From a virus, in IMG/VR virus record IMGVR_UViG_3300021076_000062, positions 1-29,940 of that record: 29,940 nt of DNA; one strand, 5' to 3'. The position numbers were made by a program, and so were the translations under genes. Shown piece after piece: positions 1 to 29,940 of the stretch (the first letter of the stretch is position 1; the number at the start of each line of letters is the position of its first letter). The notes under the pieces were generated by a model. It was not told where the DNA came from and did no database searches. It worked only from the letters and a program-made list of their open reading frames with translations.

Positions 1-577
1 TGCAATATAGCGCATCTTCGTGGGACAGCTGAGGGAGCTCATTAGCTAAGGTCTCAGCGGCATAGGTATTAGTGGAGTCATCAAACAGTATTTCACAGAA
101 TCTAGGTTCTTCTTTCTTCTTGGTGTTGATAGTACCGGGTATTCTTAATAATTGTTTAATTTTTCCCACTGCCAAATCGGTTTTAAAGGCCCTAGCAAGC
201 CTTCTGTTGAGTTGTAAAAAGGATTTGGCATCTAGGTCACTAACCCTCCAGTAGACGTGGAGACCGTTGCCAGAATCTACGACTTTTGTTGGTTCTAATG
301 GAAAGGAGGCTAATTTGTCTAAGAACGCATCTTTACTCGGGTAGATATCATCTTTAAGGTCCATGTCTACGTACACCCACTCAAAGACATCTATATCAAC
401 ACCAGTGAAAAAAGCTTTGGGGTCATTCACTAGTCTTGGGTAATTAGGGTAGTAATAACAGTTAAATCCTAAGCTATTATACTCTAGGATCTCTTCCATC
501 GTAAGATCATCTTGTAAAGTGTTAAGCTCTGGAGACTCAAGTTTCAACCAATCTGGCGGAATCAGCATGCAAATCAT
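1..577 (-). CDS. Archaeo-eukaryotic-type primase (prim-pol), N-terminal 192 aa, cut by window edge
   Basis: Partial gene running off the left edge; it is open through all 192 visible codons. Seen: an acidic pair DMD at residues 71-73 after a beta-strand-like VYV, then SGNGLHVYW at 102-110, then LRIPGTINTK at 144-153. This order (DxD, SGxGxHxYW, RxPGTxNxK) is characteristic of AEP-superfamily primases of plasmids and phages, where the acidic residues bind metal and the SGxGxH element contacts the nucleotide. It probably synthesises primers for phage DNA replication and may be fused to a helicase beyond the edge (inference). The ATG overlaps the TGA of the upstream HNH gene as ATGA, with AAGAGGT as ribosome binding site, so the two are probably translationally coupled. 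Other members of the RepB/prim-pol clade are possible. Confidence 0.8.
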   Translation of the reverse strand, partial: MICMLIPPDWLKLESPELNTLQDDLTMEEILEYNSLGFNCYYYPNYPRLVNDPKAFFTGVDIDVFEWVYVDMDLKDDIYPSKDAFLDKLASFPLEPTKVVDSGNGLHVYWRVSDLDAKSFLQLNRRLARAFKTDLAVGKIKQLLRIPGTINTKKKEEPRFCEILFDDSTNTYAAETLANELPQLSHEDALYC

Positions 578-1041
578 AGGTACCTCTTATTAAAGTTCTG
601 TTCATAAGCAGTAGCCCACCGACAATTACCGGGTTCATAGTTACCATCGTTATTAATGCGATCAATAGATCTACCCTCTGGTCTAGGTCCCATATCTTTA
701 AAGAACTGCTCAAAAGAAAGACGCCACTCTGGACAAACAGTTATGCCTCGGCCTCCATAGTGCTTATACCTGGGATTCTTAGGGTTAGTGCACCTTTGAA
801 TTAAGTTTAACCAACTAGAGTATTCTCTTGTGCGGGATCTATTATGAGTAGTTGGTTTAGTATTATCAAGCATACCGAGCGTTCTATTGATATGGGTACA
901 ATTTGCGCAAAAATTGGTTTTATGCTGTGGTCTATTAACATTGGTATTAAAAATAGTAATCTCGGCGCCACACCCGCATCTGTAGAGACCTTTCCAGTGA
1001 CCATTTTGTAATTCAGCTTTTGAATTTATCAATGTTAGCAT
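574..1041 (-). CDS. HNH-type phage endonuclease-like protein with zinc ribbon
   Basis: 155 aa. The C-terminal half has the phage-typical series YSSWLNLIQRC, YGGRGITVCPEW, then SIDRINNDGNYEPGNCRWAT ending in basic Asn/Arg residues, a pattern found in many freestanding HNH/AP2-like phage nucleases. The N-terminus carries a zinc-ribbon-like CGC...CANC pair (about residues 23-48). Such genes are usually selfish homing-type nucleases, though some assist DNA packaging or recombination. It sits between a tRNA and the primase, an insertion-like position, yet its stop overlaps the primase start (ATGA), so it does not break the operon. A GGAGAGG ribosome binding site precedes the ATG. The catalytic histidine pattern is less clear than in classical HNH proteins, so activity is uncertain. 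Confidence 0.75.
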   Translation of the reverse strand: MLTLINSKAELQNGHWKGLYRCGCGAEITIFNTNVNRPQHKTNFCANCTHINRTLGMLDNTKPTTHNRSRTREYSSWLNLIQRCTNPKNPRYKHYGGRGITVCPEWRLSFEQFFKDMGPRPEGRSIDRINNDGNYEPGNCRWATAYEQNFNKRYL

Positions 1042-1074
1042 ACTCTACCTCTCCCAAGTATTAACGATATAAAA

Positions 1075-1150
1075 TGGCTGGGGGACTAAGATTTGAACTT
1101 AGATATCATATATTAACAGTATATTCCATTGCCAATTATGCTACCCCCCA
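1075..1150 (-). tRNA. tRNA-Asn (anticodon GTT), CCA encoded
   Basis: Folded by hand on the minus strand. The acceptor stem is TGGGGGG with TCCCCCA (one G-U pair). The D arm is GCAT/ATGG with three good pairs and a mismatch at 10-25. The anticodon stem is ATATA/TATAT around the loop CTGTTAA, giving anticodon GTT. The variable region has five bases, and the T stem is CTAAG/CTTAG around TTCAAAT. Discriminator G is followed by an encoded CCA. All arms and the invariant T-loop are present, so the call is firm. It lies three bases downstream of a strong intrinsic terminator and upstream of the HNH gene, so it is either made by read-through or has a promoter I cannot see. It probably supplements decoding of AAC/AAT codons. 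Confidence 0.93.
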
Positions 1151-1152
1151 AC

Positions 1153-1186
1153 AAAAAGGGGACGGTGTTTTGCGGCCACCGTCCCC
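1153..1186 (-). terminator. Strong intrinsic terminator after the SSB-like gene
   Basis: Perfect 10-bp GC-rich stem GGGGACGGTG/CACCGTCCCC (1158-1167 with 1177-1186), a 9-nt loop, then TTTTT on the minus strand. It begins just past the stop of the SSB-like gene and would separate it from the tRNA, HNH and primase genes. Confidence 0.88.
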
Positions 1187-1194
1187 AACTTTAA

Positions 1195-1722
1195 CTAAGC
1201 AGAAGCGCCAGAGCGACGGCTGTTTAGCATAGCTTGCAATTTACCTTGTGATGTAGCAGAGGTGCCTGCTGCCTTAGCTGTAGGACCTGCAGATTGCTGC
1301 AAGGCTGCTCTTGGCGTCGGTGTAGGCTCTACATCCCCACCGTCTTCATCGTCGGCTTGTGACTGAGTTCCACCGACATCAATACCGGTTACATCCATCG
1401 TCTCGGTGGCATCCACTTCAAGCTCATAGGTATAAGCTTGGTTCTTGCCTTTGACTTTAGGGCCCATGCCGGTGAACGTTAGTCGAACCATAGTGCCAAT
1501 AAGATCACGAGTCAACAAACGATTGGAGTTAGTTTTACCCCACACACCGGTGGCTCCGGTTGCAGTTTGAAAGATGTGGAGCTTTCCAGGACCATAACCA
1601 CCATCTGGAATCTCTTTGGTACCGAGGAAATAACCTTCAATACTGACTGGGACTGGATTATTCTTGTCTCCAAGTTGGATCGTCGTATCTGTCTGCCCAT
1701 CGAACTTCTTTTTAAATGCCAT
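1195..1722 (-). CDS. Probable single-stranded DNA-binding-like protein
   Basis: 175 aa. Residues 1-110 are beta-rich with a strand pattern compatible with an OB fold (IQLGD, VPVSIEGYFLGTKEI, GKLHIFQTATGATGVWGKTNSNRLL, TMVRLTFTGMGPKV, AYTYELEVD). A low-complexity acidic, Pro/Ala/Gly-rich tail (about 115-175) follows, and the last residues are basic. Phage SSB-like proteins commonly have an OB core plus a flexible tail, and the gene sits with replication and recombination functions, behind its own predicted promoter and before a strong terminator, as expected for an abundantly made protein. No classical SSB signature is present, so the assignment rests on architecture and context. The ribosome binding site is AAGGAGAG. 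Confidence 0.5.
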   Translation of the reverse strand: MAFKKKFDGQTDTTIQLGDKNNPVPVSIEGYFLGTKEIPDGGYGPGKLHIFQTATGATGVWGKTNSNRLLTRDLIGTMVRLTFTGMGPKVKGKNQAYTYELEVDATETMDVTGIDVGGTQSQADDEDGGDVEPTPTPRAALQQSAGPTAKAAGTSATSQGKLQAMLNSRRSGASA

Positions 1723-1769
1723 TTGTCTCTCTCCTTCAGTTACAACACCGTTATTGGTGTGTGTATAAA

Positions 1770-1798
1770 ATACTACTCTGCTTTGTGTCGATCGTCAA
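1770..1798 (-). promoter_or_regulatory. Predicted sigma70-type promoter for the SSB-like gene
   Basis: On the minus strand: -35 TTGACG, 17-bp spacer, -10 TAGTAT, with a second T-rich TTTTATAC just downstream. The following leader contains a small hairpin ACACC/GGTGT before the ribosome binding site. It lies inside the 3' end of the MazZ-like gene, so it would give the SSB-like gene separate expression. There is no TGn extension here. Confidence 0.45.
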
Positions 1799-2087
1799 GC
1801 GTTTTGTGCACTGCTTCGTGCTCTAATAAGAACATGATGCAACAACCTGCGTGCGCTAGGTGACTAAGACCTGTTTCAGGATCTTTATCTTGTCCTCCCA
1901 TAAATGCAAGAACATGTCTAAGTGTAGCGCCTAATAGTCGTGACCATTTGAATCCTTTGCGCCAGTTGTGATCAGCATACTTTTTTGCACCAAAGGTTAG
2001 TACTTTGGCGATCTCATTTAAGGCTGTAGGACTGAGAAGTTCTAATCTCACTTTCTCACTATCGTGTTTGATTCCTGTCTCACTCAT
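1773..2087 (-). CDS. MazZ-like dATP/dGTP diphosphohydrolase (DUF5664 type)
   Basis: 104 aa, matching the length and core of the DUF5664 / dGTP diphosphohydrolase N-terminal family. Seen: KVRLELLSP, ALNEIAKVLTFGAKKY, NWRKGFKWSRLLGATLRH, DPETGLSHLAHAGCCIMFLLE. Family knowledge: all-alpha MazG-like enzymes, of which MazZ cleaves dGTP/dATP to the monophosphate and supplies dGMP for 2-aminoadenine (Z) DNA synthesis by PurZ. Many phages carry the family without proven Z DNA, so nucleotide-pool control is the safer role. The ribosome binding site is AAGGAG. It is the downstream neighbour of a CYTH triphosphatase-like gene, one base apart, suggesting a nucleotide-processing pair (inference). No PurZ, DatZ or DNA polymerase lies in the window. 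Confidence 0.8.
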   Translation of the reverse strand: MSETGIKHDSEKVRLELLSPTALNEIAKVLTFGAKKYADHNWRKGFKWSRLLGATLRHVLAFMGGQDKDPETGLSHLAHAGCCIMFLLEHEAVHKTLDDRHKAE

Positions 2088-2088
2088 A

Positions 2089-2655
2089 TCAACTCCTTAT
2101 TCTAAACATCTCAAACAGGCTTGTTTTCAGTCTATTCAAAGGTGTTAAGCCTAAATTATGATACTGCTGTTCTATTTGATTCAAGGATGCCAATGCTTCA
2201 TCCTCTGAGCCCCACTCAAGATCCTCATGCAGCTCAATCTCAACAAATCTCCCTAACTCCTCCATATTGGTGTTGTAGCAAATGTAATAACAAACACAAT
2301 AGGTTTCAAAATCATATACTAGTGCTGTTTTGAATATCACTGAGTTACGAACATATCCCATATCGAAAACAAACCCTTCACACTTATCATGGCTAGGATA
2401 TAATAAATGCAAGTTATGCTCAATACGTATAATACTATCACTCTTGCTTAGTTTACGTTTGAATGTCAACTCAGCCTCTCCTTCTCTTTCCCTATACCGA
2501 AAGAAAGACTCGGTATCAACAGGGTGGGAATAGAAGGTATCATATCCAGAGAAACCGGCAAAGCTCATAGGCTCTTTCATATTACAGAAGTAGTTAAACG
2601 CATCTGGTGAGATAACAGAAGCATTGTACTTCATTTCTATTTCTATATGTTTCAT
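2089..2655 (-). CDS. CYTH / triphosphate tunnel metalloenzyme-like protein
   Basis: 188 aa from the ATG that forms ATGA with the upstream stop and has GAGGAAG as ribosome binding site; an in-frame upstream start lacks support. Seen: IEIEMK at 4-9 (the ExExK strand of CYTH domains), RYRER at 53-57, LTFKRK at 63-68, VIFKT near 106-110, and a late FVEIEL at 137-142, i.e. charged residues pointing into a beta tunnel in CYTH order. The family (thiamine triphosphatase, polyphosphatase, class IV cyclase, RNA 5'-triphosphatase) acts on triphosphates with divalent metal. The substrate cannot be read from sequence; nucleoside or inorganic triphosphate is plausible next to the MazZ-like gene. Confidence 0.68.
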   Translation of the reverse strand: MKHIEIEMKYNASVISPDAFNYFCNMKEPMSFAGFSGYDTFYSHPVDTESFFRYREREGEAELTFKRKLSKSDSIIRIEHNLHLLYPSHDKCEGFVFDMGYVRNSVIFKTALVYDFETYCVCYYICYNTNMEELGRFVEIELHEDLEWGSEDEALASLNQIEQQYHNLGLTPLNRLKTSLFEMFRIRS

Positions 2656-2897
2656 ATCTTCCTCAATATGTCTCTTGATATTACAATAATACCGTAGTGG
2701 GTGTAACAAAATACAAAGTTATCTAAGTTAATTCTACTATATACAACTTTATCAAGCTCTTTATTGCGTATCTCTTCTGGTAAATAACAGAAAGCAATGG
2801 GCCTTACAAAGCTCCCTGAGGGTAGTATTTTCTGGTCCATAGTAGGTCCGAAAGCATGATCTTCTGTGGTTATCCACGTATCAGATGGGAGGCTCAT
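2652..2897 (-). CDS. Hypothetical protein, 81 aa
   Basis: No recognised domain. Beta-rich, with a polar N-terminus and a hydrophobic C-terminal half (NFVFCYTHYGIIVISRDIL). Overlaps both neighbours by ATGA and has a very strong AGGAGGAAG ribosome binding site, so it is genuinely translated in the operon. Not long or hydrophobic enough for a confident membrane call. Confidence 0.6.
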   Translation of the reverse strand: MSLPSDTWITTEDHAFGPTMDQKILPSGSFVRPIAFCYLPEEIRNKELDKVVYSRINLDNFVFCYTHYGIIVISRDILRKI

Positions 2898-3232
2898 GCT
2901 TCCTCCTCTAGTACCTTTAATTGCTTCCAGATTAAGCGAGTCTGTCGCATGATGGAATCACCGTGTAGGGCGAACATATCACACCACACTTCTTCTAGTT
3001 GATGATTAGTTAGAGTAGTAGAACCCAAACACATACTAGAGTAATAGGCATGACATAACTCATGAGTTATATGGGCTTTATAGATCTCACCGTCGTGGAA
3101 ATAAACTTCTTTGTAGTCTATCACGGTGATCGCCCCAATTCCCTCACCGAACTTCTTGATGAAGGCGTCCTCCTCTAAGAAGAACACTTTCCACGGTGTG
3201 CCTTTTATTAGTATCTTCGTGTGTTTCTTCAT
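2894..3232 (-). CDS. Small zincin-like metalloprotein with HExxH motif
   Basis: 112 aa. ITHELCHAYY places H57, E58 and H61 in a zinc-binding HExxH helix, followed by LEEVWCDMFALHG, whose Glu or Asp (80-85) could be the third ligand, the glutamate-zincin arrangement of ImmA/IrrE-like and SprT-like proteins. The N-terminal part is a beta-sheet (ILIKGTPWKVFFLE, GAITVIDYKEVYFH), as in minimal zincins where a sheet precedes the active-site helix. The substrate is unknown; phage versions could cleave a host regulator, but nothing here shows that. ATGA-coupled to the downstream gene, ribosome binding site AGGGAG, and next to the transglycosylase gene. Confidence 0.7.
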   Translation of the reverse strand: MKKHTKILIKGTPWKVFFLEEDAFIKKFGEGIGAITVIDYKEVYFHDGEIYKAHITHELCHAYYSSMCLGSTTLTNHQLEEVWCDMFALHGDSIMRQTRLIWKQLKVLEEEA

Positions 3233-3236
3233 TCTA

Positions 3237-3698
3237 CTATTTCTCCCTCGGTGTACTTAAGATATATATTAGCTTACTTTTAATCTTTCGTATATAGGCA
3301 AACTTCTGTGGGTTCTTAATTCTTTTAGCTATTGTAGGACCAGCATTATAACAAACGAGAAAAGTGAGGTCACCTTTATGAACGCATGTTCGTTTAGCAT
3401 CCTGAAGCATTACAAGTCCAAGATAGATGTTATTAACAGGGTCTTCCATCTGTTTCCTGGTATAACCATATCGTTTATACATTTGAGGCATTATCTGGAA
3501 TAAACCCACTTCCCCTTTGCCTCCTATTGCTTTAGGATTCAAATCACTCTCTACGGTAGCAACGGCCACAGCTATCATTGGGTTGATGTTAAACACTGGG
3601 GCCATTGCTATAATCAGACTAGTTATTAAAGCACTTGTCATACTTAAAGAATAGCATGACGGCCATTTAGAGTCAATACCTACAGCTTCCCACACCAT
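3237..3698 (-). CDS. Lytic transglycosylase, SLT family
   Basis: 153 aa. VATVESDLNPKAIG has the catalytic Glu at residue 50, followed by GEVGLFQIMP (62-71) and CYNAGP (116-121), the three signature blocks of Slt70-type goose-lysozyme-fold enzymes that cleave the MurNAc-GlcNAc bond. A hydrophobic stretch at 21-36 looks like a signal anchor, so it probably acts in the periplasm. The chosen ATG has AAGG close upstream and overlaps the phosphoesterase by 19 bases; ATG at 3641 would begin right at the signal sequence but lacks a ribosome binding site. It is encoded away from the M15 endolysin, so it may serve as a second lysin or, if packaged, for entry. Confidence 0.85.
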   Translation of the reverse strand: MVWEAVGIDSKWPSCYSLSMTSALITSLIIAMAPVFNINPMIAVAVATVESDLNPKAIGGKGEVGLFQIMPQMYKRYGYTRKQMEDPVNNIYLGLVMLQDAKRTCVHKGDLTFLVCYNAGPTIAKRIKNPQKFAYIRKIKSKLIYILSTPREK

Positions 3699-4384
3699 CT
3701 GCCCTTGTTGTTTAAAATCATAGGGATAAGAACTGGTAAAGAGTTTATTATCATGCCAACCCCGATTACTGGTCTTTGTAGGTTTAATTTGTCATAGGCA
3801 AAGGCTAAGCTCTTTTTATCGATCAAACACCCCACCTGCATAGACCATAAGAGATTACTAGGATTAGAGGCATAGTCAATCCTAAATTCAGTGTGATAAT
3901 GTCCTTGAACAACATTAGTACCCCGCTGGGTAGCCAATTGTTTGCCATTCTTAGAAATACCGTGAACAAAGTAGCAGTTTGTTCCATTGGGTAAAGTTAG
4001 ATTAAGCTCATTAACCCATTGCCATTTGGTACTTACACCATAGATCTGTTGGTTAGTGGCTAAGAACTTCATTGGAATTCCATGGTGTTTGAATCTTCGG
4101 ATTGCTAAAGAGCCGTGATTAGAGTCAACTAAAGTCATTGTAGGAAATAGCTTTTCTAATCTTTTGATCTTTTTGATCGCAATCTGTAGCTCATCTCCTG
4201 CAGATGGTAAATCCTTATCTGAATCATGAAAAGATAGATCATGATTGTCAATCTCATCCCCGATATTAACCACAACAGTAGGGGAGTGTTTCTTTTTAAT
4301 GGCTTCCAGAAATGCGAACATATCTGGGTGCTCAAAAGGCATGTGTTGATCTGATATAACTAGAATACTTGAGTTCTTTTTCAT
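3680..4384 (-). CDS. Calcineurin-like metallophosphoesterase
   Basis: 234 aa from the internal ATG one base after the upstream stop (a longer frame exists but overlaps the upstream gene and adds an unrelated leader). Motifs in order: SDQH (D12, H14), GDE (42-44), SNHG (88-91, a variant of GNHE), FVHG (139-142), GHYH (161-164). These are the metal-binding residues of binuclear metallophosphoesterases. Members act on nucleic acids, nucleotides or phosphoproteins, so the substrate cannot be assigned. It is distinct from the SbcD-like protein in this operon and closer in layout to freestanding phage phosphoesterases. Confidence 0.82.
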   Translation of the reverse strand: MKKNSSILVISDQHMPFEHPDMFAFLEAIKKKHSPTVVVNIGDEIDNHDLSFHDSDKDLPSAGDELQIAIKKIKRLEKLFPTMTLVDSNHGSLAIRRFKHHGIPMKFLATNQQIYGVSTKWQWVNELNLTLPNGTNCYFVHGISKNGKQLATQRGTNVVQGHYHTEFRIDYASNPSNLLWSMQVGCLIDKKSLAFAYDKLNLQRPVIGVGMIINSLPVLIPMILNNKGRWCGKL

Positions 4385-4385
4385 A

Positions 4386-4586
4386 TTATCTCTTAACCGC
4401 CAAAGGCATAGCAGAATTACGAACGGTGAAACCCAAGATCTCTTTCTGTCGTTTCTCAATCTTATCTAGACGATCTAAAGTGAGTTTAGTAACTCTATCG
4501 TCTACTGCTTTTACGAGCTCTTCGGTTAACAATTCTTTTACGAGTTGTCTTAATTGGCCTCTTAATACTTTTACATCGTTTGACAT
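4386..4586 (-). CDS. Hypothetical coiled-coil protein, 66 aa, overlapping HNH gene
   Basis: Predicted mostly helical with heptad-like leucines (LRGQLRQLVKELLTEELV, LDRLDKIEKR). No recognised domain. Its first 31 codons overlap the 3' end of the HNH gene in another frame. A purine-rich AAGGGAG lies about 13 bases before the ATG, a little far but usable. One base separates its stop from the phosphoesterase start, which supports real translation. Confidence 0.6.
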   Translation of the reverse strand: MSNDVKVLRGQLRQLVKELLTEELVKAVDDRVTKLTLDRLDKIEKRQKEILGFTVRNSAMPLAVKR

Positions 4587-4968
4587 TGCTTCGTTTCTCC
4601 CTTTTATTATCTCTTCTTATACTATTCTCAATAGTCGATTTAGTCAAGTGACAAGGCTTACATAGAGCTATTAAATTGCTAGGCTCACACCAAATATTGT
4701 TGATTAACTCTTCCCATGACATCTCCTGCAGTGTTTTATCAAGCGGTACCACCGGGGATACGTGGTCTACTTCCATCAAATAAGTTGGTATAAATTGTTG
4801 ACATTTAGGGCATATAGACCACTTCTTTACTCTAGGGCGAGTCATGTCCATGAAGTCAGGAGCAGAGGAGACAAGTATAGCACCACGTCGTAACTCAGAT
4901 CTAGAATATATACGCCTTATTGCTCCCATTATCAATACATGTTCTTTGGGGGTAATCCTAGGATTCAT
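4495..4968 (-). CDS. HNH endonuclease (McrA-like) with basic tail
   Basis: 157 aa. CPKC at 53-56, VDHVSPV with D68-H69, then EPSNLIALCKPCH with N98, C103, C106 and H107: the HNH core plus four zinc cysteines. Residues 110-157 are extremely Lys/Arg-rich and are partly encoded in the region shared with the downstream coiled-coil gene. The gene has a near-perfect AGGAGGA ribosome binding site and ATGA-overlaps the SbcC-like gene. Likely a homing-type or packaging-associated nuclease; the tail could help bind DNA. Confidence 0.82.
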   Translation of the reverse strand: MNPRITPKEHVLIMGAIRRIYSRSELRRGAILVSSAPDFMDMTRPRVKKWSICPKCQQFIPTYLMEVDHVSPVVPLDKTLQEMSWEELINNIWCEPSNLIALCKPCHLTKSTIENSIRRDNKREKRSNVKRCKSIKRPIKTTRKRIVNRRARKSSRR

Positions 4969-6578
4969 AAATCCTCCTGAATAGAACTAATATCACCCGC
5001 CATGCTGACTTGAAATTTCCTATCAAATAGGTTCTGAAGTCCCACGCTATGGTCGATTACTATGACGGTGTCATGGGTCTTAGAAAGCTCACTGAATAGG
5101 TTAAATGCTTTCAGCTTAAGGTCTTCGTCTAGTCCATCACAAGCCTCATCTAACATCAATGTGTCAAAGTGTACACCGCTCTTGTTGGACACTGCTGTCA
5201 TAGCTGACACCGCAAAGCAGAGCTTTAGAAGACTGCGTTGACCCTTAGACAATTGCTTGAATATTGCTTCGTTACCAGACTTATGTATAATGACGTTGAG
5301 CTTGTCTGAACTCTGAACCTCAAACAATACCCTAAGCTCAGAATCAAAGAACTTCTCCAAAAGTTCATTTGTATCTTGTTCTACCTTCTTAATCGTAGTT
5401 TCAGCTAGTTCACTTCTTAAGATAGATAAAAGAGATTCTAAGGTCTCCAACTTCTCTATCTCATCATTTAGATTCTGTATACTAGTTTGTTGACTACTTA
5501 TTCCTATTTCTATGTTTTCTATGTCTTTTTTATACTTTGCGATCAGTTTTGCATGTGGATTACACTCATTTGCTAATATGGTATAGTCCTTATTAGGGTT
5601 GGTTTTATCACGTAAATAGGGAAGGGATAGCTCATCAGTATTCGGTTTACTCTTTACTTTGCTTAACTCTACACGTAACTCACCTAGATATACTAAGGCC
5701 TCTGCGTGAGACTCATTAGGCTGACCACAGGTGATGCACACATCTGTATTCTCACGTAGAATCTCTAAAATAGCTGATATATTAGTTTCAATCCTTGTTA
5801 TTTCTATTTCTTTCTCACGCTCGAACACTTTGCTCATGATTAAAGCATCTTGGATATCTGTTTCTTTGTTTTTCTCAAAGTCACGATTATCTGCTTTAAT
5901 GTCATCTATGGCTTTATCTCTATGTATCTCCCACTCATGGTGTTCCTTGTTGGATAGGAACAGGGACCGCACCAATTGGGATAGTTTTCCTTTGTTTTGC
6001 TCTAATTCCGGAGCTATCTTTCCAATTAGGGAGTTTGTGCTCTTCTTAGAGATAGATACTGCCTCGGACAGCGACACCGGGAAAGAGAGATCAATCATGG
6101 ACTCAAACATAGCCCTCCTGTCGCCGGCTTTAGCGGTAAAGAATTGCCCTGTAGGAGAGAACTCATTATAATATGCGCCCAATGCATATAAATAAGAATT
6201 TATGCCCAGTCTTTCATTAAGCATCTCTTGGGTCTCAGCCATGTCTTTGCCGCGAATTAAGGTGTGATCTCCTTCCTCCCAATATAGATCATTTTCTTTC
6301 TGAGATCCACGGATACGTGTAATATAAACATTACCAATCTCTGTCTCTATCTCTAAGGTACCAATAGTTGGGATACCACCAGCATTCCAAGACTTAATAG
6401 AATCTGCTGTACTGTTCTTAGCAGTACTACCAAGTATTATCCAGCTACTGGCATCCATTATAGTGCTTTTACCGCTACCCGTGGGGCCGTACACTAAGCA
6501 CAGACCTTGATTAAGGAAATTGTAATCAAGGTTAGCATAAGACCCAAAGTTAGATACTGACATTGATAGTAATTTCAT
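4965..6578 (-). CDS. SbcC/Rad50-like (T4 gp46-like) recombination ATPase
   Basis: 537 aa. Walker A GPTGSGKST at 31-39, a zinc-hook CITC at 281-284 between two coiled-coil arms (about 190-280 and 290-405), ABC signature LSKGQRS at 443-449, Walker B LMLDEACDGLD at 474-484 and a switch histidine in VIDH at 507-510. This is the full SMC/Rad50 layout with shortened coils, like phage gp46 proteins. It works with the SbcD-like nuclease encoded just upstream to process DNA ends for recombination-dependent replication and probably host DNA degradation. ATGA overlap with that gene suggests equimolar synthesis. Confidence 0.93.
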   Translation of the reverse strand: MKLLSMSVSNFGSYANLDYNFLNQGLCLVYGPTGSGKSTIMDASSWIILGSTAKNSTADSIKSWNAGGIPTIGTLEIETEIGNVYITRIRGSQKENDLYWEEGDHTLIRGKDMAETQEMLNERLGINSYLYALGAYYNEFSPTGQFFTAKAGDRRAMFESMIDLSFPVSLSEAVSISKKSTNSLIGKIAPELEQNKGKLSQLVRSLFLSNKEHHEWEIHRDKAIDDIKADNRDFEKNKETDIQDALIMSKVFEREKEIEITRIETNISAILEILRENTDVCITCGQPNESHAEALVYLGELRVELSKVKSKPNTDELSLPYLRDKTNPNKDYTILANECNPHAKLIAKYKKDIENIEIGISSQQTSIQNLNDEIEKLETLESLLSILRSELAETTIKKVEQDTNELLEKFFDSELRVLFEVQSSDKLNVIIHKSGNEAIFKQLSKGQRSLLKLCFAVSAMTAVSNKSGVHFDTLMLDEACDGLDEDLKLKAFNLFSELSKTHDTVIVIDHSVGLQNLFDRKFQVSMAGDISSIQEDL

Positions 6579-7570
6579 AGCAAATCTCTCCAGAACTTCT
6601 TCATTACCGCAGCCTGACTCGTATGATCATTAGAGCGTTCAATAAGGCTATCTAATCTCTCTTGTGCAGTCTGAGGTTCACAAGATGTGGCATCTTTTAT
6701 GACCATCTCATCCGGTATTAAGTCTAGTTTAAAGTTAGAATGACCTAATATTAATTGCCCTAATTTCTCTTTGTCAATTTTATTCAACTCATCTTTATTA
6801 CCATGAATCTGTAGCCACAATAAATCATCGGTATTCACCCCAGGATAAAGAGTTATTCTCTCAACACCAGGATATGCATCGATTGATATCTTCACGTGAC
6901 GTCGAAGATTAAGGATACTTCTTTCGAATGTTCCATCATCAGCGACAATAAGATAACCCTTATCGCCATCGCTGCTCTCCCCAAAAGTGTGGGTGAAAGG
7001 GCTGCCGATGTAGGTGAGAGTACCAACAGTTTGATGCCTGTGATAATGCCCCGAGATGAGCGTGTAGTCATTAAGTGCTCCTGCCTCGATACTTGTTTTA
7101 TCTTGAACATAATCTCCTAAATGAGCGCCCTGGACGCCCTGATGGCAAACGATTAAAGATCCTTTTGGAGCCTTAGCTAAAGCTGTTTTGAACTTCTGCA
7201 CGGTATTCTGATACGGTATAAACATCACTTCTCGGTCTTCAATTGTCAAAGACACTGGTGAAGAAATAACCCAAGCGTGTGAGCTGAGGTAGTTGAGTCC
7301 ATGCTCCTCTCCCTTTTCGTTAATCAAGTCATGATTACCAACTAAGATGTATACTTTTTCCATCTTGGCTTTATTAAGAATATTAAGAAGTCTGTTAGCA
7401 ACCTCAGCCCTGATGATCGCCTTGGTGTCGTGTAAGTCCCCAGCTATAACAAGCGGGATATCTAATTCCTCAGACTTATCTAAAGCTGCTTGAAGTGCTG
7501 TAGAAGCAAGCTCTAGGTTATTAACATTAAAGTGTATGTCTGATATTGCTACAAATAGCGGTTTACTCAT
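6575..7570 (-). CDS. SbcD/Mre11-like (T4 gp47-like) nuclease
   Basis: 331 aa. Metal-binding motifs in order: DIH (11-13), GDLH (44-47), GNHD (78-81), CHQG (142-145), GHYH (174-177) and a following H179, exactly the Mre11 phosphodiesterase series. The C-terminal part (about 230-331) is the capping and Rad50-binding region. Partner of the SbcC-like ATPase encoded immediately downstream; the pair resects or cleaves DNA ends ahead of the RecA-like recombinase further upstream in the same operon. Confidence 0.92.
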   Translation of the reverse strand: MSKPLFVAISDIHFNVNNLELASTALQAALDKSEELDIPLVIAGDLHDTKAIIRAEVANRLLNILNKAKMEKVYILVGNHDLINEKGEEHGLNYLSSHAWVISSPVSLTIEDREVMFIPYQNTVQKFKTALAKAPKGSLIVCHQGVQGAHLGDYVQDKTSIEAGALNDYTLISGHYHRHQTVGTLTYIGSPFTHTFGESSDGDKGYLIVADDGTFERSILNLRRHVKISIDAYPGVERITLYPGVNTDDLLWLQIHGNKDELNKIDKEKLGQLILGHSNFKLDLIPDEMVIKDATSCEPQTAQERLDSLIERSNDHTSQAAVMKKFWRDLL

Positions 7571-7763
7571 CTAATCCCCCACCATCAGCATACACCACAA
7601 CCTCTTCTACTTCAACATCAATATCTACACCCTTACACTTTAGAAATCCACTATATTCTTCAACAAACAATACATATAACTCTTTATGACTAAAGGCGAA
7701 TCTAGCAGCAATCTCGATGCGCATCCGTTCGATCTCTTTTCTAGTCACAATAAGTTTAATCAT
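7563..7763 (-). CDS. Hypothetical protein, 66 aa
   Basis: No recognised domain. Basic amphipathic N-terminal helix (KLIVTRKEIERMRIEIAARF) and an acidic C-terminal half. Overlaps the SbcD-like gene by 8 bases and its own upstream neighbour by 8, as expected for packed operon genes. Confidence 0.55.
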   Translation of the reverse strand: MIKLIVTRKEIERMRIEIAARFAFSHKELYVLFVEEYSGFLKCKGVDIDVEVEEVVVYADGGGLDE

Positions 7764-7965
7764 TGTTCCTCAATTCCCATAACTTAGAGCGTATTTCTTG
7801 ATAAAGCACGGTGTGGTCTTCAGGTTGTGAATCTGGAGCATACTTAATCTTCTGCCTCAAATAATCATCCAAATCCTCAAGAGCCCGTCTATAGTCATTG
7901 GCGTGTGACATCATCTCATATTCTTCTTGTTCTTCTGGTAATGTAAACGTAAATGAAGCTTTCAT
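7756..7965 (-). CDS. Conserved small phage protein (FTLPEEQEE family), 69 aa
   Basis: Starts at the ATG with AAAGGAGAG upstream; a longer frame to 8010 overlaps the preceding small gene and lacks a ribosome binding site. The sequence FTFTLPEEQEEYEMMSHAN, ALEDLDDYLRQKIKY and LYQEIRSKLWEL resembles a small acidic protein seen widely in tailed phages, with a conserved DLxxxLRxxIKY core. Function unknown. Helical, soluble. Confidence 0.7.
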   Translation of the reverse strand: MKASFTFTLPEEQEEYEMMSHANDYRRALEDLDDYLRQKIKYAPDSQPEDHTVLYQEIRSKLWELRNND

Positions 7966-7975
7966 ATTCTCTCCT

Positions 7976-8131
7976 TTAATACTTGCAGTTAGAGCCCAAC
8001 CACGTAGCACCTAGTCTCCAGATATTGAAGAATATGCAATTACATATCTCATCTTTAGAGGCACCCACTATGCCCATGCCTTGCATAGATCTTTTGATTA
8101 TGTATATTTCAAATCTTCCTATCTTAATCAT
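7976..8131 (-). CDS. Hypothetical small protein, 51 aa
   Basis: Read by hand: ATG overlaps the recombinase stop as TAATG, with GAGGA as ribosome binding site inside the recombinase tail; stop TAA lies just before the next gene's ribosome binding site. The product begins MIKIGRFEIYII and contains three cysteines and two tryptophans (ICNCIFFNIW, ATWLGSNC). No family recognised. Filling the gap between two operon genes with coupled signals supports it. Confidence 0.6.
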   Translation of the reverse strand: MIKIGRFEIYIIKRSMQGMGIVGASKDEICNCIFFNIWRLGATWLGSNCKY

Positions 8132-9027
8132 TATTCCTCATCCTCTACAGAATCAACAATTTGTGTGCCTTTGGCGTTAATCTGAAAGTCCAGCTGATGA
8201 ATCGAGGTCTCATCTTGACTTAAGTGATTCTTGGTCACTGTTGCCCTAGATATGATCCCTGATTTCATCGTCACCCCTTTTACAACTTTAGTCAATACTT
8301 TGATTCGCTTTAACATAACTATTAAAGAGGAATGATACTCGATTTTTGTGCCCCCAGATGCGGCATCGCCGTGCTGCATGAAGCCAATCTTGGCATAAGT
8401 CTGATTGGCAAGATATACTGCAATAGTGTCGGGGTACTTGTTAATGAGAGCTACAACGGTCTTCATCACCGACCCATTCTCTTTAGCATCTTGACCTGGT
8501 TGAGCATGTTTCTCATTATCCAGTTCACGCTCAGCATGAGACCGACTTTGAGAGCCTCCTACTGAATCCCAGACAAAGAGGATCTTCTGATCTTCATCTT
8601 GATCCTTAATGGCGGTGATATACCGCCTTACAAGCTCTGCTCCCTTTAGAATCTCATTGGTCTTAACTAGGAGTATTTGTGAAGGATCACCTCCCATCAT
8701 AGTAAGGCGTGAAGCATCGAATTTATCTTCTGAATCCCATAGGATAACTTGTACATCACCCTTTTGTGCTGAAGCCATAGCCTCAGCAGCAAAGGTGGAC
8801 TTACCGCAGTCAGGCTTACCCGCTACCTGTAGTATCTTATTGTATGGTATCCCAGAGAGTCCCATAAGGCTTGCCAAGGGATGTCCCGTTGGTAAAGGAA
8901 CAAGGTCCTTAGCAGTGTACTTTGTCTTTACACTATCACCGGTAGTTATAATGCTTTGGATCTTCTTATCCTTAGCATAAAGCTTCTGCATATCACTAAC
9001 AATCTTACCTATGTTTATATTAGCCAC
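8131..9027 (-). CDS. RecA/UvsX-like recombinase
   Basis: 298 aa. Walker A GKPDCGKST at 70-78, Walker B ILFVWDS at 149-155, an L2-like ANQTYAK segment near 208-214, and TKIEYHSSLIVMLKR typical of the RecA core. The N-terminal region is short and the C-terminus ends in acidic EDEE, as in RecA. It catalyses strand exchange on single-stranded DNA, fed by the SbcCD-like pair and SSB-like protein. The start is GTG at 9027 with AAGGGG about 8 bases upstream; no in-frame ATG fits better. The ribosome binding site lies in a perfect small hairpin (separate entry). Confidence 0.9.
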   Translation of the reverse strand: MANINIGKIVSDMQKLYAKDKKIQSIITTGDSVKTKYTAKDLVPLPTGHPLASLMGLSGIPYNKILQVAGKPDCGKSTFAAEAMASAQKGDVQVILWDSEDKFDASRLTMMGGDPSQILLVKTNEILKGAELVRRYITAIKDQDEDQKILFVWDSVGGSQSRSHAERELDNEKHAQPGQDAKENGSVMKTVVALINKYPDTIAVYLANQTYAKIGFMQHGDAASGGTKIEYHSSLIVMLKRIKVLTKVVKGVTMKSGIISRATVTKNHLSQDETSIHQLDFQINAKGTQIVDSVEDEE

Positions 9028-9424
9028 CGAAAGCCCCTTTCGCTATAGATCTAAAATGAATATGTGCATTTTGAAAGATAGACATGTAGCTATCTAATGA
9101 TAACTTTAGGACTTCTGCATCATCTACAACAAGTTGCTGGCTTAACACAACCTCATCGGTATCAACCATAGCATTAAGCAGAACATCAGATGGTTTCTTT
9201 TCTGACTTAGACGCATGATCTAAATACACTGTGGCTTTAATTGCCTTAAGCCCTGATTTCTTCATTCTGGCATCTAAATCAACACGCCTTAGCTCCTCAG
9301 CTACTAGTAGTTGAGCATAAAGAAACTTACCGGCTAGCCGCTCAGCCCCTTCAATTGTTATTCCAACTTCATAGCTATCTTTGATCTCTTTGGTGAGCTC
9401 TTCACATAGTTTAATAAAACTCAT
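9020..9424 (-). CDS. Conserved hypothetical protein upstream of the recombinase, 134 aa
   Basis: Helical, acidic protein. Three long amphipathic helices (SFIKLCEELTKEIKDSY, AERLAGKFLYAQLLVAEELRRVDLDARMKKS, SDVLLNAMVDTDEVV), then SLDSYMSIFQNAHIHFRSIAKG. No enzyme motif. Its last bases overlap the GTG of the recombinase, and translation through its stop would open the recombinase hairpin. A recombination accessory role is possible by context only. Ribosome binding site AAAAGGAAAA. Confidence 0.65.
   Translation of the reverse strand: MSFIKLCEELTKEIKDSYEVGITIEGAERLAGKFLYAQLLVAEELRRVDLDARMKKSGLKAIKATVYLDHASKSEKKPSDVLLNAMVDTDEVVLSQQLVVDDAEVLKLSLDSYMSIFQNAHIHFRSIAKGAFGG
9028..9042 (-). promoter_or_regulatory. 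Hairpin covering the recombinase ribosome binding site
   Basis: CGAAAG-GGG-CTTTCG, a perfect 6-bp stem with a 3-nt loop ending at the base before the GTG start. The AAGGGG ribosome binding site is in the stem and loop, so folding would hide it unless ribosomes finishing the overlapping upstream gene melt it. Confidence 0.55.
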
Positions 9425-9443
9425 ATCATTTTCCTTTTAGAAT

Positions 9444-9650
9444 TCATGAATGGATATTAGCCCTAGATACAATCAAAGTTCCTTTGTACCCGCTGTCACA
9501 AGTCGCATCAACTTCATACTCTTGCATAGGGCTCGGGCGTTGTGAATAGCTGACCTCTACAACACCGGTGCAGATGCCATAGAAAGAGTCATGAAACCCA
9601 ACTATGCTGTGGTAATGAATTATAACAACTAATCCTAATGTGGTTAACAT
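9444..9650 (-). CDS. Small membrane-anchored or secreted protein, 68 aa
   Basis: Start taken as ATG with AAAGGTG eight bases upstream, one base after the preceding stop; a GTG nine bases earlier is possible. The N-terminal MLTTLGLVVIIHYHSIVG is hydrophobic, like a signal anchor, followed by a beta-rich domain with two cysteines (YGICTG, DATCDSG) that could form a disulfide in the periplasm. No family recognised. Confidence 0.6.
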   Translation of the reverse strand: MLTTLGLVVIIHYHSIVGFHDSFYGICTGVVEVSYSQRPSPMQEYEVDATCDSGYKGTLIVSRANIHS

Positions 9651-9651
9651 A

Positions 9652-9927
9652 TTATTCACCTTTCTCTTCGATTAAGTGTAAGCAGTATGTAACTACAGCA
9701 TTTTGTCTTTTTCTCACTTCACGCAGCCCCTCAGACAAAGCTTTAAGACTTTCTTTCAATTCTTCATACTTAGGGTTAGCTTCTAGTTCATCTTGAGTTG
9801 ATTTAATAGAACCATCAGCTTGAGCAATCCGAGATTTAAGATCTTCTAAAGACAACGCCTCTAGATCTACTAAAACTTCTGTTCCTAAAGCCTTTTCAAT
9901 TCTCTCATGTTTCTTTGAACTTAACAT
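9652..9927 (-). CDS. Conserved small coiled-coil phage protein, 91 aa
   Basis: Entirely helical: LEDLKSRIAQADGSIKSTQ, ANPKYEELKESLKALSEGLREVRKRQNAVVTYCLHLIEEKG. The block NPKYEELKE-LKAL-GL-E-KKRQNA is a pattern I associate with small proteins common next to RecA-like genes in phages. Function unknown. AAAGGGAGAG ribosome binding site. Confidence 0.68.
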   Translation of the reverse strand: MLSSKKHERIEKALGTEVLVDLEALSLEDLKSRIAQADGSIKSTQDELEANPKYEELKESLKALSEGLREVRKRQNAVVTYCLHLIEEKGE

Positions 9928-9942
9928 ACATCTCTCCCTTTG

Positions 9943-10404
9943 TTAGAACGTTATACCAACACTACACCCTGCAGTTCCATTATTCAAGCCCCAAATTCCA
10001 ATATTTAAAGGCCCTAAGATATCCTTGCTAATATGTACGCCATATAGCATACCATTTCCTGGATTTGTTACATTAGTGCCGGCTAAAGCACTAATATTTA
10101 ACTTTCCTGTACCCTCAGTAATTGTTTTACTCTCTGCCTTAGTTGCGGTGATTACTGCTGTGTTATCTACATCAGTTTTGTCAGATTCTGTTACTGTTGT
10201 TACTGTAATCTTTTCACCACCGGGCTTTATGTCTTCGGTCTTCTTATACGTCTTTGCTTTAGTGGTATCCTTTACTTTTACTTCTTTAATAACTTCCACT
10301 GTCTTAGTTTCAATCTTGATCTTCTCCGGAGCAGTATAGCGACCTATTGCGGCTGATATTATCACTACTGATACTGCTACTATCACTTTATATTTAGTTG
10401 TCAT
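9943..10404 (-). CDS. Membrane-anchored phage protein with extended Lys/Val stalk, 153 aa
   Basis: Residues 5-22 (YKVIVAVSVVIISAAIGR) form one N-terminal transmembrane helix. Then come an alternating charged/beta or coiled stalk (about 26-75, IKIETKTVEVIKEVKVKD) and a C-terminal Gly-rich hairpin domain ending SKDILGPLNIGIWGLNNGTAG-SVGITF. This three-part design, with a GPxxxGxWG ending, occurs in small phage proteins of unknown role. Start chosen at the ATG one base after the upstream stop; the GTG at 10443 would overlap the collagen gene by 38 bases. Probably inner-membrane with a periplasmic domain; spanin-like function is possible but unproven. Confidence 0.6.
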   Translation of the reverse strand: MTTKYKVIVAVSVVIISAAIGRYTAPEKIKIETKTVEVIKEVKVKDTTKAKTYKKTEDIKPGGEKITVTTVTESDKTDVDNTAVITATKAESKTITEGTGKLNISALAGTNVTNPGNGMLYGVHISKDILGPLNIGIWGLNNGTAGCSVGITF

Positions 10405-10405
10405 C

Positions 10406-10996
10406 TTATTGTACCACACAGTTTGGGAGGACCTGAAAGTCACACTGAAGGCCTGTTGCAGTGCTCATATACTCTCCAGGAACTATCTGAGAAAGCCATG
10501 CATTATGACCATCATAGTATACGCCATATAGCATATTTGAGATGCACAATCCATACTCTGGGAAGTTATTAGGGTAAGAAGTTGGACCTTGATTGCTACA
10601 AAACTGTACTGAATATGTAGCAGTCGGGTTTATACCTGGTGTACCTTGAGGGCCTGTAGCTCCATTGACCCCATCAGTACCATTGGTACCATTCGCTCCG
10701 GTTATCCCTGGTATGCCTTGGGCTCCGGCTACGCCCGCATTACCTTGTATACCGGGGGCGCCTGTAGCTCCTTGAATGCCTTGTGTGCCAGTAGCACCAG
10801 TAGCACCAGTAGCACCAGTAGCACCAGTAGCACCAGTAGCACCAACTGCCCCGTTCGACCCACCTGCGCCGGTAGCCCCAACTGCTCCGCTTGCACCAGC
10901 AGGGCCTTGTGCTCCAGCAGGACCCACAATTTCATGAATGGATGGCTGTTGACCACACCCCCCTAGAACTAAACAAGCTACTAATAATCTTTTCAT
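10406..10996 (-). CDS. Collagen-like lipoprotein
   Basis: 196 aa. N-terminal [14 protein letters not shown] is a lipoprotein signal with the lipidated Cys at 14. Residues 25-123 are 33 uninterrupted Gly-X-Y triplets including six consecutive GAT, many GPA/GPQ/GIP units, hence a collagen triple helix. Residues 124-196 form a C-terminal head with four cysteines (QFCSNQG, GLCISN, LQCDFQ, PNCVVQ) that probably trimerises. Collagen-like segments are common in phage fibres, but here the protein is lipidated and lies in the early operon. That suggests a cell-envelope protein made by the infected host, perhaps for surface masking or superinfection exclusion (inference). ATGA overlap with the Rrf2 gene, ribosome binding site AGGAAT. 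Confidence 0.85.
10791..10844. repeat. Six perfect 9-bp tandem repeats in the collagen gene
   Basis: GTAGCACCA repeated six times head to tail without a single difference, encoding Gly-Ala-Thr on the minus strand. Perfect identity suggests recent expansion or slippage; copy number could vary between isolates without breaking the frame. Confidence 0.95.
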
Positions 10997-11433
10997 TGTA
11001 TTATTCCTGTTTCTACAGCTTTTTCTCGCTGCTCTACTTCTTTTGCTACTAACTCTTTAACTATATCACCTATAGTTTTATTTAGCAACGGTGTCATTAA
11101 AGATCTGAGATTAGAAGCAAATCGGTAAAATGCTCTAGACTCAACTACACCGGTTGAGTACCTAGTCTTTTCTTCTCTGCTTATAAGATTAATAGGGTCG
11201 AGAGCATCAAATATATCCTTTATAGTAATGTCTGGCTTGCTTAGCTCATATCCACCAGCTCTTCCTCTGAAAGAAATAAGAACTTTGGCTTTTACCAACT
11301 TTCTAGAAATCTGTTGTAAAAATGAAAGGGATAATGAAAGCTGAGCAGCAGCATCAGGTAGTTGGGCTCTGCCTGCTCTTTGTAAATACAATGCTAACAG
11401 TACAGCATATTGAATTTCTACATTTATTCTCAT
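10993..11433 (-). CDS. Rrf2-family transcriptional regulator without iron-sulfur cysteines
   Basis: 146 aa from the ATG two bases after the upstream stop, with AAAGGA ten bases before. Seen: [16 protein letters not shown] (helix 1), a winged-helix HTH (residues 25-50, [25 protein letters not shown]), the hallmark wing [26 protein letters not shown] (55-80), all in IscR/NsrR order. Rrf2 members that bind Fe-S use three cysteines after residue 90; this protein has none, so it is an apo-type regulator. It could bind the palindrome in the control region 12378-12396 (inference). It is encoded early in the leftward operon, a common spot for phage regulators. Confidence 0.82.
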
Positions 11434-11434
11434 G

Positions 11435-11824
11435 TTAGTTATCCTTTGTCTTATCGCGCTTAGGGACTTGTTTAATCGCACAGGTGTATTCTACTGGTTG
11501 ATTAGCAAACTCTCTAACCGCTTTAGTAAAAGATAATCCTATTTGCTCTTCTATGTCTTTTCTAGTTTTGATATATTGATCTTTAAGATAAGCATTTAAA
11601 TCTGCATCTTCATACTTTAGGGGTTTATCATTAAGCACATCTTTTATAACCAATCTTACTAGTTCACCGATTAAGAGGGCTGCAGACTTATAATCTAAAG
11701 CAGGTTCATCATTAAGAGGTTTTTCTGGATTAGTAAATAACTTTAGAGTTTCCCTAGCTAATAGTTCAACAATTATGTTCTTACCATATACTACAAGTAG
11801 CTGATCTAAGTCCCGTTCGCTCAT
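11435..11824 (-). CDS. Hypothetical protein, 129 aa
   Basis: Helical, acidic then basic at the C-terminus. Two Leu-rich helices (VELLARETLKLF, SAALLIGELVRLVIKDVL) and a charged C-terminal end with KRDKTKD. No family recognised. ATG overlaps the stop of the preceding membrane peptide and is followed with one base gap by the Rrf2 gene. Confidence 0.6.
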   Translation of the reverse strand: MSERDLDQLLVVYGKNIIVELLARETLKLFTNPEKPLNDEPALDYKSAALLIGELVRLVIKDVLNDKPLKYEDADLNAYLKDQYIKTRKDIEEQIGLSFTKAVREFANQPVEYTCAIKQVPKRDKTKDN

Positions 11825-11967
11825 TTTATCTCCCTTTCAGCGTTAATGATTAGAGCTATTGCATTCACTATGACCATAAATAAAGTTAGATATGAGAATT
11901 CTCCTGCTACAAGAATAACCACACCATATACAAAGAAAAAGGCATTAAATATCAGTATTAGTTTCAT
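11821..11967 (-). CDS. Small two-helix membrane protein, 48 aa
   Basis: Read by hand. First gene of the leftward operon: GAGGGT ribosome binding site, ATG, and a TGA overlapping the next ATG. The product starts MKLILIFNAFFFVYGVVILV and continues through a second hydrophobic helix (LTLFMVIVNAIALII) to a charged AEREIK tail. It would be a helical hairpin in the inner membrane. No family recognised. Confidence 0.65.
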   Translation of the reverse strand: MKLILIFNAFFFVYGVVILVAGEFSYLTLFMVIVNAIALIINAEREIK

Positions 11968-11986
11968 TGTTTAAACCCTCATTTAA

Positions 11987-12015
11987 AGCATAGCAAAGTA
12001 GTATGATATAGTCAA
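11987..12015 (-). promoter_or_regulatory. Main leftward promoter
   Basis: -35 TTGACT, 17-bp spacer ending TTTGC (TGn extension), -10 TATGCT. About 20 bases ahead of the first leftward gene. It starts immediately after a terminator reading in the same direction, so the operon is insulated from transcription entering from the right. Confidence 0.8.
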
Positions 12016-12017
12016 AG

Positions 12018-12071
12018 AAAAAGAGGCCTAAGCTTATTTGGAGGTAAGAACTTACCAGCTTAGGCCTCTTT
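12018..12071 (-). terminator. Nested long-hairpin terminator between the two transcription units
   Basis: Perfect 15-bp stem AAAGAGGCCTAAGCT/AGCTTAGGCCTCTTT (12020-12034 with 12057-12071). The interior has a second perfect hairpin GGTAAG-AA-CTTACC (12043-12056). On the minus strand the stem is followed by TTTTTCTTT. It terminates leftward transcription just before the leftward promoter; a rightward function is less likely because the plus side lacks a T-run. Confidence 0.72.
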
Positions 12072-12198
12072 GGGGAGGAGGGAGAGTAGATAATCAAAGA
12101 CTACACCCCTACGTCTAAAAAGTCAACAATAAAGTGTAAATATAATTGCCAATAAGGACCTTTGTGGAAGCTACACCATCCATTACAAAATAAAAGAC

Positions 12199-12227
12199 TT
12201 GACAAGCTTTTTGAGCTTTGGTATCAT
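12199..12227 (+). promoter_or_regulatory. Rightward promoter, near consensus
   Basis: TTGACA, 17-bp spacer ending TGG (TGn extension), TATCAT. The transcript would begin about 12234 and pass directly into the GC-rich hairpin island, well before the first rightward gene at 12422. Confidence 0.78.
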
Positions 12228-12252
12228 TAGATTATTAGTAAAGCTCGCTGCT

Positions 12253-12278
12253 GCTCGGCCCTAACGCGCAGGGCCAGC
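12253..12278 (+). other. GC-rich hairpin island, possible small RNA or attenuator
   Basis: GGCCCT/AGGGCC around AACGCGC, extended by GCT/AGC with one bulged C. The surrounding 12243-12310 is conspicuously GC-rich in an AT-rich genome and includes repeated CGCTTCGCTC-like words. It begins just after a near-consensus promoter, and a T-rich stretch follows at 12320-12350. No reading frame explains it. Confidence 0.4.
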
Positions 12279-12370
12279 GCATCCTCGGTTCGCTTCGCTC
12301 ACTCCGGGTCTAACTTAGTACTTTGTTTTATTCTTTAGTTTTAATATAGAGATTTAAATCTTAAAGTCTA

Positions 12371-12399
12371 TTGACTCATACTATAGACTATAGTATACT
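12371..12399 (+). promoter_or_regulatory. Second rightward promoter with embedded palindrome
   Basis: TTGACT, 17-bp spacer, TATACT. Predicted start near 12406, ahead of the AGGAG ribosome binding site of the gene at 12422. The spacer and part of the -10 lie inside a perfect palindrome (next entry), so repressor binding would block it. Confidence 0.8.
12378..12396. promoter_or_regulatory. Perfect 19-bp palindrome, probable repressor operator
   Basis: ATACTATAG-A-CTATAGTAT, two 9-bp arms around a central A, lying exactly between the -35 and -10 elements and covering the first half of the -10. Dimeric winged-helix repressors such as Rrf2 proteins bind dyads of this size, and one is encoded about 1 kb away. 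Confidence 0.7.
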
Positions 12400-12421
12400 A
12401 AGAGACAGGAGAATAGAGATT

Positions 12422-12679
12422 ATGTCAAATTCAAGATACTCAGGTCCCTTAGCCACAGATAGAGCAATAGCCGCTGCAGTGACGGGCACTCAAAACCACA
12501 TATCAGGTCCTACCTATATATGTAAGATATACAAGTGCGGAATGCTGTCAGTACCAACCACTTGCTACTGTGAAGGCCACACTTCCCCCCTTAGAACAGG
12601 GTTAGACTTATTCATGCCTGGCTCAGCTCCGGTGAAGAAACTTCATCCTTGGAGACAACATAGACCTAAATATAGATAA
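12422..12679 (+). CDS. Hypothetical protein, 85 aa, first rightward gene
   Basis: Start chosen at the ATG after the predicted transcription start, with AGGAG upstream; an earlier in-frame ATG lies inside the promoter. Contains a cysteine cluster (YICKIYKCG, TTCYCEGHT) that could bind a metal, and a basic C-terminus (KKLHPWRQHRPKYR). No family recognised. As first gene under the operator-controlled promoter it may be an early or regulatory product. Confidence 0.55.
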   Translation: MSNSRYSGPLATDRAIAAAVTGTQNHISGPTYICKIYKCGMLSVPTTCYCEGHTSPLRTGLDLFMPGSAPVKKLHPWRQHRPKYR

Positions 12680-12682
12680 TAG

Positions 12683-12711
12683 TTGACACACCTTTAATTT
12701 TATGTCATTAT
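12683..12711 (+). promoter_or_regulatory. Promoter of the protease-endolysin cassette
   Basis: TTGACA, 17-bp spacer ending TATGT (TGn extension), CATTAT. Predicted start near 12718, giving a very short leader before AGGAG and the protease ATG at 12729. Confidence 0.65.
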
Positions 12712-12728
12712 AACACTAGGAGATCAAA

Positions 12729-13487
12729 ATGATTAAGACTGTACTTAAAATAAGTATCAAAATGATTGCGATATTGGTTCTAACAAACTTAGCATTAAAC
12801 CTTTTAATAACTCATATTAATACTTCTAATCAGCATTTTGCAAACAACACCGTCTCTGTGATCAATAACCATGGAGGAGGCACGGGAGTTATCCTAAATA
12901 GCAATCCTATATCAAGTTCAGTTCTCACCAATAAGCATGTCTGTCAGCACATCATGTATGGTGGGGTAGTTATGGATGATGGTAATACCCCTTATGCTAT
13001 TCTTAACTTTAGAATGTCTAATATTCATGATCTCTGCCAGATCTGGGTATCAGGAGATCTTCATGGACACACTAACTTAGCTGAATCTGCTCCTCGTCCC
13101 TATGATACTTCGGTTGTAGTTGGGCATCCTTTATTACTTCCTACTACTATTACTACCGGTCATTTTGGACAAAAGGTAATGATCACAGTCAGTGGCGGGT
13201 CTGCATTTCCCGTAGAAGCTCAAGCCGTTAGCAATGTAATCAGCCCCGGGTCTTCCGGTTCTGCAGTCTATAATGACAAAGGAGAGCTATCCGGAATGGT
13301 GTTTGCTGGATCTGGTATGCTAAGCTGGGGAATGATTGTTCCTTATGAATATGTAAAGCTTTTCTTAGAAACTGAGTTGCAAGGGTTAGATGTGCAAGTA
13401 ATAACCGCACCTCCAATACCCGTATTTGACCCACTGGCAGGGTTAGGTGATATTGTTACTAAAAAGAAAGTAAAGCCTTCTCTATGA
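12729..13487 (+). CDS. Membrane-anchored trypsin-like serine protease
   Basis: 252 aa. Residues 10-29 are a transmembrane anchor with a short positively charged start, so the protease domain would face the periplasm. Triad in chymotrypsin-fold order: H70 in VLTNKHV (preceded by GGGTGVIL), D101 in NIHDLCQIWV, and S176 in SPGSSGSAVYNDKGELSGMVFAG, the GxSGx nucleophile loop. HtrA/DegS-like layout without a PDZ domain; a Pro-rich tail follows. Function in the phage is unknown. By position before a micropeptide and the M15 endolysin, processing of an envelope or lysis protein is plausible (inference). Preceded by its own promoter and AGGAG. Confidence 0.82.
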   Translation: MIKTVLKISIKMIAILVLTNLALNLLITHINTSNQHFANNTVSVINNHGGGTGVILNSNPISSSVLTNKHVCQHIMYGGVVMDDGNTPYAILNFRMSNIHDLCQIWVSGDLHGHTNLAESAPRPYDTSVVVGHPLLLPTTITTGHFGQKVMITVSGGSAFPVEAQAVSNVISPGSSGSAVYNDKGELSGMVFAGSGMLSWGMIVPYEYVKLFLETELQGLDVQVITAPPIPVFDPLAGLGDIVTKKKVKPSL

Positions 13488-13570
13488 TAAAGTTGATCAA
13501 TATCAGCTTCTCTATACTGGTTTCAGTTGGTGTTACCCTTCTGCTTAACTTAATAATGGGGTCTAAATGA
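13484..13570 (+). CDS. 28-aa transmembrane micropeptide between protease and endolysin
   Basis: Read by hand. ATG overlaps the protease TGA (ATGA) and its own TGA overlaps the endolysin ATG (ATGA), so it is locked into the cassette. The product is MIKLINISFSILVSVGVTLL, then LNLIMGSK: one transmembrane helix with a basic residue at each end. Small membrane peptides in this position often act as holins or antiholins, but 28 residues is very short. It could also merely couple translation. Confidence 0.55.
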   Translation: MIKLINISFSILVSVGVTLLLNLIMGSK

Positions 13571-13947
13571 TCACTCTTCAAGAATTAAATAGACATGACT
13601 ACCACACTACACCAGAGATTGATGACAATCTTTTAGAGCTTCAAAGAAGGCTTAACATTGTAAGACTTCAGTACAACCAGCCCATGTTGGTGACTAGTGG
13701 TCTTAGATCTGAGTATCAACAACAGCAATTGATAGCAGATGGTAAAAGCACTGCTACAAAAAGTAAGCATTTAACGGGACAAGCAGCCGATATATCCGAT
13801 GATGGTGCTATTAAGCCCTGGGTATTAGCCAATGTCCCTTTAATGGAGGAAGTAGGCCTTTGGATGGAAACATTTGATGCTACTCCAAATTGGGTTCACT
13901 TTCAAACAGTAGCCCCTAATTCAGGAAACAGATTCTTTAACCCTTAG
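13567..13947 (+). CDS. M15-family peptidoglycan peptidase (endolysin)
   Basis: 126 aa. SGLRS (44-48), SKHLTGQAADI (zinc ligands H68 and D75) and NWVHFQ (H111) form the M15A/VanY-type zinc site seen in L-alanyl-D-glutamate endopeptidases and D,D-carboxypeptidases of phages. No signal peptide, so it needs a holin-like route to the periplasm, which makes the coupled micropeptide upstream interesting. Complements the SLT transglycosylase of the other arm, cutting peptide rather than glycan bonds. Confidence 0.88.
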   Translation: MITLQELNRHDYHTTPEIDDNLLELQRRLNIVRLQYNQPMLVTSGLRSEYQQQQLIADGKSTATKSKHLTGQAADISDDGAIKPWVLANVPLMEEVGLWMETFDATPNWVHFQTVAPNSGNRFFNP

Positions 13948-13955
13948 GAGATAAT

Positions 13956-14336
13956 ATGAAACAGAAACTAATAAGATTAGCAAAGCAGATAGCCGGAAGA
14001 TTCCCCACAAAGCTTCCCACCGGTGTTACTGAGTTTAATGCTTGGGCAGAGTCTTTCTCAGAGACTTATGACCTTCCTACTCAGGACCGAGACTCCATTA
14101 AGATCGTATTAGCTTCTACAGTGATCAATCTAGGCTCTATCACTACACATAAACCTAAAGCTCACTTTCTTAAAACCATTATCGCAGCTTCTGCTAAACA
14201 AGTAGCAGGCTCGGTATTCCAAGAGATCCAACAAGCGAAATTCGCCGCTGATAGAGTTGCAAGACGCGACGCCTCAGCATTTACTCAAGCCAAGGAAGTC
14301 CCCAATGACAAAACCCCCGAAGCAGTTACAAAATAA
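13956..14336 (+). CDS. Conserved hypothetical protein, 126 aa
   Basis: Helical and basic at both ends. VLASTVINLG, KPKAHFLKTIIAASAKQVAGSVFQEIQQAK. No enzyme motif. GGAGAT ribosome binding site; overlaps the following HTH gene by 32 bases. Its position before the terminase genes is shared by uncharacterised proteins of podovirus-type phages, so a virion or packaging role is possible. Confidence 0.6.
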   Translation: MKQKLIRLAKQIAGRFPTKLPTGVTEFNAWAESFSETYDLPTQDRDSIKIVLASTVINLGSITTHKPKAHFLKTIIAASAKQVAGSVFQEIQQAKFAADRVARRDASAFTQAKEVPNDKTPEAVTK

Positions 14337-14682
14337 GTGGAGTAAGATCCTGAAAGATTCAGGATTTGTAGACATAGAGAACAATAAAGGCAATATAAAA
14401 GAATGGTCTCGCAGTCTCTTCCAAAAGAAGGGGCAGTATCTTACAGAACTTACTAAACAAAGTGCTAAACAAGACTACTACCGCCTAGCTGGGCATTTTC
14501 TATATGAATTCACTAACTTCACTGAGGCTAATAAACCTCTGTGGGATATGCACTCTCAAGGCATGAGCATTAGAGAAATCTCAAAAGTAACTGGTGTTGG
14601 TAAGAGCACCGTTGGTTCTATGTTAAAATCTCTTTCAAATGAAATGATTCGAATGTACTCGGTGCAACATGAACAAGGATGA
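14305..14682 (+). CDS. HTH-containing conserved phage protein, 125 aa
   Basis: Start at ATG with AAGGAAG. N-terminal block NKWSKILKDSGFVDIEN, middle KQDYYRLAGHFLYEF, and C-terminal helix-turn-helix HSQGMSIREISKVTGVGKSTVGSMLKSL (about 88-115), resembling resolvase/sigma-type HTH segments. This arrangement recurs in phages between lysis and terminase genes. It may be a DNA-recognition factor for packaging or a late regulator; not assigned further. Confidence 0.68.
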   Translation: MTKPPKQLQNKWSKILKDSGFVDIENNKGNIKEWSRSLFQKKGQYLTELTKQSAKQDYYRLAGHFLYEFTNFTEANKPLWDMHSQGMSIREISKVTGVGKSTVGSMLKSLSNEMIRMYSVQHEQG

Positions 14683-15079
14683 GTTAGTCATCGTAAGGCC
14701 TACTGTTGAGGCAGATAAGAACTTTATCATGGCTACGATCCTAAGGGGGTTGTTCTATGGTGAAAGTTGGTTCAGTGAGATCGATAAGTCGGTGTTCATG
14801 GAGAACTATCACCGAGTGATTGACTTCTTGCTAGCTAAAGATACCACTGAGGTTAGGATTGCATGTCTTAAAGAAGATCCCGAAGTGATATTGGGGTATT
14901 CCATTGTCTCTCCTTCCTCAAATCTAATACACTTTGTATTTGTAAAGAAAGCTTGGCGGGGTATTGGCATAGCTTCTATGCTAGTCCCTACCACTACCAC
15001 CACGGCTACTCAATTAACCAAAACCGGATTAGCCATTATACGCAAGAAGTCTATTGACTTCAATCCCTTTCTGTTGTAA
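14669..15079 (+). CDS. GNAT-family acetyltransferase-like protein
   Basis: 136 aa. VRIACLKEDPEVILGYSIV gives the beta-strand pair typical of GNAT folds, followed by LIHFVFVKKAWRGIGIASMLV, matching the acetyl-CoA pyrophosphate loop (R/Q-x-x-G-x-G/A) as WRGIGIA. The C-terminal part is short and Thr-rich, so acetylation activity is uncertain. GNAT-like genes next to terminases are frequent in podovirus-type phages. Substrate unknown. Overlaps the HTH gene by 14 bases, with weak ribosome binding site. Confidence 0.75.
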   Translation: MNKDELVIVRPTVEADKNFIMATILRGLFYGESWFSEIDKSVFMENYHRVIDFLLAKDTTEVRIACLKEDPEVILGYSIVSPSSNLIHFVFVKKAWRGIGIASMLVPTTTTTATQLTKTGLAIIRKKSIDFNPFLL

Positions 15080-15102
15080 TATCTTTCTAAGGAGACAATA
15101 AC

Positions 15103-15306
15103 ATGTCAAAAAGAACTGTATCTGAGATTCAAACTGAGTACACAACCCTTTGCACTCGTGCGGGGCACTTGAATTATTCTATCTTTGCATTAGGCTTAGA
15201 CCTTGCATTAGTTCAAGAACAATTAAAAGAACTTAACTTAGAAGGCGCTGCAGCACAAAAAGCTGAGGCAGATGCTAAAGCTGAGTCAGAAACACCGGTG
15301 GCATAA
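15103..15306 (+). CDS. Hypothetical protein, 67 aa
   Basis: Helical: SEIQTEYTTLCTRAGHLNYSI then LALVQEQLKELN and an Ala/Glu/Lys tail. Strong AAGGAG ribosome binding site. This type of small coiled-coil gene is found before the terminase in related phages. Stop overlaps the next start by one base (TAATG). Confidence 0.62.
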   Translation: MSKRTVSEIQTEYTTLCTRAGHLNYSIFALGLDLALVQEQLKELNLEGAAAQKAEADAKAESETPVA

Positions 15307-15560
15307 TGTCACGTAAAGTAACTTACGCTAAACTTCATCATCCCTTGTTTATACCAGGGATTGGGGAATTAGGGAGTGTTTTTCCTCCACAAGCTAAGAC
15401 TCTTGTTGGTTTGTCAATGGAAGTTGATGAAAACATGAATCTTACTCTTAGCTTTAAACACACCGGTGTTGAAAGAGAGGCTGGAGTTCCTGCAGCAACT
15501 GTTGCTGGAGTTCTGTATGCTCCAAAGCCTGTAACGCCGTTAGTATCTAAAGGTAAATAA
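15306..15560 (+). CDS. Hypothetical protein, 84 aa
   Basis: Small beta-rich protein: HHPLFIPGIGELGSVFPP, LVGLSMEVDENMNLTLSFKH, AATVAGVLYAPKPV. No recognised family. One-base overlaps with both neighbours. Could be a head-related factor by position only. Confidence 0.6.
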   Translation: MSRKVTYAKLHHPLFIPGIGELGSVFPPQAKTLVGLSMEVDENMNLTLSFKHTGVEREAGVPAATVAGVLYAPKPVTPLVSKGK

Positions 15561-15862
15561 TGTCAAAGATTTGGGCAGATAATAAACGTACGGTCGTCAT
15601 CAAGGAGATAGTGGAAGTTCCCACTATCAAAGAAGAAGGCTTAACTACGGATATTGACTCCCTACTTAATCAAGGTCTCAAGAATATATCACGGATGATG
15701 AATGTAATCAGCACACAAGCTGGTCTTGAGACCTTTGACAGGTCCACAGTGCAGAACCTAAAAGACTTAATGGCAATGTTGGGTGATCTTAAACAGAAAG
15801 AGACAGATCTTTTAGCTGAAATGTCAGATGAAGAACTTCTTTCAAGGATAACCAAAGAATGA
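15560..15862 (+). CDS. Hypothetical protein, candidate terminase small subunit, 100 aa
   Basis: Helical: DIDSLLNQGLKNISRMMNVIS, STVQNLKDLMAMLGDLKQKETDLLAEMSDEELLSRI. No clear HTH. It sits directly before the large terminase with an ATGA overlap, the usual place of TerS, and is of plausible size, but the fold cannot be recognised, and the HTH gene at 14305 is an alternative candidate. Confidence 0.5.
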   Translation: MSKIWADNKRTVVIKEIVEVPTIKEEGLTTDIDSLLNQGLKNISRMMNVISTQAGLETFDRSTVQNLKDLMAMLGDLKQKETDLLAEMSDEELLSRITKE

Positions 15863-17310
15863 GTGTTCTTAATATCAAAGCAGTCAAACGAGCGCTTAGT
15901 CGTCGTAAGAAAGTTGCTGATGAGAATAAGCAGTTCAGGCTTGAAGGCCATTTGTTCAAAGAACAGCTAGCTTTTGTCATGGACCCATCGCCTAATAAAG
16001 TAGCGGTATGTTCTAGAAGAGCAGGAAAGACCACAGCTTGTGCCGCTGATCTGGTATATACCGCGATTAACAGCCCAGGTACGGTATGTCTCTATATTAC
16101 ACTTAGCAGAAACAATGCTAAGAAGATTATATGGAAAGAGATTAAAGATTTAAATAGAGATTACAAACTAAACGGTGTCTTGAGCATAGCAGAACTATCT
16201 ATAACATTTCCAAATGCATCTACCATCTACCTATCCGGTGCCAAAGATGAGACCGAGATTGAGAAGTTCCGTGGTCTTGCCCTTAAACTAGTTTACATCG
16301 ATGAGTGCCAATCTTTTCGTTCTTATATCAAAGAGCTTATCAATGAAGTACTTGCACCAAGCCTAATGGATTATGCCGGTACTTTGAATATCATTGGAAC
16401 ACCATCCCCTCTTCCTACAGGCTTCTTTCACGATGCTTACATCTCAGACAATGGATGGGCTAAGTTTCACTGGACCTTTTGGGATAACCCTTTTATCATT
16501 CAAAAGTCTAAAGTAACTCATCAACAGATGCTAGACAGAGAGCTTAAGCGACGCGGTGTTCCTGCTTCAGACCCTTCAGTACAGAGGGAGTGGTTTGGGC
16601 GCTTCACGCTGGATTCAAATTCATTGTTATTACATTACAATCCTCAACTTAATCACTTTGATGCAATGCCTGCAATCAGCCCTAAGCGGCTCAACTATAT
16701 AATGGGCATCGATTTGGGGTTCGATGACGCTGATGCCATCGCGGTGTTAGCCTGGTCTGAGGATACTGCTGCAACTTACCTAGTTGAAGAATTAGTTGTG
16801 AGGCAACAAGGATTAACTGAGTTGGTTGAACAAATTGAACTTTTACGCAAGAAGTATGATATCACTAAGATAATGATTGATCAAGGTGGTCTTGGTAAGA
16901 AACTAGCTGAGGAAATGAGGCGTCGTCATGGCATACCTGTACAAGCTGCAGATAAAGCTCGTAAGATGGAGCACATTGCATTTCTTAACGATGCTCTCCG
17001 CACTGGACGATTCAAAGCTAAAACTGATTCTAAGTTTGCACAAGATTCTTATCTAGTTGAAATTGATAGAGATAAGTCTACACCGGATAGAATTAAAGTA
17101 TCCTCAGCCTACCACTCAGATATAATCGATGCGGTGTTATACGCTTTCGTAGAATCCCCAGCATTTACATATACTCCCCCAGTTGCAAAGCCTAAATGGG
17201 GCACCCAAGCCTGGGCTGATGCTCAAAACGATGAGATGTTTCAAGCTGAGCTTGAGGGCATCACCAAAGAATACGAGCAGCTAAAAGATCCATATGCTGA
17301 TAATTACTAA
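15859..17310 (+). CDS. terL: Terminase large subunit (packaging ATPase/nuclease)
   Basis: 483 aa. Walker A CSRRAGKTT (51-59), Walker B LVYIDE (144-149), coupling motif IIGTPS (178-183), then the RNase H-like nuclease with GIDLGFDDADA (283-293), IMIDQGG (D341) and DIIDAVLYAF (421-430) carrying the metal-binding acids. It pumps DNA into the prohead through the portal and cuts concatemers. Full-length for the family. The C-terminal 50 residues are acidic. Confidence 0.95.
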   Translation: MSVLNIKAVKRALSRRKKVADENKQFRLEGHLFKEQLAFVMDPSPNKVAVCSRRAGKTTACAADLVYTAINSPGTVCLYITLSRNNAKKIIWKEIKDLNRDYKLNGVLSIAELSITFPNASTIYLSGAKDETEIEKFRGLALKLVYIDECQSFRSYIKELINEVLAPSLMDYAGTLNIIGTPSPLPTGFFHDAYISDNGWAKFHWTFWDNPFIIQKSKVTHQQMLDRELKRRGVPASDPSVQREWFGRFTLDSNSLLLHYNPQLNHFDAMPAISPKRLNYIMGIDLGFDDADAIAVLAWSEDTAATYLVEELVVRQQGLTELVEQIELLRKKYDITKIMIDQGGLGKKLAEEMRRRHGIPVQAADKARKMEHIAFLNDALRTGRFKAKTDSKFAQDSYLVEIDRDKSTPDRIKVSSAYHSDIIDAVLYAFVESPAFTYTPPVAKPKWGTQAWADAQNDEMFQAELEGITKEYEQLKDPYADNY

Positions 17311-17388
17311 TAATGGGTAATATTTAGTACAAATTCGATATAAACAGGGGTATTTGGACATATTATCATAAGAGAGGTCCATTGAACT

Positions 17389-17631
17389 ATGCTCCCATTT
17401 CTCAAACCAAAAGCCCAAGCAGCCGGTATCATGACAATAGAACGAAAGCCTGATAGCACAGATGGTGAATCCCATGATGATGGTATTGATGCTTGTTCTC
17501 ATGACCTTATCGAAGCCGTACACTCAAAGAATATTAAAGCTGTAAGTGCAGCCATTAAGGCAGCATTCGAATTACTAGACAGTGAGCCACACGAAGAAGG
17601 CCCTCACACTAACGAAGAAGAAGAAGGATAA
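17389..17631 (+). CDS. Conserved small phage protein before the portal, 80 aa
   Basis: Acidic. Central DGIDACSHDLIEAVHSKNIKAVSAAIKAAFELLDSEPHEEG. This HDLIxAVHxKDxxAxxxALxxAFEL pattern is familiar from podovirus-type structural modules. Function unknown; AGAGAGGT ribosome binding site. The gap from the terminase (17311-17388) has no clear promoter. Confidence 0.7.
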   Translation: MLPFLKPKAQAAGIMTIERKPDSTDGESHDDGIDACSHDLIEAVHSKNIKAVSAAIKAAFELLDSEPHEEGPHTNEEEEG

Positions 17632-17635
17632 GTAA

Positions 17636-18334
17636 ATGCCATTGATCAAAGGGAAATCCCCTAAAGCTTTTAGCAAGAACGTTGAAACTGAAATGCATGC
17701 TGGGAAACCTCAGAAAACAGCATTAGCGATTGCCTACTCTGTAAAACGTAAGGCCCCTAAGAAAATGGCTGAAGGCGGAATGATCTCTCCTGGTGATGCT
17801 AGAGGTCCTAAGTCTGAAAGCCCAATGCCTGAATCTACTCATGAAGATGCAATGAGATTTGCAACTGACAAACGTGACGCTGCAATCATGAAAGCTCATG
17901 AAGAATTCCGAAAGATGTCAGAAGGCGGGATGATCTCAGCCGGTGATGATCGTGGCGAAAGTTCAGAGCCTTCTGCCCATGAGCCTACATATGAAGATCA
18001 AATCCTTGAATCTAAAGATGAAATGACTGCTAGACACCTCCATGAGATGGAAAGTCTCGCACACGGTGGATCTATTGCTGAACACATCATGTCACGTAAG
18101 GCATATGCTGACGGCGGTGAAGTTGATCTTGATACCAATGAAGAAGAGCAACCAAATGGATTCTATGAACGCAATGAGCATGAAGCATTAGAAGAAGACA
18201 GAGACTCTACGATGGATGGAATACATCAGCCTAAAGATTCTAATGAACATGACCCTGGAGACGAACTTCTCGAAGAGTCTGATGAACATGATATGGTCGG
18301 TAAGATCATGAAGAAAAACAAGTCTAAGAAATAA
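17636..18334 (+). CDS. Conserved phage protein with basic N-terminal motif and Gly-Gly repeats, 232 aa
   Basis: The N-terminal MPLIKGKSPKAFSKNVETE, HAGKPQKTALAIAYSVKRK block is a widespread phage motif of unknown role. It is followed by short repeats KMAEGGMISPGD (about 44) and KMSEGGMISAGD (about 92), related GGSIAEHIMSRKAYADGGEV, and a long acidic, disordered C-terminus ending in a Lys-rich tail. Probably a virion or assembly protein expressed with the portal. Confidence 0.68.
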   Translation: MPLIKGKSPKAFSKNVETEMHAGKPQKTALAIAYSVKRKAPKKMAEGGMISPGDARGPKSESPMPESTHEDAMRFATDKRDAAIMKAHEEFRKMSEGGMISAGDDRGESSEPSAHEPTYEDQILESKDEMTARHLHEMESLAHGGSIAEHIMSRKAYADGGEVDLDTNEEEQPNGFYERNEHEALEEDRDSTMDGIHQPKDSNEHDPGDELLEESDEHDMVGKIMKKNKSKK

Positions 18335-18347
18335 CCTAGGAGTTTCC

Positions 18348-18584
18348 ATGATGGATGCCAAGGCCCTTAAGAAATTAGTAGCCACCTGCCGAAAGTTAGG
18401 CGTCAAGGAATTCACATCTCCTGATGTAAGCTTTAAGCTTGCTGATGAGACACCAAGAACTAAAGCTCCCAAAGTTGCTATACACCACACTGGTGATGAT
18501 GTTGAGTCTGAACCAGAACTCTCGGCAGATGATCTTCTGTTCTGGAGCGCGACGGGACAAGATCCCTTAGCACAAGGAAACTAA
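18348..18584 (+). CDS. Conserved small phage protein, 78 aa
   Basis: KLVATCRKLGVKEFTSPDVSFKL at the N-terminus and ELSADDLLFWSAT near the C-terminus, a pattern familiar from small proteins just before portal genes. Linked by a disordered spacer. Function unknown. AGGAG ribosome binding site; either of two adjacent ATG codons could start it. Confidence 0.68.
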   Translation: MMDAKALKKLVATCRKLGVKEFTSPDVSFKLADETPRTKAPKVAIHHTGDDVESEPELSADDLLFWSATGQDPLAQGN

Positions 18585-18585
18585 T

Positions 18586-20499
18586 ATGAAAGTCACCGCA
18601 TCTGAAGGCCCAAAGAAAACCATCATAGCCAAGACGGTGGCTCAAAAAGATTCCAAAACCCAGTACAAATGGTGGAAGGCCCCTACACAAGCTGAGGCCG
18701 CCGCTCAGCTCTTAAGCACCGCTGCTTTCTTAAAAGAGACCCAGAACTACCGCCAAAGACAAACAGCCATCTACGCTCGTCTATATGGCAACATGCCACT
18801 CATGTCCTTCATCGGCTCTAACATGTCAAAGATGGACCAGAACCAAGGGCTTCCGACTGACCGCCCTACGTTCAACATAGTGCAATCAGTTATCGACACT
18901 AAAGTAGCCCGCATTGCACAATCTAGGCCAGCACCGGTGTTTCTCACCGACAATGGCAACTATAAAGAGCGTAACTTAGCACAAAAGCTAAATAGCTTCA
19001 TACTCGGTGAATTCTATCAGACTAAAACCTATGAGAAGGCAGCTAAGATCCTAAGAGATGCGTCTGTAACTGGTACTGGTTGTATTAAAGTCTATGAGTC
19101 AGAAGATAACAAAGTCTCTTTAGAACGAGTGCTTTTGACTGAACTCCTCATCGACCCGAATGAGGCCATCTATGGTGACCCAAGACAGCTATACCAATTA
19201 AAGCTAGTTGACCGAACGGTGTTGATAGAACAAATGGGCTCTAAATATCGATCTATCATTGAACGTGCTGAGAATGCATATCCTGATAATTCCTCTGATT
19301 CTTCTAAAACTGTTGCTGACTTAGTTATGGTTGTTGAAGGATGGCATTTAAGATCCGGTAAGAATTCTAAAGACGGCCGCCATACGATAGCCTGTAGCGC
19401 CGGTATTATATTGGATGAAGATTATGACAAAGATAAGTTCCCATTTGTATTTCTACATGATTCTGATCGCTTGCTTGGCTTCTGGTCTCAAGGCGCTGCT
19501 GAGAGGCTCATGGGCACCCAACTTGAAATCAATAGCATCTTATTCACTATATCAAAAGCCATCAAACTAGTCGGTGTACCTAGAGTATTCGTTGAAGATG
19601 GCTCTAAGGTTGTCTCAACATCATTCAATAACGATGTTGGCTCTATAGTTAAATACCGAGGCACAAAGCCTATCTATGAAGTTGCCCCATGTGTACCAGA
19701 AGAGATGTATGCTCAATTACAAAGGTTGATTCAATATGGCTATCAGCAAGAAGGTGTTTCAGAAATGTCGGCGTCAAGCCAGAAACCTGCCGGTCTTAAT
19801 TCTGGTGAAGCTATACGCTCTTACGATGATATTAGCACTGATCGTATGGCTACACTCAGCCGCAAATACGATAACTTCTTTATTGATCTCGCATATGCAA
19901 TAATTGATAAAGCTATTGATATTGCTAAAGAACAAGGCTCTTATCAAACGGTGTTTCCTAATAAAGATTCTACTAAAACTATTGATCTTCCAAACATAGA
20001 GATGCTTAAAGATCCTTTTGTTATCCAATGCTTCAACTCCTCATCCCTCCCGCGTGATCCAGCAGGACGTATGGAAAAGGTCACTGAGATGATGCAATCA
20101 GGCATGATCTCTCTTAAAGAAGGCCGAAGGCTCTTAGATTTCAGTGACTTAAGTCAGATTGAGAAGCTAGCTAATGCTTCAGAAGAACGTATCTTTCAGA
20201 TATTAGATAAGATTATTGATGATGGTGATTATACACCGCCAGATCCATTTCTTGACTTAGCCCTTGCACAAGACCTTACAACACAGTATATCAACCTTTA
20301 CGGTAGCTCTAAGCTTGAAGAAGAGAAGATGCAGATGCTCAGGGACTTCTTTACTCAGATCCAAGCTCTTAAACAAGCAGCTATGCCCCCTGCTGCACCT
20401 CCAGGCGCTCCAGGACAGGCACCAGGAGCAAACGCCCCACAAGCAGTAGCTGCACCCCCAGCTGTAAGCCCAATGCTCCCTAATGCCCCTCAAGGTTAA
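18586..20499 (+). CDS. Portal protein (P22-like)
   Basis: 637 aa, the right size and composition for a podovirus portal. Features: RPTFNIVQSVIDTKVARIAQSRPAP (interleaved here as NIVQSVIDTKVARIA), GTGCIKVYE, LLTELLIDPNEAIYG, then GVPRVFVEDGS and SSSLPRDPAGRMEKV near 500. These are the familiar portal core elements. A Pro/Ala-rich tail (about 600-637) is disordered. It forms the dodecameric DNA channel at the head vertex, docking the terminase during packaging and the tail afterwards. Confidence 0.9.
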   Translation: MKVTASEGPKKTIIAKTVAQKDSKTQYKWWKAPTQAEAAAQLLSTAAFLKETQNYRQRQTAIYARLYGNMPLMSFIGSNMSKMDQNQGLPTDRPTFNIVQSVIDTKVARIAQSRPAPVFLTDNGNYKERNLAQKLNSFILGEFYQTKTYEKAAKILRDASVTGTGCIKVYESEDNKVSLERVLLTELLIDPNEAIYGDPRQLYQLKLVDRTVLIEQMGSKYRSIIERAENAYPDNSSDSSKTVADLVMVVEGWHLRSGKNSKDGRHTIACSAGIILDEDYDKDKFPFVFLHDSDRLLGFWSQGAAERLMGTQLEINSILFTISKAIKLVGVPRVFVEDGSKVVSTSFNNDVGSIVKYRGTKPIYEVAPCVPEEMYAQLQRLIQYGYQQEGVSEMSASSQKPAGLNSGEAIRSYDDISTDRMATLSRKYDNFFIDLAYAIIDKAIDIAKEQGSYQTVFPNKDSTKTIDLPNIEMLKDPFVIQCFNSSSLPRDPAGRMEKVTEMMQSGMISLKEGRRLLDFSDLSQIEKLANASEERIFQILDKIIDDGDYTPPDPFLDLALAQDLTTQYINLYGSSKLEEEKMQMLRDFFTQIQALKQAAMPPAAPPGAPGQAPGANAPQAVAAPPAVSPMLPNAPQG

Positions 20500-20500
20500 T

Positions 20501-20653
20501 ATGAACCTAGCCTGCATCAGTAAAGAACACTGTTCTCTTTGCAAGAACGTAACTCAAATTAAACGAGTTAAAGAAATTGATTGGAAAGCCATTTCCATAG
20601 CCCTTGGTACACTGGTGCTGCTGCTAGTCACCGGTATAATTCTCAAGAAATAG
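20501..20653 (+). CDS. 50-aa C-tail-anchored membrane peptide
   Basis: Read by hand. ATG one base after the portal stop, with AAGG. N-terminal segment has CISKEHCSLCKN (cysteines at 5, 11, 14), possible metal or lipid interaction; residues 28-48 form one transmembrane helix (WKAISIALGTLVLLLVTGIIL) ended by KK. Small holin-like or virion-associated membrane protein is conceivable. No family recognised. Confidence 0.6.
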   Translation: MNLACISKEHCSLCKNVTQIKRVKEIDWKAISIALGTLVLLLVTGIILKK

Positions 20654-20692
20654 ACTGTAAGTCTATATCCCTAAGTAGCGACAAACCAAACC

Positions 20693-20710
20693 GCATTCTT
20701 GACTGAATGC
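20693..20710 (+). promoter_or_regulatory. Small hairpin before the scaffold gene
   Basis: GCATTC-TTGACT-GAATGC, perfect 6-bp stem. No T-run follows and no -10 stands 17 bases from TTGACT, so neither a terminator nor a promoter is convincing. It may stabilise or process the mRNA between portal and scaffold. Confidence 0.35.
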
Positions 20711-20733
20711 TTATAGTAATGAAAGAAGACCTT

Positions 20734-27029: not shown

Positions 27030-27428
27030 ATGTCTAATTTCAATTATCGTTCACAATTTCATTCTAGTTACGCTGGTCAGATGGTGTCTTTACTCGCTAA
27101 GATAAGCATCGGAGCTTCTGGAGCCCCTACTCTTATTCCAAACACTGGTATGGGTATTGCTTCTATCGTTCGTAACTCTGCTGGTAACTATACCATTAAT
27201 CTTTCTAATACATTCTACTCCTTGATGGGAGTACGAGTGACAAACGTTTCAGGTGCATCGGCTCCCGCTGCCCCACTCGTCAACGTAGCTGTAGACGCAG
27301 TTAAAGTTGCTGCCGCACCGCTTGTTACAATCCAGACTCGAAATGTTAGTAATGCTGCAACGGATCCAGCATCTGGAGAGATACTTCAGATTGAACTCTT
27401 ACTCAACAGAAGTTCTACAGGCAATTAA
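27030..27428 (+). CDS. Conserved virion protein, decoration-type, 132 aa
   Basis: MSNFNYRSQFHSSYAGQMV, AKISIGASGAPTLIP then GIASIVRNSAGNYTINLSNTFYSLMG is a pattern shared by small beta-rich structural proteins (Q-F-H-x-S and ASGAPTL-GxGIxSVxRNSAG) in podovirus-type phages. Beta-sandwich likely, Ala/Thr rich; candidate head decoration protein. Position after head genes and before the adaptor agrees. Confidence 0.72.
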   Translation: MSNFNYRSQFHSSYAGQMVSLLAKISIGASGAPTLIPNTGMGIASIVRNSAGNYTINLSNTFYSLMGVRVTNVSGASAPAAPLVNVAVDAVKVAAAPLVTIQTRNVSNAATDPASGEILQIELLLNRSSTGN

Positions 27429-27633
27429 TAAGTTTATAGGGTGCCCCAGCGTCTAATTAGCGCCCGGGTTAAATGCGTGACCAGCCCTATGTTTTAGTTT
27501 CGGGTGGTGCCTTTCGTTAATAGCGTCGGGCTAAGTGTGATATCGTAAAGGACGTCGCAGCCACCCACACAAAGTGACCACAAGAAGCCGGGAGAAGGTT
27601 GTACGTGTAGGTCTCCCGGCTTAGAGGATTTAA
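27429..27633 (+). ncRNA. Large structured intergenic RNA, 205 bases
   Basis: No gene on either strand. Domain 1: ATAGGG/CCCTAT (27436-27441 with 27485-27490). Domain 2: GGGTGG/CCACCC (27502-27507 with 27561-27566), then TGC/GCA past a bulged G and CCTTT/AAAGG (27510-27514 with 27547-27551), inner hairpin TAGC/GCTA. Domain 3: AAGCCGGGAG/CTCCCGGCTT (27585-27594 with 27613-27622), directly before ribosome binding site AGAGGA. Several long-range perfect pairings in a GC-rich stretch support a folded RNA. Confidence 0.5.
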
Positions 27634-28683
27634 ATGAGCATTCCAGGCATACCAAACAATCTAATTGGGCAAACAGGTAATCAACAAAACTACTTGTCCT
27701 GGTCGCCATCCTCAGGCGCTACGTCCTATGCTATCCAAGTCTCAACTGATGGTATGAACTTCAGTGCTCTTGGGACTTCTACCTCAAACTCTTATGTGGA
27801 TACAGCAGCCGTCATTGGTACCGCTTATTATTATACAGTTCAATCAGTTAACATTTCAGGCAGCAGTCCATCATCACCAGTCGTAGGGCCGTTGGTTCCC
27901 GCACCAACCGGTGAGATGTCCTTAGCCTCCCTGCGCTTAGCCTCACAGCAGAAGGCTGATAGAATCAACTCCCAGTTCGTCACCACACAAGAGTGGAACA
28001 CATTCATTAACCTAGCAATGAATGAGCTTTATGATTTACTCATTACCACCTATGAAGACTACTTCATGGCGCCTAGGATACAGTTCATAGCGCCAGGAAA
28101 TACCTCCATATTCGCTCTACCTAACGGATCTAATCAGTTCTTAAGCTACCCTAACCAAGGACCAGCCTTTACACCAGCTCCTTTCTATAAGCTCCTCGGT
28201 GTAGACCTTGGGCTTCAAAACGCCAATAATGCCTTTGTCACCATCAACAAATACAATTTAATAGATAGAAATAGATTCGTATTCCCTAATACCGCCTCAA
28301 CCATTTATGGCGTATTCAACCTCCAATATCGTTTATTGGGGACTAACATTGAGTTTATACCGACGCCATCAGGTGGCCAAGTTCTTCAGATCCTTTACAT
28401 TCCCCGCCTTCCTCTTTTAATGCTTGATACAGACATCACTACCATTGGCTTCAGTGGATGGTTAGAGTATGTAATTGTTAGGGCTGCTAAATATGCACTT
28501 GATAAAGAAGAATCAGACACAACGAAGCTAACAGAAGAGATTCTGTTCATTCAGAAACGTATTGAAGATACCGCTCCTAACAGAGATGCAGGACAACCGG
28601 ATCGAGTCAGTGACATACGCCAAGGCCGAGGCTGGGGCGATGGTGGTGGCTTCGGACAAAACGGCGCGATTGGTGGATTCTAA
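27634..28683 (+). CDS. Fn3-domain fusion to conserved phage adaptor-like protein, 349 aa
   Basis: Residues about 4-85 look like fibronectin type III (NYLSWSPSSGATSYAIQVS, AYYYTVQSVNISGSS, and final SPVVGP). Residues 95-349 are a widespread podovirus virion core beginning LASLRLASQQKADRINSQF, TQEWNTFINLAMNELYDLLI and later LLPIDGF-like ITTIGFSGWLEYVIVRAAKYALDKEE. The C-terminus is Gly-rich. Such cores fit head-tail connector or neck proteins, and Fn3 modules on virions mediate weak surface adhesion. Ribosome binding site AGAGGA. Confidence 0.72.
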   Translation: MSIPGIPNNLIGQTGNQQNYLSWSPSSGATSYAIQVSTDGMNFSALGTSTSNSYVDTAAVIGTAYYYTVQSVNISGSSPSSPVVGPLVPAPTGEMSLASLRLASQQKADRINSQFVTTQEWNTFINLAMNELYDLLITTYEDYFMAPRIQFIAPGNTSIFALPNGSNQFLSYPNQGPAFTPAPFYKLLGVDLGLQNANNAFVTINKYNLIDRNRFVFPNTASTIYGVFNLQYRLLGTNIEFIPTPSGGQVLQILYIPRLPLLMLDTDITTIGFSGWLEYVIVRAAKYALDKEESDTTKLTEEILFIQKRIEDTAPNRDAGQPDRVSDIRQGRGWGDGGGFGQNGAIGGF

Positions 28684-28979
28684 TGGCCCTCCCCCTTTTC
28701 AATTTCAGTGACCGCAATCAACAAATGATGCAGAGTCAATGGGCTTCGCAGATTAACCCAGTATTAGCTAACCCGCTTACCTCTCCTAGGATACTAAAGA
28801 ATATTGCTTTAACCACCGGAGTCAACGTCATCAACACCGGGTTACAAGCAATGCAACAAGGATGGATTATCTCTGACCAAAGTGCCGCAGCCTCAATCTA
28901 TAGGTCTGCTGCTTTTAATGACTTAACTTTAACTTTAACCTCTAGTGCTCCTTGCACTATTAACTTAGTGGTGTACTAA
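28683..28979 (+). CDS. Conserved small virion protein, 98 aa
   Basis: PLFNFSDRNQQMMQSQWASQINPVL, LKNIALTTGVNVINTGLQ-MQQGWIISDQSAAASIYR, and a beta C-terminus. The LxGVNxINHxL-QGWxI pattern is shared by small proteins between neck and tail-fibre genes in podovirus-type phages. Probably structural. ATGs overlap neighbours by one base. Confidence 0.75.
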   Translation: MALPLFNFSDRNQQMMQSQWASQINPVLANPLTSPRILKNIALTTGVNVINTGLQAMQQGWIISDQSAAASIYRSAAFNDLTLTLTSSAPCTINLVVY

Positions 28980-29940
28980 TGTCAAACGACGGCTCTATAA
29001 CAACCCCAAACATGGGTCTATTAAATCCAGTACCAGGTGTTACACCGGGGCAAGCTTATGCCTCAGATATTTACACCTCATTAACTTTAATCGATTCCCA
29101 CGATCATACCTTAAACAAAGGCGTGCAGCTTACTCCTCTTTCTTTAAACATCAACTCAGCACTCAACATGGCCGGTGTCGGAAGCTCAACCCCTCAAATC
29201 CTCTTAAATACACAAGCAGTGAACTTCGTACCTCAAACAACTAATGCTGCTATCAATAGTATTTTCTTTAAGGGGACAGAATTATGGGTAACCGATGGGG
29301 TCAATAATCATATACAAATAACTGCTGCAGGAGTTGTAAATGCCACGGGCAGCGGTGTTACAAACGGCCTTGCTACAGCAGCCTTCAATGGTTCAAATAA
29401 TCTACAATTATTCTATGATATCGGGGGTCTTGCCACTTCAATAGACACAGGAAATGTATTACTTAGAAACTTATCTCCTAACTCTACATATGCATTAACT
29501 CTGTCAGCTCCTAACTTAACAGCAAGCTATCAAGTTACCTTACCCACTTTACCTGGTGTTCAAGGGCCTTTGATAATGAGCACCTCCGGTGAACTAATCC
29601 CAACTACTTATGATCAAGTAGGATTAGATATGGGGGCCTTAGGATCTAATAACATCTTAAACTCTTTTACTGGAATCTCTCAAGGCCAAGCAAATATAAT
29701 TGCAGAACAAGTAACTACAGTTGGAGCTGATTCTATAGCAGGTCAGATGTCTTTTGTAGGTGTTAATTATATATTCAATAGTGTTAGCTCAGTAACTAAC
29801 ACCACAGCAAATCTTGTAGCCAGCAGCATGTCAGCTACAGGTGCAAATGATGTTGCTAGTCTTATGACCACTAGCTCTGGTGTTACTTCTATGGTCAGCC
29901 AATTCAGCAACGCGAATTGCAACACTATTGCATCTGGTAT
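28979..29940 (+). CDS. Tail fibre or tail appendage protein, N-terminal 320 aa, cut by window edge
   Basis: Read by hand; open through the edge. The start region has SDIYTSLTLIDSHDHTLNKGV, the phage fibre signature (xSLxxIDxHDHxxGKGV), followed by beta-rich, Ser/Thr/Asn/Gly-rich sequence typical of fibre shafts. No enzymatic motif in the part seen. Stop-start overlap with the previous gene (TAATG). Likely carries the receptor-binding domain beyond the edge. Confidence 0.85.
   Translation, partial: MSNDGSITTPNMGLLNPVPGVTPGQAYASDIYTSLTLIDSHDHTLNKGVQLTPLSLNINSALNMAGVGSSTPQILLNTQAVNFVPQTTNAAINSIFFKGTELWVTDGVNNHIQITAAGVVNATGSGVTNGLATAAFNGSNNLQLFYDIGGLATSIDTGNVLLRNLSPNSTYALTLSAPNLTASYQVTLPTLPGVQGPLIMSTSGELIPTTYDQVGLDMGALGSNNILNSFTGISQGQANIIAEQVTTVGADSIAGQMSFVGVNYIFNSVSSVTNTTANLVASSMSATGANDVASLMTTSSGVTSMVSQFSNANCNTIASG

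Follow-up and report, generated by a model that had tools for sequence, protein, structure and literature searches.

Parts of several described systems resemble the locus analysed here. One is DegS, a member of the HtrA family (MEROPS S1C). Another is the gene order of phage T7, in which holin, TerS, Rz/Rz1, and the terminase large subunit (TerL) follow each other, Rz/Rz1 thus lying between TerS and TerL. A survey of spanins identified none in 91 of 677 phage genomes; passages of it discuss membrane-active endolysins and unusual anchors, and the word "protease" is absent from its main text (PMC6139136). The protease candidate described below bears on the question of how the outer membrane is opened by phages in which no spanin can be identified. 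As regards the endolysin, ChiX from Serratia is described as having no obvious signal and as relying on the holin ChiW; a chiW mutant was rescued when a signal peptide was attached to ChiX (PMC5778951). Among the matches listed in a search of the PMC literature, there was no described counterpart, in the context of lysis, of a protease that is encoded by a phage and is periplasmic, trypsin-like or of the HtrA type. This agrees with the first-pass annotation of the present DNA, the author of which knew of no such described system.

The window, that is, the whole stretch of DNA analysed, is a virus record of 29,940 bases (IMG/VR IMGVR_UViG_3300021076_000062). Its left part carries minus-strand genes, including homologues of SbcC, SbcD, and UvsX, and a plus-strand block, which starts at 12.4 kb, includes the genes for TerL (15859..17310; phrog_2, 1e-38), the portal, and the major head protein. 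The intergenic stretch between the oppositely transcribed halves (12019-12310) seems, on visual inspection, to contain a patch rich in G+C and an inverted repeat of considerable length; it gave no match in Rfam, the search of which returned one tRNA only. At the start of the plus-strand block, ahead of the DNA-packaging genes, lie three ORFs encoding a protease of 252 aa (12729..13487), a membrane micropeptide of 28 aa (13484..13570), and an M15-type peptidoglycan peptidase of 126 aa (13567..13947). They had been annotated as one locked cassette, joined by ATGA overlaps and served by a promoter of its own. The coordinates, the plus strand, and both 4-nt overlaps were confirmed. Because the same overlap is found in 14 of the 56 co-directional gene pairs of the window, however, it carries little information. 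That the cassette is closed was not borne out, as the next gene begins 8 nt after the end of the M15 ORF and no terminator-like site was found between the two. The separate promoter fared no better: the hexamers upstream of the protease gene (TTGACA-17-CATTAT; 12683..12711, plus strand) match at 10 of 12 positions, and the region contains 13 promoter-like sites versus 9.1 ± 2.9 in shuffled sequences, which is no clear excess. A simple scan revealed no Shine-Dalgarno-like motif before the peptide or the M15 ORF; their translation would, therefore, have to be coupled. The reading preferred here, to which we give slightly less than an even chance, is that of a late envelope-attack locus, where the protease aids lysis or envelope breakdown beside a cytoplasmic endolysin and a holin-like peptide. 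Its observed basis comprises domains, fold, residues, a hydrophobic anchor, overlaps, gene order, and recurrence near TerL or spanin-like genes.

The protease matched Trypsin_2 (PF13365) with 40.3 bits, compared with a cut-off of 27.6 (E 6.6e-10). Its AlphaFold model, derived from 14 sequences (pLDDT 84), consists of a long N-terminal helix (residues 2-38) followed by a trypsin fold, and residues 221-252 form a tail of low confidence. Foldseek assigned the model to the DegP/DegS group (best E 2.5e-10), and VIA-align matched it to DegP, DegS, Rv0983, and HtrA1 with Z 22-25 over 174-196 residues. The best sequence match in the PDB was DegS (2.6e-5), the His, Asp, and Ser of which align with H70, D101, and S176. 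This triad is invariant in all 15 distinct aligned sequences (window and G009 homologue included). Together with the Trypsin_2 match and the DegS alignment, this conservation upholds the annotation as a trypsin-like protease with a full triad. Two residues past the catalytic His and Asp, the same 15 sequences invariably contain cysteine (C72 and C103), whereas the sequence alignment places Ile and Ala at these positions in DegS. In total, 11 positions are invariant in the 14-sequence protease alignment. As most relatives had been fetched with patterns covering the T-N-K-H-V-C (H-V-C) or D-L-C motifs, the invariance of H-V-C and D-L-C is partly built in; yet, the homologues in L006/L026, L008/L013, and G009, which were first found without motif patterns, keep the triad and both cysteines.

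Hydropathy analysis of the protease revealed a single hydrophobic segment at the N-terminus (residues 8-26), within a predicted signal anchor that comprises residues 1-32 (12729..12824, plus strand) and has a positively charged N-terminus. A hydrophobic segment was predicted in 10 of the 58 window genes scanned. All 14 distinct protease sequences scored, the window's included, have such an N-terminal segment; that of one homologue (L025:4829-5539) ends in a lipobox-like LAGC. A membrane anchor of the DegS type is, thus, present by prediction. The presence of two conserved cysteines in a predicted exported domain suggests a disulfide, and anchor and cysteine pair together indicate that the catalytic domain most likely faces the periplasm, as had been annotated. 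The layout of a spanin, that is, a non-enzymatic lipoprotein or transmembrane (TM) protein with a coiled coil, was not found; instead, the domain is that of an HtrA-type protease. Among the seven Pfam families listed for the protein at E up to 1, no PDZ domain was found.

These features also form the basis of the chief rival to envelope attack, according to which the phage protein is a DegS mimic. By cutting an RseA-like anti-sigma factor of the host, it would elicit the envelope stress response, keeping the cell intact during virion production. The protease has the layout of DegS minus the PDZ domain, which is described in a review as the sensing and inhibitory part of that enzyme (PMC6737893); furthermore, DegS is its best sequence match in the PDB, and DegS-deltaPDZ structures are among its best fold matches. 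However, identity to DegS is only ∼22%, other HtrA proteases match equally, and the position beside endolysin and TerL fits a role at the end of the infection cycle at least equally well, which leaves action on a stress regulator unlikely.

Surface shaving or superinfection exclusion is another task that a protease facing the periplasm and lacking a known partner could perform, by stripping receptors or parts of incoming phage and so sparing the progeny from re-adsorption. The window contains a possible second surface gene (10406-10996, minus strand), the product of which has a lipoprotein-like N-terminus (GGCG) and a long collagen-like Gly-X-Y repeat; this gene overlaps that of an Rrf2-type regulator. 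As a tether to the inner membrane would keep the catalytic domain well away from receptors on the surface, and as the gene is linked to packaging and lysis-like genes, we rate surface shaving as improbable, on a par with the DegS mimic. To the same low degree, the protein may be a spare DegP/DegS-like protease for envelope quality control, clearing misfolded phage or host membrane proteins late in infection with no direct role in lysis. HtrA proteases have a housekeeping role, and the fold is of this type, but no PDZ domain was found for substrate recognition, and the repeated position near TerL or spanin-like genes suggests a more specific role.

This position was established by comparing the gene neighbourhoods of protease relatives. 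The pattern scan for the protease gave 16 loci, two of which belong to the window's own phage. L016/L017 and L021/L022, each of which represents a single phage or two nearly identical ones, were counted once each; L008/L013 was reached through M15, and G009 by searching M15 records. Counting each phage once, and including the window, 15 lineages resulted. TerL is the commonest neighbour of the protease homologues and lies within 2.5 kb in 8 of the 15 lineages (the window, with a distance of 2.4 kb, L018, L019, L020, L021/L022, L023, L024, and G009). In L014 and L015, the two genes are tens of kilobases apart, in L027 ∼6.6 kb, and no TerL match was found in L016/L017, L025, L026, and L013. The nearest structural relative of the window (L021/L068), the TerL, portal, and major head protein of which are 41%, 36%, and 37% identical, has the protease gene just upstream of that for TerL. 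TerL and portal are also common to the window and L018-L020, at 21-26% identity; because L018-L021 are related to the window by these two proteins, the linkage to TerL partly reflects common descent. The gene order in L018 and L019 is small TM protein, HTH protein, protease, and TerL (in L018, the HTH protein has weak matches only and the membrane protein none), and in L020, the protease is followed by TerL at the end of the contig.

In L014 and L015, the proteases of which are most similar to that of the window (39% and 38% identity), the gene is part of a run encoding small proteins predicted to be exported. Next comes a gene for a small TM and coiled-coil protein, which adjoins the protease gene in L015 and is separated from it by one overlapping 70-aa TM ORF in L014. 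Its product matches the Rz-like spanin phrog_739 of PHROGs (1.7e-5 in L014 and 5.0e-5 in L015), although TM and coiled-coil proteins can score there by composition, and lipoprotein-like genes (lipobox identified by eye) lie beyond it. Since L014 and L015 seem to have the protease and spanin-like genes together, the former need not replace spanins. Elsewhere, the protease gene lies beside one resembling a DNA polymerase by eye (L016/L017) or has neighbours other than TerL or spanin-like genes (L025 and L027). In L013 (G003) and L026 (G001), it is directly preceded by the gene for a TM protein homologous to that encoded outside the trio at 9943..10404 on the minus strand of the window. A single hydrophobic segment at the N-terminus of this protein is followed by a charged linker and by a C-terminus that is rich in Gly and has an aromatic end (VGITF); its homologues in L013, L026, and L059 end alike, in F or W. 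It could bridge the inner and outer membrane.

A further viral scan with a larger protease alignment yielded no new record. Among 50,697 records of cultured phages, tblastn found no match to the window protease at E 0.1, nor any to three of five relatives used as queries. For the remaining two, the matches were to different serine proteases (best E 2e-6, mostly <33% identity) in records that are unannotated, or that are or look bacterial, with one annotated as "serine protease" in a Staphylococcus phage record; one match, MW462191, has bacterial-type neighbours. In a genome collection of 84,980 species, neither the protease (4 pattern matches) nor M15 (48 pattern matches) had a confirmed relative, an absence that carries little weight because the patterns were strict. 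Phage-borne HtrA-like proteases as such are not new, since phrog_9683, named "protease," matches the window protein (1.2e-6) and phage proteins bearing the name HtrA or periplasmic serine protease are among the best matches in BFVD.

With TerL no more than 2.5 kb away in 8 of 15 lineages, the enzyme could be judged, from its place by TerL and portal, to be a capsid maturation protease that is only incidentally anchored in the membrane. Anchor and conserved cysteines point to the periplasm, though, and the fold is that of HtrA, not of a prohead protease family, so that a role in capsid maturation is very improbable. For envelope attack, the shared ancestry behind part of the TerL linkage and the seven lineages in which TerL is not nearby weigh on the negative side. 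The recurrence of the protease by packaging or lysis-like genes hints at a proteolytic step in opening the host; a recurrent phage protease in this region that is predicted to face the periplasm constitutes a concrete candidate for opening of the outer membrane.

The M15 ORF matched Peptidase_M15_3 (PF08291; 4.2e-8, above the Pfam cut-off) and the PHROG endolysin (9.1e-11). Its structural model (pLDDT 92.8) had ChiX as its best Foldseek match (E 2.0e-5, TM 0.56), which was the sole PDB match with E <0.001; the phage L-Ala-D-Glu peptidases LysECD7 and RB49 (both 1.2e-3) and Ply500 (2.3e-3) came next. In a profile search, LysECD7 (5.2e-5) and ChiX (7.3e-5) ranked first. The modelled fold is of the LAS type, like that of ChiX, Ply500, and the T5 endolysin, and the enzyme is probably an L-Ala-D-Glu endopeptidase, despite the fact that the Zn DD-peptidase 1LBU fits with a higher TM-score than ChiX (0.64; its E, 1.5e-2, is weaker). 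H68, D75, and H111, which are presumably the His/Asp/His zinc ligands, are invariant in 31 of 31 aligned rows, where the window protein is present twice and where H111 falls in the motif used for the M15 scan. As hydropathy analysis revealed neither a hydrophobic segment nor a signal, the M15 enzyme needs an export route. This had already been concluded in the first-pass annotation and is in line with the dependence of its best structural match, ChiX, on a holin partner. A possible second lytic enzyme, an SLT transglycosylase (2.4e-19) with a weakly hydrophobic N-terminus, is encoded at 3237-3635 on the minus strand.

The ORF for the 28-aa peptide, which overlaps that for M15 by 4 nt, encodes a single hydrophobic helix, and hydropathy confirmed the one segment that had been annotated. 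Among open 28-codon stretches starting with ATG in non-coding frames of the window, 3 of 158 were about as hydrophobic. Considering, in addition, its exact fit between two ATGA junctions, the ORF is unlikely to have arisen by chance. The polar residues N6, S10, S14, T18, and N22 follow each other at a spacing of four. A permutation test for this stripe, designed after the peptide had been seen, resulted in p = 0.001, a looser version in p = 0.027, and the hydrophobic moment in p = 0.048. The peptide matched no family in Pfam and, in PHROGs, only weakly phrog_36503 of unknown function (E 0.019), a query of 28 aa having little power. It is known from one phage species, as three identical copies (window, L002, and L003). 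The notion that it is a copy of the protease's N-terminal helix was rejected because equally high scores were reached by 1709 of 5000 shuffled sequences and by 22 of 363 membrane ORFs without relation to it.

From its sequence, it is plausible that the peptide is pore-forming or holin-like. Its proposal as a holin candidate stands insofar as it is a small membrane protein beside an endolysin and small membrane ORFs are enriched upstream of M15; it gains nothing from known holin families, none of which matched. For the enrichment, the 33 M15 loci were reduced to 28 by dropping the second record of the window's own phage and four duplicates; the window's phage is still counted among the 28. M15 was immediately preceded by a small membrane ORF at 6 of 27 loci without the window (7 of 28 with it), compared with 12 of 247 control ORFs (p = 0.004); at a stricter hydropathy threshold, the numbers were 5 of 27 versus 11 of 247 (p = 0.013). 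As judged by eye, these ORFs differ in sequence from locus to locus. Directly downstream of the protease, small membrane ORFs were not enriched (1 of 12 without the window versus 3 of 83). All of these neighbour statistics use mechanical ORFs and related loci. Other small membrane ORFs of the window rival the peptide as holin candidates, the foremost being a 48-aa ORF in a minus-strand operon (11821-11967), which has two hydrophobic segments in a holin-like layout. Should the 28-aa peptide prove to be lytic, it would probe how small a holin can be.

Whether the trio forms a locked unit was assessed from relatives. Leaving fragments of the window's own phage uncounted, the protease was found in 3 of 31 M15 records, and 5 of 15 protease records contained M15. 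Apart from the window, both are present in six records (G001, G003, G041, G042, G009, and G033), and in none of the six are they adjacent. The two genes are ∼1.4 kb (G001) and ∼0.8 kb (G003) apart, on opposite strands; ∼2.4 kb apart in G041 and G042, where a 100-aa membrane ORF, another ORF, and TerL lie between them; and separated by ∼14 kb in G009 and ∼47 kb in G033. Inspection of the intervening stretches in G001, G003, G041, and G042 revealed no micropeptide joining the two. The nearest structural relative (L021/L022) has no M15 in its fragments of 17.9 and 11.1 kb, and no comparable peptide beside the protease. Because the records are fragments, such absences are soft. Recurrence is, thus, seen for the protease in the vicinity of TerL or spanin-like genes and not for the set of three genes. 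The claim of a locked unit has to be given up, the more so as the first-pass annotation had itself named loss of the micropeptide from relatives that keep its neighbours as evidence to the contrary. Small one-helix ORFs with a 4-nt overlap also occur at other places, namely 2.7 kb upstream of the L021 protease (L021:740-838, 32 aa, overlapping the next gene) and directly downstream of M15 in L059 (L059:3232-3363, 43 aa). The model first put forward, in which cleavage of the micropeptide by the protease would trigger or pace lysis, draws on gene order and overlaps only and is highly improbable, given that a single helix of 28 residues exposes almost nothing to cut and that no such peptide was seen between protease and M15 in the other records inspected.

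In a late envelope attack, the N-terminal helix would place the protease in the inner membrane, with its HtrA-type catalytic domain in the periplasm and, in the predicted absence of a PDZ domain, free of the usual HtrA switch. There, it would cut envelope proteins, candidates being proteins that tie the outer membrane to the cell wall, or outer-membrane proteins, and so weaken the envelope when infection ends, either together with spanins or as a substitute for them. M15 would be the cytoplasmic endolysin, cutting the wall once let out by the peptide or another holin, and the 28-aa peptide, as a minimal holin, may aid the passage of M15 or the collapse of the membrane. Export, late expression, and substrate of the protease, as well as a role of protease and peptide in lysis, are what we infer here; the restriction of the peptide to three identical copies in one phage species speaks against its part in envelope attack. 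A bolder version is doubtful, namely, that a family of uncultivated phages uses a membrane-tethered, PDZ-less, DegS-like protease with a cysteine pair of its own as a lysis protein, sometimes in the spanin slot of T7 and here with a 28-residue holin that would be among the smallest.

Compared with the known systems, the window protease shares with DegS an N-terminal membrane anchor (predicted here), the HtrA trypsin fold, and the His/Asp/Ser triad. It differs from DegS in being phage-encoded, in that no PDZ domain was found, in its cysteine pair at H+2/D+2 (Ile and Ala in DegS), and in an identity of ∼22%. The ChiWXYZ operon of Serratia is not known to include a protease. This phage-derived lysis cassette, which is used for secretion, resembles the window in that a signal-less M15 enzyme is encoded next to a gene for a membrane protein; ChiW, however, has three predicted membrane helices according to its description, whereas the window peptide has one (PMC5778951). 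ChiX itself is an M15 L-Ala-D-Glu endopeptidase and the best fold match of the window M15. As for the peptide, the releasin gp25 of phage Mu is described as a membrane protein of non-classical type, which has one helix and aids an endolysin in reaching the periplasm; this is the likeness to our candidate. Of the 99 aa of gp25, some form a cytoplasmic domain, and its partner is a SAR endolysin, whereas the window combines a peptide of 28 aa, lacking a domain, with a signal-less M15 (PMC9239132). In L018 and L019, as in T7, the stretch that separates a small TM gene or TerS from TerL contains an envelope gene; the protease occupies the spanin position of T7 but is an enzyme rather than a spanin. 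Unlike in the T7 block, protease and TerL of the window are separated by the peptide, M15, and several further genes. What is new here, relative to these systems, is the family signature, the anchoring without a PDZ domain, and the place beside packaging or lysis-like genes.

Follow-up and report, generated by a model that had tools for sequence, protein, structure and literature searches.

Phage particles hold hundreds of capsid copies against about a dozen connector copies, and the two proteins are encoded by neighbouring genes. In T7, an intrinsic terminator for the phage polymerase lies after gene 10 and before gene 11, and to our knowledge this terminator carries no conserved loop or linear block. 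Lambda-type nut sites combine a linear block (boxA) with a hairpin (boxB). In SU10 (KM044272), a predicted terminator is annotated at 8934-8970, in the spacer between the Ig-like gene and the gene in the adaptor position, and a late promoter motif is described in the spacer between CDS10 and CDS11 (PMC4281155), so that this place forms a boundary in expression between the head genes and the tail genes. For the end of the SU10 capsid gene, a slippage site and its stem-loop have been described (PMC4281155), and we noted a strong fold (-44.7 kcal/mol for 126 nt; L331 2410-2535) between the annotated capsid and Ig-like genes of this phage. Other phage leaders also carry hairpins: those of the UUCGG type precede the sigma genes in 7-11 and GAP52, and T4 has a stabilising one (PMC8948821).

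Here we describe a structured spacer in an uncultivated short-tailed phage, known from a virus record of 29,940 bases that was analysed over its whole length (hereafter, the window). Its virion genes would group with those of SU10-like short-tailed phages, judging by weak to borderline Pfam matches: the SU10 MCP family scored 24.1 bits, exactly at the cut-off of 24.1, the SU10 portal family 21.5 bits, under the cut-off of 30, and SU10_adaptor 22.7 bits in the 349-aa protein (E 1.5e-4; cut-off 27). Neither the adaptor nor the capsid protein had a tblastn match among named phages, nor did the spacer with its flanks have one by blastn; the blastn matches listed at E<=10 are short fragments, nearly all within annotated genes. 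The spacer and the two genes that enclose it are as follows.

27030..27428, + strand: upstream gene, 132 aa, no family assigned, with the size and place of the Ig-like SU10_010
27429..27633, + strand: the structured spacer as a whole, flanked by the head-side 132-aa gene and the adaptor gene
27634..28683, + strand: downstream gene, 349 aa, with an N-terminal Fn3-like part and an SU10-type adaptor (head-tail connector) part

The spacer is the exact gap between the two ORFs, and the 132-aa protein has no meaningful sequence match to SU10_010. The initial annotation had described the interval as gene-free and GC-richer than its surroundings, and both descriptions held: it contains no sense ORF of at least 25 aa, bar the tail of one overlapping out-of-frame ORF (49 aa, 27307-27456), and its GC content is 0.51, as against 0.29-0.45 in the 15 other listed spacers of at least 40 nt. 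An antisense ORF of 71 aa (27494-27709) was discarded, being without counterpart in L043, the relative with the longest spacer. Further upstream, an island of about 10 small, mostly sense ORFs (23361-26906) separates the capsid gene from the 132-aa gene; in another relative (L012), a 127-aa homologue of the 132-aa gene comes immediately after the capsid gene. A twin contig overlaps the window over 9,533 positions and differs at 41 of them, none within the spacer, which is too few differences to be informative. One dense cluster of these differences (25972-26079) lies inside the small-ORF island, and a second (29660-29729) falls within an open 320-aa ORF after the adaptor and is possibly a variable tail part.

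Three stem domains had been proposed for this interval, and all three are present when checked base by base. The accompanying argument, that this was too much structure for a spacer, found weak support in folding energy, and the excess over chance comes from comparison instead: the whole interval folds with an MFE of -67 kcal/mol (z -1.90 on the + strand; 8 of 200 shuffles equally good), the opposite strand folds at z -2.30, and a spacer elsewhere in the window (21724-21952) is far more extreme at z -6.5. When the window was searched with Rfam 15 (4227 models, ribozymes and riboswitches included) at gathering scores, the only match was a tRNA; 26880-27700 gave no match up to E 10, and six related loci gave merely two, both far below gathering scores. 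No report of motif C or the junction elements described below was found in the literature searched, which does not prove their absence from it. Judged by pairs that are preserved through matching changes in distant relatives, the spacer nevertheless appears to be a genuine working RNA and not random sequence.

The part of the spacer nearest to the adaptor gene, domain 3 (27569-27624), holds a conserved element, motif C, composed of a linear GCGUNANCACAAG-like block and an 11-bp hairpin.

27569..27584, + strand: motif C linear block ACAAAGUGACCACAAG (consensus of relatives ACAGCGUNANCACAAG)
27585..27622, + strand: motif C hairpin, 11 bp with a 16-nt loop AGGTTGTACGTGTAGG, identified by blind R2 match and covariation
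27623..27628, + strand: AGAGGA, ribosome-binding sequence for the adaptor gene, adjoining the 3' end of the motif C hairpin

The stem is a perfect 11 bp (arms 27585-27595 and 27612-27622). A last hairpin before the adaptor ribosome-binding site had been recognised earlier and is present, although the four-base gap then claimed is not, as the hairpin directly abuts AGAGGA (27623-27628). The GCGUNANCACAAG block, together with a hairpin whose loop is GUUCAAACAGU-like, is common to seven relatives, in which RNAalifold found 11 pairs, every one with a compensatory change. A covariance model (R2) built from these seven, with the window left out, matched the window at 27569-27624 with 34.6 bits (E 2.2e-6), clearly above background, the next best match in the whole window reaching 7.6 bits. 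Further R2 matches were found in L043 (38.5 bits) and, upstream of a scaffold gene, in G046 (27.8 bits). Across 10 sequences, all 11 stem pairs are changed on both sides, which is the covariation in homologous intervals that the initial annotation had proposed to look for; the share of cells paired is 98.1% in the model-fitted alignment and 81.7% in an independent MAFFT alignment, and 0 of 500 shuffles reach either value. The loop is RGTTCAAACAGTNGA-like in most relatives; set against the GUUCAAACAGU-like form, the loop of the window keeps GGUU and a later GU and does not keep AAACAGU.

Fifty records, of 79 in the first list, were searched whole; motif C is present in nine of them (the seven R2 training sequences, with L043 and G046 as new), one copy each, and in none of the other 41. 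All nine copies run in the sense direction of the late genes, eight of them in the spacer that precedes the adaptor gene and the ninth (G046) ahead of the scaffold gene, so motif C is not adaptor-specific. On an adaptor tree of 85 rows, the nine rows with motif C (the window's twin in, G046 out) are scattered among rows without it, which suggests an old element that is often lost or replaced, or a mobile one. A tRNA-Met gene lies in the head-tail spacer of L082 (4835-4909), directly before motif C, its last bases overlapping the model match. A motif C pattern scan returned at least 76 new loci, and among the matches listed only L242 (again the G046 site) is a clear motif C; also among those listed, L212 reached 26.5 bits, yet its arm does not rank among the best 12 in the stem check; L197 has a 12-pair arm, yet only 17.6 bits. 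A pattern match in L167, inside a coding frame and without a stem, and a site at 1704 of L118, a hairpin with a T-run and a weak block match, were likewise rejected. The linear block followed by any hairpin showed no excess over the opposite strand.

To place the window among its relatives, adaptor loci were collected by adaptor protein and alignment scans (9, 80 and 80 loci) and identical start contexts were merged, leaving 86 loci, of which 83 have an upstream ORF and hence a measured spacer; the spacer counts cover only loci whose upstream ORF lies inside the stretch retrieved. Spacer lengths range from -1 to 282 nt, and the two longest are those of L043 (282 nt; adaptor 55% identical) and the window (205 nt). 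Since 28 of the 83 gaps are shorter than 40 nt, and L012 has a stop/start overlap in place of a spacer, the long form is lineage-specific, as well as rare, and no such element is required for the adaptor operon. The initial annotation had held that loss of the interval in related phages, with no covariation, would speak against a structured RNA; many relatives do indeed lack the long interval, but the covariation is there.

The 78 distinct spacers include 55 of at least 40 nt, and 44 of these carry a hairpin of at least 7 bp. The gap between the nearest such hairpin and the start codon has a median of 16 nt (IQR 15-19) and is hardly related to spacer length (rho 0.09), whereas the gap from the upstream stop to the hairpin grows with it (rho 0.71). 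The hairpin position is locked to the downstream gene, and part of this lock is expected anyway, because hairpins must leave the ribosome-binding site free. The string TT.?AAA occurs in the loops of 12 of these 44 nearest hairpins, whereas shuffled loops would yield 1.1; several of these hairpins may thus be motif C in decayed form. A T-rich stretch follows the nearest hairpin in 11 of the 44 (e.g. L007, L080). A separate covarying RNA element of 45-60 nt, motif A, precedes the adaptor gene in six relatives belonging to one clade (L016, L017, L024, L028, L100, L108), with the invariants GUGCG..CGCUUAAAG..CGC, the layout P1-U-GCG..CGC-UUAAAG..CG-P1' and six P1 pairs changed on both sides; it was found in 3 of 50 records. 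Domain 1 of the window was rejected as a copy of motif A, as it is absent among the 11 matches of the motif A model (R1) up to E 10 with filters off, and R1 gave one marginal overlap with domain 2 (7.9 bits, E 8.9).

Domains 1 and 2 follow a different design, a three-way junction, and precede motif C in tandem.

27435..27491, + strand: domain 1, three-way-junction RNA, with the same register and compensatory changes in L043
27435-27442/27484-27491, + strand: domain 1 P1, closing arms TATAGGGT/GCCCTATG
27443-27446/27466-27469, + strand: domain 1 P2
27449-27451/27461-27463, + strand: domain 1 inner stem
27470-27473, + strand: domain 1 junction UAAA, followed by a short P3 (27474-27475/27482-27483)
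27502..27566, + strand: domain 2, likely a second copy of the same three-way-junction design, from solo fold, descriptor scan and R3
27502-27508/27560-27566, + strand: domain 2 P1, GGGTGGT/GCCACCC, span 65
27509-27512/27528-27531, + strand: domain 2 P2, followed by junction UAAG (27532-27535) and P3 (27536-27541/27554-27559)

The plan common to the junction copies is P1..GGU, P2, UAAR, UG..CA, G..P1'. Folded alone, domain 2 reaches z -3.3, with 0 of 200 shuffles equally good, and domain 1 is weak (z -1.2). Domain 1 aligns without gaps to the first 63 nt after the L043 stop codon, with 32 of 60 identities, the conserved strings GGUGC, CUAAUUA and GUUAAAUGC, and P1, P2 and the inner stem in the same columns; among the 16 pairs listed, six are changed on both sides yet paired, three are unpaired in L043 and one is unpaired in the window. 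At this fixed register 0 of 20000 shuffles reach 32/60 (best of 8 offsets), yet chance attains 34/60 somewhere among 2.6 million positions of other loci, and the case for domain 1 in L043 therefore rests on synteny and compensatory pairs. Homology of the whole interval to L043 by sequence only was unconvincing, with 154 of 2000 shuffles as good under strict settings and 25 of 2000 under loose ones.

A pattern scan with the strands shared by domain 1 and L043 found 41 stretches, namely the window's twin, L043 and 39 others. One of the 39 (L313) has a closing helix of 17 pairs outside the pattern, the next best of the 41 being the window's twin with 7; in 41,000 trials with shuffled flanks, none reached 17 pairs and 129 reached 10. 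The L313 element folds as a three-way junction (z -5.5) and is flanked by two small genes, near replication-type genes on a phage contig that encodes primase and exonuclease; we detected no adaptor relative on this contig and no match of its surroundings to a named phage or plasmid. A junction descriptor applied to 5.7 Mb matched domain 1, domain 2, L313 and one apparent chance site, and gave two matches in block-shuffled sequence of three times 5.7 Mb; because the first three helped define the family, in which P1 and P2 covary, their descriptor matches are not blind. A model of the family (R3) scored domain 1 at 58.4 bits and domain 2 at 39.3 bits, both being training members, and the held-out second domain of L043 at 15.8 bits, which corresponds to E 1.9 over 800 kb and to E 6.7e-4 over the spacer alone; on the minus strand of that spacer, another match scores 11.7 bits. 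R3 matched 3 of 50 records, all three already known, and a search under stricter filters of 149 genomes from the phylum to which L090 (an Actinomycetales MAG) belongs, an arbitrary group, found no junction. Domains 1 and 2 thus likely share one three-way-junction family with L043 and L313, amounting to four strong copies. The spacer of L043 has at least three domains, and the three-domain form is known solely from L043 and the window lineage. As a description, the multi-domain structured RNA of the initial annotation is borne out by the compensatory changes and blind model match of motif C and by the junction fold kept in L043 and L313. The functions that it put forward, a late translational switch, an RNA processing site or a packaging or virion-associated RNA, are candidates only.

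We consider that the spacer is, with a probability of roughly 50%, a composite cis-acting boundary element of the late polycistronic mRNA, acting after transcription at the border between head and tail genes. Its order would be two tandem three-way-junction domains, then motif C against the adaptor ribosome-binding site. Motif C, like other hairpins in most long-spacer relatives, could give the adaptor cistron a defined 5' leader; through RNase cleavage or protein binding, the tail message would be parted from the abundant head message, and this separation may set the stability or translation of the tail part, with the junction domains as an extra protein- or ligand-binding platform in this lineage. 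Motif C itself has a conserved structure, lies in sense orientation, occurs in single copy and keeps a fixed place beside the downstream start; processing or protein binding, and an effect on head-to-tail stoichiometry, are what we infer from these properties. That the spacer holds neither a terminator-like nor a tAATGTAtA site favours a post-transcriptional element, whereas the terminator-like T-rich stretch behind 11 of the 44 nearest hairpins counts against it. At a boundary where SU10 has a predicted terminator and a promoter, its uncultivated relative would then appear to use a conserved RNA absent from Rfam, including a junction module also carried by an unrelated phage, and, as the elements are short and suited to reporters, control of the head-to-tail ratio in such phages is directly testable.

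A more ambitious version, which we offer tentatively and hold to be rather less than probable, is that a new class of small three-way-junction RNA, found in unrelated phages, is represented by domains 1 and 2 in tandem, and that such copies are strung together with motif C as interchangeable modules of a post-transcriptional control region that works as a protein or ligand switch or a processing element, not as a terminator.

It is unlikely, in our estimate, that the spacer acts instead as a transcription terminator or attenuator holding tail-gene expression below capsid expression, for which the annotated SU10 terminator in the syntenic spacer, the parallel of the T7 gene 10 terminator and the T-rich stretches behind 11 of 44 hairpins in relatives would speak. 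A terminator search of 27429-27633 found no site, and a GC-rich stem followed by a U-run is not seen there, as motif C is followed by AGAGGATTTAAATG; the lone sense-strand terminator-like site in 20000-29940 is at 23279-23310, a strong intrinsic terminator of 14 pairs and then a T-run, just past the major capsid gene. Motif C also keeps a loop and a linear block that would be superfluous in a plain terminator, and in G046 it precedes a scaffold gene. The phiEco32/SU10 late promoter tAATGTAtA has eight matches in the window with at most one mismatch and none in the spacer, although the phage's own sigma factor may differ. The SU10 spacer thus resembles that of the window in its place, after the head-side Ig-like gene and before the gene in adaptor position, and in having a GC hairpin, but it differs in combining a U-run terminator with a tAATGTAt promoter, whereas the window has two junction domains and motif C and neither SU10 signal in this spacer. 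The T7 site likewise marks the capsid/tail gene boundary of a short-tailed phage, but as an intrinsic terminator not known to have a conserved loop or linear block. Like a lambda nut site, motif C is a conserved linear block followed by a conserved-loop hairpin, but its block sequence is another, it stands mid-operon beside a ribosome-binding site, and no antiterminator partner was identified. The 5'-leader hairpins of 7-11, GAP52 and T4 resemble motif C in being short and intergenic, with a proposed effect on stability or translation, but, as far as PMC8948821 describes them, they have another loop and another place, and neither a linear block nor junction domains.

Excision of a trans-acting or virion-associated small RNA from the late transcript (for packaging, scaffold or anti-host functions) strikes us as improbable: the three domains of the window, the three or more of L043 and the GC-richness would suit it, and the tRNA gene adjoining motif C in L082 makes RNA excision there plausible, but most relatives retain just a short hairpin or nothing, there is no Rfam match, and no finding indicates a packaging or virion RNA. 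We give equally little weight to the idea that the three-way junctions are ligand-binding riboswitches or self-cleaving ribozymes. Such RNAs would account for a compact junction in which the strands GGU, UAAR, UG and G are invariant and the paired arms vary, and for its presence between two small genes in an unrelated phage, but Rfam again gave no match, no metabolic gene is associated, and the strong copies number only four.

Very doubtful is an element acting at the DNA level, with a single-strand hairpin used in recombination, integration or replication; hairpins that covary and keep their loops suit single-stranded DNA sites too, and motif C is scattered over the adaptor tree and stands elsewhere in G046, but it is always in late-gene sense, one per record and mostly beside a ribosome-binding site. 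We give almost no credence to an ordinary spacer with chance hairpins, for although the whole-interval z is just -1.9 and the sequence-only alignment to L043 is weak, the blind R2 match and covariation refute chance hairpins for motif C, unless the matches are artefacts.

Two further spacers of the window are also structured. The one before the 132-aa gene (26907-27029) has no meaningful match to motif C or motif A, and holds hairpins too (e.g. CCTAAAC..GTTTAGG). The one preceding the major capsid gene (21724-21952), in which R1 and R2 give no meaningful score, contains tandem hairpins, including GTACCCCC..GGGTAC, and is the most strongly folded among the spacers tested.
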